This document shows positions 1 through 64,000 of a stretch of DNA of 64,000 bases, in pieces. Each line of letters begins with the position of its first letter. Within the stretch, counting starts at the first letter, position 1. The translations under genes were made by a program, and so were the position numbers. Below the pieces are notes generated by a model that had not been told where the DNA came from, ran no database searches, and saw only the letters and a list, made by a program, of their open reading frames with translations. Source of the stretch: a virus; IMG/VR virus record IMGVR_UViG_3300036985_009306, positions 124,001 through 188,000 of that record. One strand, 5' to 3'.

Positions 1-273
1 CAAACTGAAATATGTTCTAGATTTAATCTATTAACACCCAAACAAATTGACGACTATAAGAAGATTTTCAGTACAATTGAACAAGCAGTTAGTACTATGA
101 GATTATTATGTAAAGGACAAAAATTAAAGAGAAAAGATGTTAACAAGAAAATTAAAGAAATAGAAAAACAGTATGAAACAGTGAGTACAAACATTTATAG
201 TGATTGTGGAATAAATAGTGATATTGCAGATTCTATTGCTGTTGCACTTGCAGTGTTAAATGAAATTAGATAG
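1..273 (+). CDS. 3' end of a gene entering from the left edge
   Basis: Frame 1 is open from base 1 to a TAG at 271 (90 codons visible, start outside the window). The last residues read DIADSIAVALAVLNEI, resembling the C-terminal acidic helix (D-x-x-D) of RuvC/RNase H-fold resolvases; this family guess is weak because the catalytic N-terminus is not in view. Its end overlaps the next gene by 14 nt, suggesting co-transcription. Confidence 0.65.
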   Translation, partial: QTEICSRFNLLTPKQIDDYKKIFSTIEQAVSTMRLLCKGQKLKRKDVNKKIKEIEKQYETVSTNIYSDCGINSDIADSIAVALAVLNEIR

Positions 274-691
274 AAATTACCATTACGATGAACAACAAGG
301 TATTTTTGTTTTTGATGATGAATTGTCAATTAATTGGCTTCTTTCACAAGTTCTCAACAAATCTAATCTGCAAATCACAAAAATATCTAATGAGGAACTC
401 AATCTTTTTCTCACCTTGCTTAATGATTCAGATCTCAGGATGCCAAATGGGCAACATAGTCTTTTTTGGTTGCGTGAACAGTTAAAAGAAAAAATGCAAT
501 TAGCTGACTCTAAAACAGGAGAGTCATGGCATCATACAACAATAAGATTTAGATTCATAATAGAACAAGTAGACCATATTCTTGCAAGTTCAAAAGATCT
601 CAAAGAGAAACAAGAAATAAAGAAAGAAGAACAACTTAAACAGATCAAAAGAGATCCCAATAACATGGAGGCTCATTTTGAACCAATCTGA
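260..691 (+). CDS. hypothetical protein, 143 aa
   Basis: I do not recognise this protein. The ATG lies inside the end of the upstream gene, a typical phage translational coupling. It is acidic/charged, with a C-terminal Lys/Glu-rich helix (about residues 110-130, KEKQEIKKEEQLK). No signal peptide, membrane segment or metal motif is visible. Confidence 0.75.
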   Translation: MKLDRNYHYDEQQGIFVFDDELSINWLLSQVLNKSNLQITKISNEELNLFLTLLNDSDLRMPNGQHSLFWLREQLKEKMQLADSKTGESWHHTTIRFRFIIEQVDHILASSKDLKEKQEIKKEEQLKQIKRDPNNMEAHFEPI

Positions 692-730
692 TAAAATACA
701 TGTTCCTTATAACACTAAAGGAGACTCTTT

Positions 731-1492
731 ATGAAACACATTCTCTATTCTATCTTCGTTCTATTGTTCTTGCACATAACATTAGCTCAGGAATATGCAC
801 AAAAAGTTTCTCTCACACCTCTCGTGTCTCTGACATGTCCACAACACGATTTCAACGACAACTACAAAAATGCGTTTGGGTCCGGATTTGAACTCGGTAT
901 TAACAAAGATTATACAGACATCGGCTTAAATACATTCGTCGCCTGGTATATTGATTATTTCAAAATCTCTGACTATAATAATTACGGCACTATAAACAGT
1001 ATCCACATAGGTTATAACTGGTATGTGTATTTCCTTTCTACAGGCTACAGCGTCGGTTGCTCTCGATTTTATGTTCCTGACAGCATATACCAACACCTTG
1101 GTAATAATACAGGTACAGAACTACTTAGTGAAAATAATTATAACCAACTCTCATTCTCAAACGACATCGGACTACGCTTTCCAATACGTCCATTATCTTC
1201 TTCACTATCATTTTACTATCACTTAGTTACAGTTGAACGTGCTTGGATGTTCTGGCATCAATCACTATCACAAGTAATCTCATCATTTGTCCCAGTATTA
1301 TTCGAAGATTGGGCATTAGATGCTGTAAAACACAATAATATGGCAGGTGCAATTTTTTTCAAATTAGTCAGTTCAGGTATAACATATGTTTGGTATGATT
1401 ACAATTACAAACATCATAATTGGCCCTGGCATGATAGTAAAGCTCTAAATTACCAGAGAGCTGTTTTCAAGATTTCATTTTACCTTAACTAG
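731..1492 (+). CDS. secreted beta-rich protein with signal peptide, 253 aa
   Basis: Residues 1-20 form a clear Sec signal peptide (Met-Lys, hydrophobic core, cleavage after ...TLA before QE), so the product is probably exported. The mature part is rich in Tyr, Phe, Ser and Asn and ends in FKISFYLN, the aromatic-ended pattern seen in outer-membrane or surface beta proteins; that class is an inference. An AGGAGA-type ribosome site precedes the ATG. Codon choice uses more C-ending codons (TTC, ATC, TAC) than the neighbours, consistent with acquisition from a host or another phage. Confidence 0.75.
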   Translation: MKHILYSIFVLLFLHITLAQEYAQKVSLTPLVSLTCPQHDFNDNYKNAFGSGFELGINKDYTDIGLNTFVAWYIDYFKISDYNNYGTINSIHIGYNWYVYFLSTGYSVGCSRFYVPDSIYQHLGNNTGTELLSENNYNQLSFSNDIGLRFPIRPLSSSLSFYYHLVTVERAWMFWHQSLSQVISSFVPVLFEDWALDAVKHNNMAGAIFFKLVSSGITYVWYDYNYKHHNWPWHDSKALNYQRAVFKISFYLN

Positions 1493-1529
1493 AAGTGACG
1501 GAGAATAGGCTAGAATTAAAGGAAATACT

Positions 1530-2684
1530 ATGCAAATGGTAATATTATCTGACATACATTTGGGTAGATACAAATACGGTCGAATGAACTCAGATGGATT
1601 TGATTCTAGAACACAAGATATTCTAGATAATGTCCAACAAGCATTCGACTATGCATTAAAAAACAAAATAAACAATGTTCTCATACTTGGTGATTTTTAT
1701 CACACTAAACATCCTGCTCAAATATTTAGAAGATTAATGTCTGTCAAACTTGGTTGGGCTTTATCAAAAGGTATTAATTTATTTCTTTTATTAGGTAACC
1801 ATGATCAAGGAAAAAGTCATGGTCATGATCTAGTAGAAGCTGTAGAATTGAGTCAACAAATAGACAATCTTGGTGTTATAGAGAAACCTACATCCATAGA
1901 ATTAGAAGATTCTATTCTTTGTTTTATGCCTCATGTTAATATATTTGACATGAACATTCCTGTTGATGAATTTTATGGATATGTTATCACGAACATTAAT
2001 GAACTGACAAATATAGCAAGAAAAAGTACTGCCAAGTATAAATATTTTTTTGGACATTATCCTACAGATAAATCAGTTGCAGGAAAAAGTTTTGATATGG
2101 GAACGGATGAAAAAAGTATTAGAGTGATTCCATTAAACATATTTGACTCTACAGTTTGGACAAAAGTCTATTTAGGAGATATTCATAAACCGCAGGAGTT
2201 GAATTCATTTTGTAGACATGTGGGATCTATTGCAAGAGTAGATTTTGGAGAAGAAGGAGAAAGAAAGGGCTTTTATGTTGTTAATAGTGACAGAGATGAA
2301 TTTATAGAGATTAAAGACAGAGAATTTAAAACCTTGTTTGTAGATTTATCAGGTAATGCAAGACAGCAAATGGGTGATTTTTGTGAATGTATTCAAGATA
2401 TTGATTTGAGCAAATCAATAGTAAGATTAAAATCTGTAATTAAAGAATCAGACAAAAAGCTTGTAAGTTTTTCTGGATTAGAAGAATATTTAAAAGAAAC
2501 AAGTTGGAATTACGTAGGCAAAAGTATTGAAGAGGTAAGAGAGAGTAAAGAAGAAATTAGGATTAAGAATGAAGATATGAACTATGTGTCAATGTTCAGA
2601 AATTATCTTGAGCAATCAAATGTAGAATTAAAGGAAGAAGTATTGAAGACTGGTGAAGCCGTTTTGATGGAGATTATGAATTAA
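1530..2684 (+). CDS. sbcD: SbcD/Mre11-like (phage gp47-type) recombination nuclease
   Basis: Metallophosphoesterase subunit of the SbcCD/gp46-gp47 double-strand-end nuclease. Phosphoesterase motifs appear in order: SDIHLG (residues 7-12), LGDFYH (53-58), GNHD (89-92), FGHYP and GDIHKPQ further on, supplying the Asp/His/Asn metal ligands. At 384 aa it matches the length of phage gp47 proteins. It is separated from the SbcC-like gene at 3983 by three small genes, an order in which the two subunits are probably co-expressed. Role inferred: end processing during recombination-dependent replication. Confidence 0.93.
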   Translation: MQMVILSDIHLGRYKYGRMNSDGFDSRTQDILDNVQQAFDYALKNKINNVLILGDFYHTKHPAQIFRRLMSVKLGWALSKGINLFLLLGNHDQGKSHGHDLVEAVELSQQIDNLGVIEKPTSIELEDSILCFMPHVNIFDMNIPVDEFYGYVITNINELTNIARKSTAKYKYFFGHYPTDKSVAGKSFDMGTDEKSIRVIPLNIFDSTVWTKVYLGDIHKPQELNSFCRHVGSIARVDFGEEGERKGFYVVNSDRDEFIEIKDREFKTLFVDLSGNARQQMGDFCECIQDIDLSKSIVRLKSVIKESDKKLVSFSGLEEYLKETSWNYVGKSIEEVRESKEEIRIKNEDMNYVSMFRNYLEQSNVELKEEVLKTGEAVLMEIMN

Positions 2685-2721
2685 TGAAAACTTTTTCATG
2701 TGTTTAGTTAAAGGAGAAAAT

Positions 2722-3027
2722 ATGAAAAAAGAACTTGGAGAAGAGGGGACTGCAATGTTTAGTTCAAGTGTTACTGCTAAAGAAAATCCTCCAGTTATTG
2801 AGCAAATGGTAATGTTGTCATTAAATATTAGTAATTTGATGTCTTTGGTTAATGATTTTTCTATCAGAATAAAATCTGTGCGTTCTTGTGTAAAAAAATC
2901 TGTTGAAAAAGAAGAAAATAAAATGCCAGATGTTTGTGAGCTTGCTCAATCTTTGATAGCATGTAATTGCAAATTGGAAAATTTGATTGAAACAATGCAA
3001 ACTCTTATTAGTTCTTTGGAGATATAA
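2722..3027 (+). CDS. hypothetical helical protein, 101 aa
   Basis: Start chosen at ATG 2722 (MKKELGEEG) because AAAGGAGAAA precedes it; an in-frame codon at 2698 lacks a ribosome site. Mostly helical, with three cysteines. Its stop overlaps the next start (TAATG). It lies between the SbcD- and SbcC-like genes, but no function can be read from the sequence. Confidence 0.75.
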   Translation: MKKELGEEGTAMFSSSVTAKENPPVIEQMVMLSLNISNLMSLVNDFSIRIKSVRSCVKKSVEKEENKMPDVCELAQSLIACNCKLENLIETMQTLISSLEI

Positions 3028-3383
3028 TGTGTAGGATAAATAATAATTGCAAAGTAGATGTAGAATTATTTCAAGAATACCGTACTGAACCTATTGCAAA
3101 ATGGAATAAAATAAAAAATAAAGAAGATATTTTTGTTATGGGTATACATGATGCATTACATAAACTTATGATACAAGCTTTAGAACAATGTGATGAAATT
3201 AGGATTCCTACTATTTTAGTAAATCATGAAACTCCTCAAGATAAATATGCTGATTATGACAACCAAGGAATAGGAATAGGTGAACCAATTGGAACAGTGG
3301 GAGAGTTTAGGTTAGGTTTTTATATGTACACGTTAGGTACAAAGAAAAAGGAGATTGCGAATGAAAAAATCAAAAGCGGCTGA
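3027..3383 (+). CDS. hypothetical protein, 118 aa
   Basis: Unrecognised. Starts in the TAATG overlap with the gene before it and overlaps the next gene by 23 nt, so all three are probably translated from one mRNA. The N-terminal MCRINNNCK and a Gly-rich stretch (DNQGIGIGEPIG, about residues 77-88) stand out, but no family is evident. Confidence 0.75.
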   Translation: MCRINNNCKVDVELFQEYRTEPIAKWNKIKNKEDIFVMGIHDALHKLMIQALEQCDEIRIPTILVNHETPQDKYADYDNQGIGIGEPIGTVGEFRLGFYMYTLGTKKKEIANEKIKSG

Positions 3384-3924
3384 AATGTTAGTTTATGCTT
3401 ATCAAGTGGCTACAATCGAAGATTCTGTTAGTATAGTAAGACATTGTGAGATAAAAGACAAACTTGATACAATAGGTTACTTGATTGTTAATAGTAATAC
3501 TTCAGAAACAAATAAAGATTGTGAATTAATATCTGTAGGTTTTAATGGAGGATTAGATGAGGGTCATGCTTGTGAAGTATGTGACATTACACCCAAAGAA
3601 TATAAAGAAATTTTGAATAAAGAACGCAAACTTCCCAAAGGATGGAAGTTGAAAGAAGTATTGTTTGATGGGACTTTTATTTATGACAAAATGGATGATT
3701 TAGAAAAATCTTTAAAAGATTGGCCTTATTCAGTAGAAATTGACGATCAACCAGAACGTAGACTTTTAGGTTTTAAATGTAAGTCAGGGAGAAAATGGCA
3801 AATTAGTTTTATAAATTTCAAAAAATCTAATCATTCTTTTAAGACGCCCGAAGATAAGCAGTTATTTATTAAGAAAGTAAATACAAAACCTTTTTATAAT
3901 AAAGATGTTGTATATGATTGGTAA
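3361..3924 (+). CDS. hypothetical protein, 187 aa
   Basis: Start taken at ATG 3361 (MKKSKAAEML), seven bases after AAGGAG. Contains an NSNTSETNKDCEL segment and a CEVCD pair in its central part that might bind metal, but the family is unknown. Sits just before the SbcC-like gene. Confidence 0.75.
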   Translation: MKKSKAAEMLVYAYQVATIEDSVSIVRHCEIKDKLDTIGYLIVNSNTSETNKDCELISVGFNGGLDEGHACEVCDITPKEYKEILNKERKLPKGWKLKEVLFDGTFIYDKMDDLEKSLKDWPYSVEIDDQPERRLLGFKCKSGRKWQISFINFKKSNHSFKTPEDKQLFIKKVNTKPFYNKDVVYDW

Positions 3925-3982
3925 TGACAACTGATGAACAAGATAGAAGAATTACGTTTTTTATGAGATAAGGCTTGAAACT

Positions 3983-6262
3983 ATGCAAATCGAACAAATT
4001 ACATTAGAGGGTTTTCTAAGTTATAAACAAAAACAAACAATAGATTTATCAAGTGTTTCTATTTGTTTGGTATTGGGTAGAATAAATGGTGATCTTGATT
4101 TATCAAATGGTGCAGGAAAATCTAGTCTTTTTGAATCTATACCTGTAAATTTCTTTGGCAAGGGCTCAGGAAGAGCTGATTTGTTGGACAGTTACATCAA
4201 TGACGACATGTCAAAGATGTATCTTGAAACTATTTTCAGAATAGATAATCAAAGATTCAAAACGGTTAGAACAAAGTTAAGATCATCAGGAACAGTTTTT
4301 GAGATTTTTCAGGATTCTACAAATAAAGAAATAGATAAAGCAACATGGAAGAAAACTGATAGATCTATTGAAGATATTCTTGGTTTAAGTGCAAAAACTT
4401 ATAGTTCGACAATATATTTGAACGAAAGAGAATCACTTCAAGTAATTACAGGAACTAGTTCTGAGAGAAAAGAAATATTAAGAGAATTGTTGAATATAGA
4501 TATTTATGAAAAAGCATCTAAATCATGTAATAGAAAATTTGACGATTTTGATAAAAAGTTTTTTGTTAATCTTGAGTTGATAAAAACACGTCAACAACAA
4601 ATAGAAAACGAATCTTGTCTTAAAGAAGATCTTGTTTCTATAGAGTCCGAATTAAGAAAACTCAAACAGGGTTTAAAATTGTTGGAGAAAACATTAAAAG
4701 ACAAAAATGAAGAAAAGAAGAAGATAGAGATTTTGATTGAGACTCAGAAAACTGTTAAAGATCAAATAGTTCAATCTCAGAAAGTGATAGATGAATTTGA
4801 AAAAGAAAAGAAAAACATACAAATAGATATTAATTCAATTAAAGATGAAATAGAAAAACAAAAGAAATCTTATTCTGCATTTAAGTCTGATATTGAAGCA
4901 AAAATTAAAGAAATACCTGACTTAGAAAAACAAATTAATACACATGAAATAATGTTAAAAGAGTTGGATAAAGTTGACAAAGAGTTCAAAGTAGTTACAG
5001 AAGAGATTAAACAAAAAGTTGACAAAAAAAGCAAATTAATAACTTCAGGTGATGTTGCAGTAGCTGAGGCAAAACCTATTAATCAACTTTTGTCTCGTTT
5101 AGATGAGTTTGGAAATGTTTGTCCAGTAACTGAGTTGGAATGTCCAGTTATAAAAGGCGATTATAAAGATGAATTAAAAAGAACAAAGACAGAAGAACTA
5201 CAGAAGAATATTGAAAAAACAGACAAAATACAAGAACAACTGAAAGTAATTGCTAAAGAATTAAAAGAGCTGCGTCAAAAAGAAAATGATTTAGAGCAAA
5301 AATCAGAAACTAGACAGAATACGAATGAAGCTTTATTGAAGGTAAAACTTTCTCTTCAGACAATAGAAAGCAATAAGACAAAATTAGTTGAGAAAGAGAA
5401 AGAGTTTAAAGAGTATTTAGAACAATGTGAAAAAGATGTAGAGAAATTAAACAAACAAAAATTTGAAAATGAAGAAAAATTAAAAGAATTTAATAAAAAC
5501 AAGAATGATTTAGAAATCAAACTTGATTCTAGTCTTGACAAAAAATTATCTATAGCTTCAAATGAAGTTTTGATTGTTGAGAAAGATATTTCAGAAGAAC
5601 AATTAAAACTTAATTCTAAAAATCAAAAACTTGGAGAAGTCAAAAATTCATTAGAAACTATTGAGAAAATGAAAAAGGATATAGAAGTTTTTATAAAAAA
5701 TAATGAAGAGCTCACAAAACAAAAAAAGATATATCAATCTCTTAGTACTATATTTGGAAAAGATGGAATACAAAAAGCAATTATAAAAGAATCAATTCCT
5801 ATGTTGGAGAAGTATACTTCAGAGTTTTTGAAAATTTTTAATGATGATTCTGAGAAAATAAAAATAAAATTTGATCTAGACCCTCGAACTCAAGATGGTG
5901 AATATAAAAAAGGTGGAGGACTTGATATTCTTGTTTTAGAAGAGGGTAAAGAACCAAAAGATTTGCAAATGTATTCAGGTGGAGAAACTGTAAGAATTGT
6001 TTTTAGCATTGTTCTATCATTAGCAAAGCTTTTATCATTGAGAGCAGGTAAGAAACATGAGTCATTGATTATAGATGAAAAAATTGCAAAGTTAGATTCA
6101 AGAGGAATAGAACAATTTGGAGAAGTGATTAGAGAGATTTCAAAAATATACAAACAGGTTTTCGTTATCACTCATATTGAAAGTTTGAAAAACATGATCA
6201 GTGGAAATGAGATTATCGTAAATAAAGTTGATAATGAGGGTAGTCTTGTCTCTGTTGTTTAA
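3983..6262 (+). CDS. sbcC: SbcC/Rad50-like (phage gp46-type) SMC-family ATPase
   Basis: ATPase partner of the SbcD-like nuclease. Walker A is SNGAGKSS (residues 41-48), preceded by a short insertion typical of phage gp46 proteins. A long coiled coil (about 190-620) is broken in the middle by CPVTELEC (380-387), at the place of the Rad50 zinc hook but spaced C-x6-C rather than CXXC. The signature YSGGETVR is near 663-670 and Walker B SLIIDE with D-loop KLDSRG near 692-705; VITHIES near the C-terminus is the H-loop region. 759 aa is within the phage family range. Confidence 0.93.
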   Translation: MQIEQITLEGFLSYKQKQTIDLSSVSICLVLGRINGDLDLSNGAGKSSLFESIPVNFFGKGSGRADLLDSYINDDMSKMYLETIFRIDNQRFKTVRTKLRSSGTVFEIFQDSTNKEIDKATWKKTDRSIEDILGLSAKTYSSTIYLNERESLQVITGTSSERKEILRELLNIDIYEKASKSCNRKFDDFDKKFFVNLELIKTRQQQIENESCLKEDLVSIESELRKLKQGLKLLEKTLKDKNEEKKKIEILIETQKTVKDQIVQSQKVIDEFEKEKKNIQIDINSIKDEIEKQKKSYSAFKSDIEAKIKEIPDLEKQINTHEIMLKELDKVDKEFKVVTEEIKQKVDKKSKLITSGDVAVAEAKPINQLLSRLDEFGNVCPVTELECPVIKGDYKDELKRTKTEELQKNIEKTDKIQEQLKVIAKELKELRQKENDLEQKSETRQNTNEALLKVKLSLQTIESNKTKLVEKEKEFKEYLEQCEKDVEKLNKQKFENEEKLKEFNKNKNDLEIKLDSSLDKKLSIASNEVLIVEKDISEEQLKLNSKNQKLGEVKNSLETIEKMKKDIEVFIKNNEELTKQKKIYQSLSTIFGKDGIQKAIIKESIPMLEKYTSEFLKIFNDDSEKIKIKFDLDPRTQDGEYKKGGGLDILVLEEGKEPKDLQMYSGGETVRIVFSIVLSLAKLLSLRAGKKHESLIIDEKIAKLDSRGIEQFGEVIREISKIYKQVFVITHIESLKNMISGNEIIVNKVDNEGSLVSVV

Positions 6263-6320
6263 TGAGGAGAAAGATAGCAAAAAAGTTTTTAAAAATAGAA
6301 AATTGAAAGGTGGCTTGATT

Positions 6321-6932
6321 TTGAAAGAGAGCAAAATAAAAAATTATCAGAAGCTTTTAGAAGCTGTTGATGCTCTGAAAGATGATTTTTTGTTTCAGGT
6401 TCGAGTTGAGAATCGTAATACTCAGGAAGAAAGAGTTGGGATATTTGTAGATATACAGAATGTGTATTATGGAGCAAAAGATAACTTCAAAGGCAAGATA
6501 GATTTTAAGAAATTAACAGAAAGTATGATAAAGGGTCGACACCTTGTAGTGTCAAATGCTTATTTAGTCAATAGTGATAATGATAATTCTAACTTTGTCA
6601 GCTTTATGAAGCAGATAGGTTACAATATTATTTCAAAAGATCTTAGAAAAAGAAGTGATGGAACTGCTAAAGGCAATTTAGATATTGAGATGGTTATTGA
6701 CATAATCACTGAGAAAGACAGATTAGATACTGTGGTTCTTGTTTCTGGTGATGGTGATTTTGTAGCATTAGCAGAATATTTAAAGTTGCAGAATATTCAG
6801 GTAGAGGTTTACTCATTTTCAAATAAGAAAAATATTACTTCACAAGATCTCAAAAATGTAGCTTCTAAATTTTTCGAAATTGATGAAAGTTATGTTTTCG
6901 AAGAATCAAAAAAAGGGAGGGAAAGATGTTAA
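6321..6932 (+). CDS. NYN-domain (LabA/DUF88-like) putative ribonuclease
   Basis: PIN-like NYN fold shown by VGIFVDIQNVYYGAK near the N-terminus, GNLDIEMVIDI in the middle and VLVSGDGDF after it; the conserved aspartates in these three segments form the metal site in the family. Known members are RNases acting on structured RNA or tRNA; the substrate here is unknown. Start: TTG 6321 follows AAAGGTGG at good spacing; ATG 6234 inside the sbcC end is the alternative and would add 29 residues. Confidence 0.82.
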   Translation: MKESKIKNYQKLLEAVDALKDDFLFQVRVENRNTQEERVGIFVDIQNVYYGAKDNFKGKIDFKKLTESMIKGRHLVVSNAYLVNSDNDNSNFVSFMKQIGYNIISKDLRKRSDGTAKGNLDIEMVIDIITEKDRLDTVVLVSGDGDFVALAEYLKLQNIQVEVYSFSNKKNITSQDLKNVASKFFEIDESYVFEESKKGRERC

Positions 6933-6968
6933 ATGAATTTTTGAAGTTTCAATGATAAAGATAGTAAA

Positions 6969-7154
6969 ATGATTAAACATTATGAAGAAACAAAAATTGT
7001 AAATACAGCACTTGCAGAAAAAGCAAAAAATGAAGGTTTTAGTTTCTTTGAACAAATTGGTGTTGCTGCTTTTTTAAAAGGCGAAAAACAAACTAAAAGA
7101 CATATTATGACTATACATGAGAAAAAAGATTTTGTAGAAACTGATTCTATGTAA
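6969..7154 (+). CDS. small hypothetical protein, 61 aa
   Basis: Unrecognised 61-aa soluble protein (MIKHYEETKIVN...), rich in Lys/Glu/Phe. It fills the gap between the NYN gene and the ligase homologue on the same strand. The ribosome site is weak. Confidence 0.55.
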   Translation: MIKHYEETKIVNTALAEKAKNEGFSFFEQIGVAAFLKGEKQTKRHIMTIHEKKDFVETDSM

Positions 7155-7165
7155 CTGGATGTAAT

Positions 7166-8059
7166 ATGATAGAATTTGTTGATTTGATGCAAGCACGAAG
7201 TCTAGTTGTTTTAGAAGAAAAAATGGATGAATATTGGTATTCGGATAACTGGGTTATGGAACCAATTTATCAAGGAATCAGATACCAATGTCTAGTTGAT
7301 GATTCAAGGGAATTGAAATTTTTAGGAAAGAAGAAAGATTGTAAAGAAAATTCAGTATATTTGTTGACAGAACTTATTGAAGAAATCAAAAGTTTTAATC
7401 TTCCTAAAAATTCATTATTTGAAGGATATCTTACATTTAACAATGATCAACAAAAAGCTTATCAGTTTCTAAAAAGCAATACAATTGATGATTTATATAA
7501 AGATTTTGAGTTCTATTTCACTGATGTAATCTACTTGGAAAATAAAGAACTTTTTTTATTGCCTTTATTCGACCGCAGATCTAGATTGACATCTTTAATA
7601 CAAGACAAAAAACTTGTAAAGCTACAAAAGTCTTATACTTCAAATAAAAAAGACAAATTTGAAGAACTAAGAGATAAAATTAAAGTGTTCTTGTTTAAGG
7701 AGTTAGAATCAACATATACTTTCAAACAAAGTATGTCTTGGAGGATTTTTAAACTTCCTAAGTCATTTTTTATGATAGTTACAGGGTTTATAGAGAATGA
7801 TAATGAACAATATAAAGGCATGGTAATGGCTTTAGAAGGTAGTCAGTATAAGGATGGACAAATTACTAAAATTATGAATGTTCCTGTACATAGAAATGAT
7901 AGCAGACATTTTCTTTATAATTCAAGAAAAGAAATTATTGGAAAAGTATTTGAGTTTCTAGCATTGGAAAAAACTAAGAAAGGGAAATTTCAAGAAACCA
8001 GATTTGTAGATATGAGAAATGATTTTAACCCTGAAGAATGTATTTGGGAAGGAAATTAA
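7166..8059 (+). CDS. ATP-dependent DNA ligase homologue lacking the catalytic lysine
   Basis: The layout follows small ATP-dependent DNA ligases: a motif I region EPIYQGIRY (residues 32-40), motif III LFEGYLTF, motif IIIa FYFTDVIYLENKEL followed by LFDRRSRL, motif V region SWRIFKLPKSF, then an OB-like part with IVTGFIE and a terminal RFVDMRNDF-x2-EECIW typical of ligase C-termini. In active ligases motif I is E-P-K-x-D-G-x-R; here the adenylated Lys is Ile34 and the following Asp is Gln36, and the motif III Glu also looks altered. It is therefore probably inactive in self-adenylation. Role unknown: nick/DNA-end binding or a scaffold are possible. Start at ATG 7166 after a stop at 7154. Confidence 0.72.
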   Translation: MIEFVDLMQARSLVVLEEKMDEYWYSDNWVMEPIYQGIRYQCLVDDSRELKFLGKKKDCKENSVYLLTELIEEIKSFNLPKNSLFEGYLTFNNDQQKAYQFLKSNTIDDLYKDFEFYFTDVIYLENKELFLLPLFDRRSRLTSLIQDKKLVKLQKSYTSNKKDKFEELRDKIKVFLFKELESTYTFKQSMSWRIFKLPKSFFMIVTGFIENDNEQYKGMVMALEGSQYKDGQITKIMNVPVHRNDSRHFLYNSRKEIIGKVFEFLALEKTKKGKFQETRFVDMRNDFNPEECIWEGN

Positions 8060-8060
8060 T

Positions 8061-8201
8061 ATGTTTCATAAAAAAGGCACACCTCAGCCTATTCATGTTG
8101 CATCTGGTAAGTGTGAGATTTGTGGCAGTCAACCTGCAACTACTATGTGTGAAGGTAAAATGGTGTGTAGCTCATGTAAAGAAAATATCAATAAAAAATA
8201 A
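8061..8201 (+). CDS. small zinc-ribbon protein, 46 aa
   Basis: Start set at ATG 8061, after GGGAAGGAAA; the longer in-frame version would run inside the ligase homologue. Four cysteines in two pairs, CEICG and CSSC (spacing C-x2-C ... C-x2-C), predict one structural zinc site. Basic C-terminus. Function unknown. Confidence 0.7.
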   Translation: MFHKKGTPQPIHVASGKCEICGSQPATTMCEGKMVCSSCKENINKK

Positions 8202-8209
8202 TTAATGTT

Positions 8210-8905
8210 ATGTCATCAGAACTGAATAAAACTAGTTTAATAAGACATTTTGATCCCACAGGTGATATAAGCAGCTTTAAACGTGAAGTCAGAATTGACC
8301 AGAATCTATTAGAAATGTTTTTTTCTAATAGTGATGGACTTTATAATTCATCAGACATACAGATTGAACTTGAAAATGGTGAGAAAATTAATGAAATAAA
8401 TTATATAATAGAGCATATGTTGCCAGAAATAGAGAAGCTTGTCATACTTCTTTTATTTTTTTATAAGAAAAAACAAGAAGTAGTCGGTCGAATATTACGT
8501 GTTTCTCAAGAGATGGTTTGTTATTATAAGAAGCGTGCTCTAAAAAGAATAAATTTGCTCTGTTTTTTTAGAAATATAGATATAACAAAGATGGAGCTGT
8601 TTTTACAGCAACATGTTACCAAGAAACAAAAAGTTGCAATGATAGAATATTTTAAAGATCATGATTTAAGAAGGATTGCAAAAAAAATTGGTAAGTCTGA
8701 AGGAAAAGTGAATCTATTGTACGAGTCAATAGGTTCTAGAATAAAGTTGGGTCTTAAAAGACTTGATTATTTAAAGAAGTCATCTAATCCTACCTTAGCT
8801 AGAGAAGCTTCTCTTTATCACAAAGTATTCTCTCTTCTTAAAAAATATAACTCGCTTTATCACACTCAATCGAAGAAAAAAGTTAATAGAGAAATTTCTG
8901 TATAG
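8210..8905 (+). CDS. putative DNA-binding protein with two sigma-region-4-like HTH segments
   Basis: Residues about 63-110 (MLPEIEKLVILLLFFYKKKQEVVGRILRVSQ split over two helices, then VCYYKKRALKRI) read like region 4 of sigma-70 factors, where an HTH follows an LP-x-E-R-like helix. A second similar segment is at about 130-180 (TKKQKVAMIEYFKDHDLRRIAKKIGKS, then LLYESIGSRIKLGLKRL). This is the pattern of a phage sigma-like or transcription regulator; no region 2 is seen. It is followed by 140 bp of spacer before the next gene block, so it may regulate that block. Confidence 0.6.
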   Translation: MSSELNKTSLIRHFDPTGDISSFKREVRIDQNLLEMFFSNSDGLYNSSDIQIELENGEKINEINYIIEHMLPEIEKLVILLLFFYKKKQEVVGRILRVSQEMVCYYKKRALKRINLLCFFRNIDITKMELFLQQHVTKKQKVAMIEYFKDHDLRRIAKKIGKSEGKVNLLYESIGSRIKLGLKRLDYLKKSSNPTLAREASLYHKVFSLLKKYNSLYHTQSKKKVNREISV

Positions 8906-9045
8906 ATTTCTAATGTATATCTTTTATAAAGTTTTTATTATCTTCACTTAAGCTGTTAAGTTCTTTCTATGAAACAAGAAGACATCATTAAGATGTTATC
9001 ACACATGCAGTCTTAATGTTATCACATTAAAATAAGAGGACAATT
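8906..9045 (+). promoter_or_regulatory. spacer with direct repeat before the 9-16 kb gene block
   Basis: No gene longer than 15 codons. The motif TTAAGATGTTATCACA (8989-9004) recurs as TTAATGTTATCACA (9015-9028), a 13-of-14 direct repeat just upstream of AGAGGA and ATG 9046. It could be an operator for the HTH protein encoded just upstream; that link is inference. Confidence 0.35.
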
Positions 9046-9729
9046 ATGGACAAAAAAGTTGTTGCTGAAAGGACTAATGTCCTTACTGAAACTGAGAATA
9101 AAAGTTTTATACACGCTGTCATTAATGCTGTGACTAAAGGTTATTCTGACAATACAGTTCTAGAAGATATTCTTGATCTAGTGAGAAGAAAAGAAGTAAG
9201 CAAAGGCGTTATTAAAGCTGCACCGGAGGCATTGAAGACTTATGGAGAATCAATCAAGAATAGTTTGGATTTTCTATCAAGTCAAATTGATGAGTTAGAG
9301 ATTATTGATGAGCCTACAGTTAAGAAAAGAGAGAAACCTAAAGAAGATGATCAACAAAATGTTGTTGAAGAAGAAATGAAAAAAGTAGAAGAACCTGCAG
9401 AGAAAACAGCTTCTTTTGATAAGTTTGCATGTTTAAAAGTTTCTGAAGACTGGGACAAATATTGTTATGATGAGAAAAAGAATTCAATGACAGGTATTTT
9501 GAAGTTGAATTTTGGACAAGATATGTCAAAGTTTATGGTTAAAGCAAAAGTTATTCTTGCAAAACAAGATATAGAAGATGTTCTTTCTAAGATTTATAGT
9601 TATTATGGTTCTGAGTACAAGAATTTAAAAGCTAATTTGTCACCTAATATTTTTAAGACAGAGATTAAATTTAGTAATTTAGAAAAAGGTTTAGCTGAAG
9701 TTCTTTATGAAATCAATGGAGCTTTCTAA
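9046..9729 (+). CDS. hypothetical protein, 227 aa
   Basis: Unrecognised. Helical N-terminal half (1-90), a Lys/Glu-rich linker (100-130) and a compact C-terminal domain (about 135-227) with mixed alpha/beta character. First gene of a tight + strand block (stop overlaps the next ATG, TAATG) that runs to the terminator at 16413. May be virion-associated by position only. Confidence 0.8.
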   Translation: MDKKVVAERTNVLTETENKSFIHAVINAVTKGYSDNTVLEDILDLVRRKEVSKGVIKAAPEALKTYGESIKNSLDFLSSQIDELEIIDEPTVKKREKPKEDDQQNVVEEEMKKVEEPAEKTASFDKFACLKVSEDWDKYCYDEKKNSMTGILKLNFGQDMSKFMVKAKVILAKQDIEDVLSKIYSYYGSEYKNLKANLSPNIFKTEIKFSNLEKGLAEVLYEINGAF

Positions 9730-9926
9730 TGTTGAGAAGTGAAGAATCAAATATTCTTGAAAAAGCTTTGGGTAACACTGAGATAAAAAAGAAAAGCTAT
9801 TTTGAAAGAGTCAATTTTTCTTGTAAAAAGAAAGATCCATTTGAAAATAAAGCTGATGGTAATGTTTGGAAAGTTCAAGGAAATAAATTGTTGAGAAAGA
9901 AGACTAAAGAGGAAAACAATGGATAA
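9729..9926 (+). CDS. small basic hypothetical protein, 65 aa
   Basis: Lys-rich 65-residue protein without recognisable domain. Starts in a TAATG overlap with the previous gene and its end overlaps the next start by 8 nt, so it is translationally coupled on both sides. Confidence 0.7.
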   Translation: MLRSEESNILEKALGNTEIKKKSYFERVNFSCKKKDPFENKADGNVWKVQGNKLLRKKTKEENNG

Positions 9927-10290
9927 AGTTTATGTTGTTTGGGATTTAAAATCAAAGAAACCAATTGAAGAAAAGAAAAATCCTACACAACAAGATTTTA
10001 AGAAATACCAAGCTCAACAATATGTTTGGGTATTAAAAGATGATATGTATGATGCTAGACTATCTAAACATAATTTGAAGGCAACAAAAGTAGGAAGAAT
10101 AGCTCAAGAAATTCTATCTTCAAAAGGTAATTTAATGTTGATAGAGAATTCTGTAAATAAGATAGAAAAATCTATTAAAAGCGTTATTGATTGGGCTAAA
10201 GATATACAAGACAAAAAAATTTCAGAAAAAATAAATTCAAATGCTTTAAGTATCATTAAAGAAATAAAAGAAGTAAAAAAGGAATTTTAA
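9919..10290 (+). CDS. hypothetical protein, 123 aa
   Basis: Begins MDKVYVVWDLKSKKP; the C-terminal half (about 70-123) is amphipathic helix with regular Ile/Lys/Glu spacing, probably coiled coil. No known family. Coupled to the genes on either side (overlap of 8 nt before, 1 nt gap after). Confidence 0.78.
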   Translation: MDKVYVVWDLKSKKPIEEKKNPTQQDFKKYQAQQYVWVLKDDMYDARLSKHNLKATKVGRIAQEILSSKGNLMLIENSVNKIEKSIKSVIDWAKDIQDKKISEKINSNALSIIKEIKEVKKEF

Positions 10291-10291
10291 A

Positions 10292-10615
10292 ATGAATACA
10301 AAGAATGTCCTAATGGAGATATTAGCTGCAATACCAGAAGAAGTTGAGAAAAAAGCACCTCCTCTTAAAGAAGAAATTCCAGAAAAAGTAGTAAAACAGC
10401 AACCAAAGACTTCTGTTGATCAAGAATCAATAGATGAAGCACTAGAAATTGCTACTTTTGTAAGAGACAAAGCCAATAGTTTGTTGTCAGAAGCAAATCA
10501 AGCAATCGAAAATCTATCTGGTGATAGCAAGGCAAGTGTATTAGAATCAAAAGACGATTTTCATAGTTTAGTTTTGCGACTAAAACAGATGAAAAGAAGA
10601 TTAAACATAATCTAA
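10292..10615 (+). CDS. hypothetical protein with short N-terminal helix motif, 107 aa
   Basis: The N-terminus NVLMEILAAIPEEVEKKAP is a short amphipathic helix followed by a Pro/Glu-rich linker. A very similar start occurs in the repeat protein at 28928 (EVLNVIPKEVTYKVPGL). Residues 45-107 form a helical C-terminal domain. The shared start may be a targeting or protease-processing signal; function otherwise unknown. Confidence 0.75.
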   Translation: MNTKNVLMEILAAIPEEVEKKAPPLKEEIPEKVVKQQPKTSVDQESIDEALEIATFVRDKANSLLSEANQAIENLSGDSKASVLESKDDFHSLVLRLKQMKRRLNII

Positions 10616-10624
10616 GGAGAAATT

Positions 10625-11095
10625 ATGCTTAGAGATACACAATCAAAGTTTTTAAATGATATAAGTATTTCAAAAAGAGGTATTGTAAAAGTTGCTTCTT
10701 CACAAGTTCCGAGAGGAAAAGAAGCAACAACTAAACATGAAGTCAAGAAAGTTTTAAAGACTTTTGAAAAAAGTCCTGATGTGACAAAGGATACATTAAA
10801 TAAATATCAACAAAGAGTGGAATTAGATCCAAGTCCAAAAAATGTTGCTAAAGATTTCTTTAATGATCTTGGTGAAGCAAGAAAACATAAAAAACAAATG
10901 CATTTAGTAACTGCTATGTCTTTGAGACAAGCAGGTATCTTTAAGATAGCAGGTAGAAATGTATATGAGGATTTAGAGACAGGTGATTTTTGGAAAATGT
11001 CTGAAGACAAGAAACATGTTTTACGTATGTTCAAAGAAAATAATGGTATTGCTGTAAATTTAAAAGATAAAAAACATGTCGTCAATTGCCATTAA
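10625..11095 (+). CDS. hypothetical protein, 156 aa
   Basis: Strong ribosome site (TAAGGAGAAATT) before the ATG. Basic, with N-terminal disordered-looking 50 residues and a C-terminal domain that includes GRNVYEDLETGDFWKMSED, reminiscent of small beta-domain proteins in phage virions, but the family is unknown. Its stop is immediately followed by the omega-RNA candidate of the IscB element, so the element sits at the 3' edge of this gene. Confidence 0.75.
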   Translation: MLRDTQSKFLNDISISKRGIVKVASSQVPRGKEATTKHEVKKVLKTFEKSPDVTKDTLNKYQQRVELDPSPKNVAKDFFNDLGEARKHKKQMHLVTAMSLRQAGIFKIAGRNVYEDLETGDFWKMSEDKKHVLRMFKENNGIAVNLKDKKHVVNCH

Positions 11096-11310
11096 TGGTC
11101 TAAGCCGTGAGGTTTAGTGCAAGAGTTGATTAGAGGGCATGAAAATGCAGAAGTTTAAAGCAGAGTTAAAGAACGTACCAAAGAGTGCTCCACAAGCTCT
11201 TTGCTCTACAAGTCCATCTTTAAACAAAGACCAAAGTCTTAGTGAGATGGACAAAGTACTGGCTTTAAACAACCTCGAAGTGGATCCACTCCAACATAGA
11301 GGAGGACAGA
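11096..11310 (+). ncRNA. candidate omega-RNA (HEARO-like) of the IscB element
   Basis: The stretch from the stop at 11095 into the first codons of iscB folds well. Visible helices: CTAAGCC/GGTTTAG with a GUGA tetraloop (11100-11117); GTTTAAAG (11153-11160) pairing with CTTTAAAC (11218-11225, alternative copy 11263-11270); CAAAGAG/CTCTTTG (11179-11203); AAGAC/GTCTT with CAAA loop (11227-11240). IscB proteins use an RNA encoded just upstream, with the guide at its 5' end. Here it would overlap the first 60 codons of the reading frame, and the guide would come from the 3' end of the preceding gene. Ends are approximate. Confidence 0.62.
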
Positions 11311-12509
11311 AACTCTCTGTCACTATCTATGTATTTAACATACATGGCCAACCTCTAATGCCATGTTCACCAAGAAAAGCTAGAGTTTTATTAAAGAGAG
11401 GAGAAGCAAAAGTCTTAAAAACAAATCCATTCTTTGTCATTCAACTTACTAAAGAAACTAGTAATCATGTACAAGAGTGCTCTTTAGGAATAGACTCTGG
11501 TTACAAGCATATAGGTTTTTCTGTAGTTAGTGACAAGAAAGAAATTGTTTGTGGTGAGTTAGAACTTGATCAAAAAACTTCTGAAAGATTAATTAAACGA
11601 ACAGGATATCGTAGAAATAGAAGAAATAGATTGTGGTATAGAAAGCCAAGATTTAGTAATAGAAAAAAAGATAAAGGATGGTTGCCGCCTTCAACTTTAA
11701 GAAGATTCAACACTCATATCTCTCTTATCAACAAACTCAAATCTTATCTACCAATCAAAGATATCTCTATAGAAGTAGGAAATTTTGATATTCAGAAGAT
11801 AGAGAATCCAGATATTAAGGGAATACAATATCAACAGGGAAGTTTGTATGAATATCAGAATATGAGAAGTTTTTTAATGGATAGAGAACATGGCAAGTGT
11901 CAACTATGTGGAAAAGAATTTAGCAAAGGAAATGACTCACACATCCATCATATTATTCCCAGAGATGATGGAGGGACAGATAGAGAAAAGAATTTAGCTT
12001 TGTTGCATAAAAGTTGTCATAAAAAACTTCACAAACAAAAATTATTTGATAAATTAAAAAAGAACAAGCAGTATAAAGATTCAATATTTATGAATATTAT
12101 TAGATGGAGGTTTAGAGAAATATTTAGAGAATGTAGGTTAGTGTATGGGAATGAGACATTTGTAAAGAGAAATGAGTTAAGATTAGAGAAGAGACATTGT
12201 AATGATGCTTTTGTAATAGCAAGTGGTACAAATCAAATTAAGACAAATCCTATGTTTTTAAAACAGAAACATAAAAATAATAGAGTTTTGCAAGTTAATA
12301 GAAAAGGTTTTAGACCTTCTATCAGAAGAAAAAGATATTCTATTCAACCCTATGATATAGTATTTATAAATAACAAGAAATATATTGCAAAAGGGTGTCA
12401 TTGTTATGGTAAAAGTATTATTTGTAATAATAGAATAAAAACTTTGGATTGTAGTATTAAAAAAGTTGAAAAAGTTTTCTATACAAATTCAATTTTTCAA
12501 AAAATATAA
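11139..12509 (+). CDS. iscB: IscB-type RNA-guided HNH/RuvC endonuclease
   Basis: Domains in order: PLMP domain (about 64-105, with VFNIHGQPLMP and SPRKARVLLKRGEAKV); RuvC-I LGIDSGYKHIG (Asp119); Arg-rich bridge helix (151-176, RTGYRRNRRNR); RuvC-II ISIEVGN (Glu212); HNH nuclease (254-297, CQLCGKE, HIHHIIPRDDGGT, CHKKLH); RuvC-III RHCNDAFVIA (Asp356). All catalytic positions are present, so it should cut DNA with an omega-RNA guide. Typical IscB starts at the PLMP domain; residues 1-60 here have low protein-like character and overlap the RNA candidate, so the true start may be ATG 11247 or GTG 11280. The gene is wedged into an operon of unrelated genes. Confidence 0.9.
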   Translation: MKMQKFKAELKNVPKSAPQALCSTSPSLNKDQSLSEMDKVLALNNLEVDPLQHRGGQKLSVTIYVFNIHGQPLMPCSPRKARVLLKRGEAKVLKTNPFFVIQLTKETSNHVQECSLGIDSGYKHIGFSVVSDKKEIVCGELELDQKTSERLIKRTGYRRNRRNRLWYRKPRFSNRKKDKGWLPPSTLRRFNTHISLINKLKSYLPIKDISIEVGNFDIQKIENPDIKGIQYQQGSLYEYQNMRSFLMDREHGKCQLCGKEFSKGNDSHIHHIIPRDDGGTDREKNLALLHKSCHKKLHKQKLFDKLKKNKQYKDSIFMNIIRWRFREIFRECRLVYGNETFVKRNELRLEKRHCNDAFVIASGTNQIKTNPMFLKQKHKNNRVLQVNRKGFRPSIRRKRYSIQPYDIVFINNKKYIAKGCHCYGKSIICNNRIKTLDCSIKKVEKVFYTNSIFQKI

Positions 12510-12527
12510 AAAGAAAGTTTTACTAAA

Positions 12528-12884
12528 ATGAAAAACAATAGAGAATCATCTGTTTTAGAAGGTGCTATTTCTGCTATGACTGAAGCAGAGATGGCTGACT
12601 TGATGAAAGAAGCTGAAGAAGAATCTCTTGAAATTTTTAGTAAAGTTTCATTAGACTCACAAAAATTTGATGTACCTAATTTTGAACTTGTCGGTGTGGC
12701 TAAAGGTAAAAATGACAGTTTTGTTGTTACATATGAAAATAAAAATAATAAAGTTCTTAAAGGAACTGTTGATTTTGATAAAGCAAGAGCAGTAGAAAAA
12801 GGTTATGAACCTGTCGATGTTAGTGAGAAAGATGATTTAGTTATAGTGGTTTTTGAAAAAACAGATTGGCATTTAAAAAATTAG
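12528..12884 (+). CDS. hypothetical protein with RES-VLE N-terminal motif, 118 aa
   Basis: Starts with NNRESSVLEGAISAMTEAE, nearly the same as the start of the next gene (NYHRESTVLEAAIASLEPE), while the remainders differ. The C-terminal part (about 45-118) looks beta-rich. Such a shared N-terminal helix on unrelated proteins is typical of targeting sequences on phage capsid-internal proteins; that is inference. Confidence 0.75.
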   Translation: MKNNRESSVLEGAISAMTEAEMADLMKEAEEESLEIFSKVSLDSQKFDVPNFELVGVAKGKNDSFVVTYENKNNKVLKGTVDFDKARAVEKGYEPVDVSEKDDLVIVVFEKTDWHLKN

Positions 12885-12897
12885 GAGAAGGAGACTT

Positions 12898-13209
12898 ATG
12901 AATTATCATAGAGAATCAACTGTATTAGAAGCAGCAATTGCTTCTTTAGAACCAGAAATACTAGTGGCTAAAATTACTACTGTTCGTCCGCCCCCAATAG
13001 AAAAAGGCATTGAAACACTTATTTTGGATCATCGAGATTTTTCTGAAAAATCTCTCAATGATTTTAAAAAAGCACTTAAGAGTTTTGGTCTACATCTCGG
13101 AAATGCTGATGAAGAATATGGTTCTCCAAGTTCGGATACTTTTGTTTTATATATAGCAAAAAACAAATTGACAAAGTCTGAATTAAAAGATTTACTTCAA
13201 ATAGATTAA
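12898..13209 (+). CDS. hypothetical protein with RES-VLE N-terminal motif, 103 aa
   Basis: Carries the same N-terminal motif as the gene before it (RES-[ST]-VLE-x-AI). The rest is a small mixed alpha/beta domain ending KNKLTKSELKDLLQID. GGAGAAGGAGA precedes the ATG. Function unknown; probably used with its neighbour. Confidence 0.75.
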   Translation: MNYHRESTVLEAAIASLEPEILVAKITTVRPPPIEKGIETLILDHRDFSEKSLNDFKKALKSFGLHLGNADEEYGSPSSDTFVLYIAKNKLTKSELKDLLQID

Positions 13210-13262
13210 ACAGCTTCAACAACTACCCTTGGAAATAAGGGGAGAAGCGAAAGGAAGAAATT

Positions 13263-14915
13263 ATGGAAAAGCTTCAAGGAATTTTTGATCAAGGGTTTTC
13301 AGGTATCTATGAAGATTCATCTCGTAAAACAATGCCTGATTATTTAGACAAACTAGCCGAACAAGAGAAGGACTTCGAGCCTGAACAAATAGAGGCCCCT
13401 AATATAACCTTTGACAAAGATTCGAGTTTATCTAGAGCCAACGAGTTAACTTCAGATGGGTCTAGAGAATCTTCTAAAACAAACAGATTCACTGTTGAAA
13501 AAGAACAAAGAGAAGCACAAGACAATAAATTGAAAGAAATAGACAAAATTGTAACTAGTATGCAGGATGAAGGTTTTGATGAGATTCAATCAAGTTTATT
13601 AAAAAGGTATTCTAGAGATTTAGTAAGTAAATATTTAGAATCAAAAATAAAGTTGATTTTGGACAAATATGCTGTTCTTGGTTTTGAGAATTTGAATGAA
13701 AAACAAGCAAATATTGTAGAACAAGCAAAGATAGATTTTAAGATCAAACGTTCTATGGTTCATGATATTCTAGATAAATTTTCTAAACTTGACTATATTT
13801 CAAATGGTATAGTTAAAGATTATCATGATTTGCTTGGTTCAAAAAGACCTCTTTATATTGTAGCCAAATTTTTGTTTTCATTAAGCTCTATAAAAGATTC
13901 TTATAATAAAAATAAAGAAACTAGAATTGCTTTTCAAAGAGATGAAGATGAGAAAGTTTTAAGTTTAAGAGACATAAACAATAATTTGAAGAGGAATTCA
14001 AATCTACAGAGACAGAATATTTTTACTTTAATGTTGAATGATTATAAGCAAGGTGTATATAATAAGTTGGCAAGATCTCAAATTGATCAAAAGATGGCAA
14101 AAGAATTTGGTATAGAGAAATTACAACAATTTCATTCAAAATTTAAAGACGATATTACTAGAGTTGAACGTTTTTATAATCGTCAGGCTTTTGATACAGA
14201 TTTTTTGAATGCTATGCAACAGGGTGTTGAAGGACAAATAAAGCCAAAAATTTCATCTTTAAATACTAAAGAAATGTCAAATGATGCTTTTGATCTTATG
14301 ACAAGAGGAAGTAATTTAGATGAAATTCATGTATCTTTAAAGAAGAAATATGGATATGTTAATGCAACTCAGTTTTTAGCAGAATATGATGACAGGTTAA
14401 AGAAACATTATGGACAGCTTGGATACTTGTTTATTGATGCCAATATTTATGCAAATTGTAAAGAAATGGTTGATTCATTCTCAAGATTGCAGCATGCAGG
14501 AAGCAAATTGATTTTTAGTTTGAGAGCAAAGAAAGAGTGTGCTGGATGTAGTTGTAATAAAGGGGGAACATGTGAGAAGACAGGATTGTTGATTTCTAAT
14601 AATCCTATATGCAGGTCTTCAAGAGCTGCAAAGAGAGTTTTTGCAAAAGCTTCATCATTTGTACCTAAGACATATATTGATTGTTTCACTTCTCAGATTA
14701 AAGAGAGTAATTTAGAACTTATTTCTAAGTTTGCTTTGGGAATAGAAGCTGCATTGCAGAATGAAAAGAAGAATATTGGGAAGCAAGCATCAAAGGATAG
14801 AACAGAGACAACACATGTGCAGGAAGGTTTTGTAGCAGCAGATAGTTTTAATATTGATGTTTTTGAAGAGAAAGTTAGTTCTAAAATAATAGAGGATGTT
14901 TTAAAAGGATTGTAA
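13263..14915 (+). CDS. large helical protein with a cysteine cluster, 550 aa
   Basis: Unrecognised. Residues 1-80 are acidic and low-complexity; 80-390 are predicted mainly helical. Near 420-445 there is a cysteine cluster (CAGCSC, then GGTC and NPIC) that could hold zinc or an iron-sulfur site. Preceded by a short CCCTT/AAGGG hairpin (13231-13246) in its leader. Its size and central position in the block suggest a structural or injected virion protein, but nothing proves it. Confidence 0.8.
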   Translation: MEKLQGIFDQGFSGIYEDSSRKTMPDYLDKLAEQEKDFEPEQIEAPNITFDKDSSLSRANELTSDGSRESSKTNRFTVEKEQREAQDNKLKEIDKIVTSMQDEGFDEIQSSLLKRYSRDLVSKYLESKIKLILDKYAVLGFENLNEKQANIVEQAKIDFKIKRSMVHDILDKFSKLDYISNGIVKDYHDLLGSKRPLYIVAKFLFSLSSIKDSYNKNKETRIAFQRDEDEKVLSLRDINNNLKRNSNLQRQNIFTLMLNDYKQGVYNKLARSQIDQKMAKEFGIEKLQQFHSKFKDDITRVERFYNRQAFDTDFLNAMQQGVEGQIKPKISSLNTKEMSNDAFDLMTRGSNLDEIHVSLKKKYGYVNATQFLAEYDDRLKKHYGQLGYLFIDANIYANCKEMVDSFSRLQHAGSKLIFSLRAKKECAGCSCNKGGTCEKTGLLISNNPICRSSRAAKRVFAKASSFVPKTYIDCFTSQIKESNLELISKFALGIEAALQNEKKNIGKQASKDRTETTHVQEGFVAADSFNIDVFEEKVSSKIIEDVLKGL

Positions 14916-14917
14916 AA

Positions 14918-15487
14918 ATGGTTAAAATGCTAGATGCTAATATTACTAAAAGTTTTTCAATTTCTTATCTTGACAAGAATGAAGCCATGTTTTTGTTGGG
15001 TCTTTTGAAGTCTGTTCCTTGTTCTCATTGTACAGATTTTTATAGGGGTTGTCGAGGAGGAATGACATTGCAAGAAACAGCAATGATGTCAGAAAATGAT
15101 TATATAGAAAGACATATTCAGGGGACAGAAGCATATGTTTGTGGGAAATTACGAAACATAATTGTTCTTTCAAAAGCTGAAGAACAAGAATTAGATAATA
15201 ATTTTGAATCTGACTTTAATAGAAGAATTAGTTTGCTTACAAAGAAGAATGATGATAGTTCTAAATTTGTTTTGATCAATGATAAAGACGAATTTAGTTC
15301 GATAATGAGACAGATGGAAAGACAAATGATAGAAAGAGTACAGAAAGATGTTGATAAGATTAATCAACATAATGCATCAATAGTTAGTGGTATGCAAGAC
15401 CAGATAGCTGAACAGGATGACACTATAAAAAAAATGCAATCTGTGATCCAGAAATTAAGAAGAAAAGACAAAGATGACATTTCTTGA
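14918..15487 (+). CDS. hypothetical protein, 189 aa
   Basis: N-terminal part has CSHC-x5-GC (about 35-45) and a further Cys near 74, a possible metal site shared in flavour with the gene upstream; C-terminal third is coiled coil (QMERQMIERVQKDVDKI). Starts 3 nt after the upstream stop and overlaps the next gene by 14 nt. Confidence 0.77.
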   Translation: MVKMLDANITKSFSISYLDKNEAMFLLGLLKSVPCSHCTDFYRGCRGGMTLQETAMMSENDYIERHIQGTEAYVCGKLRNIIVLSKAEEQELDNNFESDFNRRISLLTKKNDDSSKFVLINDKDEFSSIMRQMERQMIERVQKDVDKINQHNASIVSGMQDQIAEQDDTIKKMQSVIQKLRRKDKDDIS

Positions 15488-16037
15488 ACTTACTAAAAAG
15501 ACTTATACATTTAAAGATGTTCCTAAGAAAAGGAATTATCTTTTAAAGAGATTAAAAAAGATTTATTCAACAACAGATGAAAAAGAGATTACTAGAGTTC
15601 TCGATTCAATAAAGATAGAGTTTAGAGAACAAAAAGAAAGAGGAGCTTCTAATCATAAAAAGTTGACCGTTTATTTACCTTTGCATGATTTTGACAAATA
15701 TTCTTTGAAGACAAAAGATGATGTAATCAAATATTTAGAGAATCCTAAGTCTACTGTCACACATGAAACAAATCATATTTTTCAAAATTTAGCAGAATCA
15801 TTTCCAGATGTTCAGTATTTAGAAGAAGATTCAGAAGGTAAATATAAGATAGATTATGATAAGTATTGGGATGATGCAGGAGAAAAACAATCAAGATTAG
15901 AACAAGTTAGAGAATTATTAAGCTGGGGAATGACAAAATCTGAAATTATACAGTTTTTGTACAATAGAAAACATGATGATAGAGAGTTATGGAGTAGAAT
16001 TATAGATAAGGCAATTGAATTGAGAAAGAAAGATTAA
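15474..16037 (+). CDS. putative zinc metalloprotease (HExxH), 187 aa
   Basis: VTHETNHIFQNL (about residues 99-110) contains the zinc-peptidase signature H-E-x-x-H, and an acidic helix EKQSRLEQVRELLSWG follows about 35 residues later, where gluzincin-type peptidases supply the third ligand (Glu). The protein is short with no signal peptide, so it would act in the cytoplasm or be packaged. A role in processing virion proteins of this block is possible but unproven. Confidence 0.6.
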   Translation: MTFLELTKKTYTFKDVPKKRNYLLKRLKKIYSTTDEKEITRVLDSIKIEFREQKERGASNHKKLTVYLPLHDFDKYSLKTKDDVIKYLENPKSTVTHETNHIFQNLAESFPDVQYLEEDSEGKYKIDYDKYWDDAGEKQSRLEQVRELLSWGMTKSEIIQFLYNRKHDDRELWSRIIDKAIELRKKD

Positions 16038-16098
16038 GTTATCTAAAGTGTTTATCAAGAGTCTTAATTATGAACAATAAACTTTTAGGAGGTTTATC

Positions 16099-16344
16099 AT
16101 GGGTATTGTAAATATTGCTTTGACAACTGATGCAGGAGTAACAAGGTCTATTATGACAGGTGCTAGTCCGTTGAGAATTAGCGATAATGAAACAAGTGCT
16201 TATCGTAAAAATTCTCTTGCTTCTGAGCCTATTAGTTCTCATGCAGTTAGAACTAAGAACAGAGTAAGTAGTATTGCCGGTGTTTTGAAAGCAAAAGTCG
16301 ATTCGAACAAATCAATTGCCTATGGAGACAGAGCTTTTAGGTAA
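16099..16344 (+). CDS. small Ser/Ala-rich protein with strong ribosome site, 81 aa
   Basis: The ribosome site TAGGAGGTTT is among the best in the window, implying high expression. The product is polar, Ser/Ala/Arg-rich, without membrane segment. It is the last gene before a strong terminator. High expression at the end of a block fits a structural or DNA-associated protein; function unknown. Confidence 0.72.
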   Translation: MGIVNIALTTDAGVTRSIMTGASPLRISDNETSAYRKNSLASEPISSHAVRTKNRVSSIAGVLKAKVDSNKSIAYGDRAFR

Positions 16345-16412
16345 ACTCTAAGTCAAATCATCATAGTGTCTCATGGTCCTTGGTTTAGGTATATTTTAAG
16401 TGACTATGTCTA

Positions 16413-16446
16413 ATGGGTAAAAAGAAATTTCTTTTTACCCATTTTT
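16413..16446 (+). terminator. rho-independent terminator
   Basis: A perfect 15-bp inverted repeat, ATGGGTAAAAAGAAA and its complement (16413-16442), followed by TTTT. Ends the gene block that starts at 9046. Confidence 0.88.
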
Positions 16447-16460
16447 GTATATAAAATTAA

Positions 16461-16961
16461 ATGGCAAAATTAAAGTTAGAATTTGAAGGGTGGCATTGTC
16501 TCCCTAAGAATGAAACTAAAGTAATTTTAGACATGGCTCGTATGAGGTTTGTTAATGCAAATTTCATAGACAATTGTGGTTTGTTAGTCGAAACGACAGA
16601 TGAATTAAAAGCATTTTCTTTTTGTTTAGAAATAATTGCACAATATATAAATATATTAGGTTCTTGGAATGGTTATACTGTGAGAAAAATAAGTAGAAGA
16701 ATTGTGTTTAATTATCAGGATAAAAAAAGAAAACTTTCCTTTGAATATTTCAAGAAACTAATAACTGAGAGTAGATTTGAAGATGCCACAATAATATTGG
16801 CAGGGAAACTTTATTTAGACCCAAATGAAACAAAAATGATGTTAAAAACTATTGAACGAGATTTAGGAAAGTTTCTTGTTGAGATGAAGGATAATCAATT
16901 AAAAATTGCTTATAATCTCTTAATAAAATATGCAAGTACTTCTGTTAGGAAATTTGAATAA
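16461..16961 (+). CDS. hypothetical protein, 166 aa
   Basis: Begins MAKLKLEFEGWHCLP directly after the terminator. The centre (FCLEIIAQYINILGSWNG) is hydrophobic and the C-terminal half helical. Unknown family. A decayed reading frame begins at its stop codon (TAAATG). Confidence 0.75.
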   Translation: MAKLKLEFEGWHCLPKNETKVILDMARMRFVNANFIDNCGLLVETTDELKAFSFCLEIIAQYINILGSWNGYTVRKISRRIVFNYQDKKRKLSFEYFKKLITESRFEDATIILAGKLYLDPNETKMMLKTIERDLGKFLVEMKDNQLKIAYNLLIKYASTSVRKFE

Positions 16962-17276
16962 ATGGACTTTCTGAAATTACCTATGTTTATAGAACGAAAG
17001 AAAAGAGTGATTTATAACACGTAATTTTGGATTAGGATTTAGACAACAATCTGATACAGGTTATTTGCTATGCGATTGTGGTGGGGATCTTTTTATATAA
17101 ACCCTAATGGAAGCAGCAAAGGTGTCACATATCTTTTTGCTGTGCTAAATGTAAAGAGTCCTGTGGAAAGATAGTTATAACTGAGGGCAAACTTGAAATA
17201 GTGTCTACTGATTTCGCAACTCTTAATTCTTTTTCTACAATACTCATTCAATGCCCAGGAGATAAAGAGGATTTAT
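16962..17276 (+). pseudogene. frameshifted remnant of a zinc-ribbon gene
   Basis: Coding-like segments continue each other in different frames: MDFLKLPMF... from ATG 16962; then TRNFGLGFRQQSDTGYLLCDCGGDLF; then NPNGSSKGVTYLF; then CCAKCKESCGKIV running to TAA at 17279. Together they look like one protein of about 100 residues with CDCGG and CCAKC metal pairs. At least three shifts, two near T5 runs, break it. Large neighbouring genes are intact, so decay is more likely than poor sequence. Confidence 0.5.
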
Positions 17277-17405
17277 ATTAAAATTAAGAAATATCAATGT
17301 GGTGGTTGGTTAGCGCAAAACGAAAGGCACTATGATCACGATCGTAATAATTACAATAGAATTCAAGACTCAGCAAACCTCAAAGTAAAATATCCTGAAT
17401 TTGAG

Positions 17406-17627
17406 ATGGTGATGAACCCAACAATAAATTTAAAAGAGTTGAAAACTGCTATGCAATCTGGTGACATAAAAAATGTAAAAATCATAGAGACAGTCTCTGG
17501 TAAAGTAACAACTGTAGGAGAAGTTTTTAATGGATTGACGGATAATCTGGAAAAAATGGAAATAATTCATAAAAAAAATTCTATTTTGGGAAAAATGTTC
17601 TCAAACCAAACATCAAAAATTATATAA
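17406..17627 (+). CDS. hypothetical protein, 73 aa (frame open further upstream)
   Basis: ATG 17406 has no ribosome site. The same frame stays open back to about 17200 and reads like protein (YQCGGWLAQNERHYDHD, 17290-17340). AAAGAGGA at 17264-17271 would suit a start at ATT 17277, so the real product may be about 116 aa from a rare start codon, or the start was lost by mutation. Function unknown. Confidence 0.5.
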   Translation: MVMNPTINLKELKTAMQSGDIKNVKIIETVSGKVTTVGEVFNGLTDNLEKMEIIHKKNSILGKMFSNQTSKII

Positions 17628-17721
17628 AGTAAACAAATAAACAAAATGAAAATTATTACAAAGAAATAACATGCTCAAGATGCTATAGTAACATTGCATC
17701 TGAGTGAACAGGAGGACAAAG

Positions 17722-18084
17722 ATGACAACTCAGGTTGTTTTGTTAGGTTTGTGCTGCGTAATTGTGGTATTGGTGATTGTTTTTCGTAAAACTTCTTTTG
17801 TTAAGAAGTATTGGAGATACTCTTTAATTTTAATTCCTGCTATTTTGATTTTAATTTTGGTTATTTTGAAGGGTAATAAGGGCAATACTTCAACAAATTC
17901 TTCTGCATTAAAAGATTCTATTTCAGACATCAAAGGTAAGCTTAATGAGGTGAACACAATAGTACAAATAGAAGCAGCAATAACAAAGACAAATGATGAG
18001 CAAAAGATGCAACAGCTTAAAGAAGTGCAAAAGATACCTGATGATACTGAGAGAAGGAAAAAACTAGCTGAATTGATTGGGTAA
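17722..18084 (+). CDS. small membrane protein with two TM segments and helical tail, 120 aa
   Basis: Start at ATG 17722 after AGGAGG. Two hydrophobic segments (about residues 4-21 and 32-50) separated by a basic loop (RKTSFVKKYWR), then a soluble helical tail (65-120). The topology could fit a holin or a spanin-like protein; neither is certain. Confidence 0.7.
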   Translation: MTTQVVLLGLCCVIVVLVIVFRKTSFVKKYWRYSLILIPAILILILVILKGNKGNTSTNSSALKDSISDIKGKLNEVNTIVQIEAAITKTNDEQKMQQLKEVQKIPDDTERRKKLAELIG

Positions 18085-18136
18085 ACAATGAATTCTAAGA
18101 TTAATTATTAGAGTTTATAATTGAAAGGAGCGACAA

Positions 18137-18409
18137 ATGTCAACTTGGGTAGTTCCAATCGTGGTTTGTTTTTTAGTAGGTGCATTTTCTTTCTTCATGG
18201 GGCGGTGGAGTCGCCGTTCTAACACTAAGGCAGGCGCTCCTTCCACATCAACCAACAGTGATTATGCGGCGTTGGCACAGGCGTGGCGCAAACTTGCTGA
18301 TGAGTCAAGTGACGCACGGTATAGTGCTCATCTTTATGGTTGTGCCGAAGATTTGTGCCAACTCAATTCGGCCAAAGCTCCGAACTCGCATTTTGCGGCG
18401 ACTGTATAG
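18137..18409 (+). CDS. small membrane-anchored protein, 90 aa
   Basis: One N-terminal membrane segment (WVVPIVVCFLVGAFSFFMG, residues 4-22), then a Ser/Ala-rich soluble part. AAAGGAG ribosome site. From here GC content rises clearly above the flanks; this gene opens the 18.1-19.6 kb island. Confidence 0.68.
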   Translation: MSTWVVPIVVCFLVGAFSFFMGRWSRRSNTKAGAPSTSTNSDYAALAQAWRKLADESSDARYSAHLYGCAEDLCQLNSAKAPNSHFAATV

Positions 18410-18417
18410 GGACACAA

Positions 18418-18630
18418 ATGGATTCTAAATACGTAGTTCATCTTCTAAAACAACTAATTGTGAAGCACGGGCAGGTTCGGCACAACGAAGCATTGGAATC
18501 CATTTGTGCAGAACTGAAGGGGCACTGCAAAACAGTCCGGCGAAACGCCCATACAACAGACAAAGTGCGCCATATAGATGACGTGTTCCTTCGACCGAGA
18601 GCTTCGGGCAACTATCGAAAAATATTCTAA
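18418..18630 (+). CDS. small hypothetical protein in GC-rich island, 70 aa
   Basis: ATG 18418 follows the previous stop by 8 nt. Basic, two-helix N-terminus (KYVVHLLKQLIVKHG). Overlaps the next gene by 53 nt, unusually long here, so the last third may be frame-shifted sequence. Unknown. Confidence 0.5.
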   Translation: MDSKYVVHLLKQLIVKHGQVRHNEALESICAELKGHCKTVRRNAHTTDKVRHIDDVFLRPRASGNYRKIF

Positions 18631-18871
18631 TGATGGTTTGTTGTCGGCAGGAGAAATTGTTGCCGTATTGGAGGTTGTAAAACATGCTACCATTCACGCT
18701 GCTGAGAATGCGGCGGCTGACACTGAGGTAGACAATTTTACATCCACCAACAGCGCTATGGATGCCATTGCCGAACTCGCCGAAAAGTTCATTGTGTCAA
18801 ATAAATGTGACGAAAGTGTTTCTATAATGCTGCGGTGCTTTGCGGAGTATGTTCGGCAACAGCACCAGTAG
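18578..18871 (+). CDS. hypothetical helical protein in GC-rich island, 97 aa
   Basis: Ala-rich helical protein (e.g. VVKHATIHAAENAAA near 35-49). Its GC-rich codon use differs from the phage average. The stop is followed by CGAACGTTGG, a motif also found at 57822 and 60290 in other islands. Confidence 0.55.
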   Translation: MTCSFDRELRATIEKYSNDGLLSAGEIVAVLEVVKHATIHAAENAAADTEVDNFTSTNSAMDAIAELAEKFIVSNKCDESVSIMLRCFAEYVRQQHQ

Positions 18872-18938
18872 CGCGAACGTTGGCCAAAATAAACCGCGTT
18901 GGGAACAGATATTATAGCCCGGCGCAGGAGAAAACAAA

Positions 18939-19265
18939 ATGGAATGCAAATTTACCCAGGGCTTTGTGACAGCGTGTGCGGCAACGTTGCGTAATCATGG
19001 TTGTGATACCATTGTCGCGGATACTCTCGTTTGTTGTGGCCCAGTGTCAGTGGATCAGTATCGGAAGTTGGGTGTTGAGGAATACGACATTGATATTTTG
19101 CGACCTGTTATCAAAGAAATACAAAGGAAGAAAAGATGCGCCAGGAGTACACTGCGGAAACGCAGTTTACATCGGCCAACAGCTCAAGCATGGCAATCGG
19201 ACGGTACTGTGGTGCCTGCTGACGGTTACGGCCAGCATAGTCATCCTGATTTTTTCTCAAATTAA
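18939..19265 (+). CDS. hypothetical protein in GC-rich island, 108 aa
   Basis: Preceded by GGCGCAGGAGAAAACAAA, a leader nearly repeated before the genes at 34795 and 58909. The N-terminus (MEC...FVTACAATL) resembles the tiny gene at 58909 (MEC...FVTGVFKQK). The last 40 residues look less protein-like and may be a run-on into non-coding island sequence. Confidence 0.5.
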   Translation: MECKFTQGFVTACAATLRNHGCDTIVADTLVCCGPVSVDQYRKLGVEEYDIDILRPVIKEIQRKKRCARSTLRKRSLHRPTAQAWQSDGTVVPADGYGQHSHPDFFSN

Positions 19266-19271
19266 CGGCGC

Positions 19272-19300
19272 CACTCTGATATCCAGATGTTGGTGCAAGA
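19272..19300 (+). repeat. dispersed island-boundary repeat, copy 1
   Basis: 29-nt element beginning CACTCTGATATCCAGATGTT; 26 of 29 bases match 34757-34785. Both copies end in a purine-rich ribosome site just before a small gene. Confidence 0.7.
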
Positions 19301-19312
19301 AAGGAAATACAA

Positions 19313-19564
19313 ATGGTATTAATTGACGGCAAAGAAGTAGATGTTAAAGAAGTCGATGCTGCAAAACATGGATTTATTGGGACGTTTCGTAAACCGTTTG
19401 AACAAATCAAAAGACCACTTTACGACATAATTTTTTGCAGTTGCGGATTGAATGTTTGTGGTGGTCACTATGACCTTTATCAACATTGGCAAATGGGGCA
19501 TTTTGACTTGTTGCAATACAAAACAATAGAAGATGTGCCAACGGAAATTAAGGAAGTGGCATAG
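19313..19564 (+). CDS. small zinc-finger-like protein in island, 83 aa
   Basis: Contains CSCGLNVCGGHYDLYQHWQMGH (about 43-64), i.e. C-x-C-x4-C followed by H-x6-H-x4-H, a likely metal-binding knuckle. AAAGGAAAT ribosome site. After its stop comes ACATCTTACAAC, also found after the genes ending at 35031 and 59028. Unknown role. Confidence 0.6.
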   Translation: MVLIDGKEVDVKEVDAAKHGFIGTFRKPFEQIKRPLYDIIFCSCGLNVCGGHYDLYQHWQMGHFDLLQYKTIEDVPTEIKEVA

Positions 19565-19665
19565 ACATCTTACAACAGCAGCATAAAATAACCGCCGACT
19601 GGTGGAATGATTGGAGTACCATAGATGATGAGCCATTTGACATTTGACAACTGTTAGGAGATTGT

Positions 19666-20172
19666 ATGAAAAAATTTTTTTCACTAGTTTGTTTGTTAAT
19701 GATATCATGTGCATCTACAAAACCTGCTGTAAACGAACAACATTTGAAATATTCATATTTACCTCCTAAATTAAATATTGATTCATTGATGCCAGTCAAT
19801 AGTGTTGTAGACACAAATCTTCATGATTTTACTTCTGTTGCAATTGATTCTGGAAAACTAGTTACTATTAATAAAGATACTCTTAAACTTCATCCTGGAG
19901 TATTGATAAGTGAAAAAAAAGCAGCTCTATTTATTTATTATAAATCAAGTTATGAATATTTATATAAAAAAGCTATGTTGACAAATATATTGTATTCTGA
20001 TTATTACGACAAATCTGTTGATGCTGAGAAAATTTATCAAAATGATATAATAAATTTGTCTAAAAAAGCTGAAAGAACTTGGTTGGAAAAAAATATGGTT
20101 TATTTTGGGTTTATAGCAGGTATTGCTACATGCATTCTTACTGAATATGCGGTGATTAAAACATCTAAGTAA
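19666..20172 (+). CDS. lipoprotein with C-terminal TM segment, candidate unimolecular spanin
   Basis: Signal-II peptide with lipobox LMISC (Cys15), so the mature N-terminus would be lipid-anchored, probably in the outer membrane. A hydrophobic stretch near the C-terminus (about 145-164, VYFGFIAGIATCILTEYAVI) can span the inner membrane. Two anchors with a roughly 120-residue periplasmic part is the plan of unimolecular spanins that fuse the envelope membranes at lys. The next gene is a small two-TM protein, supporting a lysis pair. AGGAGA ribosome site. Confidence 0.6.
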   Translation: MKKFFSLVCLLMISCASTKPAVNEQHLKYSYLPPKLNIDSLMPVNSVVDTNLHDFTSVAIDSGKLVTINKDTLKLHPGVLISEKKAALFIYYKSSYEYLYKKAMLTNILYSDYYDKSVDAEKIYQNDIINLSKKAERTWLEKNMVYFGFIAGIATCILTEYAVIKTSK

Positions 20173-20181
20173 AGGGAATTT

Positions 20182-20358
20182 ATGATATTGTTCATCATCT
20201 ATTTTTTGATGACAGCTATTTTTTATCTTTTTATGACTTCCAGGGGATTTTGGAGAAGTTCATCGACACTCTATTCAAAAATTTTTCTTTCTTTAATTTT
20301 TCCTGTGACAATTGCAGTAATTTTAGTATTTATAAACAAGAAAGGAGAGATTAAGTAA
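20182..20358 (+). CDS. small two-TM protein, holin candidate, 58 aa
   Basis: ATG 20182 after AAAGGGAATT, 9 nt after the lipoprotein gene. Two hydrophobic segments (residues 2-17 and 34-51) separated by a basic turn (SRGFWRSSS) and a charged tail (NKKGEIK), the size and topology of class II holins. No endolysin gene is recognised nearby, so this rests on topology and position. Confidence 0.55.
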   Translation: MILFIIYFLMTAIFYLFMTSRGFWRSSSTLYSKIFLSLIFPVTIAVILVFINKKGEIK

Positions 20359-20411
20359 GACAAATATTAAAGTCTCACTCAGAAGACTAATAAAGATTGA
20401 GTTTAGGTGAC

Positions 20412-20493
20412 AGCAACTGTAAAACCAGGTTGCAAAAATCCGCTACAATTTCTGTAGCAATAAAACCGAACCAATAAAAAGGTTCAACACAAG
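20412..20493 (+). promoter_or_regulatory. structured leader with three successive hairpins
   Basis: Between 20359 and ATG 20503 three short perfect stems follow each other: GCAAC/GTTGC (20414-20434), GCTACA/TGTAGC (20443-20459) and GAACC/GGTTC (20468-20485), with A-rich spacers, then AAGGAG. It is probably an mRNA leader structure; no known riboswitch is recognised. Confidence 0.4.
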
Positions 20494-20502
20494 GAGATTA
20501 AA

Positions 20503-21390
20503 ATGAGTATCGATCTTAAGTCCCGCATTTCATCCGCAGCAGAAGTTCTTGATCTTTTTTTTCAAAAAGCAAAAATTGATGTTGATTCAATCTCATATCT
20601 TAAACAAATTCTTGAGCTTATGGGAATTGATGAAACAAAAACCGGTATTGAAACTTTAGAAGCAGAATCTACTACTTTTGAAGATTTTCAAAAAATAATC
20701 CTTGTAAAAATTCCTTTACCCAGACTCAAACTTGCGTGGTCAATTCTCAAAGGAGTTGAAGAAACAAAAACAAATGTAACCAATGTGATTAATCAGTCTG
20801 CTGATTTGTCTACATTGATTCAGACTATAAGACCGATTGGAACATGGGGTGATCTCGAACTTTTAGAGAAATATGGAAGAGAATGTTCCCCAGAAATTGA
20901 AGAGGAATTGAAGAAAAGGAGTAAGAGTAGAAACTGTATTGTGTTTTTTGAGGATGGAACAGTTGATTCTGAAAAATCTTTGTATGTTTTGAGAAAAGCA
21001 CGGCATCAAGAAACTCCCACAACCTTCATGTTTAAAGACGAAATGAAACAAGTCTTTAAAGTAGGAGAGTTTCCGCTAGACGTCCTTTTTGAATGTCCTA
21101 TCCACAGAAATGTTCTTCTAGTCGATGGATATTGTGAAGAATGTGGTATAACTTGGAATACTGAAAACATGGATCGTCTTGCACTTCTTAGATTAGTAAA
21201 AGAAGGCACTTCATCTGATCCAATAGTTTACAGAACTTTTAATTTCGATAAATTGTGTAAAGAATTTCCCAAAATCTATATACAATTTAAAGAATTAAAA
21301 TCTGAAGACAAGCTTCCAAGTTTAAAGAGAAGAATTTCTAAAGCAAAAGATGGCGACCCTTTCAGGGTTTCTTCTCACAAGACATTCTAA
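20503..21390 (+). CDS. hypothetical protein with CPIH-C2 zinc motif, 295 aa
   Basis: Helical N-terminal half (1-120), then a domain containing CPIHRNVLLVDGYCEECG (about 199-216), the same C-P-I-H ... D-G-x-C-x2-C pattern as in the next large gene. The two are probably functional partners. Good AAGGAG site. Family unknown. Confidence 0.78.
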   Translation: MSIDLKSRISSAAEVLDLFFQKAKIDVDSISYLKQILELMGIDETKTGIETLEAESTTFEDFQKIILVKIPLPRLKLAWSILKGVEETKTNVTNVINQSADLSTLIQTIRPIGTWGDLELLEKYGRECSPEIEEELKKRSKSRNCIVFFEDGTVDSEKSLYVLRKARHQETPTTFMFKDEMKQVFKVGEFPLDVLFECPIHRNVLLVDGYCEECGITWNTENMDRLALLRLVKEGTSSDPIVYRTFNFDKLCKEFPKIYIQFKELKSEDKLPSLKRRISKAKDGDPFRVSSHKTF

Positions 21391-21400
21391 TTTTTTAACT

Positions 21401-21430
21401 TAGGTAGCACTATTTTCATAGTGCTACCTA
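21401..21430 (+). terminator. strong hairpin between genes
   Basis: Perfect 12-bp stem TAGGTAGCACTA (21401-21412) and complement (21419-21430) with a six-base loop. No U-tract follows on either strand, so it may be an mRNA-stabilising or processing hairpin rather than a classic terminator. Confidence 0.5.
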
Positions 21431-21448
21431 TTACTAAAGGGAGTTTTT

Positions 21449-22525
21449 ATGTTTACTATGCAGCACAAAGGATTTAATGCTAAAATAATGAGAGCACAAA
21501 GGTTAACTGGATTAGGAACACATGAATTACCTCTGGGTACTCCTATAGAAACACTTCCGGTTGATGAGTTTAAAGAGCCTCTTTCTCATTGGATAAAGGG
21601 TGCAGGAAATTATGTAGTTCCTGTTGACTCTGATTGGGGGTTATGGTTTGACTTTACATTGAACGATCGAATGAATACAGCAGTTCTTTTGTCAATTAAG
21701 GGAATGAATCCTGTGACAGGACAAAGAACGAACGGGTTAGGATTAGAACGATATGAAGAAAAATGTCCAATCCATGATGTTAAGTTTAAGGATGGATTGT
21801 TTTGTGAGAAGTGTAATTATAAGTGGCCTTATCAAAATTATATTTCTCATCCAAATGTCCTTTGGTGGGATGGTTTTAGATCATCTGATGGAAAAGTAAG
21901 ACAATTCTTCTTTACAGAAGATATGGCAAAATCTGTTCCTGAACTTGTTATTGGGAAGGAAGATACTGTTCCTGCATTTGGATTTGCGTTTTTTAGACCT
22001 AAAGTAACAAGAGGTGCTGTTGGTCAGAAAACTAGGTCTGGTATTATTTCAAGTTATAATGAAATTAAGTATTGTAAGTCATCTGCACCAAGTCATAAAT
22101 TTTTAGGTTCAGGTTCAAATTTAGAATCATTAAATGAGCAAAAAACTTCTGACATTAAAAATATTTCAGATAGTATGATGTCATTGTGTTGTGATTCTCT
22201 TTCTGAACTTCCTCAAGTTGCTTGTGCTGTTGCTTGTGCTGCTGCACCAGTTGAATATGTTGAAACTCTTTCTTTTATTCAAGAAAGATGTGTAGAAAAA
22301 AAGTCGAGATCTAAAAATGCTGAAGTAGGTGTTGGAGCAGGAGCAGAGATAAGTCAAAGTTTGCAGATTGATCCTTTGAAAGTAAACGATTGGGAGAATG
22401 AGCCTGCTTCTGTCATGAGATTGTATTTTGTATTTATAGAACAATTTGAAGAAATAAAATCTAAGGGATTAGTCGATTTAATTGGGCAAAAAGAGGGATA
22501 TTTGTCTGGTTTGCCTGTTGGTTAA
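21449..22525 (+). CDS. hypothetical protein with CPIH-C2 zinc motif, 358 aa
   Basis: Carries CPIHDVKFKDGLFCEKCN (about 109-126), matching the motif of the upstream gene. The N-terminal region includes SDWGLWFDFTLNDRMNTAVLL, beta-like. C-terminal 150 residues are Ser/Ala-rich with several cysteines and probably less structured. Possibly a structural protein; no clear homologue comes to mind. Confidence 0.78.
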   Translation: MFTMQHKGFNAKIMRAQRLTGLGTHELPLGTPIETLPVDEFKEPLSHWIKGAGNYVVPVDSDWGLWFDFTLNDRMNTAVLLSIKGMNPVTGQRTNGLGLERYEEKCPIHDVKFKDGLFCEKCNYKWPYQNYISHPNVLWWDGFRSSDGKVRQFFFTEDMAKSVPELVIGKEDTVPAFGFAFFRPKVTRGAVGQKTRSGIISSYNEIKYCKSSAPSHKFLGSGSNLESLNEQKTSDIKNISDSMMSLCCDSLSELPQVACAVACAAAPVEYVETLSFIQERCVEKKSRSKNAEVGVGAGAEISQSLQIDPLKVNDWENEPASVMRLYFVFIEQFEEIKSKGLVDLIGQKEGYLSGLPVG

Positions 22526-22558
22526 AAAGATTGTTAATTTTTTTCTAAAAGATATATA

Positions 22559-22592
22559 ATAAGAGACAGAGGCAGATACTTCTGTCTCTTAT
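22559..22592 (+). terminator. hairpin directly after a -10-like element
   Basis: ATAAGAGACAGA (22559-22570) pairs perfectly with its complement at 22581-22592. GATATATAAT immediately before it looks like a promoter -10, so a transcript starting here would begin with this stem. Confidence 0.45.
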
Positions 22593-22607
22593 GTTAAGAA
22601 CTAACAA

Positions 22608-22748
22608 ATGAAAACAAATCTATTTAATTCTAAAAATATAGAAGATAATAATAGAAAATTTTGTAATACATCTTCTTGTAGATTAAATAGTAATAAAAGA
22701 TGTAGAGCACCATCAGAAGTTCATCGAACTTGTAGAAAAAAGACATGA
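22608..22748 (+). CDS. small Cys/Arg-rich protein, 46 aa
   Basis: ATG 22608 to TGA 22748. Cys-rich and basic (CNTSSC, RC, TC pattern). Its stop overlaps the next ATG (ATGA). No ribosome site is obvious. Low certainty. Confidence 0.4.
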   Translation: MKTNLFNSKNIEDNNRKFCNTSSCRLNSNKRCRAPSEVHRTCRKKT

Positions 22749-22916
22749 ATCAAAGACAAGAGAAAATTAAAATACTTTGTGATCAACTCCGAAAAATTGC
22801 TAATATAAAATATTTGGGGGGAGAATTTTTTTTGTGTTGATGAACCATTGAGAGTTAGTCAAATATTTATGACTCAAGAGTGTTTTGATGAAATAAAACA
22901 ATGGGCGGATAACTGA
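22745..22916 (+). pseudogene. small gene with a frameshift at a homopolymer
   Basis: Reads MNQRQEKIKILCDQLRKIAN... from ATG 22745, then in another frame FFCVDEPLRVSQIFMTQECF to TGA 22916, which overlaps the next ATG. The switch falls in G6/T8 runs (22816-22833). Either a one-base indel (mutation or sequencing) or slippage-based frameshifting joins them into one protein of about 56 residues. Confidence 0.5.
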
Positions 22917-23140
22917 TGATATTAATTTCAAAAGAAATTTCTAAAAATTTTGTATTTGAAATTTCTTTTTTTCATAAGTTGAGAAATTTTAAAGATGGAA
23001 TCTCATTTTTAGAGTTTGATGTAAATTTAGACTTGTATAAAGGAGATCACAATCCTCAATTTGAGATGTGTTTAGTTATATTGAATTTTAAGATTTTTGA
23101 AACTAATATCTATAATATTAATCATGGTGAGATGATATGA
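22916..23140 (+). CDS. hypothetical protein, 74 aa
   Basis: Small protein rich in Phe, Ile and Asn, starting in a TGATG overlap and ending in an ATGA overlap. No motif recognised; its chain of overlaps with neighbours supports it as a real gene. Confidence 0.65.
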   Translation: MILISKEISKNFVFEISFFHKLRNFKDGISFLEFDVNLDLYKGDHNPQFEMCLVILNFKIFETNIYNINHGEMI

Positions 23141-23352
23141 AAGTTGAAAAAGCTATAGAAGTCATTCATGAATATTGGCCAGATACTAACCAAATTATGT
23201 GGGGCGAGGCTTTAGAGACGCTCATTCAATGTGTGCTTGACAAAGTTGAAATAATTAATGAATTAAGAGTTTTGAAGCATCTAATAGAGACAGAAAGTAA
23301 GACTACAGCATTGCAAATTATTGATGCAATGATTGAAGATGCCCATTCTTAG
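23137..23352 (+). CDS. hypothetical helical protein, 71 aa
   Basis: All-helical small acidic protein (VEKAIEVIHEYWPD...LKHLIETES), ATGA-coupled to the previous gene. Function unknown. Confidence 0.65.
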   Translation: MKVEKAIEVIHEYWPDTNQIMWGEALETLIQCVLDKVEIINELRVLKHLIETESKTTALQIIDAMIEDAHS

Positions 23353-23369
23353 TCCACCGCAAAGACTGC

Positions 23370-23759
23370 ATGTCTAATAGTAGAAGTAATACTAAAAAAG
23401 TTATTATTTTGATGAAAGGTAAAATGAAAGAAGTAAAAATCTCTAAAAAACTTGCTATTAAAACATCTTATTCAGTTAATTCATGTAGTTGTTCTTTATG
23501 TCAGAGAGAAAGAAAGATAGAAAAATTAATAGAGAGAAAAAATTTTAATGAATTAGCAAATTATACAAGAGAACTTTCTCGTTTGCTTGTAAATGCTGAT
23601 ACATATGCTGAACATGTTGTAAATGTGGTAAAAACATACAAAAAGGAGAAAAACCCTTTTCTATTTATGAGATATTGTTTAAAATGTAGTCCTGAGAGTA
23701 GTTCTGAGATTATAATAAAGCAGACTCAATCAAAAATGAGATTTATATCAAAAGGATAA
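23370..23759 (+). CDS. hypothetical protein with cysteine pairs, 129 aa
   Basis: Basic N-terminus, CSCSLCQRERK (about 39-49) and YCLKC (about 102-106): two C-x2-C-type pairs suggesting a zinc fold around a helical core. ATG 23370 lacks a ribosome site; ATG 23412 or 23424 downstream are alternatives. Confidence 0.62.
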   Translation: MSNSRSNTKKVIILMKGKMKEVKISKKLAIKTSYSVNSCSCSLCQRERKIEKLIERKNFNELANYTRELSRLLVNADTYAEHVVNVVKTYKKEKNPFLFMRYCLKCSPESSSEIIIKQTQSKMRFISKG

Positions 23760-23762
23760 AGT

Positions 23763-23972
23763 ATGCAAGATATATCTGACGAAATCAAGATTCAATTACT
23801 AAAAAATAGAATTTATGCTGCAATTGAATGTCTAGAAAAAACAACTACTTCATCAGGGCTTTCTAAGGGCTTTTATGATCCTGATGCAAAAGATGCTCTT
23901 CTTATTCTTAAGGGTATGAAAGATTGCGAACTTAATCTTTCTCCAGATCCGAATGACTTCAGATATGTTTAG
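23763..23972 (+). CDS. hypothetical protein, 69 aa
   Basis: Small acidic protein (MQDISDEIKIQLLKNRI...) starting 3 nt after the previous stop with AAAAGGATAAAGT ahead. Unknown. Confidence 0.65.
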   Translation: MQDISDEIKIQLLKNRIYAAIECLEKTTTSSGLSKGFYDPDAKDALLILKGMKDCELNLSPDPNDFRYV

Positions 23973-23995
23973 ACTTGAAACTTATGAGGTACAAA

Positions 23996-24139
23996 ATGAG
24001 CTTAGAACTATCAGGATCAAGCCCAGTTGTTGTTGCTAAAACAGGACTTACAACAAATGGTGTAAATTTGTTTGATGCTCAATGTCCAATTGTTGGAGAC
24101 ACAATTCTTTGTGTTGAGTTGAATGGCAATATCATATAA
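23996..24139 (+). CDS. small hypothetical protein, 47 aa
   Basis: ATG 23996 (MSLELSGSSPVVVAK) to TAA 24139, preceded by GAGGTACAAA. Beta-like composition. Sits directly before the zinc-module gene. Confidence 0.5.
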   Translation: MSLELSGSSPVVVAKTGLTTNGVNLFDAQCPIVGDTILCVELNGNII

Positions 24140-24168
24140 ATCACACGATATCTCGATTAGGAGAATAT

Positions 24169-24624
24169 ATGATACACCTTTATCTTTTGTCAGGAAAAAA
24201 AGTCCAGCAACATTTAACTGTCGATGGTTGGTTAGAATCTCAATCCCATCCAAATTTGTCAGAACCACAACTAACTGGAACTCATTTACAATACTCATTT
24301 TGTTCTCTATGTCATGGTACAGGTGTTGATCCGGTACAAGAAGGCGAATTGACAAGAATATGTAGACGATGTCAAGGAGCAACATATGAAACAGTGAGTG
24401 TGGCTCCACATATTGGCGGCTATAGAGACGTTGCTACCACATTGGATATAATAGGAAAACCCTGGATTGAATGTTTCAAAATTACACCAGAATATAAAAA
24501 TCTACCTGCTGAAATTCAACATCAAGCATTAGATGGATTGAAACAATGGTGTTACGAAGAAGAACAAAGAATAAATGCAGAAGATCCTGTAAAAACAAAT
24601 AATAAAATAAAGTTCATATGTTAA
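24169..24624 (+). CDS. protein with DnaJ-like CXXCXG zinc repeats, 151 aa
   Basis: Contains CSLCHGTG (45-52) and CRRCQGAT (65-72), two of the four repeats of a DnaJ zinc-finger domain, so one zinc site is likely. GATTAGGAGAAT ribosome site. The N-terminal 45 residues and the C-terminal half are unknown. Parts of this gene are duplicated downstream. Confidence 0.7.
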   Translation: MIHLYLLSGKKVQQHLTVDGWLESQSHPNLSEPQLTGTHLQYSFCSLCHGTGVDPVQEGELTRICRRCQGATYETVSVAPHIGGYRDVATTLDIIGKPWIECFKITPEYKNLPAEIQHQALDGLKQWCYEEEQRINAEDPVKTNNKIKFIC

Positions 24625-25170
24625 AAAAATTCTTTTGCAATTAAAAGAATATGTAGACGATGTCAAGGAGCAACAGTGAGAGTACCTATTATGTCAACTT
24701 TAACAAATAGAAATGGTAGACAATATGATTTAAATGATTTAGAACTGTCAACTTTAACAAATAGAAATGGTAGCCAATATGATTTAAATGATTTACAACC
24801 TGGTAGAGTTGAATTCTTAACAAATGGTACACCTTTACAAGTTACTGGTCCTGGTATCTTACAAGTTCCAACTTCCGAGAATGAAATTACAACCGAATTA
24901 AGAGAAAATATGGATGAAATTCATAAAGACATAGAATTTGTGCATGAAAACAACAAAATGAAGTTTATACTGACTGGGCAAACTGGAACTCATTTACAAT
25001 ACGGTGTTGATCCGCCGGGTCCCTCACTTGCTTTTTGCTCAATGTCCCTGATAAGAAGCAGGTACAATTCGGCCTGTGTGGTACAAGAAGGCGGATTGAC
25101 AAGAATATGTAGACGATGTCAAGGAGCAACTTTAACTAAGAAATGGTAGACAATATGATTAAATGATTTA
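24354..25170 (+). repeat. scrambled duplication around the zinc-module gene
   Basis: The 30-mer starting AAGAATATGTAGACGATGTC occurs three times (24354-24383, 24645-24674, 25101-25130). A second unit, CAACTTTAACAAATAGAAAT..., occurs at 24694, 24748 and, with small deletions, 25128. AACTGGAACTCATTTACAAT occurs at about 24271 and 24977. The order differs between copies, showing rearrangement. Confidence 0.8.
24691..25149 (+). CDS. chimeric product of the duplicated locus, 152 aa
   Basis: ATG 24691 starts with two copies of STLTNRNG-x-QYDLNDL. The end repeats parts of the zinc-module protein (TGTHLQY, then VQEGGLTRICRRCQGAT), but the first CXXCXG unit is replaced by about 65 GC-richer bases (25016-25080) encoding unrelated residues. 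It is probably a rearranged, not fully functional copy. Confidence 0.45.
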   Translation: MSTLTNRNGRQYDLNDLELSTLTNRNGSQYDLNDLQPGRVEFLTNGTPLQVTGPGILQVPTSENEITTELRENMDEIHKDIEFVHENNKMKFILTGQTGTHLQYGVDPPGPSLAFCSMSLIRSRYNSACVVQEGGLTRICRRCQGATLTKKW

Positions 25171-25381
25171 CAACCTGATGGTAAGTTTAGTTCTAGTATT
25201 AGATTTTGGCTGCACAATTCAAATTGACAAACCACTATCTATAGATTACTCCTCAATATAGAAAACAATTACCAAAAACTCAATATTGAATGCTGAAATT
25301 CCTCTTAAAAAATAAATAAAAAAATAATGTACATTTTAAAAAATAAATGATATATTAATGATATACAATAGGAAAAGGACT
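25150..25381 (+). promoter_or_regulatory. AT-rich non-coding stretch with promoter-like sequence
   Basis: No gene seen. 25300-25380 is extremely AT-rich and ends in ATGATATACAATAGGAAAAGGACT before ATG 25382; TACAAT at 25364-25369 is a plausible -10, without a clear -35. Confidence 0.3.
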
Positions 25382-25519
25382 ATGAGACTTCACCTAACTT
25401 CATCAAAAAAGATATTATGGCAGCAACTGCCTGATATGGGTGTCAATAATAACTCCCATAAAACACTGTCATGTTTGTCGAGTCTCTATTTTAAAGTGAG
25501 ACAAGAAGGTGAAGCTTAA
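25382..25519 (+). CDS. small hypothetical protein, 45 aa
   Basis: ATG 25382 after AGGAAAAGGACT, ends TAA 25519, followed by a terminator: a self-contained promoter-gene-terminator unit just before the tRNA cluster. Basic, Ser-rich product of unknown function. Confidence 0.5.
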   Translation: MRLHLTSSKKILWQQLPDMGVNNNSHKTLSCLSSLYFKVRQEGEA

Positions 25520-25541
25520 AGTTTAAAAAGAAAATATTTTT

Positions 25542-25583
25542 AAAAAGGCTCACCTTCAAAAAAAAGAAGATGAGCCTTTTTGA
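25542..25583 (+). terminator. rho-independent terminator before the tRNA cluster
   Basis: Stem AAAAAGGCTCA-c-CTTC with GAAG-a-TGAGCCTTTTT (25542-25581), U-rich 3' side. Confidence 0.85.
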
Positions 25584-25599
25584 TTTTAGAGATATACTC

Positions 25600-25673
25600 G
25601 CCTCAATAACTCAAATGCTTAGAGTACTTGTTTCTTAAACAAGGAGTTGAAGGTTGAAATCCTTCTTGAGGCA
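25600..25673 (+). tRNA. tRNA-Lys(CTT)
   Basis: Acceptor GCCTCAA/TTGAGGC, anticodon arm CTTGT-TTCTTAA-ACAAG, T-arm GAAGG/CCTTC. CCA not encoded. The D-arm is weak. Confidence 0.82.
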
Positions 25674-25690
25674 AAATAAAGGAGAAACAA

Positions 25691-25763
25691 GCCGCTTTAG
25701 CTCAGTTGGTAGAGCAATGGACTGAAAATCCATGTGTCACCCGTTCAATTCGGGTAGGCGGCA
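25691..25763 (+). tRNA. tRNA-Phe(GAA)
   Basis: Canonical cloverleaf: acceptor GCCGCTT/AGGCGGC, D-arm GCTC/GAGC, anticodon loop CTGAAAA, T-arm ACCCG/CGGGT. Confidence 0.93.
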
Positions 25764-25781
25764 TTTTGACTAGAGAAAAAT

Positions 25782-25910
25782 ATGTTTGAATGTGAAACAA
25801 TTTTGAAACAATTGACAAAAAATCCAGATACAGAAATAATTCATAATCATCAACAATGTAATTCATATATAGAAAAGATGTTGACTGAACGAGAATTAAA
25901 ACGTAGATGA
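25782..25910 (+). CDS. small hypothetical protein within tRNA cluster, 42 aa
   Basis: ATG 25782 (MFECETILKQLTK) to TGA 25910. Helical, charged. Weak ribosome site. Low certainty. Confidence 0.4.
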   Translation: MFECETILKQLTKNPDTEIIHNHQQCNSYIEKMLTERELKRR

Positions 25911-26027
25911 TCTCGAAGGTGACGAGTTAACTATAAATTTTCGTACATATAAACCATAGGATGAAATTTTGAATAACAAGAAAGGGACCCGAAATGAACG
26001 ACAAAGATGGCAAATCTGACAAACTAA

Positions 26028-26116
26028 GGGTCCGTCACTTAGAGGCCGATAGTACCAAATTTTTAATTTGGAGAGTGACAAAAACTCCATCGCAGGTTCG
26101 AATCCTGCCGGGCCCA
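26028..26116 (+). tRNA. class II tRNA with apparent UUU (Lys) anticodon
   Basis: Acceptor GGGTCCG/CGGGCCC, anticodon arm CCAAA-TTTTTAA-TTTGG, then a long variable arm (GAGT/ACTC stem) and T-arm GCAGG/CCTGC; 89 nt. The seven-base loop gives anticodon UUU (Lys), yet Lys tRNAs normally have a short variable loop. An upstream GGACCC (25985-25990) could compete for the 5' acceptor strand. Confidence 0.75.
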
Positions 26117-26136
26117 TTTTAAAAGAGAAAATAATT

Positions 26137-26430
26137 ATGTTTAAAAAATACACTAAAGAAAATTTATCAACAATGGACAATGGTTTCTATATAATGAAAT
26201 CAGATCCTAATTCTGAAACAGTGGCCAAAAATCCTAATGATGAAATTGTTGAACTAATAAATGGTCAAATAATCAATGACATCAAACTTGACATAAGCAA
26301 TGTAAATTATGAATTAATACAATTAAAAGGAGACTTTAAAAAACTTCCACATAATGGTGGAGGACCAATCAAGTTTGAATTAAATGGAAAAATAGTTGAT
26401 ATTGACAATATAAAAAGTTCTTTGAAATAA
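26137..26430 (+). CDS. hypothetical protein in tRNA cluster, 97 aa
   Basis: Start at ATG 26137 (MFKKYTKENL), after AAAAGAGAAAA; upstream codons in frame belong to the tRNA. Small protein with alternating Ile/Asp strands, ending NGKIVDIDNIKSSLK. Unknown. Confidence 0.68.
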   Translation: MFKKYTKENLSTMDNGFYIMKSDPNSETVAKNPNDEIVELINGQIINDIKLDISNVNYELIQLKGDFKKLPHNGGGPIKFELNGKIVDIDNIKSSLK

Positions 26431-26432
26431 AT

Positions 26433-26505
26433 AGACCCATAGCTCGTTGGTTCAGAGGCCTTCTTTACAAGTAGAATGTCGGGAGTTCGACTCTCTCTGG
26501 GTCTA
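26433..26505 (+). tRNA. tRNA-Val(TAC), imperfect anticodon stem
   Basis: Acceptor AGACCCA/TGGGTCT and T-arm GGGAG-TTCGACT-CTCTC are sound. The best anticodon arm is CCTTC-TTTACAA-GTAGA with two mismatches, giving UAC. D-arm GCTC/GAGG has one mismatch. Possibly drifting. Confidence 0.65.
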
Positions 26506-26512
26506 AATTTAT

Positions 26513-26585
26513 ACGGACATAGCTCAATGGCTAGAGCAATGGTCTCCAAAACCATAGGCTGTGGGTTCAAGTCCTACTGTCCGCG
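26513..26585 (+). tRNA. tRNA-Trp(CCA)
   Basis: D-arm GCTC/GAGC, anticodon arm ATGGT-CTCCAAA-ACCAT, T-arm GTGGG/CCTAC, acceptor CGGACA/TGTCCG. Confidence 0.88.
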
Positions 26586-26634
26586 AAAATTATGTTCTTT
26601 GACATACTTGGTTATTTAGCAAGTTTCTTAATTC

Positions 26635-26726
26635 GGAGATTTGTCCGAGTCTGGCTTAAGGAGCCGCACTGCTAATGCGGTGAAGTTGTTATACAACTTC
26701 CAGTGGTTCAAATCCACTAATCTCCG
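26635..26726 (+). tRNA. tRNA-Ser(GCT)
   Basis: Class II: acceptor GGAGATT/AATCTCC with G73, anticodon arm CCGCA-CTGCTAA-TGCGG, long variable arm GAAGTTGT.../ACAACTTC, T-arm AGTGG/CCACT. Confidence 0.93.
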
Positions 26727-26742
26727 CTTTTTAAAGAGTTAT

Positions 26743-26828
26743 GCCCAAATGGTGGAACGCTAGACACGCTGCGCTTAGAACGCAGTATCCGAAAGGGTGT
26801 GGGAGTTGAAATCTCTCTTTGGGCACCA
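26743..26828 (+). tRNA. tRNA-Leu(TAG), CCA encoded
   Basis: Acceptor GCCCAAA/TTTGGGC, A73 and encoded CCA, anticodon arm CTGCG-CTTAGAA-CGCAG, variable arm with ATCC/GGGT, T-arm GGGAG/CTCTC. Confidence 0.92.
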
Positions 26829-26844
26829 AAAATTAGGAATAAAC

Positions 26845-27597
26845 ATGACAAAAGAACAAATGTATCAAGACCTTTTGTCTGTTGATACATCAAAACTTGG
26901 TTGGATTTCTAAACTTTCAAAAAAATGGCATATGTCACATACATGTGCAACTAAGAAAGTGTGTAAATATTTTCCAGAAATTATTGAAAATAGTTATAAA
27001 AGAAAGTCAAAAAAGAAATATTGTCCCAAATGTAATTCTTATTTTCATAAATCATTTTTTAATAAACATAAATGCAAAAACTATTTAGAAAAATATAGGA
27101 GAAGCAGAAGAAAACTTCATACAAGAAGATCATTAATCGTTGATAAAGACATTCTTGAAAAATCTGTGAGTAAAGCTGAATCATTTAATCAAGTAATAAT
27201 AGATTTAAAACAACAAAATATTTCTATATCATTTAAAAGACTTTTCAAACTGATAAAATTTTATGAACTTTCTACTAAACATTTTCTTGGAAAAAGTTCG
27301 TTAAAAGCAAGAAAAAAACTTGAAAAAGAAGAATTTATTTTAGAATGTTTAACAAACAATTCAAAACATGCAGCTTATAATATAAAATCTAAGATTTTGC
27401 ATTTTGAAATTTTAGAATATATTTGTAATAGCTGTGGACAAAATTCTGAATGGAATAATAAAAAACTTGTATTACATTTACATCATAAAAATGGTAATGA
27501 CAATGACAATAGATTAGATAATCTAGAATTTCTTTGTCCTAATTGTCATTCACAAACAGAAACATATTGTAGGTCGAAATCAAAAAAATTGAAATAA
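26845..27597 (+). CDS. HNH homing-type endonuclease in tRNA cluster
   Basis: Start at ATG 26845 after AATTAGGAAT. C-terminal HNH nuclease: CNSCGQNSEW (about 195-204), LHLHHKNGNDNDNRLDNL (about 212-229) and CPNCHSQTETY, giving His catalytic residues and two zinc CXXC pairs. N-terminal HTH-like segment (LSKKWHMSHTCATKKVCK) and CPKC/KHKC zinc finger for DNA binding. Free-standing HNH genes of this kind promote their own spread in phages. It lies between tRNA genes. Confidence 0.87.
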   Translation: MTKEQMYQDLLSVDTSKLGWISKLSKKWHMSHTCATKKVCKYFPEIIENSYKRKSKKKYCPKCNSYFHKSFFNKHKCKNYLEKYRRSRRKLHTRRSLIVDKDILEKSVSKAESFNQVIIDLKQQNISISFKRLFKLIKFYELSTKHFLGKSSLKARKKLEKEEFILECLTNNSKHAAYNIKSKILHFEILEYICNSCGQNSEWNNKKLVLHLHHKNGNDNDNRLDNLEFLCPNCHSQTETYCRSKSKKLK

Positions 27598-27610
27598 ATA
27601 CTAAATTATT

Positions 27611-27684
27611 GGCCGAGTGATGGAAACGGAATACATGCGATATTCAAAATATCGATTTTAAGAGTTCAAATCTCTTCTCGGCTA
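27611..27684 (+). tRNA. tRNA-Leu(CAA) with short variable region
   Basis: 5' sequence GGCCGAGTGATGGAAAC and anticodon arm CGATA-TTCAAAA-TATCG match Leu-CAA tRNAs, with T-arm AAGAG-TTCAAAT-CTCTT and acceptor .CCGAG/CTCGG. But only five bases (ATTTT) separate the anticodon stem from the T-arm, so the long variable arm of Leu tRNAs is missing. Confidence 0.7.
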
Positions 27685-27688
27685 TTAA

Positions 27689-27773
27689 GCCCAAGTGGTG
27701 CAATTGGTACCCACAACGGTCTTAAGAACCGTCGAAAGAAATTTCATTGCCAGTTCAAATCTGGCCTTGGGCA
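27689..27773 (+). tRNA. tRNA-Leu(TAA)
   Basis: Acceptor GCCCAAG/CTTGGGC, anticodon arm ACGGT-CTTAAGA-ACCGT, long variable arm GAAA.../TTTC, T-arm GCCAG/CTGGC. Confidence 0.92.
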
Positions 27774-27787
27774 AGTTCTTTGAAAAT

Positions 27788-27933
27788 TAAGTTGTATCCT
27801 TTAACACTTAATGCTTACATTAAATTTTGTGGTTCGACTCCACATTCCCCCAATTATGGGGGAATAGCCAAATGGTAAAGGCAATAGACTATAGATCTAT
27901 CAAAAACAGCATTATCAACTTGGATACAACTTA
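27788..27933 (+). tRNA. circularly permuted tRNA gene, anticodon AUA (Tyr-type)
   Basis: The 3' half comes first: T-arm TGTGG-TTCGACT-CCACA and acceptor strand TTCCCCC+A (to 27852). After a 5-base linker (ATTAT) the 5' half follows: GGGGGAA (27858-27864), TA, D-arm GCC/GGC, anticodon arm ATAGA-CTATAGA-TCTAT. The two acceptor strands pair 7/7. The outer ends also pair: TAAGTTGTATCC (27788-27799) with GGATACAACTTA (27922-27933), 12 bp; TAATGCT with AGCATTA, 7 bp; TTTTG with CAAAA, 5 bp, which together form an extended variable arm. Cutting the linker alone would yield a complete two-piece class II tRNA. Anticodon AUA reads UAU (Tyr). Confidence 0.72.
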
Positions 27934-27939
27934 TTTTAC

Positions 27940-28012
27940 ACTAATGTAGCTCAATTGGTAGAGTAATGGGATCATACCCCAGAGGTTAAGAGTTCGAATC
28001 TCTTCATTAGTA
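27940..28012 (+). tRNA. tRNA-Met(CAT)
   Basis: Acceptor ACTAATG/CATTAGT, D-arm GCTC/GAGT, anticodon loop ATCATAC, T-arm AAGAG/CTCTT. Could be Ile2(CAU) if lysidine-modified; sequence alone cannot decide. Confidence 0.87.
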
Positions 28013-28061
28013 TTTTAAATTACAAGATTTAGATATATAAACAATCTGAGGAGGATTGTTT

Positions 28062-28229
28062 ATGGATAATCTTGAATTAAGAAGGAATGGTAAATTTACA
28101 TGTTTAGATTGTCAGAATAACAAATCTGAGTTGTGTAAGACATGTAAGAATTGGGACCAATTCGATTTAAATGAAGAAGTCTCAAAATTGCTGTATGAAG
28201 AAAAGAGTTTAAAGAGAGATAAAAAATAA
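28062..28229 (+). CDS. small zinc-ribbon protein in tRNA cluster, 55 aa
   Basis: ATG 28062 after GAGGAGG. CLDC and CKTC pairs (C-x2-C-x8-C-x2-C) predict one zinc site; charged C-terminal helix. Function unknown. Confidence 0.68.
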   Translation: MDNLELRRNGKFTCLDCQNNKSELCKTCKNWDQFDLNEEVSKLLYEEKSLKRDKK

Positions 28230-28230
28230 C

Positions 28231-28317
28231 GGTGGGATGGCAGAGTCTGGTTTATCGCACCTCGCTTGAGACGAGGATCTCCGAAAGGGGACGCAAGTTC
28301 GAATCTTGCTCTCACCG
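28231..28317 (+). tRNA. tRNA-Ser(TGA)
   Basis: Class II: acceptor GGTGGGA/TCTCACC, anticodon arm CCTCG-CTTGAGA-CGAGG, variable arm TCTCC/GGGGA, T-arm GCAAG/CTTGC. Confidence 0.92.
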
Positions 28318-28398
28318 CTTAAAATTATGTTAAAAAAATATTTTTGTTCTATTTGTAATTGGGATTTAACAAATTCTGGTATGAGATATTCAAATTAA

Positions 28399-28493
28399 GG
28401 AAGAGTGTCCGAGTTGATCTAAGGAGCTAGTCTCGAAAACTAGTGAAGGATGAAATAAAGCCTCCGCAGGTTTAAATCCTGTCTCTTCCGCCA
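28399..28493 (+). tRNA. tRNA-Ser(CGA), CCA encoded
   Basis: Acceptor GGAAGAG/CTCTTCC, G73 and CCA, anticodon arm CTAGT-CTCGAAA-ACTAG, long variable arm, T-arm GCAGG/CCTGT. Confidence 0.9.
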
Positions 28494-28500
28494 TTATGAT

Positions 28501-28572
28501 GATCCTGTAGCCAAATGGTAAGGTGCTGGTCTGCAAAACCAGAATAGGTCGGTCCGATTCCGCCCAGGATCT
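28501..28572 (+). tRNA. tRNA-Cys(GCA)
   Basis: Acceptor GATCCTG/CAGGATC, anticodon arm CTGGT-CTGCAAA-ACCAG, T-arm pairs imperfectly (CGG.../CCG). Confidence 0.87.
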
Positions 28573-28593
28573 TAAAATTAAAAGGGATTAACT

Positions 28594-28824
28594 ATGGAAG
28601 ACAAAGATTATGTTTTGACAATCAGGGTACCTTTCAAAGCAGCTGACGATATAGATGCTAGAGAGTATGCTAAGTCTATATTTTCTATAGATTCTCCTAA
28701 TGGAGTGAACTTAAAATTGCAGGAGATTTTTGTAAATAAAGCACCAAGAGGAGTGAATTTTTTGTCCGATTATGAGATTGCAGGATTGTTAAATACAGAC
28801 AAAGGAAAGAAAACAAGCATGTGA
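28594..28824 (+). CDS. hypothetical protein, 76 aa
   Basis: Begins MEDKDYVLTIRVPFKAADDIDAREYAKSI, a beta-alpha pattern like small ferredoxin-fold proteins; no catalytic residues evident. AAAAGGGATT ribosome site. Confidence 0.7.
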   Translation: MEDKDYVLTIRVPFKAADDIDAREYAKSIFSIDSPNGVNLKLQEIFVNKAPRGVNFLSDYEIAGLLNTDKGKKTSM

Positions 28825-28927
28825 TAATATTGTTGTTAAAAACAACGTGTCTGCTTGGATGAAGAAGTTTTGGATATTGAATGTGTATATGAGAGAGGAT
28901 TAGACACTTTCTAATGGGAGGCATACT

Positions 28928-29200
28928 ATGTTAGACAAAAGACAAGAAGCCGTTTCTATTGCAGAAGAAGTGTTGAACGTTATTCCTAAGGAAGTTACAT
29001 ATAAAGTGCCTGGTCTGACTATGGAGGATATTAAAATTACATATAAAGTGCCTGGTCTGACTATGGAGGATATTAAAATTACATATAAAGTGCCTGGTCT
29101 GACTATGGAGGATATTAAAATTACATATAAAGTGCCTGGTCTGACTATGGAGGATTTAAGTGTTGTTAAAGTTTATGGTGACTGTAGTTTAGATGGCTAA
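28928..29200 (+). CDS. protein with perfect 14-residue tandem repeats, 90 aa
   Basis: GGGAGG ribosome site, then an N-terminal helix (EEVLNVIPKEV) similar to the start of the protein at 10292. Residues 24-76 are three full copies and one partial copy of TYKVPGLTMEDIKI. The last eight codons lie inside the tRNA-His gene, so translation and tRNA processing compete for the same transcript. Confidence 0.6.
   Translation: MLDKRQEAVSIAEEVLNVIPKEVTYKVPGLTMEDIKITYKVPGLTMEDIKITYKVPGLTMEDIKITYKVPGLTMEDLSVVKVYGDCSLDG
28997..29155 (+). repeat. 42-bp perfect tandem repeat, 3.8 copies
   Basis: Unit starts ACATATAAAGTGCCTGGTCT; copies at 28997, 29039, 29081 and 29123 (last one 33 nt). Copies are identical at nucleotide level, so the expansion is recent. 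Confidence 0.93.
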
Positions 29201-29251
29201 AACATTGCGTTGTGACCGCAAAAATCGGCAGTTCAAGTCTGCTCAGTCACC
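29177..29251 (+). tRNA. tRNA-His(GTG)
   Basis: G-1 (29177) opposite C73 (29251), the His hallmark; acceptor GTGACTG/CAGTCAC; anticodon arm TTGCG-TTGTGAC-CGCAA; T-arm GGCAG/CTGCT. Its 5' end overlaps the end of the repeat-protein gene. Confidence 0.88.
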
Positions 29252-29305
29252 CTCTCATTATGAAAAAATATTATACAGTCTACAAAACTAAGCCGCTAAT
29301 TTTCT

Positions 29306-29395
29306 GGGTCAGAGGCAACTATCGGGTGTGTTGCGCAAGACTGTAGATCTTGTCCCGTAGGGTAAACATTGGAGGTTCAACTCCTTCCTGGCCCA
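29306..29395 (+). tRNA. tRNA-Tyr(GTA)
   Basis: Class II: acceptor GGGTCAG/CTGGCCC, D-arm GCAAC/GTTGC, anticodon arm CAAGA-CTGTAGA-TCTTG, variable arm TCCC/GGGT, T-arm GGAGG/CCTTC. Confidence 0.9.
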
Positions 29396-29412
29396 TTTTG
29401 GAGAAATTTAAA

Positions 29413-30006
29413 ATGTCATCTGTAATAGTTTTGACCAAAACATATGCATATTGGGGAGAGAGATCTCTTGAAGATGCAATTAGATTGTACTTTCGTGGAA
29501 AAGCTGAGATTTTAAAAGCTGATGAAAGTAGATTGATAAAAGCAGGAATTAATAAAAATGGAATTATATTGAAAATGCCTGCACCTTTAATACTTAGATT
29601 GCTTGAATTTACAGGTATTTATCACACAAAAACAAAAATTAAATATTCAAAAGAAGCAGTTTGGAAGAGAGATGATAATTATTGTCAATTTTGGCATAGA
29701 GATGAAAAAGGAAAAAAGTTTAAATATAAATGCTCACAAGATGATAGAACTATAGACCATTTGATTCCTAAAAGTAGAGGTGGAAAACGTAATGACTTTT
29801 TAAATTGTGTGACTGCTTGTAGACATTGTAATGAAAAGATTAAAGGTAACAAAACTCCTTTAGAAGCAGGTCTTATATTAACTAAACTTCCAGAAATACC
29901 AAAGTTTAGACGGGGGGATATGATTATACTGACTTTTTCATTTAATCCTTCAAATAAAGCTCATCAAGCTCTTAGAGAGTTAATCCCTCAATTAATTAAG
30001 CTGTGA
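29413..30006 (+). CDS. HNH endonuclease, 197 aa
   Basis: Start at ATG 29413 (MSSVIVLTK), after AGAAATTTAAA. HNH core in the C-terminal half: IDHLIPKSRGGKRN (catalytic His), then LNCVTACRHCNEKIKGNKTP, the standard N and H/zinc positions. The N-terminal ~80 residues (AIRLYFRGKAEIL) match a common phage/bacterial HNH family. Placed directly after tRNA-Tyr, like the other HNH gene among tRNAs, as expected of free-standing homing endonucleases. Confidence 0.87.
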   Translation: MSSVIVLTKTYAYWGERSLEDAIRLYFRGKAEILKADESRLIKAGINKNGIILKMPAPLILRLLEFTGIYHTKTKIKYSKEAVWKRDDNYCQFWHRDEKGKKFKYKCSQDDRTIDHLIPKSRGGKRNDFLNCVTACRHCNEKIKGNKTPLEAGLILTKLPEIPKFRRGDMIILTFSFNPSNKAHQALRELIPQLIKL

Positions 30007-30145
30007 GAAGATGATTACATCTACTGGTGTGATATCGAGTTAACGACTTCCTGTTTCATAGAAAGAGCTTGACTTTGATGATCTAAAAATAATTTATAAA
30101 AACAATTGAAAAGTAGATAGAATATTTTGGCTGTTTTTAGATTTG

Positions 30146-30361
30146 ATGTCGATAGTCTCTAATATGAGAATTCTAGTTTTACATGGAATATGTGGCGACA
30201 GATATTTCTTAATAAAGGATGATGCTCACCTTTTTAGTGTTTGTATAGCTATTATTAAGGAGAGACTTAATGATGGTTATCGGTATGTTGCTGAAGAGCC
30301 TCTTGGATTGACAAAACAACAGATCGATAATCTTCCTTCTGGTAAAAGGGACATACTATGA
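30146..30361 (+). CDS. hypothetical protein, 71 aa
   Basis: ATG 30146 or ATG 30164 (MRILVLHGICGDRYFL). Small alpha/beta protein ending in an ATGA overlap with the next gene. Unknown. Confidence 0.6.
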   Translation: MSIVSNMRILVLHGICGDRYFLIKDDAHLFSVCIAIIKERLNDGYRYVAEEPLGLTKQQIDNLPSGKRDIL

Positions 30362-30546
30362 AAGTCTTTCCATTGGGAACTAAAAGAGAAGAAGAAACAC
30401 AAATGATTACTATTCGTTTGAAGTGTAATCACAAAGGTTGCAGAAAAACTATACAAGGAGTTGAAGGATATAACGGTCATTTTTATTATCGTAGAAAATT
30501 TGCAGCTGATCTAAGAAATCAAGTATGGGTTTGTGATGAACATTAA
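30358..30546 (+). CDS. small zinc-binding protein, 62 aa
   Basis: CNHKGC near residues 25-30 and VCDEH at the end give a possible Cys/His metal site. ATGA overlap with the previous gene. Unknown. Confidence 0.65.
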   Translation: MKVFPLGTKREEETQMITIRLKCNHKGCRKTIQGVEGYNGHFYYRRKFAADLRNQVWVCDEH

Positions 30547-30581
30547 ACAAAGAAGAGTACAATCAATCAGGAGAGTGTAGA

Positions 30582-31358
30582 ATGAAATTCGAGTTTAAAC
30601 CTTCTCAAAAAGTTCGTCAATTCAAATGTTCTGATTTAATAGGTAAAATAGTAACAATTTCTTGTGAACATTTGTCAAGTGACAAGAAAAGTCAATATAT
30701 TCAGGCAAGATCAAAATTACTTTATGATTTTGGAATTTATGGAGTATCAGATTGGGTGCCTGTACTTGGGAAAAAAGATACAGAAGTAAAGAGAAAAATC
30801 ATAGGTTGTTGTTTGAAAGAAGCAATGAATGGTGGGAGATGTGATAATAAAGAATATTCTTCTTATCAGGATTATTTTAACAAAGACAAAAAAGAAGAAG
30901 TCAAAAAGTATTGGATAGGTGGATTGTTGGAAAGAATTGATAGAGGCGGTGGAGATGCCGATAAAACAAGTCTTATTCTTAGGTTTAAAGATTTTTCTTT
31001 AGAGAATAATACTTGGAGTATGACAGCACCTGAAGAATGGTATTCTGAGTTGCACCAACTAGAATTTCCACGTGGTTTTTATGAGACTTCAGAAGAGGCA
31101 ATTAAGTTTTTTGGAGATAAGGCTCATGATGATCTTTTTGGAGAACGGTATTTCCCTGTAATAGTTTTTCCTAAGGATACAGAGGCTAATGTTAGAGAAA
31201 TTGCTGGTATGCCTAAGTCATGTTCTAAAGCTATTATGACAAAAGAATATATTATATTTGGAACTCGTTGCAAATCTTCTGAATATACAGATGTCATTGA
31301 TAAAACTTATAAAGCAGATGGAAAAGTAGCAAAGTCTAAAGAGTGGGATTGGGACTGA
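30582..31358 (+). CDS. hypothetical protein, 258 aa
   Basis: Unrecognised. Mixed alpha/beta, with several cysteines (ISCEH, GCCLKEAM, GRCDN) not in a standard zinc pattern. AGGAGAGTG ribosome site. Confidence 0.75.
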   Translation: MKFEFKPSQKVRQFKCSDLIGKIVTISCEHLSSDKKSQYIQARSKLLYDFGIYGVSDWVPVLGKKDTEVKRKIIGCCLKEAMNGGRCDNKEYSSYQDYFNKDKKEEVKKYWIGGLLERIDRGGGDADKTSLILRFKDFSLENNTWSMTAPEEWYSELHQLEFPRGFYETSEEAIKFFGDKAHDDLFGERYFPVIVFPKDTEANVREIAGMPKSCSKAIMTKEYIIFGTRCKSSEYTDVIDKTYKADGKVAKSKEWDWD

Positions 31359-31384
31359 GTCCTTCAGTAAGAAAGTGAGATAAT

Positions 31385-31942
31385 GTGAAAGAACAATTTA
31401 TAGATCCACGAGTGAATATTATCACACATAATTTTATACGAGAAAAAATTAAAGAAATCCCAGAAGATGTAAACAAGATTTCTAATGAACAATGGGATTG
31501 GATTTTAGATTTGACAAAAGATGAAGGTCTTTTAAAACTTGAGTTTCGATGCAAGATTATTAATAAATTAGGTTTTGGTCATTCTCTTATTTTTAATAAA
31601 GAAGCAAATCAACCTATTCTTTGTATAAAGAGAGAGTTTCCAAAATGGGACAAAAGTATAGGTAAAAATGGTGGATGGTTAGTTTCTGATGAAACTCAAA
31701 ACAATCCAGAAAAAATAAAAAAAGGTTTTGAAATTATTAGACAATATTTAAAACCTATTGAAGAAACAAGTATTGTTTTTGAAGTTTGTGATCTTAAAAA
31801 ATGTTCATCTGTTTTATTTGTTAGCAAAAGAAATGTAAAACTTGTAGAAACTGATGAGAAAATTAAAGAATTTAAAAACTTTGGTATATTTATAGATTGG
31901 TTGTTTGATCAATACGCTGAACTCATACAAATGAGTGGATAA
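31385..31942 (+). CDS. hypothetical protein, 185 aa, GTG start
   Basis: GTG 31385 is the only plausible start (AAAGTGAGA upstream; no ATG in frame nearby). Contains Trp-rich helices (NEQWDWILDL) and CDLKKCSSV. Unknown function. Confidence 0.7.
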   Translation: MKEQFIDPRVNIITHNFIREKIKEIPEDVNKISNEQWDWILDLTKDEGLLKLEFRCKIINKLGFGHSLIFNKEANQPILCIKREFPKWDKSIGKNGGWLVSDETQNNPEKIKKGFEIIRQYLKPIEETSIVFEVCDLKKCSSVLFVSKRNVKLVETDEKIKEFKNFGIFIDWLFDQYAELIQMSG

Positions 31943-31957
31943 AGGAAAGAGAATAAT

Positions 31958-32134
31958 ATGACAGATGAACAAAGAGCTTCTTACATTATATCGCAATCAG
32001 TTTGTGCCTTGGCCGAAATAGAATACCCTTTTCGTACTGAATCTGATTTTCAAGGAGTTGACAAACCAGTTGCGCGTTATTGTAGTTCTGCCGCGAGAAA
32101 GGTTAAGGTTCAAAATGAAGTTGACAGAATGTAA
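31958..32134 (+). CDS. truncated paralogue of the gene at 59981, fused to island sequence
   Basis: The first 100 nt are nearly identical to 59981-60123 (MTDEQRASYIISQSVCA...), including the GAATAAT leader, but 39 nt coding for EAMKVENVIAALRNE are missing and the sequence leaves homology after ESDFQGV into GC-richer DNA. 58 aa. Probably a non-functional partial duplicate. Confidence 0.5.
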   Translation: MTDEQRASYIISQSVCALAEIEYPFRTESDFQGVDKPVARYCSSAARKVKVQNEVDRM

Positions 32135-32321
32135 GGTTGGTTGTCCTCGGCGCGGCAGAAAGAAAATTGTGGAGTTGCCGCAAACAGGCAAACAACAACG
32201 CAAGGGCGAAATTTGCCGCTGCGGTAGCAAGAAAGATTGGGAACATATTCGTAACTTTGTCGGTTGGTGTAACTTTAATTTTTGTCCCGAATGTGGCGGC
32301 AAACTGTCGCCCGTTGCGTAG
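32115..32321 (+). CDS. small zinc-ribbon protein in island, 68 aa
   Basis: Cysteine pairs CKVGC, CRC and CPEC over 68 basic residues predict zinc binding. AAGGTT precedes ATG 32115, which lies inside the truncated duplicate. GC-rich codons. Followed by GACGTTAGGC. Confidence 0.58.
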   Translation: MKLTECKVGCPRRGRKKIVELPQTGKQQRKGEICRCGSKKDWEHIRNFVGWCNFNFCPECGGKLSPVA

Positions 32322-32421
32322 ACGTTAGGCACAATTGTCAACGCTTGAGAGCTATAGTTTTTGGGAGCTAAGATGTCAAAGATGAGTATATGGGCATGTA
32401 ATTGTATTCCTGGTGTGAAAT

Positions 32422-32652
32422 ATGAGATATGATGATGGTGATTTTTTTCCTTATACTTTATTTGAAATTTGTAGGGTAGGAACGAAAGCTAAACACCAGA
32501 TTAATGATGTAAGACATTTCAAAGATGAGAAAAAGTTTGTTAAGGCTGTGCGAGGGGCAAAAATAAAGATAGATCAGAATTATGGGCGTAGAAAAATTAA
32601 AAAGTTATTGCAGGAAATTGAAAGAATAGAATATATGTATCAGTTGAATTAA
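32422..32652 (+). CDS. hypothetical protein, 76 aa
   Basis: Basic helical protein (KFVKAVRGAKIKIDQNYGRRKIKKLL). ATG 32422 overlaps a 19-codon frame from ATG 32373. Unknown. Confidence 0.58.
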   Translation: MRYDDGDFFPYTLFEICRVGTKAKHQINDVRHFKDEKKFVKAVRGAKIKIDQNYGRRKIKKLLQEIERIEYMYQLN

Positions 32653-32783
32653 TAATATTATAAGTAATTTTACAGAAGAATACGTACAAAAAGAAATGTA
32701 TGATTATTTTGGCATAAAAGAAAATGATAACATATTAAACATAAATGGAAATATAAATACAGATTTCTTTGAAGGGATTAAAA

Positions 32784-33182
32784 ATGAAAAAGATACCAAC
32801 CGTTAGTGGAATTGTATCAAAACCTGCTAATGATGAATATAGAAAAAATTATGACAGGATATTTGGTGAACAACAAGAAATTAAAGAAAAACCAATAATT
32901 AAAGAAAAACCAATAAAAAAAGAATTTATAGATTTAATTCCTATAAGAAATGATCTTGTTAATATAGAACGTAAACTTCGTAGACTATTGCACCCTTTAG
33001 AAAATTGTGGAATACGAGGTTATATAGAATGTAAACTTCGTAGACTATTGCACCCTTTAGAAAATTGTGGAATACGAGGTTACACAAGTAAAGAATTCGA
33101 GGGATTTCAATGTATTGAGATAGCCCAATCAATTAAATTTCTTTTATGTAAAATTGATGAACAAAATCACGAGGCAAAATAA
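32784..33182 (+). CDS. hypothetical protein with internal 20-residue duplication, 132 aa
   Basis: Start at ATG 32784 after GAAGGGATT. A 60-nt tandem duplication encodes KLRRLLHPLENCGIRGY twice, and a shorter KEKPI repeat precedes it. Otherwise helical and charged; function unknown. Confidence 0.65.
   Translation: MKKIPTVSGIVSKPANDEYRKNYDRIFGEQQEIKEKPIIKEKPIKKEFIDLIPIRNDLVNIERKLRRLLHPLENCGIRGYIECKLRRLLHPLENCGIRGYTSKEFEGFQCIEIAQSIKFLLCKIDEQNHEAK
32962..33081 (+). repeat. 60-bp tandem duplication
   Basis: Two copies (32962-33021, 33022-33081) that differ at one base, in frame within a gene. Confidence 0.93.
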
Positions 33183-33265
33183 ATCATGGGTAAAAAAGCG
33201 TGCTAAGTTGTGATAGGAAGATGAAAAAGCAATAATAATTGATTTACCAAGTTTAGGAAAATTAT

Positions 33266-34273
33266 ATGCTTAGAAAACTAGCTTCAATTCGAAAAGTAAG
33301 AGACATCAAACCAATAAAAGATGCTGATGCAATTGAACTTGCAATTGTTGATGGATGGCAAGTAGTTGTAAAAAAGGGACAATTTAAACTTGATGAACTT
33401 GTAGTCTATGTAGAAATAGACTCATTTTTGCCAGAACGCTCAGAATTCGAGTTTTTAAGAAAAAGCTCACATCGAACAATGGCGGACGGTTCAACAGGAT
33501 TTAGACTTAAAACTGTTCGTTTGAGAGGACAACTTAGTCAAGGTTTGATTCTTCCTCTCAATGAAGTCAATCTTTCTAATGTCAATCTGGGTGATGAAGT
33601 TACAGAGCAACTGGGAATTAAAAAGTATGAACCACCTATTCCAGCTTGTCTTGCAGGAGAGATGAGAGGAGCTGTTCCAGGAGAAATTCATAAAAGTGAT
33701 CAAGAAAGAATTCACAATTTATTAAACTATTGGACAATCTATAAAGATTTAGAATTTGAAGAAACAGAGAAGCTCAATGGTGCTAGTATGACTGTTTATC
33801 ACAATCAGGGAGATACCGGAGTTTGTGGCCATAAATGGAATATGAAGGAAACTAAGGACAACACCCTTTGGAAGGTCTCTAGAAGGCTCGAATTAACAGA
33901 GAGATTAACTAAATTAGGATTGAATCTAGCACTTCAAGGTGAGATCATTGGAGAAGGTATTCAATCTAATTGGTACAAAATAATTGGACAAACTTTTAAA
34001 ATCTATGATATCTGGGATATTGACAATCAGTACTATTTAACAAACAAAGAACGATTAGATATCATTCAAAAACTTGGATTTGATCTTTCTATTCACGTAC
34101 CTATTCTAAATGCTCATATGAAGATTTTTGATATAATTAAAGATGTTAATGAATTTTTAGAATATTCAACAGGAATTTCAAAATTAGCCAATGTGCAACG
34201 AGAGGGTCTTGTTTATAAATCAACAGAAAGAGTTGGACCTCAAACTATTTCTTTTAAAGTATTAAAAGAGTGA
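33266..34273 (+). CDS. RNA ligase (Rnl5/DRB0094-like), 335 aa
   Basis: Nucleotidyltransferase motif I EKLNGAS (Lys about 168, the AMP acceptor), motif III/IIIa region LALQGEIIGEGI and FKIYDIWDI, motif IV EGLVYKS, motif V SFKVLKE at the very C-terminus. The N-terminal 110 residues (VRDIKPIKDADAIELAIVDGWQVVV...) form the OB-like domain of the DraRnl (Rnl5) family. Such ligases seal RNA 3'-OH/5'-P ends or nicks. Close to two tRNA groups it could repair cleaved tRNAs or seal processed ones. All catalytic motifs are intact, unlike the DNA ligase homologue at 7166. Confidence 0.88.
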   Translation: MLRKLASIRKVRDIKPIKDADAIELAIVDGWQVVVKKGQFKLDELVVYVEIDSFLPERSEFEFLRKSSHRTMADGSTGFRLKTVRLRGQLSQGLILPLNEVNLSNVNLGDEVTEQLGIKKYEPPIPACLAGEMRGAVPGEIHKSDQERIHNLLNYWTIYKDLEFEETEKLNGASMTVYHNQGDTGVCGHKWNMKETKDNTLWKVSRRLELTERLTKLGLNLALQGEIIGEGIQSNWYKIIGQTFKIYDIWDIDNQYYLTNKERLDIIQKLGFDLSIHVPILNAHMKIFDIIKDVNEFLEYSTGISKLANVQREGLVYKSTERVGPQTISFKVLKE

Positions 34274-34277
34274 TTAT

Positions 34278-34535
34278 ATGACTAAAGAAGAATTTTGTAA
34301 AGCTCCCAAAAAGGTAACTATAGTTTTTAATCGAGTAACATCAAATGAAGAATTAAAAAGACTTTTAGATATGGCAAGTTTGAATGTCGAAAGTTCTATT
34401 ATGGGTGCTGATTTTAGTACTGTGGAAAATGGTGTTCAAAAGAGTTGCGGAACGCCTTACATCTTACAACAGGTCGAGTATGCCATGCCGGGGAATCCAC
34501 AGACGCGAGCTATCCTTGGCAACAAGGGTAGATGA
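34278..34535 (+). CDS. hypothetical protein with island-derived C-terminus, 85 aa
   Basis: The first ~58 residues (TKEEFCKAPKKVTIVFNRV...) use AT-rich phage codons; from about 34450 the frame enters GC-rich island DNA carrying ACATCTTACAAC. The gene was probably cut by the island insertion and gained a new end. Confidence 0.5.
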   Translation: MTKEEFCKAPKKVTIVFNRVTSNEELKRLLDMASLNVESSIMGADFSTVENGVQKSCGTPYILQQVEYAMPGNPQTRAILGNKGR

Positions 34536-34794
34536 AAAAGGTGCAGTCCGGTTACAAGTCGGACGTTCCCCGGCACAGCACACGTCGGCCGTTTTCTTTT
34601 CTGGTGGAAGGTGTGTGACATTTCCGCTGACATTAGGGAAATTCGCGCAACGGTCGTACAACAGGCAAAGGAATGCCATAACCTTGACACTATAGAAGTA
34701 AAAAATAAATAGCGGTTCGGCAAACGGATGCCGTAACCGCTGCAAGAAATTTATGTCACTCTGATATTCAGATGTTGGCGCAGGAGAAAACCAA
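34536..34794 (+). other. GC-rich island segment without a convincing gene
   Basis: Frames here are open on both strands only because of composition. Features seen: hairpin GTCCG/CGGAC (34545-34564), and AGCGGTT-CGGC ... GCCG-AACCGCT (34711-34741), an 11-bp stem with one bulge and no U-tract. Confidence 0.5.
34757..34785 (+). repeat. dispersed island-boundary repeat, copy 2
   Basis: 29 nt matching 19272-19300 at 26 positions; ends in the ribosome site of the gene at 34795. Confidence 0.7.
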
Positions 34795-35031
34795 ATGCCT
34801 AAATTCAGACTTAGAAATTCAGTAGATTGTGAAGAAGAACAGATAGTCAATCTTATTAAAGGTACTAACGGGGAACGATTTATAGCAGGTTGGAAAGGTT
34901 GCGGTGCTGTAAAATTCAAAGCAAATGATACAGCACTAATTTTTGAAGTTATGTGTGAAAATAAACCCTATGGTGATGTCGGGGTTACTTGGGAAGAAGA
35001 TGCGTCAACGGACACTAAAGAAGTGACCTAA
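34795..35031 (+). CDS. small hypothetical protein in island, 78 aa
   Basis: Begins MPKFRLRNSVDCEEEQ, beta-rich (GERFIAGWKGCGAVKF). Leader GGCGCAGGAGAAAACCAA is the shared island type; the stop is followed by ACATCTTACAA. Ends in DTKEVT, like the gene ending at 19564 (EIKEVA). Confidence 0.6.
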   Translation: MPKFRLRNSVDCEEEQIVNLIKGTNGERFIAGWKGCGAVKFKANDTALIFEVMCENKPYGDVGVTWEEDASTDTKEVT

Positions 35032-35080
35032 ACATCTTACAATTTGAATAAATAGGTGGGCGCAAAACAAAGGAGTAATT

Positions 35081-35227
35081 ATGTGTATTTTTCACAAGTG
35101 GACTAAATGGGAACAGTATACGTTCAACAAGGCTGATAAAGATAAGCGTATTGTTGAAGTTGAACGTAGACAGCGCAGGCATTGTTAAGTCTGCGATAGC
35201 CGAAGGGTTGCCAATGACAAAATTTGA
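35081..35227 (+). pseudogene. small gene interrupted by a premature stop
   Basis: MCIFHKWTKWEQY... to ...VERRQRRHC at TAA 35186; the same frame continues VCDSRRVANDKI to TGA 35227. Reading through the stop restores a C-x2-C pair after the RQRR segment, as in a common small phage protein type, so AAA-to-TAA nonsense mutation (or readthrough) is likely. Ribosome site AAAGGAGTAATT. Confidence 0.5.
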
Positions 35228-35257
35228 GCTGATTTCACAATTTGGAATGAATATTAA

Positions 35258-35386
35258 ATGATAGATATTCATAGTTTAGTAGAAGTTGTGCCGAGTGATG
35301 ATGTATGTTTGATGATAAGGCTTGGTTGGTTGGCCGAAAGCTGTAAAATCGTTATGAACAGTCGGACGAGAGTAGGGTGTAAGTAA
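35258..35386 (+). CDS. small hypothetical protein in island, 42 aa
   Basis: ATG 35258 (MIDIHSLVEVVPSDD) to TAA 35386, no clear ribosome site. Unknown, low certainty. The rest to 35555 holds no gene; stems AAGAATAG/CTATTCTT and CCTATA/TATAGG are visible. Confidence 0.38.
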   Translation: MIDIHSLVEVVPSDDVCLMIRLGWLAESCKIVMNSRTRVGCK

Positions 35387-35555
35387 CGTGCCTAAGTAAA
35401 AGAATAGCGCTCTGACTATCCCTAAGCCTATTCTTCGCCAAGCCTATATTATACTATTGCGTATAGGTAAGTCTTTTAGAGAAGTTAAAAAGATGAACAA
35501 GTATCGATAAAGATTTTGTGCGATGTCCAGGAATTTGCTGACAAAGTTAAAAAAA

Positions 35556-35584
35556 TTGTACATTTGCAATAAAATGTATTATAT
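35556..35584 (+). promoter_or_regulatory. candidate promoter upstream of tRNA group 2
   Basis: TTGTAC (35556-35561), 17-nt spacer, TTATAT (35579-35584). The -10 side AAAATGTATTATATT resembles the elements at 45521 and 50501. Confidence 0.42.
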
Positions 35585-35686
35585 TAGATGCATTATGATA
35601 ACAAAGCTTTTTCAACAGCCGCAACCACAACCCAAACACCTGAGGAGTGAAGCCTGTTGAAATAAGTTGATATAGATTTTTCAAAA

Positions 35687-35716
35687 GGCCTCACTCGAAA
35701 GTTTGAGGCTTTTTTG
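35687..35716 (+). terminator. rho-independent terminator
   Basis: GGCCTCA (35687-35693) and TGAGGC (35704-35709) stem followed by TTTTTT. With the promoter at 35556 it would define a short transcript of about 125 nt. Confidence 0.78.
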
Positions 35717-35723
35717 TTTTAAA

Positions 35724-35796
35724 CAGGGCGTATTTCAGCTAGTAGAATTCTTGATTTGGGATCAAGAGGTCGGGAGTGCAAACCTCCCCGCCCTGA
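35724..35796 (+). tRNA. tRNA-Pro(TGG)
   Basis: Acceptor CAGGGCG/CGCCCTG, anticodon arm CTTGA-TTTGGGA-TCAAG, T-arm GGGAG/CTCCC. Confidence 0.9.
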
Positions 35797-35802
35797 AATT
35801 GA

Positions 35803-35851
35803 CAGGTAGTAGCTCAATTGGTAGAGCACCGCATGAGTCTCTCCTGCCTGA
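35803..35851 (+). pseudogene. tRNA deletion remnant (49 nt)
   Basis: Intact acceptor (CAGGTAG/CTGCCTG) and D-arm (GCTC/GAGC), but the sequence jumps from the 5' anticodon stem CCGCA to the 3' half of a T-arm (GAGT-CTCTC); the anticodon, variable loop and 5' T-arm are gone. A single internal deletion of about 25 nt explains it. Confidence 0.7.
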
Positions 35852-35870
35852 ATTTTATAATACAGTTCTT

Positions 35871-35944
35871 GGGTGTGTCTTCCAGTAGGTTTAGGAAACT
35901 AGATTTTGAATCTAGCAACCAAGGTTCAAATCCTTGCACACTCG
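35871..35944 (+). tRNA. tRNA-Gln(TTG)
   Basis: Acceptor GGGTGTG/CACACTC, D-arm TTCC/GGAA, anticodon arm CTAGA-TTTTGAA-TCTAG, T-arm CAAGG/CCTTG. Confidence 0.9.
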
Positions 35945-36000
35945 ATTTTAATAGTTATGTCGATACTGTCTAAATTTTTGCCAAAATTCAATGATTTGGT

Positions 36001-36207
36001 TCATAGTTCTTCCGAGAATGGGTCTTCTATTTCTTTGACAGCTTTTATTATATTGATTTGATCAAGTACCGATTGTCTATGTTCATCTAGTATAGAGTGA
36101 GTTATTCTTAGAGCTTCTTCATCATGTTCAATTGGTGTCAAATCCAATGAAGAACGGATATTGTTTTTGTTGTCAATAGAGATCTGAATTAGAGTTAGTT
36201 CTTCCAT
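36001..36207 (-). CDS. small hypothetical protein on the minus strand, 68 aa
   Basis: The only convincing minus-strand gene. It reads MEELTLIQISIDNKNN..., with a helical acidic second half (ALRITHSILDEHRQ) and ends EDPFSEEL. Coherent amphipathic pattern supports it over the 34-codon + strand frame in the same place. Ribosome site weak. Convergent with the tRNA group. Confidence 0.52.
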   Translation of the reverse strand: MEELTLIQISIDNKNNIRSSLDLTPIEHDEEALRITHSILDEHRQSVLDQINIIKAVKEIEDPFSEEL

Positions 36208-36295
36208 AATGTCCCAATCTAGTTAAGTGTTTCTTTCATTAAAATGTTTTTAATTTTATATTATATGGATGCATTTTTAATAAAAAAATAAAAAC

Positions 36296-36439
36296 ATGAA
36301 AACAGTAGATAAAAGAATAGAAGATATTGTAAAGCATGGATTGACAAGTATGATATGTAGTTGGAAGGGATGCACATTTGAATTCGTTCTTAAAAGTGGT
36401 AGACGTTTTGTTATGAGCATTCAAGAGTTATTGCTATAG
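36296..36439 (+). CDS. small hypothetical protein, 47 aa
   Basis: ATG 36296 (MKTVDKRIEDIVKHG) to TAG 36439; two-helix start and a strand pair (CTFEFVLKSGRRFVM). Plausible coding, no clear ribosome site. Confidence 0.5.
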   Translation: MKTVDKRIEDIVKHGLTSMICSWKGCTFEFVLKSGRRFVMSIQELLL

Positions 36440-36522
36440 AACATAAAAAAGATAACTCGAGCAATTAAATTTATTCTTTTTTAGTGAAATATATTAAAAT
36501 AGTTCTATAAAGGAGGTAATCA

Positions 36523-36783
36523 ATGGATAAAGAAGTATTGAAAAAATTTGGTGATATTAAAGAAACAAAACATTATACACAGGTGACTGATAAAAGTAAG
36601 AAAAAAGCTCTTATAATGAAGAGAACAATCCATCTTGAAGATGCTAATAAAATATATTCTTCAAAGATGAGAGAGTTTATGAATGACGAAGTCAAGAAGA
36701 GACACATGGGTAAGATTAAATGTATTGTTGGGTATAAAGATGAAACTGAACTTTTGAAAATATTAGAGATGTATTTTTTGTGA
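36523..36783 (+). CDS. hypothetical basic protein, 86 aa
   Basis: Strong AAAGGAGG site. Lys-rich, helical. Its end overlaps the thioredoxin-like gene (GTGA), so the two are coupled. Unknown. Confidence 0.72.
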   Translation: MDKEVLKKFGDIKETKHYTQVTDKSKKKALIMKRTIHLEDANKIYSSKMREFMNDEVKKRHMGKIKCIVGYKDETELLKILEMYFL

Positions 36784-37100
36784 AGTCATTGACATTAGAA
36801 GAGTTTAATCTTGCAATAAAGTCATTTGTTCCTATTCTTATAGAGTTTTGGAGTCAATTGTGCACAGCATGTGAGAATGCAGAGCAATATTTAGAGAAAT
36901 TAGAACTTGTATATAGGGGAAAAATGATTGTCGCAAGAGTTGATATAAATAATTTGAGTTTAAATCAGTTAAATGATGTATATTCTATTAATAAGCTACC
37001 AACGTTTATTTTGTTTAAAAATTCAATTGAACTTGTCAGAGTTACAGGTTTCAGGAATGAAATAGAACTTGAAAAGGCTATTCGTCAATATCTTAAATAA
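36780..37100 (+). CDS. thioredoxin-like protein (CTAC active site), 106 aa
   Basis: Thioredoxin fold: FVPILIEFWSQLCTACENAEQYL (about 16-38) places C-x2-C (CTAC) where thioredoxins have WCGPC, and LPTFILFKNS (about 76-85) supplies the cis-Pro loop. Length 106 aa is typical. The first Cys is not preceded by Trp, so redox potential may differ. Phage thioredoxins serve ribonucleotide reduction or as polymerase factors; the role here is open. Start is GTG in an overlap. Confidence 0.85.
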   Translation: MKSLTLEEFNLAIKSFVPILIEFWSQLCTACENAEQYLEKLELVYRGKMIVARVDINNLSLNQLNDVYSINKLPTFILFKNSIELVRVTGFRNEIELEKAIRQYLK

Positions 37101-37121
37101 AATTTTTAAAAAGGAGAGCAG

Positions 37122-37310
37122 ATGGCTTATAAAATCACAATACCCAGGCATGGTAAAAGTGCTGGAGAAGTGACCATAGAATCATTAGATTCTACAAGTT
37201 GCAGTGTTGTCCAGGAAGTTTCACAGTATTATGGGCCTGTGAAAAGCAATACACCCATCCATCATGGAGATGATCAGCCAGTTTTTGATAACGTACATGT
37301 TACAGAGTAA
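37122..37310 (+). CDS. DUF2997-like small protein, 62 aa
   Basis: Pattern G-EVTIES...TSCSVVQEVSQYYGPV resembles DUF2997 proteins, which occur beside Ycf35 and a Ycf46 ATPase; exactly those neighbours follow here. AAAAGGAGAG ribosome site. Function of the family is not known. Confidence 0.58.
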   Translation: MAYKITIPRHGKSAGEVTIESLDSTSCSVVQEVSQYYGPVKSNTPIHHGDDQPVFDNVHVTE

Positions 37311-37372
37311 AAATGAAGATTAAAATGCATAGAACAAAAAGATCAATAAACATTGAATAGAAAGGTTCAGTC

Positions 37373-37669
37373 ATGTCTAACAAAATAGTCATATCATTTC
37401 AAGTTGCGAATATGTTGATCATGGAGGAAACTCTTAAAAAACTTGGTCATGCATATTCAAAGACAGCAAATGGACTTTCACTAAATCGTGCATATTATCC
37501 TATTGAAATTGCAAAAGATGAAATCAGTTGTGATTCAATGCACTCACATGAAGTAGAAACAATCAAATGTGAGTACCAAAGAGACTTCCAGATTTACGAA
37601 CGAACAGTTCGTGGAGAACAATTCGAAGTAACAGAAACAAAGAATGAAATAGTAATAACAGTTCATTGA
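37373..37669 (+). CDS. Ycf35/DUF1257-like protein, 98 aa
   Basis: Short alpha/beta protein with LKKLGHAYSKTANGL, a central EIAKDEIS strand and a C-terminal ERTVRGEQFEVTETKNEIVITVH, compatible with DUF1257 (Ycf35). Similarity is moderate; the call leans on its place between the DUF2997-like gene and the Ycf46-like ATPase. Confidence 0.52.
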   Translation: MSNKIVISFQVANMLIMEETLKKLGHAYSKTANGLSLNRAYYPIEIAKDEISCDSMHSHEVETIKCEYQRDFQIYERTVRGEQFEVTETKNEIVITVH

Positions 37670-37738
37670 TTTTTCTTATCATGATCTATTATTAATAGGA
37701 AAATAGTGTTTAAAAATAAGATGAAAGTACAAACATAA

Positions 37739-39379
37739 ATGGATAAAGCATTAACTCTTAATCTAGATATATTAAGACCTCTTATTCATGTTGTAACAGA
37801 AGAAGAGGATAGACTTATAAAAGATATTTATGAAGCAACAAAGGCTAATTCTCAAATTTTTGTTTATAGAACTACAACAGGCATTGTCAGTTACTCAGAC
37901 TATGAAAAAGAAGCAGACAAAAAAGAAGATATAGTCAATATAGGAACAATGCCCATTCATGAAGCTCTTAAAGAAATACAAAAAAATCAATCTACAGAAA
38001 AAAGAATCATTTATATTTTGCTTGATATTGATCAGAATCTTCAAGAAACTCAAGCAACAAATTTTCAGACTATTAGGAAATTAAAAGACATAGTTTTAAA
38101 TATCTATCATGATTTTACTCATTTAAAATCTATTATTTTGGTTTCTTCTTCACTTTGTATTCCTCAAAAGCTTCTTAGATATTCTGAAGTTATCTTTTAT
38201 GATTTACCCAAGGATGATGATATTAATGAAAAAGTAAAATATTTACTTGATGAATACAACTCGGTATCAGATGAGAAAGTTCCGACTGATGTTCATGAGA
38301 CTATCAAAAGAGGTCTTAAAGGATTGACTTTGTTTGAAATAGAACAAATAGTGATGGGGTCATTAAAGAAAAAGAAAACATTAGCAATAGAAGAAATAAA
38401 TACATATAAGAAGACAATATTAAAGAAAACAGATCTTCTTGATACAATGGAGACTAATGTAACATTTGATCAAGTTGGTGGGTTAAATAGATTAAAAAAT
38501 TGGTTAGACAAAAGACAAGAATTATGGTCTGACCATGCAATAAAACTCAACATTCCTATTGTCAAAGGCGTTCTTATTATCGGGATAACAGGATGTGGCA
38601 AATCTTTGACAGCAAAAGCAATTGGTAATCAATGGGGATTGCCTTTAATTGCTTTTACTCCTAGTAAGATATTTTCACCAAGAGTTGGTGAGAGTGAAAT
38701 GAGAATAGGAAAGGCTTTTAAAATAATTGAGAGTGCAGCCCCATGCGTTGTGATGATAGATGAAATAGAAAAACAATTTGCAGGTAGTCAGAGTTCTACT
38801 TTTAGTGATGCTGGAACAACAGCAAGAGTGATTGGTTCATTTTTGACATGGTATGAAGATTGTACTGCACCTGTTTTTATTGTTGCAACATGTAATAGTA
38901 TTCAATATTTGCCCCCTGAACTTATAGGTCGTTTTGATGATAAGTTTTTTGTTCCTTTGCCTTCTATTAATGATAGAGCAGTAATTTACGATATTCATTT
39001 AAGAAGATATGGCAGAGATCCTTTAGCTTTAGGAATAAATATTCAGCAACTTGCTACAAAAAGTCCTTGTTTTACAGGAAGAGAGATAATGCAAGTTGTA
39101 AAAGCAGGTTTGATTGAGATGTGGCATGAAATAAGAACTACTGGTAAGGAAATACAACTTAATCAAGATCATCTTCTTAAGGTTTTAGGTTCTAAAGTCC
39201 CAATGCAAAAAACTATGGAAGAAGAGTTAAATTATCTTGTTCAATGGGTTGGTTGGGATAAAGAGAAAAATGATGGTATTAGAGCTAATTATGCAAGTGA
39301 GAGAGAAGATGACATTGATATGTTGTTTACAGAGATTTTGTCTAAGGAAAGTGTTTTAGATAAAAACAAAAGAAGATGA
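37739..39379 (+). CDS. Ycf46-type AAA+ ATPase, 546 aa
   Basis: N-terminal ~240 residues are a degenerate domain typical of Ycf46 (IIYILLDIDQNL, IILVSSSLCIP). The AAA+ core follows: Walker A GITGCGKS (about 284-291), Walker B VVMIDEIEK (about 340-348), sensor 1 VATCNS, and Arg finger region LIGRFDDKF, with an alpha-helical lid (FTGREIMQVVKAG). All ATPase residues are intact. Ycf46 is known from cyanobacteria and plastids and from some phages; its substrate is not established. No strong ribosome site is seen before the ATG. Confidence 0.88.
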   Translation: MDKALTLNLDILRPLIHVVTEEEDRLIKDIYEATKANSQIFVYRTTTGIVSYSDYEKEADKKEDIVNIGTMPIHEALKEIQKNQSTEKRIIYILLDIDQNLQETQATNFQTIRKLKDIVLNIYHDFTHLKSIILVSSSLCIPQKLLRYSEVIFYDLPKDDDINEKVKYLLDEYNSVSDEKVPTDVHETIKRGLKGLTLFEIEQIVMGSLKKKKTLAIEEINTYKKTILKKTDLLDTMETNVTFDQVGGLNRLKNWLDKRQELWSDHAIKLNIPIVKGVLIIGITGCGKSLTAKAIGNQWGLPLIAFTPSKIFSPRVGESEMRIGKAFKIIESAAPCVVMIDEIEKQFAGSQSSTFSDAGTTARVIGSFLTWYEDCTAPVFIVATCNSIQYLPPELIGRFDDKFFVPLPSINDRAVIYDIHLRRYGRDPLALGINIQQLATKSPCFTGREIMQVVKAGLIEMWHEIRTTGKEIQLNQDHLLKVLGSKVPMQKTMEEELNYLVQWVGWDKEKNDGIRANYASEREDDIDMLFTEILSKESVLDKNKRR

Positions 39380-39391
39380 TGGGTGGTTTTA

Positions 39392-39679
39392 ATGGATTTC
39401 GAATTTGTTGTTATTGATACTGAAGAGGTGATTAGGGTATATCCTTCTGTTTTCGAGCATATACCTCAAAGATGTGAAATTGTTACTATAGATGACCAAA
39501 AATATACAGTAAATAATGTTGAAACTAAATATAAAAAAACTGAACTTAATAGACACCAAGTAGAGAAAGATAGATTTGATGACTATCTAGTAAGACGTAC
39601 TCCAGGTAGTATTAGTTGTGTTAAAACAATCATTTATTTAGAAAAATATGATGATCAAAAACAAAGGCAAATCATGTAG
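39392..39679 (+). CDS. hypothetical protein, 95 aa
   Basis: ATG 39392 after GGGTGG. Small beta-strand-rich protein (FEFVVIDTEEVIRVYPS...). Its end overlaps the next gene by 32 nt. Unknown. Confidence 0.68.
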   Translation: MDFEFVVIDTEEVIRVYPSVFEHIPQRCEIVTIDDQKYTVNNVETKYKKTELNRHQVEKDRFDDYLVRRTPGSISCVKTIIYLEKYDDQKQRQIM

Positions 39680-39881
39680 TGGTTGTTCAGAACCAGCATT
39701 TTGTAAAGGATATTGTACAAAACATTATCAACAGATAAAATTTCATGGAAAGATAAAAGAGAAAGAAACTCATTTGACAGTATCTGGATTTTGTAAAAAT
39801 TTAGGTTGTGGAAAACTAGTTTTTGCAAAAGGATTTTGTCAAAATTGTTATACAAAACAAAGATTAAAGGAAAATGTTTAA
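39648..39881 (+). CDS. double zinc-knuckle protein, 77 aa
   Basis: Two copies of a module: CSGCSEPAFCKGYCTKHY and CKNLGCGKLVFAKGFCQNCY, each with four Cys/His ligands. Such modules occur next to HNH domains and in DNA-binding adaptors, but no nuclease core is present. Start ATG 39648 or 39651. Confidence 0.72.
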   Translation: MMIKNKGKSCSGCSEPAFCKGYCTKHYQQIKFHGKIKEKETHLTVSGFCKNLGCGKLVFAKGFCQNCYTKQRLKENV

Positions 39882-39939
39882 CTTATCTAATCATGGTTTT
39901 AAATATTTCCAGGGTTCATATTTCTAAGGGGAAAAAAGA

Positions 39940-40446
39940 ATGAAAATTAATGAGTGGGTTTGTGAAGCTCTATTAAGAAGAGGAATTAGAGTAAACAATG
40001 ATGGTTCACTGGACGTTTGTTTCTCAGGTGATCAAATTCAACATGTCACTGATCTAGATGCTGCAATTAGACAACAGAAGCACATTATAGATCAACAAAA
40101 AGACGAACAGAAAGAAAATGAAGAAATAGGAATTTTGATGAGGAAATTTCATGAAACTGTGTTAGAGATGACAAAAATGACTATGAAACAGCTTACTACA
40201 GAAAAAAAGTTTAAGAATGAACTTTCTGAAGTTCTTGTGATTATGTCAAGAAAGAAAAATGACTTAAGGAAAGATGGTTACAACAGGCTTAATAAAGTTA
40301 TGAAAATGATCGATAAAAGCAATCTTCCTGCAGCAAATTTAGCAAGTCAGGCTGCTTTAGATAGGATGAGAAGAAGATGGCTGGTGAATGAAAAGGTCAT
40401 TGATAAATCTTTAGCAAGATTGCAAGCACTTAAAGAATTAAAATAG
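39940..40446 (+). CDS. hypothetical coiled-coil protein, 168 aa
   Basis: Starts MKINEWVCEALLRRGI; residues 40-120 are coiled coil. Preceded by AAGGGGAAA. Unknown. Confidence 0.75.
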   Translation: MKINEWVCEALLRRGIRVNNDGSLDVCFSGDQIQHVTDLDAAIRQQKHIIDQQKDEQKENEEIGILMRKFHETVLEMTKMTMKQLTTEKKFKNELSEVLVIMSRKKNDLRKDGYNRLNKVMKMIDKSNLPAANLASQAALDRMRRRWLVNEKVIDKSLARLQALKELK

Positions 40447-40478
40447 TATTTTACAATTATAGAGAAAGATGGTAAAAT

Positions 40479-41369
40479 ATGGAACTGGAACCTGGGAAAC
40501 TAATTACAGGTATTTTTACAATCGAGAAAATTTCAATTAGTGAGCATCTTGCAGAAATTGAATTAAATGATGGAACTACTAAAATAATTGGGCTTTTGAA
40601 AGACAATGTAGATCTTTTTTCAAAAACATATTTTATTGGTGAGAAAGTTGTTTGTAAAGGAAAAGTAAGGAAAAGAAGAAAAAATAATTGTCTTGATATA
40701 ATTTATATTTCAAAAAACATGTTAGATACTCAAATTAATAAAAAATTTAATTCAGAAGTGTATGTTGAAAGATTTCATGAATTAGTTTCTAATGTTGAGG
40801 ATCCAGATTATAAAAGTATTTTAGATAATTGTTTTAATGATGATGTAAAAGAGTTATACTTTACATATCCTGCAGCAAAGGGTAATCATCATAATTATGT
40901 TCATGGTTTGTTGCAACACAGTGTTGAAGTTGTTGATATTAGTTTGTTTCTTGCAAAATATTTCAAAGCAAATAAAGATTTATTAATTTGTGCTGGGCTT
41001 TTGCATGATATAGGAAAATTAAAATCATATGATGTAGAAAGTGGTTTTAAAGTTATAAAAACAGACTGGGAAGGGTTGTTAGGACATTTAACTATTTCAG
41101 CTCTTTTTGTTTCAAGGATTATACATTCTGAAGTAAATCAAAATAAAGCCATGTTACTTTATCATCTTATTTTAAGTCATCATGGTAGTCTAGAAAATGG
41201 TAGTCCTGTAGTTTGCAAGACAAAAGAGTCATATATTCTTAGCAAAGCTGATGAATTGAGTAGTGCTTTAAATCATATAGATTTATTAAGTTATAATGGT
41301 TCATGGTCTGAAGAAGATAATAAAACATCATTTAAACGATCTTGGTATAGAGGAATAGAAAATGTCTGA
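40479..41369 (+). CDS. yhaM: YhaM-type 3'-5' exoribonuclease (OB fold + HD domain)
   Basis: N-terminal OB-like part (1-85), then HD phosphohydrolase domain with HNYVHGLLQHSVEV (first His), CAGLLHDIGKL (HD pair, about 167-177), LLGHLTIS and ILSHHGSLENGSP, the series seen in YhaM/CBF1 enzymes. Those degrade RNA and ssDNA 3' to 5' with Mn2+/Co2+. Ends in an 8-nt overlap with the next gene. In a phage it may recycle nucleotides or tune mRNA decay. Confidence 0.87.
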   Translation: MELEPGKLITGIFTIEKISISEHLAEIELNDGTTKIIGLLKDNVDLFSKTYFIGEKVVCKGKVRKRRKNNCLDIIYISKNMLDTQINKKFNSEVYVERFHELVSNVEDPDYKSILDNCFNDDVKELYFTYPAAKGNHHNYVHGLLQHSVEVVDISLFLAKYFKANKDLLICAGLLHDIGKLKSYDVESGFKVIKTDWEGLLGHLTISALFVSRIIHSEVNQNKAMLLYHLILSHHGSLENGSPVVCKTKESYILSKADELSSALNHIDLLSYNGSWSEEDNKTSFKRSWYRGIENV

Positions 41370-42267
41370 CGATGACGGTATTGAATCAAAGCAAATTATA
41401 GCTAATCCAATTGATACATTAATCGAAGAAGATAAAGATTCGGTTATATCAAAGTACATTAATCCAAGAGCAAATTGTGTTTGTTGTAATCTGCCTACTA
41501 TTGCTACAAAAATAAATAAAGCATATCTTTCTGGATCTTCGTATAAACAAATAATAGAAGAATTTTCTGAAGAAGTTAATATTGCATGTGGAAAGAAGTT
41601 AGAATTGTTTCAAGTTTCTGAACACTTTTCTAAGCACTTTGATTGTACTGGTGCTGCAATAGCTGAGTTTAATAGAAAAATGGGCTTGAATAAGTTACCT
41701 GCTATTGAACAAAAAGAAATGAAGGATATTTTCTCTGTTTTAACTCAAAGAAGAATAAATGATTTAGAGTTATTAGAACTTTCAATGAAAGAACAAATAA
41801 AAAGATTACAAGAATTAGAAACAATAAAGAATGACAGGATTAAAGAAGGGAGGACTTTTAATCTCGAAAATTTGATAATGAAGCAAGAAATGATCATGAA
41901 TAATCTTCAAATGAATGTGATTGGTAAATTGAAGATGTGGTCTAAAGCAATGCTTCAAAATAAACAAGCTGAATTTTTGGACCGTCAATTGCAGTTTTTA
42001 GATACAAAGACTGCAGATTTTCTTGGTTTACAATCAGAGGCAGTGAATCCTGCTCTTTTTAAAGAAGCAGAGAAGCTTTATTTAAAAACTGTTATAGAGA
42101 GTGTAATTAAGAGGATAAAGTCTTCTGTTGATTGTGCTTTATCTATTGATCAACATGAAAAAGCACAATTTTATAAAGAGTTTCAAAGAGAATTGTCTGG
42201 GATAGAAGAAGAAATTAATAAAACATTTGAAGCAAGAGTACGAGAGCTTAAAGAAATAAGAACTTAA
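41362..42267 (+). CDS. hypothetical helical protein, 301 aa
   Basis: N-terminal NPRANCVCCNLPTI and an HTH-like stretch (INKAYLSGSSYKQIIEEF), then long helices (130-300). This outline could fit a DNA-packaging small-terminase-like or DNA-binding adaptor protein, but I cannot assign it. Overlaps the yhaM-like gene. Confidence 0.72.
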   Translation: MSDDDGIESKQIIANPIDTLIEEDKDSVISKYINPRANCVCCNLPTIATKINKAYLSGSSYKQIIEEFSEEVNIACGKKLELFQVSEHFSKHFDCTGAAIAEFNRKMGLNKLPAIEQKEMKDIFSVLTQRRINDLELLELSMKEQIKRLQELETIKNDRIKEGRTFNLENLIMKQEMIMNNLQMNVIGKLKMWSKAMLQNKQAEFLDRQLQFLDTKTADFLGLQSEAVNPALFKEAEKLYLKTVIESVIKRIKSSVDCALSIDQHEKAQFYKEFQRELSGIEEEINKTFEARVRELKEIRT

Positions 42268-42282
42268 AGTATAGGTGGAATT

Positions 42283-42576
42283 ATGGGGACAACTTTTAGA
42301 TCATCCAAAGGCGAAATACCTGAAATAGATCCTGCTAGACTTGATTTGATTGTTTCTTTATTGACGACTTTTGAGTCTAATGACTTACATACTAGAAATG
42401 CAATTAATTTTAAATATGATAGAAGTTCTGATTATGTTTTCTTGGAAATACTTGCAATTCATAATGGCATGAATCTTATAGATTATGTTTTGGGATATGA
42501 CAGAGAAAAAGTAGTAAATGTTTGCAAGAGTATTCTTGAATATTTTTCTCTTAAAAAAAGTGAACAAAATGGATAA
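42283..42576 (+). CDS. hypothetical protein, 97 aa
   Basis: Starts MGTTFRSSKGEIPEIDPARL; no known motif. GGTGGAATT ahead of the ATG, and 8-nt overlap with the next gene. Confidence 0.68.
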   Translation: MGTTFRSSKGEIPEIDPARLDLIVSLLTTFESNDLHTRNAINFKYDRSSDYVFLEILAIHNGMNLIDYVLGYDREKVVNVCKSILEYFSLKKSEQNG

Positions 42577-43372
42577 AAAAATTCTTTTACTTAGTAAAGA
42601 AGAACCTTTTTCTAAGCATATTGAGAACTGTTTGAAAGATGATACATTGGATGTGGAATGTTCTAATTCATTCTTAGTCAAAATTCCACCAAACATTGTT
42701 ATTATAAATTTCTTTTCGTTTAATGAAAAAGAAATTGAAAGTATGCAAAAACAAGTAGATTTTGTTCTTAAGAGTAATGTAGAAAAAGTAATTCTATTAG
42801 AAAATGCTTTAAATCTTTATTTGAATAGTAAGAATTCATTACCTTTTAGTGTATATACTCAGCTTATTCCTAAAAATGATATTTGCAAGTTTTATTTAGA
42901 GATAGAAAAGAGAATAATAGAATCAAAAAAACCTCATGTAATTTTTAGAATTTCTGAAATATATGGGATTTCTTCTCCTCATAGTCTTATAAATAAGCTG
43001 CTATTTGTAAAATCAGGAGAGTTTGAAAATTCTTGTCATGACTTTATATATGATGGAGATGTATTGAGTGCAATAGAGGTTTCTTTAAGAAAAGAAGTTA
43101 AAGGTCTGTTTGATATTGCAAGTGGTCAGTCTATAGAGTTAAGGAAATTAGTAGAACTAATAAAAAGAACAAGATCTGACAATTTTAATATACGATGGAA
43201 ACGAAGATTTTGGCAGAAAAAAATGGAAATAAAGTTCAATTGTGATAACTTCAAATATTATAAATGGGCTCCATTAGTCGATATAGAATTGGGCCTCAAA
43301 ACACTTTTTAATCTATCTAAGGAGAGTTCAAGATGTCTTACCAAGCCCCTACAACAGCATCGGAACGTATAA
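42569..43372 (+). CDS. degenerate NAD-dependent epimerase-like (extended SDR) protein, 267 aa
   Basis: Start at ATG 42569 (MDKKILLLSKEEPF). The middle and C-terminus follow extended SDR enzymes: VIFRISEIYGISSPHSLINKLL (LRP..vYG-like) and FIYDGDVLSAIEVSL, LFDIASGQSIELRKLVELI. The N-terminal GxxGxxG and the YxxxK catalytic pair are not recognisable, so it is probably not a standard dehydratase. Compare the intact SDR at 61313. Confidence 0.65.
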   Translation: MDKKILLLSKEEPFSKHIENCLKDDTLDVECSNSFLVKIPPNIVIINFFSFNEKEIESMQKQVDFVLKSNVEKVILLENALNLYLNSKNSLPFSVYTQLIPKNDICKFYLEIEKRIIESKKPHVIFRISEIYGISSPHSLINKLLFVKSGEFENSCHDFIYDGDVLSAIEVSLRKEVKGLFDIASGQSIELRKLVELIKRTRSDNFNIRWKRRFWQKKMEIKFNCDNFKYYKWAPLVDIELGLKTLFNLSKESSRCLTKPLQQHRNV

Positions 43373-43629
43373 AGAGTTTTAATGAATTTGTTGAAGAATT
43401 TAGGACTGAATATGTTAATCTTACAGAAAAACGAAAAAAAGTGTCTGCTTATAGATCAAGAAAAGCATTGCTTTGTATAGCAAAATTAACTAGATTTATA
43501 AGAAATGATATTAAAGTTTATGCTGAAACTCTTTCAAAAAAATCAGAAATTTCGGTTTTTTCTGAAGAAACAGCACTTCCTGAACAAAATGTAAATGTTC
43601 CAACATCTGAAGCAGATAAAAAAGAATAA
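43333..43629 (+). CDS. H1-like (Hc1-type) basic DNA-binding protein, 98 aa
   Basis: Pattern IKSFNEFVEEFRTEY...RKKVSAYRSRKALLCIAKLTRFIRNDIK matches the helix-basic-helix core of bacterial histone H1-like Hc1 proteins common in Bacteroidota. A C-terminal acidic tail follows. AAGGAGAGTTC ribosome site inside the previous gene. Just before SSB, in line with a DNA-associated role. Confidence 0.62.
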   Translation: MSYQAPTTASERIKSFNEFVEEFRTEYVNLTEKRKKVSAYRSRKALLCIAKLTRFIRNDIKVYAETLSKKSEISVFSEETALPEQNVNVPTSEADKKE

Positions 43630-43663
43630 TTTTTTATACATTTTTTGATGGAGAAAAAATAAC

Positions 43664-44089
43664 ATGTCTTCTTACAATGTACCTATGTTGAATAAGGTTT
43701 TTATTATCGGTACTGTTGTCAATGTTCCAAGAGTGAGCTTGACAAACAACAACAAAATAAAAGTGGCAAATTTTAGAATTGCTTGTGGAAGAAAGTTCAG
43801 AACAAAGAATGGACTTTTAAAAGAAGAAGTTTGCTATGTGAGTGTCACATCGTGGTTGAAACTTGCAGAAGTATGTGAAAACAATCTTGTGCAGGGTGAC
43901 AAAGTGTATGTAGAAGGTGCTCTACAAAGCAAACAATTAGGTGATAGCAAAATGACCGTTGTTGAAATTTTAGCTGATAGGATACAAATTCTCACTCCTA
44001 AAAGAATAATAACCAATTCTTCAAAAAATGAAGAGACATACACAGAGGAGGTTGAAGTAATAGATGAAGAAACTAAAAGCCAAGTCTAA
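43664..44089 (+). CDS. ssb: single-stranded DNA-binding protein (SSB)
   Basis: Bacterial-type OB-fold SSB: LNKVFIIGTVVNVPRV, VANFRIACGRKFR, EEVCYVSVTSWLKLAE, VQGDKVYVEGALQSKQ and ILADRIQIL in the expected order over residues 8-110, then an acidic tail (EETYTEEVEVIDEE) for partner binding. 141 aa is typical. Binds ssDNA in replication and recombination with SbcCD. Confidence 0.92.
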   Translation: MSSYNVPMLNKVFIIGTVVNVPRVSLTNNNKIKVANFRIACGRKFRTKNGLLKEEVCYVSVTSWLKLAEVCENNLVQGDKVYVEGALQSKQLGDSKMTVVEILADRIQILTPKRIITNSSKNEETYTEEVEVIDEETKSQV

Positions 44090-44228
44090 AAAAGAGTTGG
44101 AGAAAATTAATAAAATTATAAATGATGGGAAACCACTAGATCCAAAATGGAAAAAATTGGGTGAACTAATTGCCGAAGAATTAAATTTTAGAATTGCTCA
44201 TGCAAGATCTCCAATATGGTGGCGATAA
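44064..44228 (+). CDS. small basic protein, 54 aa
   Basis: ATG 44064 inside the SSB end, after GAGGAGGTT; ends TAA 44228, overlapping the next gene. Sequence KKLKAKSKKELEKINKI ... IAEELNFRIAHAR is helical and basic. Confidence 0.62.
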   Translation: MKKLKAKSKKELEKINKIINDGKPLDPKWKKLGELIAEELNFRIAHARSPIWWR

Positions 44229-45118
44229 AAATGAAACTAGAAAACATCTCAGTAGAAAAAATCGACTTAATACCATCTTTTAATGTTCGAATTGAATTTG
44301 GAGATGATGAAACTAAAGATTTAAAAGAGAGCATTAGAACTACAGATGGCAATATTCAACCTATTTTAGTATGTCAAAAGAATGACAGATTTGAACTTAT
44401 TTCTGGTGAAAGAAGACTTAAAGCTCTTAAAGATTTGGGTAGAGCTACAGCATCTTGTATTGTTTATGATAATCTGACTGATCTGCAAAAAAGTCAATTA
44501 ATGTATAATGAAAATCTTGGAAGAAAGAATTTGTCATGGAAAGAAGAAGTAAAAGCAATAAAAAAACTCAAGACTTTAGGTTTTGATATTAGTGCAGAAA
44601 CTATAGCTGTACATAAAAACGTTTCTAAAGGTGTGGCTTGGAATTTGTTAGAAGCTCTTCAAGCTGTTGAAGAATTTCCTGAACTTATTAATGAAAAAAC
44701 TAGAAGAAATTGTATAGAACGTTATAAACAGATAAAGAAATTAGAAAAAGAGAAACAAGAAGGTATAAAAGAACGAAAAATAACAATTAAAGAAGCTTTG
44801 ACATCAGATAAAATTGTAAGACAGAGAAATATAGAGACAATGGTAATTGAAGAGTTAAAACAAGAAGTAAGTCATTATAAAGAGAAACTTGGTGATATTT
44901 ATGGTTTGATTAAACAATTGGATAAAATTGAGAGATTAAGCCAAGGAGTATGGCTTTCTGAAGAAATTAGACAATTGATTGAAGCTGCAAGATCTTGTGA
45001 AACATTTGGAAAATTAGATGAAAAAGATAAAGAATGCATAGAATGTCAAAAAGAGACATCTGGTAATTATGCAAAATGCGAATTTTATCGGGATGAGTTT
45101 GAAGTTAACAAGAAATAA
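44216..45118 (+). CDS. ParB/Srx-fold protein, 300 aa
   Basis: ParB N-terminal nuclease/CTPase-like domain: QPILVCQKNDRFELISGERRLKA (about 50-72; GERR box), QLMYNENLGRKNLSWKEE (box III), then an HTH-like region (ISAETIAVHKNVSKGVAW) and a coiled coil; CIECQKETSGNYAKCEF near the end adds cysteines. Could bind DNA for segregation, transcription or packaging. Start ATG 44216 or ATG 44231. Confidence 0.82.
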   Translation: MVAIKMKLENISVEKIDLIPSFNVRIEFGDDETKDLKESIRTTDGNIQPILVCQKNDRFELISGERRLKALKDLGRATASCIVYDNLTDLQKSQLMYNENLGRKNLSWKEEVKAIKKLKTLGFDISAETIAVHKNVSKGVAWNLLEALQAVEEFPELINEKTRRNCIERYKQIKKLEKEKQEGIKERKITIKEALTSDKIVRQRNIETMVIEELKQEVSHYKEKLGDIYGLIKQLDKIERLSQGVWLSEEIRQLIEAARSCETFGKLDEKDKECIECQKETSGNYAKCEFYRDEFEVNKK

Positions 45119-45120
45119 AT

Positions 45121-45267
45121 ATGTTTAAAAAAAACAAAAAAGAAAAAGAAGAGGAAGATAATGCAAAAACCTTTTATTGGGAATCTGGTGAAGAAGATAT
45201 TATAACAAAAAATGTAGACTATAGAGTTCTAATAAAGAAAGAAAGACCTCATCTTCCGAGAGAATAA
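45121..45267 (+). CDS. small charged protein, 48 aa
   Basis: ATG 45121, two nt after the parB-like stop, to TAA 45267. Lys/Glu-rich start, ends LIKKERPHLPRE. Unknown. Confidence 0.52.
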   Translation: MFKKNKKEKEEEDNAKTFYWESGEEDIITKNVDYRVLIKKERPHLPRE

Positions 45268-45279
45268 TATGGTGACAAC

Positions 45280-45510
45280 ATGTTCGTTTATAAAGATTAT
45301 AAAGTTGTTTTCGAGAAGTTTTTGAGTGGTTATCGACCTATAGTAATAGGAAAAGATGAAACTAGAAAAATTTTTTTATATATGCAAGATAAGCAAGTTG
45401 AATTATATGAAGTAATGTTGTCTAAAATCAAATTTAAAGAAGACGTATCTTTTGACTTGTTTGTAATGATAGTTTCGGGTTGTGCAAAATACTCAATATA
45501 TTATGATTAA
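45280..45510 (+). CDS. hypothetical protein, 76 aa
   Basis: Small alpha/beta protein (MFVYKDYKVVFEKFLSGYR...), 12 nt after the previous stop. Unknown. Confidence 0.65.
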   Translation: MFVYKDYKVVFEKFLSGYRPIVIGKDETRKIFLYMQDKQVELYEVMLSKIKFKEDVSFDLFVMIVSGCAKYSIYYD

Positions 45511-45520
45511 GTTTATTTTA

Positions 45521-45540
45521 AAAATGTATATAATTGATCT
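45521..45540 (+). promoter_or_regulatory. candidate promoter -10 element (AATGTATATAATT)
   Basis: AATGTATATAATT at 45523-45535 recurs exactly at 50500-50512 and nearly at 35572. A start here would reach the terminator at 45562 after about 55 nt. Confidence 0.42.
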
Positions 45541-45561
45541 ACCATGTGTAGAAACAGTTAC

Positions 45562-45596
45562 GATGCCGTCTCCTGTGGGGGCGGCATCAGCTTTTT
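45562..45596 (+). terminator. rho-independent terminator
   Basis: GATGCCG (45562-45568) / CGGCATC (45582-45588), with further TCC/GGG pairs inside, followed by AGCTTTTT. GC-rich stem, unusual against the local composition. Confidence 0.85.
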
Positions 45597-45611
45597 AAAA
45601 AGGAATTAGAT

Positions 45612-45782
45612 ATGAAAAGTTTGGATGACATAAGACTTTGGTTGGATAGTTATGCAGGTGAGTTTGCTCCTTATGATATTCCAGGACACAAATTTTGTAT
45701 TGAAGGTATGGAGATTCAGCATGGTGGTCCTTTAGATAAAGCAGTGATTTTTAAATTGGGAAGTGAAATATTAGAGGAGTGA
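45612..45782 (+). CDS. small hypothetical protein, 56 aa
   Basis: ATG 45612 after AAAGGAATTAGAT; acidic, MKSLDDIRLWLDSYAGEF... Plausible small gene after the terminator. Confidence 0.58.
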   Translation: MKSLDDIRLWLDSYAGEFAPYDIPGHKFCIEGMEIQHGGPLDKAVIFKLGSEILEE

Positions 45783-45817
45783 TAAGTAATGGCTGTGATA
45801 GAAGAAAAGTTTTAAAA

Positions 45818-45952
45818 ATGAGTGATATTCTAGATTTTATTTCAGGTATTGTATCTGCATCATCAAATGCTTGTCTAGAAAGTTCAGGATCTAGCATAAG
45901 TACTGATGCATTTTTTCACCCTTTATCTACTGGAGGAGATGAAGATGAGTAG
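45818..45952 (+). CDS. small Ser-rich protein, 44 aa
   Basis: ATG 45818 (MSDILDFISGIVSASS) to TAG 45952, overlapping the next start. N-terminal amphipathic helix then Ser/Asp tail. Moderate to low certainty. Confidence 0.45.
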   Translation: MSDILDFISGIVSASSNACLESSGSSISTDAFFHPLSTGGDEDE

Positions 45953-46373
45953 TAACATGGACTTAAGACAAGTAGAATCTTTTATTCAAGATAACATCAA
46001 AAATTATCGAGATCAATTTCAGAAGGACGCAAATACCTTTACTGAGGTTTTGAAAAAGGAATATGAAACCATTAAGGTATCATTAAATGGTATGATAGAC
46101 GGCCTCGTAGATAGGTTCAATAAACAAACTAAGGAAAACTTGGATAGGGAGAGAGATGCTTTTTCAAAGAGCATAATGGATACATTTGAACAGATGATGC
46201 AGTCTATGCTTCAGGATTTTGAATGGAAAGGAAATAAACGTTTGGAGTTGGCAAAAAAACAAATAATGAGTGATATACAAATTTATTTAAAAGACTATAT
46301 TGAAGAGAATTCTAAAGAAATAATAAAATCATTCTTTTTTAAGAAGAAAAAGAAGACAAATGGAAAAACATGA
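45945..46373 (+). CDS. hypothetical coiled-coil protein, 142 aa
   Basis: Start ATG 45945 after GGAGGAG at six-base spacing. Entirely helical, with heptads through 20-110 and a poly-Lys C-terminus. Overlaps the next gene by 14 nt. Unknown. Confidence 0.72.
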   Translation: MSSNMDLRQVESFIQDNIKNYRDQFQKDANTFTEVLKKEYETIKVSLNGMIDGLVDRFNKQTKENLDRERDAFSKSIMDTFEQMMQSMLQDFEWKGNKRLELAKKQIMSDIQIYLKDYIEENSKEIIKSFFFKKKKKTNGKT

Positions 46374-46557
46374 AATTTGTAGTTCTGTGATCTCTTTAGA
46401 AAATGAAGTAGAATTTTTAAAGGAGAACAATTTATCTTATCTTTCAAGAAAAAGGCAATTGAACAAATTATATTTACAATTAAAGTCAATTTCAACATTA
46501 GAAAAGGAGCATGAAAATGAAGATGACAGTCAGTACATGGCTTTCGATGGCCACTAA
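46360..46557 (+). CDS. small helical protein, 65 aa
   Basis: MEKHEICSSVISLENEVEFL...: helical, acidic end. Overlaps both neighbours, supporting an operon. Confidence 0.6.
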   Translation: MEKHEICSSVISLENEVEFLKENNLSYLSRKRQLNKLYLQLKSISTLEKEHENEDDSQYMAFDGH

Positions 46558-46804
46558 TTTGAGAACAAGATTAAAAGATATAGAACAGATGAAAGAATCT
46601 TCTGCTATATCTAAGGAATATAGGTATATGGAAAAAGATGTCAAGGAAACACCCGTTTATAATATTAAAGAACTTGACAAAAAGTCTGTTGAGATTCATA
46701 ACGCACTTTTCTTAATTGATAGCGAAATTAAATCATCAAATGCAAGAACAGAAATTGATCTTCCTACAGTTGATTATAGCAAACTAATGGAAGCTGTTCA
46801 GTAA
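46511..46804 (+). CDS. hypothetical helical protein, 97 aa
   Basis: AAAAGGAGC precedes; ATG 46517 or 46523 fit the spacing better than 46511. Soluble helical protein ending DYSKLMEAVQ. Last gene before a 320-nt gap. Confidence 0.65.
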   Translation: MKMKMTVSTWLSMATNLRTRLKDIEQMKESSAISKEYRYMEKDVKETPVYNIKELDKKSVEIHNALFLIDSEIKSSNARTEIDLPTVDYSKLMEAVQ

Positions 46805-47125
46805 AAAATATTTTTAAAGTTTATCCTGATCAAAAAATGAGAGAGAATAACTAGAAGATAAATCTTTGAAATCTCTATTGATTTGAAATTTTACGAACTA
46901 TGGTCGTCTTTGTAGGAAACCCTTTATTATTATTGATAAGTCCTACAAGACAAGACAATTTATTTGTTGTAATTATTTATTAACAATTTCTAAATTTTCA
47001 ATTCTTTAGAGCGTTATTCTCTTTCTTTCACTCTTCAAATTATTTTCCTTTCTTTTTTGTTTTCTACCACAAGATTTTAGTATAAGAATTAGTCGAATAA
47101 ACAATGACATTCCAAGGAGGTAATT
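46805..47125 (+). other. 320-nt non-coding gap with stem-loop and pyrimidine tract
   Basis: No gene on either strand. TTGTAGGA (46909-46916) pairs with TCCTACAA (46943-46950). From about 46990 to 47070 the + strand is nearly all T and C, against the purine-rich bias of the coding strand around it. AAGGAGG at 47114 belongs to the next gene. Candidate regulatory or replication region. Confidence 0.4.
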
Positions 47126-47524
47126 GTGTGGCAGCAAGATAAACAAGAAGCGATGGTTACAAAATTCGAAGGTATTTATTCTAAACAAGAAGAGTTTGAA
47201 AATTTACTTATTTTTAAGAGCAAATCTTTACCTGATAAGTTACTTAAAAATTTTGATCAAAAGGAAAAGACAGCATTTAGTAAAGAACTTGCACTTTTGC
47301 TTCATCAAGAAATAAGTGAATTTATTAATGCCGTAGGAAATTATAAATTGCATAAAATACAGCAAGATGGCAAAAGCGTAAAAGAAATTAAAGAAGAAAT
47401 AGCTGACATGTTTATTTTTGTTCTTGATATGGCTTTGACTCATAATATGACTGCCGAAGAACTTCTCAATGAAGTAATCAAGAAACAAGACAAGAATTTT
47501 GAGAGACAACGAACTGGTTATTAA
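47126..47524 (+). CDS. dimeric dUTPase / MazG-like pyrophosphohydrolase, 132 aa
   Basis: All-alpha NTP-PPase pattern: LLLHQEISEFINAVGNYKLHK (first metal helix, E-x3-E-like), KEEIADMFIFVLDMALTHNMTAEEL (E-x2-D) and KKQDKNFERQRTGY at the end, as in type 2 dUTPases. GTG start five bases after AAGGAGG. Would remove dUTP and feed dUMP to ThyX. A second, degenerate copy is fused to a HAD domain at 53224. Confidence 0.8.
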   Translation: MWQQDKQEAMVTKFEGIYSKQEEFENLLIFKSKSLPDKLLKNFDQKEKTAFSKELALLLHQEISEFINAVGNYKLHKIQQDGKSVKEIKEEIADMFIFVLDMALTHNMTAEELLNEVIKKQDKNFERQRTGY

Positions 47525-47544
47525 AGACTGCTTTCTGACAATTT

Positions 47545-47617
47545 CGTCTTATACAACAAGTGTGAAATTTTGTGAAAAATTGTAACAATATGTTTATACA
47601 TTAATTATAATTATACC
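47545..47617 (+). promoter_or_regulatory. promoter/operator region of the RHH gene
   Basis: AT-rich, with repeated TTGTGAAA/TTGTAACA and a palindromic ATTAATTATAATTAT (47598-47612) that includes TATAAT, directly before the RHH gene: likely autoregulated. Confidence 0.42.
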
Positions 47618-47842
47618 ATGGCAAAAAATAAAATATTGGCTTCATTGAGAATATCTGATGATATACATTCACAGTTACTTAAGACTGCTGAAGAAGATGA
47701 GAGACCACTTCAAAGTCAAGTAAGATGGTTGATAAGTCTTGGACTTAAAACAAGGAAAAAACTTTTAGAACCCAATGAAGAACAAAGGAGAAAGCATGTC
47801 AGCAACTTCAGAAGTAAAAAAGATATTGCAACAGTACCCTAA
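47618..47842 (+). CDS. ribbon-helix-helix (Arc-like) regulator, 74 aa
   Basis: KILASLRISDDIHSQLLKTAEEDERPLQSQVRWLISLGL (residues 5-43) shows the strand-helix-helix of Arc/CopG proteins: a strand pairing in the dimer, then two helices. Such proteins bind operators as dimers. Overlaps the next gene by 47 nt. Confidence 0.8.
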   Translation: MAKNKILASLRISDDIHSQLLKTAEEDERPLQSQVRWLISLGLKTRKKLLEPNEEQRRKHVSNFRSKKDIATVP

Positions 47843-48365
47843 TTTTACAATTGATGAATTGAGAAAAAACAATCCTGATTTAAAATTTACTAATAGTGTT
47901 TTTTACACTGCTCGTTATAGTTTGGGACTCACTCAAAAACTCTCACAAAATGAAGATTCTCAAAAACAAAAAATTCTTTCAATAATTCAGACTTCACCAC
48001 AAGGAATTTCTTGTGCAGATATTATGAGCCAGATGTGCATAACGGCATCAGCTGTTTATGGTGCTCTCAATAGTCTAAGGAGATCAAATAATTACAAGAT
48101 AAAAAATAAAAACGGAAAATATTTCTTTATTGGTCAAAATCAAAAAACTCACCAAACTGCTCTTCAATCTGTTATGCCATCTACAGTTACTTTAAGTTCT
48201 AATGGTGACATTTCTCAAAAACTCCTTAGTGAAATAAGCCTTCTTTCTGAGTCAGATAAAGCTGATTATTTTGATATGGTCAAAAAATCTGTTTTTTATA
48301 AACTCAGTTCGGATTCTCTTCTTAAAGCTAATGCAATTGTCAATGAAATGAAAAATCCTGTATGA
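47796..48365 (+). CDS. putative winged-helix DNA-binding protein, 189 aa
   Basis: Start ATG 47796 after AAAGGAGAAA. Two HTH-like segments: FTIDELRKNNPDLKFTNSVFY (about 16-36) and ISCADIMSQMCITASAVYGALNSLRRS (about 68-94, wHTH-like with a following strand KYFFIG). C-terminal part helical. May act with the RHH and HTH genes around it. Confidence 0.65.
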   Translation: MSATSEVKKILQQYPNFTIDELRKNNPDLKFTNSVFYTARYSLGLTQKLSQNEDSQKQKILSIIQTSPQGISCADIMSQMCITASAVYGALNSLRRSNNYKIKNKNGKYFFIGQNQKTHQTALQSVMPSTVTLSSNGDISQKLLSEISLLSESDKADYFDMVKKSVFYKLSSDSLLKANAIVNEMKNPV

Positions 48366-48412
48366 AATAAGTGTTTTTGATCAATCTATAAATCATAAAC
48401 GAGGAGGTGTTC

Positions 48413-48826
48413 ATGAAAGCAAGTGTCAAAGAATCGATCAATAAGGTAAAGCAGGCCTTGATCGATAATGAGTATCAGACTGCAAAACAACTTGGTGATA
48501 AGTGTGGATTGAAGCCTTGTTCAATCTATCGCGTCGTCAAGAACATGAGAATTGCAGGAATCGGCGTTTTGCCCAGTAGCTGTGGGTATGTTCTTTCTCA
48601 ATATGCCAAAAAGAATGATGATGTTGGGTTCATTCGCAGGGTTTACGGTAGAAGAGCCAGTGACTTTATTGCAGTTAAAGCTGCTCAACCTGACATTTCT
48701 CGTCGATGGAACTCAATAGAAGAGAAAAAAGAATTAAAGCTGTTGATACAGCCTTTATTTGTCAATCTTTCGGACTCAAAAGGAATGAACATTCTTTTGA
48801 AAAAAACCAATTCAAAAGGATTGTAA
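48413..48826 (+). CDS. HTH protein, 137 aa
   Basis: Start ATG 48413 after GAGGAGGTG. N-terminal HTH: QTAKQLGDKCGLKPCSIYRVVKNMRIAG (about 22-49) with a likely wing. The C-terminal half is basic and helical. Third DNA-binding-type gene in a row. Confidence 0.65.
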   Translation: MKASVKESINKVKQALIDNEYQTAKQLGDKCGLKPCSIYRVVKNMRIAGIGVLPSSCGYVLSQYAKKNDDVGFIRRVYGRRASDFIAVKAAQPDISRRWNSIEEKKELKLLIQPLFVNLSDSKGMNILLKKTNSKGL

Positions 48827-48852
48827 TAATATAAAATTCTTTTGGAGTACAT

Positions 48853-49278
48853 ATGAAAATGAAGATTGGTGGATTGGACTGTATACGGCCTGATTTCGAT
48901 TGCATAAGTCAAAATGATTTCGAGATGGGAAAAATAGAGTGTTGTGCCATTTTGATAGAGATTGCAAAGAAAAAACGTAGACCAATTAGTTACGGAAAAC
49001 TTGCATCTCAACTTTGTACAATTCAGTACCCTTTTACAAGCGATCCCCAATTCAGAGTATTGTCAAACATGATAGGCGAAATTTCTGTAGAGGATCATGT
49101 TGCAGGAAAACCTTTGTTATCAGCACTTGTGATCAATGACACTCCTGGTTCTGAACATCAAGGAATGCCCGGAAATGGTTTCTTTGAACTTGCAGAATGG
49201 CTTGAAAAATCTAATGTTTCTAACAGAATTACTTTTTGGGCAAACGAACTTAATGATATTTACAATCACAAATATTAG
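48853..49278 (+). CDS. conserved small domain protein (PLLSALV/GFF type), 141 aa
   Basis: Contains RRPISYGKLASQL, MIGEISVEDHVAGKPLLSALVIN and GMPGNGFFELAEWL, a pattern I associate with a widespread uncharacterised bacterial domain often near nucleases. No catalytic residues can be named. Confidence 0.65.
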   Translation: MKMKIGGLDCIRPDFDCISQNDFEMGKIECCAILIEIAKKKRRPISYGKLASQLCTIQYPFTSDPQFRVLSNMIGEISVEDHVAGKPLLSALVINDTPGSEHQGMPGNGFFELAEWLEKSNVSNRITFWANELNDIYNHKY

Positions 49279-49335
49279 CTCGTATCAAAACTGATCTTGA
49301 ACATGAATCAATAACAAAAGGGGCTGATTTATCAT

Positions 49336-49710
49336 ATGATTAAAATTAAAGACTGTAAAGACGGTTTTCTTTATCGTATTGATGCGAGAAATGCAAGAGT
49401 AGGAATTTATGATAAAGAACAACTCGGATTTATCATTAGTAGACACAAATTCAAAGATAATTTTCTTTATGTCGAATACCATTGGGATGTAGGAACTATC
49501 AAACCAGAATTAAAGCAACATGGGACAGCAGCACCTATTGAAGAACTGGGACCTACTAAATTGTCCTTCTTACCTGAAATGAATGACGAAGAAAAACTTA
49601 AATTTCTTAATCAACAAGAAGAAGAATTAGGTCCAATGTCTGAAAAAGATTTTGATGATTATATCAAACGTATGACAAACTATGAGAAAGATGAAAACAA
49701 TGACATTTGA
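49336..49710 (+). CDS. hypothetical protein, 124 aa
   Basis: N-terminal beta-rich domain (FLYRIDARNARVGIYDKEQLGFII...), then an acidic helical tail containing two ELGP motifs. Overlaps the aldolase-like gene. Unknown. Confidence 0.7.
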   Translation: MIKIKDCKDGFLYRIDARNARVGIYDKEQLGFIISRHKFKDNFLYVEYHWDVGTIKPELKQHGTAAPIEELGPTKLSFLPEMNDEEKLKFLNQQEEELGPMSEKDFDDYIKRMTNYEKDENNDI

Positions 49711-50296
49711 AGAAACATGTCAAAAAATTGCTTCTTTAAAATTAGTTCAAGCAAGTAGTGGAAATTTATCTGAAAGAAGTAAGTTTAATGAAGGTGAATT
49801 TTTTATTACTTCTACGGGTTGTTGGTTTGAAACAATGGACCATCAACAAAAAGTGAGATGTTCTCTTGAAACAAAGAAAAAGATCGATAAAGACAGTCCT
49901 GATCCTTCTTCTGAAATTCTTATGCATGCTTTGACATTAGAAAATAGACCTGATGTCAATGTAGTTCTTCATTATCAACCTGTCCATGGGACATTAATTT
50001 CTTGTATATTTGATGCTGAGCTCTTACCTGATTTTAATGTGATCCCTGAAGTACCTTACTATATTAACAAAATTTCTTATGTTACTTATCATAAACCAGG
50101 ATCTGTTGAATTGGCTCAATGTGTCTCAAATGCTTTAAAAGAACAAAATTTGGTGATAATGAGAAATCATGGGCTAACAGTAGTTGGATGTAATTTTGAA
50201 CAAGTTTTACAAAGAGCAATATTTTTTGAATTGGCATGTGAAATTTTAGTTAAAGCAAGGGACAAATGGGAACTAGATAGAATTTATAAGCTTTAA
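49691..50296 (+). CDS. class II aldolase/adducin-family protein, 201 aa
   Basis: Fold markers: QASSGNLSER (SGN phosphate loop), DPSSEILMHALTLENRPDVNVVLHYQPVHG and IMRNHGLTVVG. In zinc aldolases the metal ligands are H-x-H and a later His; here the pair is HYQ (second His lost) while NHG remains, so lyase activity is doubtful. ATG 49691 (or 49682/49700) lies in the previous gene. Could serve sugar metabolism with the epimerase-type genes near the right end. Confidence 0.82.
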   Translation: MKTMTFEETCQKIASLKLVQASSGNLSERSKFNEGEFFITSTGCWFETMDHQQKVRCSLETKKKIDKDSPDPSSEILMHALTLENRPDVNVVLHYQPVHGTLISCIFDAELLPDFNVIPEVPYYINKISYVTYHKPGSVELAQCVSNALKEQNLVIMRNHGLTVVGCNFEQVLQRAIFFELACEILVKARDKWELDRIYKL

Positions 50297-50298
50297 TT

Positions 50299-50517
50299 AT
50301 GCTCTTGTTCATGGTAAATTAAACAAAAAATTCTCATTGTGTTGTTCTGATCCATCAAATCCATGTTCTAGACAATTTTGTGACATAATGCTCAAAATTG
50401 TCTCGGTATTATTGACAATAATGGCACTAAATTACCAGAATTTAAACAGATTAAAAGTTTTGCAAGATTAGATAAAAATAATTGTTTTTTACTTGCAATA
50501 ATGTATATAATTATTGC
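50299..50517 (+). pseudogene. possible frameshifted gene remnant
   Basis: One frame reads GKLNKKFSLCCSDPSNPCSRQFC (from about 50317) and another continues NCLGIIDNNGTKLPEFKQIKS and on to about 50520. Together they look coding, but no start is visible. Low certainty. The end overlaps the promoter-like 50482-50511. Confidence 0.3.
50482..50511 (+). promoter_or_regulatory. candidate promoter
   Basis: TTGTTT (50482-50487), 18-nt spacer, TATAAT (50506-50511). Transcription would begin at or just before ATG 50518, giving a leaderless message. Confidence 0.42.
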
Positions 50518-50862
50518 ATGAAACATGTAATACCTGGTTTCTTCGAATTACACGGCATATCTAAAGAAATTCTTGACAAATTAAAACATGGTGACTCTAT
50601 TCAAGACCTTGCCATCAAGGTCGAGTAGTTGCTGTCAAGTTGAAGTCGATTTCTTGTTAGATAATATATGTTATAGAGTATTCAAATCTTCAAAATCTTT
50701 CATTATCAAAAAGAATTGAAATTTGGAACATTAGATGAATATTTCAAGACAAGAAAAAAGAAAATTTTAAAAAATCAAGAATTAATAGTTATTCAAAATA
50801 CACATCCTTCATCTTTTAAGAAACTAAAGGAGAAAATATGGAAATTTCAAAAGAACAAATAG
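50518..50862 (+). pseudogene. frameshifted small gene before thyX
   Basis: MKHVIPGFFELHGISKE... from ATG 50518 stops at TAG 50628, but another frame continues CQVEVDFLLDNICYRVFKS and a third ELKFGTLDEYFKT...NQELIVIQNTHP to TAG 50862. The pieces join smoothly to a protein of about 110 aa, so two indels broke one gene. The first 36 codons could still be expressed. Confidence 0.5.
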
Positions 50863-51836
50863 ACAATATGCGAGAAGCTTTAGACACACTTCCAAGTAGA
50901 ACTCAAACAAAAACTTATGATTATTTTAATGTTCTAGAAACTTTAACTGTAGAAGTTTATGATTCACCAAACAATCCATATTTGAATATTGTTAATGCAG
51001 CTTGTTCTACATGGGGCTCTGGAAGAGTTGGTGCTGATGAGGGTTCGTGTAGAAAATGGCAAAAATTATCTCCTCGAAATAGATATATAGTCACTTTGAG
51101 TGCTTTAAAAGGAGAAACACTTCCATTAGCATTAGAAAATGTAAAATATGAATTCTGTGTTAATGGTGGTCCGAGACATTTGTACGACCAACACTTCCGC
51201 GTAAGGCTTGCAGCGCATCAGAGTATTGGTTGTAGGGATAACACTAAATTAGATGCACCTTTCATATTATATCCTGAGCTTTTTAAAGAGATTATAAATA
51301 ATCTAGAACTTAAAAAACAATTCGAAAATTGGGTAAAAACTACTAAAGATATGTACGAGACAATTTTAAATTGTGGATGCGGTTCATATCAAACAGCGAG
51401 AGCAGTATTACCTATGTCTTATAATCATTCTTGTACGACATCTATTGATTTATTGTCTCTTAAAAGTCAAATGGCGAGAAGATTAATGGCTTGTGAAGAA
51501 GCACCAATAGTCTATATGTATTGGAAAATAAGAGAAGAAATAAAAAAGAAAACACCTCTTATAGCAAATTATTTGCGGCCTGCCTGTGATAGTGCAAAAA
51601 GATGTGTCTATCATGGTGGAGCAGAAGGTTTGACAAAATATTTTAGTAATTTATTTGCTGGTTGTGGTCGTTGGACAGATGAAGTCAAATATGCTGAGTT
51701 TAATAGAAGTTGTTCAGATTATAATGAACTTTCAAAATATGTTGAAATAGTACCTCGAGATGGTTGGATTAATTTTACAGAGAATGATTATGATTTGCTA
51801 GACATGAAAGATAAAATACTTTTTGCAAGGGAATAG
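50838..51836 (+). CDS. thyX: flavin-dependent thymidylate synthase ThyX
   Basis: ThyX makes dTMP from dUMP with FAD and methylene-THF. Seen: LENVKYEFCVNGGPRHLYDQHFRVRLAAHQS (the substrate/FAD helix with R-x-R and Ser of the ThyX motif, in variant spacing), and later ARAVLPMSYNHSCTTSIDLL with KSQMARRLMACEEAPIVYMYW, which matches the conserved ARxVLP...nuc-binding end of ThyX. 332 aa is longer than the ~230 aa norm. AAAGGAGAAA ribosome site. Fits the dUTPase-like and UDG genes of the window. Confidence 0.72.
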   Translation: MEISKEQIDNMREALDTLPSRTQTKTYDYFNVLETLTVEVYDSPNNPYLNIVNAACSTWGSGRVGADEGSCRKWQKLSPRNRYIVTLSALKGETLPLALENVKYEFCVNGGPRHLYDQHFRVRLAAHQSIGCRDNTKLDAPFILYPELFKEIINNLELKKQFENWVKTTKDMYETILNCGCGSYQTARAVLPMSYNHSCTTSIDLLSLKSQMARRLMACEEAPIVYMYWKIREEIKKKTPLIANYLRPACDSAKRCVYHGGAEGLTKYFSNLFAGCGRWTDEVKYAEFNRSCSDYNELSKYVEIVPRDGWINFTENDYDLLDMKDKILFARE

Positions 51837-51933
51837 ATTTGTGATTAATCGTCCTGATAAATATAACAATTCATGTGGTATTGGTTAAATGTCTTTCAAC
51901 TGTAAAAGTAGAAAGAACTAACCTGCATTATCT

Positions 51934-52044
51934 ATGAAGAAACAATTAGAAAGACCTAAACCTCAAGGCTGGCCATCAACTATACAAGAGCAATTGAAGG
52001 AAAAATACAATGTTCTGAAAGAAAAATTTTGTCACAATATTTAG
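51934..52044 (+). CDS. small basic protein, 36 aa
   Basis: ATG 51934 (MKKQLERPKPQGWPST) to TAG 52044; rest of 51837-52097 holds only fragments of 10-15 codons. Low certainty. Confidence 0.38.
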   Translation: MKKQLERPKPQGWPSTIQEQLKEKYNVLKEKFCHNI

Positions 52045-52097
52045 TAATTGTTTTTTTGTTTCTTATGTTTTTAGTTAAGATATAAAGGACTTAAAAA

Positions 52098-52994
52098 ATG
52101 AAATATATCATAGGTGCAGGGATCACAGGACTTATTTTTGCATACTATAATAAAGATTATTTTGTCGTATCTGATCAAATTGGTGGACAAATGTTATCTC
52201 ATTTTGATTTAGGTCCAAGATATCTTCATTATAAATCAGAAAAAGTAAGAAAGTTTCTTGAAAGTTTAGATATGCCAATACATATTTCTACTATCAAGGT
52301 AGGATATCTAGATGACAATGGTTGGATAGAAAACCCTGATCTAGACTTTCGTCAACAATATTATTTGAAATCAAGAGGAACAAAAGACATAAAAGGATTT
52401 GATTCTTCAGTATTAAATTGTAATATTAGAGAATTTCAAGTTTGCGACGTTGATTTTAAACTTTTAATATACAGACTATTTCAAAAAGTAAGTGATAGAA
52501 TTATTACTGATAGAATTAAAAAAATAGATTTAGAAGAACGACTAATAACAACTTTTGAATATTCTTTTAATTATAATAAACTTGTTTCTACAATTCCTCT
52601 TAATATTTTTTGTAAAATTTCAGGTATTGATAAACAGTTAGAACATACATCTATTGCATATTGTCTCTTATCACCATTTTATTTTGATCTCAAACAGTTT
52701 GATTTTATATATGATAATAGGATAAATACTTATCATCATAGAATGACAAAGAGTAAACAGGGGATTGTTTGTGATGTTTTAGAACAAAATTTAGATAAAT
52801 TTAAGAATTCTGTTGATCCAGAATATTATGTGTTACCTATAGAATCATCTATAAAAGTCGTAAAAAATAGTCAAATAATTTCATTGGAAAAAGATTTTAG
52901 ACTTGATGATCATCCGGAAGTTAAGTTTTTAGGAAGATATGCAGCATGGAATCGACGTTTTAAGACAGAAACAATAATTGAGGAGGCACAATGA
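52098..52994 (+). CDS. FAD-dependent oxidoreductase (amine oxidase/UGM-like), 298 aa
   Basis: N-terminal Rossmann motif YIIGAGITGLIFA (G-x-G-x2-G), then IGGQMLSHFDLGPRYLH (second FAD contact) and a C-terminal FLGRYAAWNRRFKTETIIEEA as in UDP-galactopyranose mutase and related FAD enzymes. Substrate unknown; nucleotide-sugar chemistry is possible given epimerase genes nearby. Stop overlaps the next gene (ATGA). Confidence 0.78.
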   Translation: MKYIIGAGITGLIFAYYNKDYFVVSDQIGGQMLSHFDLGPRYLHYKSEKVRKFLESLDMPIHISTIKVGYLDDNGWIENPDLDFRQQYYLKSRGTKDIKGFDSSVLNCNIREFQVCDVDFKLLIYRLFQKVSDRIITDRIKKIDLEERLITTFEYSFNYNKLVSTIPLNIFCKISGIDKQLEHTSIAYCLLSPFYFDLKQFDFIYDNRINTYHHRMTKSKQGIVCDVLEQNLDKFKNSVDPEYYVLPIESSIKVVKNSQIISLEKDFRLDDHPEVKFLGRYAAWNRRFKTETIIEEAQ

Positions 52995-53221
52995 GCTCTG
53001 AAGAATTAAAAGTTATACCTTCAAAAGAGGCAATTGGTTGGACTGTCAAAGAAACTATTGGAATTGGAGTAGTAAACACATATCCATTTTGGCCATGGTG
53101 GAAGAAGATGTTTTATAGACTGTCTTTTAAATCTATTAAGCAAAGAAGAAAATTTAAAAAATATGTAAAGACAATTAGAGAATCCGAGTGGAGACGATCA
53201 TTGAACAAACAAATAGGATAG
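52991..53221 (+). CDS. small basic protein, 76 aa
   Basis: Contains YPFWPWWKKMFYRLSFKSI, an aromatic/basic amphipathic helix that may bind membrane or nucleic acid. ATGA-coupled to the oxidoreductase gene. Confidence 0.65.
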   Translation: MSSEELKVIPSKEAIGWTVKETIGIGVVNTYPFWPWWKKMFYRLSFKSIKQRRKFKKYVKTIRESEWRRSLNKQIG

Positions 53222-53223
53222 CA

Positions 53224-54177
53224 ATGAACAAGAAAATCTGGTTTGATCAATTAAAATTCAACAAGAAACTTTTTAAAGACGTATATAATTTAGAATTAGA
53301 AAATCTTTCTAATAAAGAAAAAACAAAGTGGTCAAAAGAATTCTTTTTTTATATAAATAGAGAATTAACTGATGTCATTAACAATCTTCCTAATTGGAAG
53401 ATGCATTATGTAAATGATGAAAACAATTCTTTGCAGATTGTTACTTCTAATCTTATAGAAGACTATATAGACTCTTTCAAGTATTTTATGGGTTTAGGTC
53501 AAGTTCTTGGCATCTCATTAGAAGACATTTTAAAAGGATATGAGAATAAGACAGAAGTTGTCAAGCAAAAATATCAACAAAACCAAAGGATTCATGAACT
53601 ACGAGAAAAGGAAGTTGTTCTCTTTGACATTGATGGTGTGATTAATAATTATCCTAAGTGTTTCCTTGATTGGATGAAGGGCACCACTCACTTTTCATTT
53701 AGATCAATCGAGGAGGCTAAATCTAAATTAGACTTAAAAACTTATGAAAATTTAAAGACTGAGTATAGGTTATCAGGAGCAAAACGGACTCAACCTATTA
53801 ATGTCAATACTGTTAAATTAATGATAAGATTGAAGGAAATGGGTGAGACTATAATTTTATTTACTAATAGACCTGTTTTAAAGTATAAAATCATATACTC
53901 GGATACACTACATTGGTTGAAGAATAATAGAATTCCTTTTGATGCAATCTATTGGAGTGATTATAATAGAAAAGAAGATATTTATAAACTTAAATTTAAA
54001 ATCAAGTTTATTGTAGAAGATGATATAAATAATGCTAAAAACTTTAATCATGAAGGTTACAAAGTTTATTTGATCAATAATAAAGATAATTCAAAAATCA
54101 AATATAAAAATAAATTTCTTATCAGAATAGATAATCCATTAATTATATTAGAAAAGCGACAGTATGAGAAAAATTAA
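53224..54177 (+). CDS. fusion of MazG/dUTPase-like and HAD-phosphatase domains, 317 aa
   Basis: Start ATG 53224. Residues 1-120 resemble the all-alpha dUTPase family (FFFYINRELTDVINNLPNWKMHYVND, IEDYIDSFKYFMGLGQVLGISLEDIL) but key Glu positions are changed. Residues 135-317 are a HAD phosphatase: VVLFDIDGVINNYP (motif I, DxD), TIILFTNRP (motif II), FIVEDDINNAKNF (motif IV). A nucleotide-cleaning enzyme pair on one chain is the likeliest role; the PPase half may be regulatory. Confidence 0.78.
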   Translation: MNKKIWFDQLKFNKKLFKDVYNLELENLSNKEKTKWSKEFFFYINRELTDVINNLPNWKMHYVNDENNSLQIVTSNLIEDYIDSFKYFMGLGQVLGISLEDILKGYENKTEVVKQKYQQNQRIHELREKEVVLFDIDGVINNYPKCFLDWMKGTTHFSFRSIEEAKSKLDLKTYENLKTEYRLSGAKRTQPINVNTVKLMIRLKEMGETIILFTNRPVLKYKIIYSDTLHWLKNNRIPFDAIYWSDYNRKEDIYKLKFKIKFIVEDDINNAKNFNHEGYKVYLINNKDNSKIKYKNKFLIRIDNPLIILEKRQYEKN

Positions 54178-54412
54178 AATTCCAAAAAGTTTTATTGCAG
54201 CAGCGTATGCTGGAGCATGTGCTGCTCATCAAGTGTCAGTTCATGAAGATATGTTTGGCCAAGATAAAATTGATTTTCATGAACATTTTACAAAAAATTT
54301 TCAACATGTTAAGGGAACATGCTCTGATATAGTTGGAGAATTACAGTCTTCATTGACTCTTAAAGAGATAGCATCGAATTCTCCTGCAAATTATGATTAT
54401 GGTGGATTTTAA
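54164..54412 (+). CDS. hypothetical protein, 82 aa
   Basis: Ala-rich start (SFIAAAYAGACAAHQVSVHED) and His-rich middle; overlaps the fusion gene by 14 nt. Unknown. Confidence 0.65.
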   Translation: MRKIKIPKSFIAAAYAGACAAHQVSVHEDMFGQDKIDFHEHFTKNFQHVKGTCSDIVGELQSSLTLKEIASNSPANYDYGGF

Positions 54413-54414
54413 TT

Positions 54415-54675
54415 ATGTCTCTTATAGAAGAAATATTAGCCGAGTTTCAAGCTTATGGTATTACAATTGCTCAAATAGAGCGTGTTTTAGATTTACATCA
54501 AGGAGCATTAGATACAGGAAATTTAATTGATGACCCAGAGATAATTGCTTTGCTTAAAATAGTTAGAACATATCCTTGGTTGCTTGAAGTGGCTGAAGCA
54601 GATTATGACGAAAATGAGTCAAAACGAATATTATTACATCATGCAATAGATCAAATGATTTTAATGAAAAAGTAA
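54415..54675 (+). CDS. hypothetical helical protein, 86 aa
   Basis: Small acidic helical protein with an HTH-like rhythm (AYGITIAQIERVLDLHQGAL). Two nt after the previous stop. Confidence 0.67.
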   Translation: MSLIEEILAEFQAYGITIAQIERVLDLHQGALDTGNLIDDPEIIALLKIVRTYPWLLEVAEADYDENESKRILLHHAIDQMILMKK

Positions 54676-54694
54676 AATAAAGATAGGAAAACAA

Positions 54695-54874
54695 ATGGTA
54701 TTACGTAAGGGTACCAAAGTTTTTGATAAGACAAAAAGAAGAGTTGGAAAAGTAATTAGTATTGATATTCATGATAGATTAAAATGTAAATGGTATGTTG
54801 TTAAGTATAACAATGGTCTTGTACGTAATTGTTTTAGAGAAGAATTAAAGGCTAATGGCAAAAAATTTTGTTAA
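54695..54874 (+). CDS. small beta-barrel-like protein, 59 aa
   Basis: ATG 54695 after GATAGGAAAAC. MVLRKGTKVFDKTKRRVGKVISIDIHD...YVVKYNNGLVRNCFREEL has the strand pattern of small SH3/KOW-like folds. Function unknown. Confidence 0.6.
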   Translation: MVLRKGTKVFDKTKRRVGKVISIDIHDRLKCKWYVVKYNNGLVRNCFREELKANGKKFC

Positions 54875-54942
54875 TATTAACGATCATGTTTTTAGCAAGG
54901 AGGAACATATGCATTAAGTTACCTTAACAAGGAGTTAATGCT

Positions 54943-55173
54943 ATGTCTCGTTCTTACAAAAAACATCTTTGGTTCAAAGATCACAATTCAGGAGCAAAGA
55001 GAGAAGCTAATCGTGTTGTCAGAAAAACATCTGAAATTGCAAATGGTAACGCTTATAGAAAAGTTTATGATTCTTACAACATTTGTGATTTCAAAATTTT
55101 ACATGACCCAAATCCAAGATGGTATGAAGAATGGGTAGATCCTATCTCATTCTGGAAAGCCAGAATGAAGTAG
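54943..55173 (+). CDS. small basic protein (MSRSYKK type), 76 aa
   Basis: MSRSYKKHLWFKDH... resembles a small basic protein type (SRSYKK start) seen in many phages and bacteria, rich in Arg/Lys/Tyr. AAGGAGTTAATG region before the ATG. Function unknown. Confidence 0.67.
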   Translation: MSRSYKKHLWFKDHNSGAKREANRVVRKTSEIANGNAYRKVYDSYNICDFKILHDPNPRWYEEWVDPISFWKARMK

Positions 55174-55301
55174 ATAAAATGGGAAGGTCGTGTTGATGTT
55201 GTTAATAAAGATTCTTTTATTGCTAGTTTGAATAACTTAACAATGATGATGATAAAATTTGAAGATGGTCCGGCCTTTACAATAAACGAAAGGGGTCTAA
55301 A

Positions 55302-55529
55302 GTGGGTAAGCTAATAGTCGTTTTAATTGTTCTTTGCATTGGTGCAGCAATTGGTGCTATTTGCTGGCCGTATACTATCAACACGTGGCTTGTCTTTGCT
55401 CACAAGCCCCCGGTTATTCAGTGGTGGCAGGGTTCTTTGTTGGGTTTTGTTCCAGTGCTCGGCCAAATAAGTATAGCGGCTGCGTGCATTACATGGATTC
55501 TCATGTTTTTCCTGCATGGGGCCGCATAA
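55302..55529 (+). CDS. two-TM membrane protein in GC-rich island, 75 aa
   Basis: GTG start after AAAGGGGTC. Hydrophobic segments about 3-22 and 45-70 with WPYTINTWLVFAHKPP between. GC-rich codons. Could be a holin-like or host-derived membrane protein. Confidence 0.58.
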   Translation: MGKLIVVLIVLCIGAAIGAICWPYTINTWLVFAHKPPVIQWWQGSLLGFVPVLGQISIAAACITWILMFFLHGAA

Positions 55530-55532
55530 ATT

Positions 55533-55704
55533 ATGAAAGCTCATCCCACAGCACTTCAGGTTAATATTTGCTTGCAGTGGTTGCCAAACGAAGCTGAATG
55601 TGCATTCTTTGGAGCATGCTATGCAGCAATATGTGGTCTTACATGATGAGAACAAGAAAACAAAAGTTATGAAAGTTTTAAAAGAATTGATTGAGAGGAA
55701 CTAA
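55533..55704 (+). pseudogene. small zinc protein with frameshift at codon 2-3
   Basis: From ATG 55533 one frame gives a 37-aa peptide, but the frame shifted by one base reads KLIPQHFRLIFACSGCQTKLNVHSLE... to TAA 55704, a much more natural protein with a CSGC zinc pair. Removing one A in ATGAAAG joins ATG to it (about 56 aa). Confidence 0.45.
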
Positions 55705-55706
55705 AA

Positions 55707-55976
55707 ATGGAATTCGTAAGAATGGGGAAACACGAAATCAACATTTGCATTTGGGAACTAATTAATGGAACAGAAGATGATGATACTTGGACATGTTTTA
55801 GAAGGTTGAACAAAACGAGCCAAATTATTGTTTCTTTGTATAAAAAAACTTGTAAATTAAATTCACTTGCTCCTGATCCTCAGATAATTCAAAAAATTAC
55901 TTCACATCTTGTTTCAAATTTAATTCCAGTTAAACAAAGTGATTCAAAAATGATTTCTAGAAAGAAAAAATTATGA
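55707..55976 (+). CDS. hypothetical protein, 89 aa
   Basis: Small protein starting MEFVRMGKHEINICIWELI with basic C-terminus; ATGA overlap with the next gene. AT-rich codons mark return to phage-type sequence. Confidence 0.67.
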   Translation: MEFVRMGKHEINICIWELINGTEDDDTWTCFRRLNKTSQIIVSLYKKTCKLNSLAPDPQIIQKITSHLVSNLIPVKQSDSKMISRKKKL

Positions 55977-56353
55977 ACTTTACTTTTGAACCAACTGAAA
56001 TACAACAAGAAACAATTAAAAATCTTATCAATGGTATGATAGATTGTATTATTCAACAAGAAATAGAAAAAGCTGAAAAGGAAGTTGTTAGACGAATTGG
56101 TGAAGTAATGCCTAAGATAAAAACTGAAGTTCTTAAAGTTTTTAATTATCAGACAAATCATCAATGTATTAATATTATAATTGAAATGCTTTTAAAAGAA
56201 AACATAGCCAATGAAGATTTCGAACATAGAGTTCAAGAAGTTCTAGAAAATTTACATACTTGGAGACCAGGGCATGACGGTGAATGTACAATCTTGCTTG
56301 CTGGACTTTTAAGTGAATTAGAAGAACTTAAGAAATTGTCGAAGAAAAGGTGA
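55973..56353 (+). CDS. hypothetical helical protein, 126 aa
   Basis: Helical (TIKNLINGMIDCIIQQEIEKAEKEVVRR), coupled to neighbours on both sides by overlaps. Unknown. Confidence 0.7.
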   Translation: MNFTFEPTEIQQETIKNLINGMIDCIIQQEIEKAEKEVVRRIGEVMPKIKTEVLKVFNYQTNHQCINIIIEMLLKENIANEDFEHRVQEVLENLHTWRPGHDGECTILLAGLLSELEELKKLSKKR

Positions 56354-56358
56354 ATAAA

Positions 56359-56664
56359 ATGAATTCTATTATAATAAAATTCATTAAAGCTATTGGAGAA
56401 ATACCTGAGGGAGCTCTTGGTCTTATTCGCATTGGGATCTATTCTCGTGTTTTTATTCCACGTAGATATGTGAACCTTGCGGCACCCATTATTCCTTGTT
56501 ATGATATGCCTGAAGAAAATCCTTCTTCGTATTGGACGCATATACAAGAGAGTGCATTGACTGATTTGGAAAAGAAAGAACTGTCAGATTTTGAAGAAGA
56601 AATATCGAAAAAAGAAAAGTTGTTTATTGGTGAGGATCTTATTCTGAAAACTTTTGGAATATAA
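56359..56664 (+). CDS. hypothetical protein, 101 aa
   Basis: ATG 56359 (or GTG 56350 in a GTGA overlap). N-terminal amphipathic helix FIKAIGEIPEGALGLIRIG, acidic C-terminus. Unknown. Confidence 0.67.
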   Translation: MNSIIIKFIKAIGEIPEGALGLIRIGIYSRVFIPRRYVNLAAPIIPCYDMPEENPSSYWTHIQESALTDLEKKELSDFEEEISKKEKLFIGEDLILKTFGI

Positions 56665-56685
56665 AAATAAAAAAGGAAATAAACT

Positions 56686-57699
56686 ATGCAATTTGCTCTA
56701 TCGCCTTCTGTATTTTTTGAATCTTTAAGAACTAAATCACAGGATTTTGTAAGATCAATTCAGATAGAAATTCTTTCTGGTTGTGCATGTAAATGTGTCA
56801 TGTGCAAACAATGGGAAGATAGACAATCATATTATATGGAACCTGATCAACTTACAAAATTTTTTAATGATTATAAGAGACTTGGTGGGCTTCAAGCAAA
56901 TTTAACTGGTGGTGATCCTCTTTACTACAAAGATTTTGTGAAAGTATTTTCTCAGGACTTTGGATTGAGATTAGACATTACTACTACAATGATTACTAAT
57001 GATAAAGAAAAACTCGATTTGTTAAAAAAGTTCAAGCTTATTACAGTAAGCATTTCGGGTACAAAAGACATGTATGAGAAAGTTCAAGGTATAAATGCTT
57101 ATGAGTTAGTTAAAAAGAATTTGGTTTATATAAGAAAGAAGGGAATGAATTTTAAGACAAATACAGTCTTAAATGATGTAAATCTTAGTAATTTAGATTG
57201 GGTTGAACAGTTTGTAGAAGACATGAATCTTTTACAACCTAAGTTTGTGACTCTCATTCAAAGCTTATTTGATGAAGGCAGTTTTACTAATATTCCTGAT
57301 GTAGTAAAAATATTTAAAGACAAAGCAAAATTTAAGTTTTCAAATGCAACAATGGGAGATAGAAATAAAAAGCATAAGAAAGAACCTAATTTTAAGAAAT
57401 ATCCTTGTATAATTCCTTATTTGCATTGGCATATTAAATCTAGTGGTGATGTTTATCCTTGTTGTATAATGGGAGGAGAAGTAGGTCAGGATTTAGATCC
57501 CAAATTTTGTTTTGGAAACATATTTAAAGACAGTCTTGAGACTATCTATAAAAATGGAACTAATTTTGTGGACAATGCAGGAGCTAATATTTATGATGGA
57601 GGGTTGTGTAAAAAGATGTGTCTTAATGGAGTTAGATATTATTCTTTGAACAGGGATTTTTATAGATTTGATAAAGGAATTTTTGTACCAAGAATATAA
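56686..57699 (+). CDS. radical SAM protein with SPASM-like C-terminus, 337 aa
   Basis: The 4Fe-4S/SAM motif is SGCACKCVMCKQW (C-x3-C-x2-C, about 31-43), followed by the TGGDPLYY glycine motif (about 75-82). C-terminal cysteines in HIKSSGDVYPCCIMGG, FCFGNIF and GLCKKMCLNG look like a SPASM auxiliary cluster site. Such enzymes modify peptides, sugars or nucleosides; substrate not evident. AAAAGGAAAT ribosome site. Confidence 0.9.
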   Translation: MQFALSPSVFFESLRTKSQDFVRSIQIEILSGCACKCVMCKQWEDRQSYYMEPDQLTKFFNDYKRLGGLQANLTGGDPLYYKDFVKVFSQDFGLRLDITTTMITNDKEKLDLLKKFKLITVSISGTKDMYEKVQGINAYELVKKNLVYIRKKGMNFKTNTVLNDVNLSNLDWVEQFVEDMNLLQPKFVTLIQSLFDEGSFTNIPDVVKIFKDKAKFKFSNATMGDRNKKHKKEPNFKKYPCIIPYLHWHIKSSGDVYPCCIMGGEVGQDLDPKFCFGNIFKDSLETIYKNGTNFVDNAGANIYDGGLCKKMCLNGVRYYSLNRDFYRFDKGIFVPRI

Positions 57700-57979
57700 T
57701 TTGAGGATGGAATTAATAAGGCCTGTTGGAAAACCTAAAAATATTGAGCGGGAGAACATATCTAAATAACGGCGTAGCGCAAGAAACACAAGCCACCATC
57801 CGGATGGCAAGAAAGTGCAGGCGGCCACGAACGTTGGCTGAAACTTCAGTCGTGCTTTCAATATAGGCTATAACCTTGAAACTGGGACTAGGCATTGGTT
57901 CTTGGTTGAAGAAACAGAGAATGTTAAAAAAAATTAACGAGGGGGTTTATGAAAATCTTCTCCAAAAGTGGAAGAGCAA
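57700..57979 (+). other. GC-rich island segment, only tiny frames
   Basis: Contains MELIRPVGKPKN... (57715-57777, 20 codons) and another 15-codon frame at 57949, GCGCAAGAAACAC and CGAACGTTGG boundary-type motifs (57822), but no supported gene. Confidence 0.45.
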
Positions 57980-58231
57980 ATGAGCAAGAACGCTAAACGA
58001 CGCTGGAGAGAGATTTCGGAGAGAAAACAGCGGGAAATTTATGCTCAAACTGAAGAAATAAAAGATGCATCGGAGCAACTATACGAATTCGTGCAAGGCT
58101 ATATTGAAAATCATAAGATTTCTTGTCCTGAATCGATTCACCAGTCCGATGAGATCAATCTCGATGCCCCGCATTTTATGGAAAAATGTTGTGAGATTGT
58201 AGGACTTTTCCATGAAAAGGAAAACTCATGA
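57980..58231 (+). CDS. hypothetical helical protein in island, 83 aa
   Basis: ATG 57980 after GGAAGAG. Starts MSKNAKRRWREISERKQREI, basic helix then acidic; two Cys near the end (EKCCEI). GC-rich codons. Overlaps the next start. Confidence 0.62.
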   Translation: MSKNAKRRWREISERKQREIYAQTEEIKDASEQLYEFVQGYIENHKISCPESIHQSDEINLDAPHFMEKCCEIVGLFHEKENS

Positions 58232-58335
58232 AAATCGTTACTGGCTTAGTGTTAATAGTTCTGGGTATGGTTGTTGGTTTGTGGCTTGGAGTATGGGTTA
58301 TGTTCATCGGTGGAATAGTTCAGGTAAATTGTTGA
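58228..58335 (+). CDS. very small membrane protein, 35 aa
   Basis: ATG 58228 after AAAAGGAAAAC. Nearly the whole peptide (MKIVTGLVLIVLGMVVGLWL...) is hydrophobic with Gly spacing, one or two TM segments. A longer frame in the same place (58212 on) has no such logic in this part. Confidence 0.55.
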   Translation: MKIVTGLVLIVLGMVVGLWLGVWVMFIGGIVQVNC

Positions 58336-58343
58336 AGGTAGAT

Positions 58344-58583
58344 ATGAGTGAAGTAAATGATTACATCATTGAAAGATCTATGAGTTCTATTGCATATTTT
58401 TTGAGACAAGCTCAATGCAAACATGAATGGCATAAACATGGATTTGGATATAAATGTGATAAATGTGATTATTATTCAGGTATGGATCAAGAAATTAACA
58501 AAATGATTGAGAAACAGTTAAATAAAGTTGGAGCCAGCTCGCAGGCGTACAATAGGCCGCCGCAAAAGGAGAGATTATGGTAG
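58344..58583 (+). CDS. small zinc-finger-like protein, 79 aa
   Basis: ATG 58344 after GAAGGTAG. QCKHEWHKHGFGYKCDKCDYY (about 30-50) gives C-x3-H ... C-x2-C metal ligands. The last 17 residues are encoded by GC-rich island sequence, probably a replaced end. Confidence 0.58.
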   Translation: MSEVNDYIIERSMSSIAYFLRQAQCKHEWHKHGFGYKCDKCDYYSGMDQEINKMIEKQLNKVGASSQAYNRPPQKERLW

Positions 58584-58756
58584 ATTCGAAAATTAATCTT
58601 TGTGATACGTGTTTGGTTAATAATTTTCCGATCTGTCTGTCGTATATTCCTAGACCAGTGTTCGGAGATGATATTAGTGATATTGTTGTTTCGTGCGATA
58701 ATTATGTGGCGACGGATCAAAACAAAAGAATCGCCACGCTAGACGAACATTTTTAA
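58577..58756 (+). CDS. small Cys-rich protein, 59 aa
   Basis: ATG 58577 after AAAAGGAGAG. CDTC near the start and later single Cys residues (ICLSY, SCDNY) suggest metal binding. Ends TAA 58756. Confidence 0.55.
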   Translation: MVDSKINLCDTCLVNNFPICLSYIPRPVFGDDISDIVVSCDNYVATDQNKRIATLDEHF

Positions 58757-58816
58757 AGAAATAAGAAAAAGAGCAAGGGTTTCGTCTAAATATGCGACTG
58801 TGATTGTCATTGTCAC

Positions 58817-58906
58817 ATGATGGAGCAACCTGAAGGTGTGTATGTTAAATTTTATAATGCGGTAGAAGCTCCCTCAAACAGCCTACAAGTGGGCGCAGGA
58901 GAATAA
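58817..58906 (+). CDS. possible 29-aa peptide in island
   Basis: ATG 58817 to TAA 58904-58906; its end encodes the GTGGGCGCAGGAG leader of the next gene. Low certainty. Confidence 0.25.
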   Translation: MMEQPEGVYVKFYNAVEAPSNSLQVGAGE

Positions 58907-58908
58907 TT

Positions 58909-59028
58909 ATGGAGTGTGAAAATAGATTTTGCGTTGAATGGGAACACGGTGCTTTTGTAACAGGTGTTTTCAAACAAAAGGCTGGAATAATCTTTGCGGT
59001 AGAAGAGTGTTGTACCTTAAATATATAA
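58909..59028 (+). CDS. small Cys-containing protein in island, 39 aa
   Basis: ATG 58909 after GGCGCAGGAGAATAATT. MECENRFCVEWEHGAFVTGVF resembles the start of the island gene at 18939 and may be a shortened relative. ACATCTTACAA follows at 59060. Confidence 0.45.
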   Translation: MECENRFCVEWEHGAFVTGVFKQKAGIIFAVEECCTLNI

Positions 59029-59245
59029 AAGATGCGCCCACAGAAAACAGTGGAAATGGTGAGCACATCTTACAATAAATAAATGGTGACGCAAAGCCTA
59101 AATCGTGAGTACATGACTTCACCATTTGTCGAAGGGATGTAATAAATGACTATTATGGCAACGGGAGTATTTGCAATGCCGAGCGGTAGCGGGTTGCGTT
59201 AATATGCCATTTGATAACCGTTTTGAATAATAGGAAGGTAGCAAA
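59029..59245 (+). other. island spacer
   Basis: Only 16- and 18-codon frames (59033, 59145). Contains ACATCTTACAATAAATAAATGGTGACGCA, the island boundary pattern. Confidence 0.4.
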
Positions 59246-59470
59246 GTGGTTCAAGTAACTCCAAATTCTCATTATTGGTCGAGCATTGAAACGTTAATTA
59301 ATTATCTCGAATTGACACCTGAAACGATAAACAGAAAGTATCTAATAATCGGACTGAAAAACAGCTTAGAGCATGGGTATGATCTACGTAAGAACTACCC
59401 TCGAAAAGTGCGAAAGGTTGTCAAACGAGTAATCAACAAAACAGGTAGGCACTCTTTAATGCGGGTCTAA
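59246..59470 (+). CDS. hypothetical basic protein, 74 aa
   Basis: GTG start after AGGAAGG. Basic helical C-terminus (KVRKVVKRVINKTGR). Unknown. Confidence 0.57.
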   Translation: MVQVTPNSHYWSSIETLINYLELTPETINRKYLIIGLKNSLEHGYDLRKNYPRKVRKVVKRVINKTGRHSLMRV

Positions 59471-59496
59471 AACCATTATAAGTAAAATATAAAAAT

Positions 59497-59709
59497 ATGT
59501 TTGATTTAATCACAGAATTACATAAAGCCTTCCGAAATTCAAAGTCCGAAGGTGATAATCTTCGTGTTGGTCCTTGTCCAAATTGTGGTTCTACTTTAAC
59601 CCTTTCCGTTAATATTGCAAGTTCTAATGTGCCTATTGGTACATTTCATTGTTGGGAATGCAGAATGGAGGGGAATTCGAGAAAGTATTTTATTAGCTTT
59701 AGGTGCTAA
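59497..59709 (+). CDS. primase-type CHC2-like zinc-ribbon protein, possibly frameshifted
   Basis: CPNCGSTLTLSVN...GTFHCWECRMEGN is like the CHC2 zinc ribbon of DnaG-type primases (C-x2-C ... C-x2-C). The frame ends soon after, but the +1 frame continues IRESILLALGAKLWVDIYTRK to 59790, so an indel near the G4 run at 59671 probably truncated a longer gene. Confidence 0.55.
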   Translation: MFDLITELHKAFRNSKSEGDNLRVGPCPNCGSTLTLSVNIASSNVPIGTFHCWECRMEGNSRKYFISFRC

Positions 59710-59799
59710 ATTATGGGTGGATATATACACAAGAAAAGAGGATTCTCAGTTTTCGTCTAAATTTATGTATGTTAGAAACTTAAAGGTATAGCAGAGAAA

Positions 59800-59979
59800 T
59801 TGAGAGGATCAATTTGTTATTATGTTGGTGATTTAAAATGTAAGAAATGTAAAGGTGTGGGTTTTGTTCCTATATCATTGTTGCGTAAATTAAAAGCTTA
59901 TTTTATAGAACGGGTACCTTGGAATCACATAAAGAAAAACGTTATGTGTACATTTTGTGAAGGTCATTTGGAGGAATAA
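59800..59979 (+). CDS. small zinc protein with CXXCXG repeats, 59 aa
   Basis: Open frame to TAA 59979 with CKKCKGVGFVP and CTFCEGH, DnaJ-type half repeats like the protein at 24169. No ATG; TTG 59800 after AGAGAAA is a possible start, or the 5' end is lost. Confidence 0.42.
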   Translation: MRGSICYYVGDLKCKKCKGVGFVPISLLRKLKAYFIERVPWNHIKKNVMCTFCEGHLEE

Positions 59980-59980
59980 T

Positions 59981-60181
59981 ATGACAGATGAACAAAGAGC
60001 TTCTTACATTATATCGCAATCAGTTTGTGCTATGGCTGAAATAGAGGCTATGAAAGTTGAAAATGTTATTGCTGCTTTGCGTAATGAATACCCTTTACGT
60101 ACTGAATCTGATTTTCAAGGAGTTGTTTCTAAATATCAATTAGATCATAATTCCGTTATTAGTTATTTTATGAATTATTAA
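59981..60181 (+). CDS. hypothetical protein, 66 aa (intact copy of the 31958 duplicate)
   Basis: ATG 59981 after GGAGGAATAAT. Small helical protein (MTDEQRASYIISQSVCAMAEIE...VVSKYQLDHNSVISYFMNY). A shortened copy with internal deletion sits at 31958. Confidence 0.65.
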   Translation: MTDEQRASYIISQSVCAMAEIEAMKVENVIAALRNEYPLRTESDFQGVVSKYQLDHNSVISYFMNY

Positions 60182-60193
60182 AGGAGGAATCTA

Positions 60194-60290
60194 ATGTAAC
60201 AACGCGCGTTTTTCAATATGCGATCATGCCTTCGTATTATGTAAAGATGTTCACGACTATTGTATGCACAAACAGCAGGCGGGCGCCTGA
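60194..60290 (+). pseudogene. island gene frameshifted at codon 2
   Basis: AGGAGGAATCTAATG at 60182-60196 is a good start signal, but the frame stops at once (TAA). Dropping one base opens NNARFSICDHAFVLCKDVHDYC... to TGA 60290, a Cys/His-rich protein of about 31 aa. GAACGTTGG follows the stop. To 60472 no other firm gene; a 43-codon frame at 60247-60378 is possible. Confidence 0.38.
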
Positions 60291-60472
60291 GAACGTTGGA
60301 TACATATTTTGCCAGCCTTATTATAGGCGATTGGGCAAGGAGGTTAGGTCAAAATATGATGATGTAGAAAAAGACTAAAATCAAGATCTATTCCAGAATA
60401 TCTTAAAGCAGGAAATAAGAAGAATTGCTAATAAAGGTTGCACAATGTCATATTTCATTTTGAGTTTAATAC

Positions 60473-61045
60473 ATGATCTCAAGAAAAACTGATGGCAAAC
60501 TTTCTCTATTAAATCAGAAAATCCAAGCATGTACAAAGTGCACTTTATGTGAATTAGAATTTAATAAAAAAGATGTGTCACAAGGTTATGGTAAACTTTA
60601 TGGTTGGGGTAGCAGTCAATGTAAATTTCTTCTTATCGGCATGAATCCATCCCATTCTCGATTTCCTGGTCACGAATATGCTTTTGGAGGTAAAGAAGGA
60701 AGTCCAGGAGCTGGACAAAAATTCAACATATTACTTAAAGAAGTCGGAATATTCAATGAAATCTTTGTGGATAACATTGTAAAATGTTCGACAGAATCAA
60801 ATTCAATAGATGAAAATCAAGTTAGACAATGTTTTGAATATCTACAAGAAGAAATAGAAATTTTAAAACCTATAAAAATAATTACTATGGGTAGACAAGT
60901 TTTTGATATTTTAAAGTTGCTTTTGCATGAACATAATATACAAATACCAATAAGAAATTTGTGGCATCCAAGTTATGTGTTTTCATATCAAAGAGAATCG
61001 CCTGACAAATATAAAGAAATGATCAAACAAGTATGTCAAAATTAG
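60473..61045 (+). CDS. family 4-type uracil-DNA glycosylase (Fe-S), 190 aa
   Basis: Fe-S cysteines start with ACTKCTLCE (about 18-26); KFLLIGMNPSHS is the catalytic/uracil pocket motif (GxNPs-type); GAGQKFN, VDNIVKCST (third Cys), IITMGRQVFDIL and LWHPSYVF follow as in family 4/SPO1-type UDGs. Removes uracil from DNA; together with ThyX and dUTPase-like genes it keeps uracil out of the AT-rich genome. Confidence 0.88.
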   Translation: MISRKTDGKLSLLNQKIQACTKCTLCELEFNKKDVSQGYGKLYGWGSSQCKFLLIGMNPSHSRFPGHEYAFGGKEGSPGAGQKFNILLKEVGIFNEIFVDNIVKCSTESNSIDENQVRQCFEYLQEEIEILKPIKIITMGRQVFDILKLLLHEHNIQIPIRNLWHPSYVFSYQRESPDKYKEMIKQVCQN

Positions 61046-61066
61046 TCAAAATGATAGGAAACGAAA

Positions 61067-61312
61067 ATGAAAGTTAAAGATTTATTGACAGAAATAAAAG
61101 CAAATCAAAAGAAATATAAAGATTTTTTAGAATGGGATGTTTATGCTGAACAAATATCGACTTCATGTAAAAAGAATTTGAAACAACAAGAAAAGAAATA
61201 TAATAAACGATTTGTAATTAAAGATAATGAAAATTGGGAGTATTTTAAGTGTGATGGGTTCAATACTCTTTTTAATGAAGAAAAAATATTTACAGTAAAT
61301 GTTAATTTTTAA
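61067..61312 (+). CDS. hypothetical protein, 81 aa
   Basis: Lys-rich small protein (MKVKDLLTEIKANQKKYKDFLEWD) directly before the epimerase gene. Unknown. Confidence 0.65.
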   Translation: MKVKDLLTEIKANQKKYKDFLEWDVYAEQISTSCKKNLKQQEKKYNKRFVIKDNENWEYFKCDGFNTLFNEEKIFTVNVNF

Positions 61313-62371
61313 ATGACAAAGATGAAGACATTATTTATAACAGGTGAATCGGGTACAATTCCAATGGCTATGCAAAGAATTTGTGCTTTAGGAAATGAAT
61401 CTTTTAAAGTTATTAATACCCAATTAGAGAAAAATTTTGTAACTTCTGAAAAAACTCATCAAAGCTTTGAAGTAAGACTTCCAGAACTTGATTTTCTTAA
61501 TAGAGATTTAATAGATTGGGATGAACTTTGGGATCAAGTGGACTTGATAATTCATTCAGGTGCATTTGTCGGAACAGATTATTGCAGTTCGGATCCTGTT
61601 TTAGCTATAAGAACAAATGTTGAAGGTACTCAAAATGTTGTCGATATTTGTAATAAGTTTGATATTCCGTTGATTTATTTGTCTACAACTGCAATTTTAG
61701 ATCCTTCTTGTTATAGTGTTATATCTCCAATGACAGAAAACACACCAACTAATCCACAAACTCTTTATGGAATTACAAAATATGCAGGTGAACTGATTGT
61801 CAAGAATACATGTAAAACTCGAACACTTGTTCTTAGACCTGTTTTTGGATTTGGAGATTATCCAGATGACCTTCATAGTGCATTGACAAAAGTTATTTAT
61901 GTTTTGTATAGAAATGTTATAGGTAAAGAAACAAATCTTACAGTTTTGTTGAATGAACTTGTTCCGAAATCATATACAAGAGTAGAGAATATAGCAAATT
62001 GTATTTTAGGTTTTGCTAAAATTCTTTTGAGAGATGGGATAGGTTATCCTGTTTATGTTCATTCTGTCTATAACATAGGTGAAAATTATAAGGCTGCAAA
62101 TGATTGGCAACAACTTATGCATTTAATGCAGCATTGCTTTGAAACTAAAAAAATAGGTGAAAAGGATGATGTTTCTCGGCTTTTTAAGAAACATATAAAA
62201 TTTGAAGCTCAAAAAGATTATTTACATTATCATAATATGGTTGATTCAAGACTTCAAGATGCTGGTTTGAAATTTGATAATCAAAAAAACTATATAAGAA
62301 TTGACCATGGCATTGAAAAAACTATAGATAGTGTAATAAAAAATATTGATAAGGAGCCATATTGGTTATGA
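61313..62371 (+). CDS. NAD-dependent epimerase/dehydratase (extended SDR), 352 aa
   Basis: Rossmann motif FITGESGTIPMAM (GxxGxxP variant, about 8-20), LIIHSGAFVGTDYC, IPLIYLSTTAIL (catalytic Ser/Thr), TLYGITKYAGE (YxxxK, about 150-160) and LRPVFGFGDYPDD. Probably acts on a nucleotide sugar. Starts right at the previous stop; overlaps the next start. Confidence 0.87.
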   Translation: MTKMKTLFITGESGTIPMAMQRICALGNESFKVINTQLEKNFVTSEKTHQSFEVRLPELDFLNRDLIDWDELWDQVDLIIHSGAFVGTDYCSSDPVLAIRTNVEGTQNVVDICNKFDIPLIYLSTTAILDPSCYSVISPMTENTPTNPQTLYGITKYAGELIVKNTCKTRTLVLRPVFGFGDYPDDLHSALTKVIYVLYRNVIGKETNLTVLLNELVPKSYTRVENIANCILGFAKILLRDGIGYPVYVHSVYNIGENYKAANDWQQLMHLMQHCFETKKIGEKDDVSRLFKKHIKFEAQKDYLHYHNMVDSRLQDAGLKFDNQKNYIRIDHGIEKTIDSVIKNIDKEPYWL

Positions 62372-62826
62372 ATGTAAAACAATTAAGAAATAAGATTTCT
62401 AAGTTTCCTGCAAATATGCTCATATATTTGCAGAGTAACTGGTCTCTTTTTGGAGTAGATCGTTCAGGATTTGCTCCTCTTCAAAGTGTTACCTCTGGTG
62501 TTCCAGTCAAAAGTCTAAAAAATGGTTTGTTGAAAGACATTCAGTTGTCAAGCAAAAATCCATCAACTAAAACAACTATAATTGTTTTTGAAACAGGAGA
62601 TGTTCCAATACAAGTATCTAGATTATTATTTTTGTTGAACACTATTCCTGGAAATTGGCTTGTAACTACTCAGTATATAGTTGCAGGTTCAAAACCATTT
62701 GTTGGTTTTATAGAACTTGATTACGAATTTAAAGTTTCATGTATAAAAAAACAAAAAGAATATGATTTGTATGATGAGAACTCTAAAGGGAAAAGACAAG
62801 TTCTTTTATTAAAGGAAAGATATTAA
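62368..62826 (+). CDS. hypothetical protein, 152 aa
   Basis: ATG 62368 in a TATGA overlap with the epimerase. Mixed alpha/beta (LIYLQSNWSLFGVDRSGFAP). Unknown. Confidence 0.7.
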   Translation: MNVKQLRNKISKFPANMLIYLQSNWSLFGVDRSGFAPLQSVTSGVPVKSLKNGLLKDIQLSSKNPSTKTTIIVFETGDVPIQVSRLLFLLNTIPGNWLVTTQYIVAGSKPFVGFIELDYEFKVSCIKKQKEYDLYDENSKGKRQVLLLKERY

Positions 62827-62828
62827 AC

Positions 62829-63293
62829 ATGCAAATTTATTTATCTGGACCTGATGTAGCAGGAAAAAATTCTCTTATGCATGGACTTGCAAAAGAGTTA
62901 GAGTATAAACCTTTTATGAGTCCAAGATCTCCTATTTGTAATATTGTTTATGATAATCTATACAGAAATACAGAATGTTTTATACAAAATATGGATCTAG
63001 TTTCTAAATTATTGAAGCTTGGAGCAATCTTTATTTTAGTTCTTGTAAAACCTGAGATTTTAGTTAAGAGAGCTAAAGAAAGAAATGAAAAACATGTTTC
63101 CCAAAAAAGTGATTTTGTAAAACATATAAGAGAATACAAAAGAGTTTTTAATATTTGTAAAGAAAATAATAATGGTTTTGGTCATAGATTTATTGTTATA
63201 AATAACAACACAAGTCTTTCAAAAGCAGTTAAGAAATTGAAGAAATTAATAGATGTTTCTAAGAAACATGACCATTGGATTGCAAATGAATAA
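62829..63293 (+). CDS. P-loop kinase-like protein, 154 aa
   Basis: LSGPDVAGKNSLMHGLAKEL (residues 5-24) fits a thymidylate/deoxynucleoside-kinase P-loop G-x4-G-K, with Asn in place of the usual Ser/Thr after Lys. VKRAKERNEKH (lid-like basic segment) follows. Shorter than dTMP kinases (~210 aa), so activity is uncertain. Next gene overlaps by 8 nt. Confidence 0.65.
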   Translation: MQIYLSGPDVAGKNSLMHGLAKELEYKPFMSPRSPICNIVYDNLYRNTECFIQNMDLVSKLLKLGAIFILVLVKPEILVKRAKERNEKHVSQKSDFVKHIREYKRVFNICKENNNGFGHRFIVINNNTSLSKAVKKLKKLIDVSKKHDHWIANE

Positions 63294-64000
63294 TTCGCCC
63301 TTGTTAGATGTTTCAAATATTGCACAAATAGAAGAATTTGCTTGGAATACTTTTGATGAAAGAGATTTAAAATATTTCAATAAAAAAAATATATATTCTC
63401 TTGTTTTAACAAATGATGAAGTAGAAAATTTTCATAAAATAATAGAAACCAAAAAAGGTAATTGTTCTACAAATGATGCAGGATCAAAAATAGCTTATGG
63501 CAATGTTTTTGATTCTCATTCTCTTACATTTTATCTCTACAATTTCTCTGCTCTTCAATTAATTAATACTTTTGTCCAAAACAAAGAAGATTGTTCTATT
63601 CTAGAACTTGGTTGTAATAATGGTCATGTATCTAGACTATTTCAAAGAAATGGTTTTAAATTCAAAGAATATTGGGGTGTAGATTTTGATTTTTCTTTTA
63701 TTGTAGAGGGTCTTAATTCTTTCACAGATCAAGATAATCTGTTCATGAGCAATTTTTGTTCAGGTAATTTTAATAAACCTCTTAATTTTAAAGATAATTA
63801 TTTTGGTCTTGTTTATTTTCAAGAGGCATTCGATCACTGTAGAGACAAATTCTTTTATGCTCAACAATGTATAAGCGAAATTCAACGTGTGCTAAAGCCA
63901 GGTGGATATCTTTATATAACTTTAGTATTTGATCATAAGAATCGAGATTTATGGCATTGGGATCATCAATATGTTTGGGAAATCTTCCAGTTTGAAAACA
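63286..64000 (+). CDS. SAM-dependent methyltransferase, runs off right edge
   Basis: ATG 63286 (MNNSPLLDVSN); 238 codons visible, no stop before 64000. Class I methyltransferase: ILELGCNNGHVSRLF (SAM motif I, about 101-115), YWGVDFDFS (motif II), LVYFQEAFDH (post-I/IV) and RVLKPGGYLYITLV (motif V/VI). Close to epimerase-type genes, so sugar or surface modification is one possibility; nucleic acid cannot be excluded. Confidence 0.87.
   Translation, partial: MNNSPLLDVSNIAQIEEFAWNTFDERDLKYFNKKNIYSLVLTNDEVENFHKIIETKKGNCSTNDAGSKIAYGNVFDSHSLTFYLYNFSALQLINTFVQNKEDCSILELGCNNGHVSRLFQRNGFKFKEYWGVDFDFSFIVEGLNSFTDQDNLFMSNFCSGNFNKPLNFKDNYFGLVYFQEAFDHCRDKFFYAQQCISEIQRVLKPGGYLYITLVFDHKNRDLWHWDHQYVWEIFQFEN

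Follow-up and report, generated by a model that had tools for sequence, protein, structure and literature searches.

The window, that is, the whole stretch of viral DNA that was analysed (64,000 nucleotides), carries a unit on its plus strand between genes for tRNA-Leu (27689-27773) and tRNA-Met (27940-28012). In this unit, the parts of a tRNA are encoded in an unusual order. They are given below together with an RNA ligase gene located further downstream:

27788-27799, plus strand: 5' strand of P1, the 12-bp outer stem (MFE fold; the 8 modelled P1 pairs covary in 50 units)
27808-27815, plus strand: 5' strand of P2, 7 bp, with 27809-27815 paired to 27908-27914 (MFE fold; the 7 modelled P2 pairs covary in 50 units)
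27815-27819, plus strand: junction motif UUACA on the exon-2 side, conserved among units
27820-27827, plus strand: variable region on the exon-2 side, ending in Y48; cut region predicted from sequence
27828-27844, plus strand: T-arm, 5-bp stem 27828-27832/27840-27844, loop UUCGACU
27845-27852, plus strand: 3' acceptor strand UUCCCCC (27845-27851) and discriminator A73 (27852); CCA not encoded
27853-27857, plus strand: linker AUUAU between the tRNA 3' and 5' ends; predicted site of RNase P and 3'-end processing
27858-27864, plus strand: 5' acceptor strand GGGGGAA, pairing 7/7 with 27845-27851 (fold and scanner)
27867-27882, plus strand: D-arm, GG in the loop
27884-27900, plus strand: anticodon arm, loop CUAUAGA, anticodon AUA (Tyr, UAU)
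27901-27907, plus strand: variable region on the exon-1 side, CAAAAAC; cut region predicted from sequence
27908-27914, plus strand: 3' strand of P2 (MFE fold; covariation)
27917-27921, plus strand: internal-loop motif ACUY, here AACUU, conserved among units
27922-27933, plus strand: 3' strand of P1 (MFE fold; covariation)
33266-34273, plus strand: RNA ligase, PF09414 with PHA02142 OB-fold; a candidate for sealing the unit, the link being putative

The T-arm and 3' acceptor strand are followed by the 5-nt linker, the 5' acceptor strand, the D-arm and the anticodon arm (27828-27900), and two outer helices of 12 bp (27788-27799/27922-27933) and 7 bp (27809-27815/27908-27914) enclose the cloverleaf. 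A preliminary description of this DNA had proposed a circularly permuted tRNA gene, with the 3' half preceding the 5' half and a full cloverleaf whose acceptor strands pair 7/7. This was borne out, as were its coordinates and its view that the linker of 5 bases is the sole cut needed at the acceptor end. It had also drawn three outer helices, of 12, 7 and 5 bp. The first two were recovered; the 5-bp helix (27825-27829/27901-27905) overlaps the T-stem, to which U27828 and G27829 also belong, so that no more than three of its pairs could form alongside the cloverleaf. The MFE of the 27788-27933 stretch was -47.3 kcal/mol (z -6.8). The unit is probably a class II tRNA-Tyr whose anticodon is AUA, because its anticodon loop (CUAUAGA) and the loop of the ordinary tRNA-Tyr(GUA) at 29305-29396 (CUGUAGA) are identical except at position 34.

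Neither ARAGORN nor Rfam called the unit in scans of the window. When 400 dinucleotide-shuffled windows were searched, 3 matches with 7/7 pairing were obtained (0.0075 per window), as against 1 observed. Neither half is part of an ordinary tRNA, the neighbours being tRNA-Leu and tRNA-Met. At the level of sequence, the permuted tRNA gene in the window and the class to which it belongs, described below, are confirmed as real. Other features of the window include a HEARO RNA (98 bits, 11081-11289) located just upstream of and overlapping an ORF at 11139-12509, a tRNA-Val(UAC) at 26433-26505 that was matched by Rfam and missed by ARAGORN, a 42-bp repeat (attacatataaagtgcctggtctgactatggaggatattaaa) present in four tandem copies (28990-29160) within the ORF 28928-29200 just before tRNA-His, and a radical SAM protein with a SPASM domain (56686-57699).

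Permuted units were collected by pattern scans of IMG/VR for a T-arm, then a G/C acceptor hairpin, then the start of a D-arm. One such scan returned 119 stretches, 102 of which contained a permuted unit according to a relaxed scanner, and the scans together yielded ~160 distinct units. In many of them NCCA was encoded directly after the internal 3' acceptor strand, implying that the true mature 3' end lies inside the gene. The nucleotide preceding the T-stem was nearly always a pyrimidine, as expected of Y48. A covariance model of the window's type, in which the break lies in the variable region (R1, 145 positions), detected 50 distinct units at a threshold of at least 61 bits; ordinary tandem tRNAs used as controls reached up to ~48 bits, and the best match in 91 bacterial control loci was a partial one of 44 bits. 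Rfam at relaxed E on the unit loci returned tRNA, weak YrlA and noise, and nothing else. Several units with differing anticodons were present in one genome (three in L230, five in L099 and two in Microbacterium phage Zooman), and carriers included the named phages Zooman and Big4 (Microbacterium), CcrPW (Caulobacter), Atuin (Arthrobacter) and Satis (Streptomyces). Permuted tRNA genes appear to be a common feature of tailed phages that standard annotation has missed. In the literature searched, permuted tRNA genes were not named in phages, bioRxiv and most subscription journals being outside its scope. By the model alignment, the anticodon loop was not 7 nt long in 7 of the 50 window-type units, and U33 was absent in 2 more. 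Decay, a decoy role or frameshift decoding could account for the units with 6-nt or 8-nt loops (L095:1451-1585, L106:2663-2806, L010:8416-8560 and L200:1224-1377). A pattern scan of genome contigs recovered mostly ordinary tRNA-Val(UAC) with the loop CUUACACGCAGG.

Alignment of the flanks of window-type units revealed a common junction element. On the 5' side, P1 is followed by a strand of 3-5 nt, P2 and UUACA, and on the 3' side P2' is followed by ACUY and P1'. CUUACA was invariant in 10 divergent units, and the A, C and A of the motif were conserved at 82-94% in the 50 units; the ACU of the internal loop was likewise invariant in the 10 units and conserved at 74-84% in the 50. All 15 modelled outer-stem pairs (8 in P1 and 7 in P2) showed both-sided changes in the 50 units, with a covariation score of 0.888 compared with 0.192±0.011 after shuffling and at most 0.181 when partners were slid. 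Since this alignment was fitted to model R1, a MAFFT alignment of the 10 units is the fairer check; it gave 0.691 vs 0.230, with P1 95% paired, for a structure that was itself written from those 10 sequences. In the closest homologue of the window's unit, L095, which has a 6-nt anticodon loop and whose phage has few proteins in common with the window's phage, P1 was kept through paired changes. Compensatory changes in the outer stem, which the preliminary description had looked to relatives for, are present in both alignments and in L095.

In a second type of unit, the break lies in the anticodon arm itself, whose 5' strand is interrupted after position 27 to 29. We called a joined arm legal if it had five pairs, a loop of 7 nt in which position 33 is U and position 37 a purine, and a variable loop of 4-5 nt ending in Y. 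Such an arm was rebuilt by joining exon 1 to exon 2 in 45 of 108 cases, as compared with 8.1±2.5 for mismatched halves (maximum 16 in 500). For example, the halves of L028:9013-9143 give a tRNA-Thr(UGU) with a predicted cut at UUACA(U)^G. Zooman (L480) has an unannotated permuted tRNA-Trp(CCA) and tRNA-Thr(UGU) at 3998-4100 and 4262-4360, and its comparison with Big4 revealed a compensatory change between separated halves (CCG/GCCGG vs CCU/GCAGG). The Big4 (L488) counterpart of the first Zooman unit has the anticodon UCA and would read UGA. U33 was missing from the joined anticodon loop in MiniLon, Snenia and Krypton555. Related end motifs were also found in tRNA genes of ordinary order: tRNAs annotated as pseudo in KVP40 (L479; 5919-6031, 6042-6165 and 7716-7831), which have anticodon-arm inserts of ~41-46 nt, and a tRNA-Asp of L196 carry short inserts at the places where permuted units are broken. 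One of the KVP40 inserts ends in UUUACAUGCA, and a hairpin with a UGACAA loop is common to the others. Because the inserts occupy matching places, a permuted gene looks like an intron-bearing tRNA gene that has been cut open in the intron hairpin and joined up at the acceptor end. ARAGORN in intron mode was too noisy for an intron search, and no Rfam intron family matched at the window locus or in L084, L230, L229, L323, L479 and L480. From the anticodon-stem breaks and the introns, we infer that the transcripts are cut and ligated.

We then found that Ro60-like proteins are encoded next to many units. ORFs were clustered from 136 loci with units and 221 loci without, and four families with Ro-like architecture (clusters A-D) were enriched at unit loci. 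These ORFs occurred at 60/136 loci with units and 10/221 without (p=5e-20), and at 25/74 vs 6/194 of loci with at least 3 ordinary tRNAs (p=7e-11); for the first scan alone the difference was not significant (48/102 vs 4/17, p=0.11), since few of the loci obtained with its pattern lacked a permuted unit. All 60 shared the strand of the unit at a median gap of 443 nt, and 43 of the 60 were located within 1 kb of it, compared with 15% of other long ORFs. Homing HNH proteins, on the other hand, were not enriched at permuted loci (26/136 vs 47/221). A Pfam search for TROVE missed most of the Ro-like proteins, which were found by clustering. Cluster B matched Pfam TROVE and vWA_Ro60, and the cluster A profile matched TROVE over 368 residues. 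For a predicted model of cluster A (pLDDT 85), the twelve best PDB matches were all Ro60/TROVE, among them the deposited Ro60 structure of Thermus phage phiLo. The assignment of cluster C, by a vWA-like motif and a model with pLDDT 76, has a weaker basis than that of cluster A, and cluster D contained DUF2828 and DUF7788. Cluster A proteins were also encoded elsewhere in the records of L323, L333, L286, L058, L164, L107, L250, L230 and L010.

The junction motif changed with the Ro clade, which suggests recognition by the protein. UUACAYG occurred with cluster A in 25/25 cases, UUACUUC with B in 13/18, UUCAG or UUACAG with C in 18/19 and ACAGCAA with D in 13/15, in counts that include related, non-independent phages and motif classes set after the sequences had been seen. 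Among six named phages with Ro genes picked afterwards, three (Atuin, CcrPW and Satis) had units near the Ro gene, and these units carried UUACUUC-like motifs, as predicted for cluster B; phiKT1024, crAss001 and Trax had a Ro-like gene and no permuted unit within 2.5 kb of it. KVP40, with its intron-bearing tRNAs, had no cluster A protein. In Lclasvirinae (Mycobacterium phages), a unit of permuted layout was located right after a Ro-like gene, and a search with one such unit matched 93 records. In Vilmaviridae mycobacteriophages (L482-L495) the identity of the unit beside the Ro-like gene varied among relatives (Ile, Asn or Thr), and a second ACAGCAAU element was present ~50 nt downstream. The association points to the Ro-like protein as a putative partner of permuted units and ties these units to Ro60-like proteins, which in bacteria occur together with tRNA-like Y RNAs.

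The window's phage differs in that no Ro-like gene was detected in all 192 kb of its record, and no Ro-like protein was detected in the L095 record. The RNA ligases of these two phages belong to one family (41% identity), and the record of L211 has an RNA ligase too. The preliminary description had named the ligase at 33266 as an optional sealing enzyme; the gene is real, and its sealing of the tRNA is putative. Among the families searched, which included PF09414 and RtcB, no ligase was common to the class. EndA (PF01974) was absent from 26 records, and a search for T4 Rnl1 (PF09511) found none even in controls and is not informative.

Permuted tRNA genes have been reported in a few algae and one archaeon, with 34 genes listed in a 2014 review (PMC3978253). 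As in the phage units, the 3' half comes first, a short linker connects the acceptor ends and a full cloverleaf results after rearrangement. The phage units, however, are found in tailed phages, have a P1/P2 junction with UUACA and ACUY where the others have a bulge-helix-bulge (no 3-4-3 bulge-helix-bulge was seen on inspection of the window fold), lack EndA in the records tested and often lie beside a Ro-like protein. Bacterial YrlA is a Y RNA that occurs with Rsr/Ro60 and an RtcB operon (PMC7790460). It resembles the phage units in the order of T-arm, acceptor and D-arm, in a Ro-like partner gene, frequent in the phage class, and in an outer helix that joins the ends, whereas the units have a complete anticodon arm, many anticodons and halves that fit across the break, and score below the YrlA cut-off, and the window's phage lacks a Ro-like gene. 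The small tRNA introns of Lak megaphages, which have been called enigmatic, are also short non-group-I inserts in phage tRNAs, but Lak tRNAs keep the ordinary order (PMC6784885); the introns compared here were those of KVP40 and L196 only. Two-piece tmRNA (permuted ssrA) shares a permuted gene and two paired pieces with the units. It differs from them in that the units have an anticodon arm and no tmRNA match (none was found in the window by ARAGORN or Rfam), and relatives broken within the anticodon stem speak for joining.

With moderate confidence, we favour the view that 27788-27933 is a functional permuted tRNA gene, probably for tRNA-Tyr(AUA), that belongs to a widespread phage class and matures by cutting and ligation. 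The junction element (P1, an internal loop with ACUY, P2, then UUACA) would hold both tRNA halves in the folded transcript, the junction strands would be cut, and ligation of the inner ends would generate a circular pre-tRNA, whose 5-nt linker host RNase P and 3' processing may then open, yielding a linear tRNA of the usual kind. For most of the class, a Ro60-like protein (TROVE or helical-vWA) of the motif-matching clade probably recognises the junction. As the window's phage is without a Ro-like protein, recognition there would fall to some other factor or to the RNA itself, and a phage or host ligase would seal the ends. More tentatively, and as a possibility that we regard as less than probable, these phages may have a dedicated tRNA-rearranging system in which Ro60-like proteins read clade-specific junctions on permuted tRNA precursors, and on those with short introns, and direct both cutting and joining.

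The main rival is that the units are Ro-bound Y RNAs of the YrlA type, that is, permuted tRNA mimics serving as partner, tether or decoy and never joined for decoding. The Ro-like gene adjoining the units, directly upstream in Mycobacterium phages, would fit this idea, as would the abnormal anticodon loops of some units, the like order of arms in YrlA (RF02553) with weak matches to several units, and the description of Ro/TROVE with a tRNA-like partner as an RNA-repair platform (PMC7824862). Yet no unit reached the RF02553 cut-off of 69 bits and the window's unit was unmatched at E<=1; a mimic would have no need of anticodon-arm halves that fit, single genomes carry several units with different anticodons, NCCA ends are encoded, and the record of the window's phage is without a Ro-like gene. 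We therefore judge this explanation rather unlikely. A new self-cleaving or self-splicing ribozyme at the junction, making the circle with no dedicated protein and with the Ro-like protein as chaperone, is more doubtful: although small conserved loops (UUACA and ACUY) flank two helices and no nuclease or ligase is common to all carriers, the window's phage lacking Ro as well, the loci tested had no Rfam ribozyme match, the twister-sister loop that was compared is unlike the junction, and the motif varies with the Ro clade.

The preliminary description had proposed maturation with no ligation, as a two-piece tRNA held by pairing, with the free ends on its extended variable arm. Such an RNA would resemble two-piece tmRNA. 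With its 12 bp the outer stem would indeed keep the pieces together, long variable arms are tolerated in class II tRNAs, no RNA ligase shows up in many of the genomes with units, and permuted tmRNA genes yield two-piece RNAs (PMC10085705). This proposal did not stand up well against the relatives and we consider it improbable, although a two-piece product is conceivable for the window's own break in the variable arm. In homologous units the break falls within the anticodon stem or loop; a nick left unligated there, with a long helix attached, would not easily be accommodated by the ribosome. A related junction bounds short introns of ordinary-order phage tRNAs; moreover, the junction loops are conserved in sequence (UUACA, ACUY) beyond pairing, which a mere clamp would not need. 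Cutting and ligation is favoured over such a two-piece tRNA because halves broken in the anticodon stem rebuild legal arms beyond chance. Finally, the T-arm of a dead tRNA might lie by the 5' half of another through chance or decay of tandem tRNA genes. Tandem tRNAs are common in phages and give weak model matches (to ~48 bits), but the shuffles, the outer-stem covariation and the match of separated halves refute this explanation, which retains a negligible probability.

The class points to a previously unrecognised way in which phages would cut and rejoin tRNAs. If true, this tRNA-rearranging system would be a viral counterpart of archaeal bulge-helix-bulge splicing, and bacterial YrlA with its Ro/RtcB operons would be a relative, which would provide a concrete original function for Ro and Y RNAs. 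Because named phages on laboratory hosts carry units, their processing, partner and purpose are directly testable.

With regard to purpose, the anticodons of permuted tRNAs provide one hint. Among permuted tRNAs for Asn, Tyr and His, A34 anticodons (AUU, AUA and AUG) were strongly overrepresented: A34 was present in 12/28 permuted Asn, Tyr, His or Asp units vs 13/465 ordinary tRNAs taken from the loci holding permuted units (p=3e-10). Colicin E5-type nucleases cut the GUN set of tRNAs between positions 34 and 35. GUN tRNAs (Asn, Tyr, His and Asp) also receive queuosine (PMC12313893). As the two sets are the same, evasion by A34 is a reasonable guess, and its use at Asn, Tyr and His suggests that these tRNAs avoid nucleases or modification enzymes recognising G34-U35. 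In sampled ORFs of the window, UAU occurred 199 times vs 24 for UAC.
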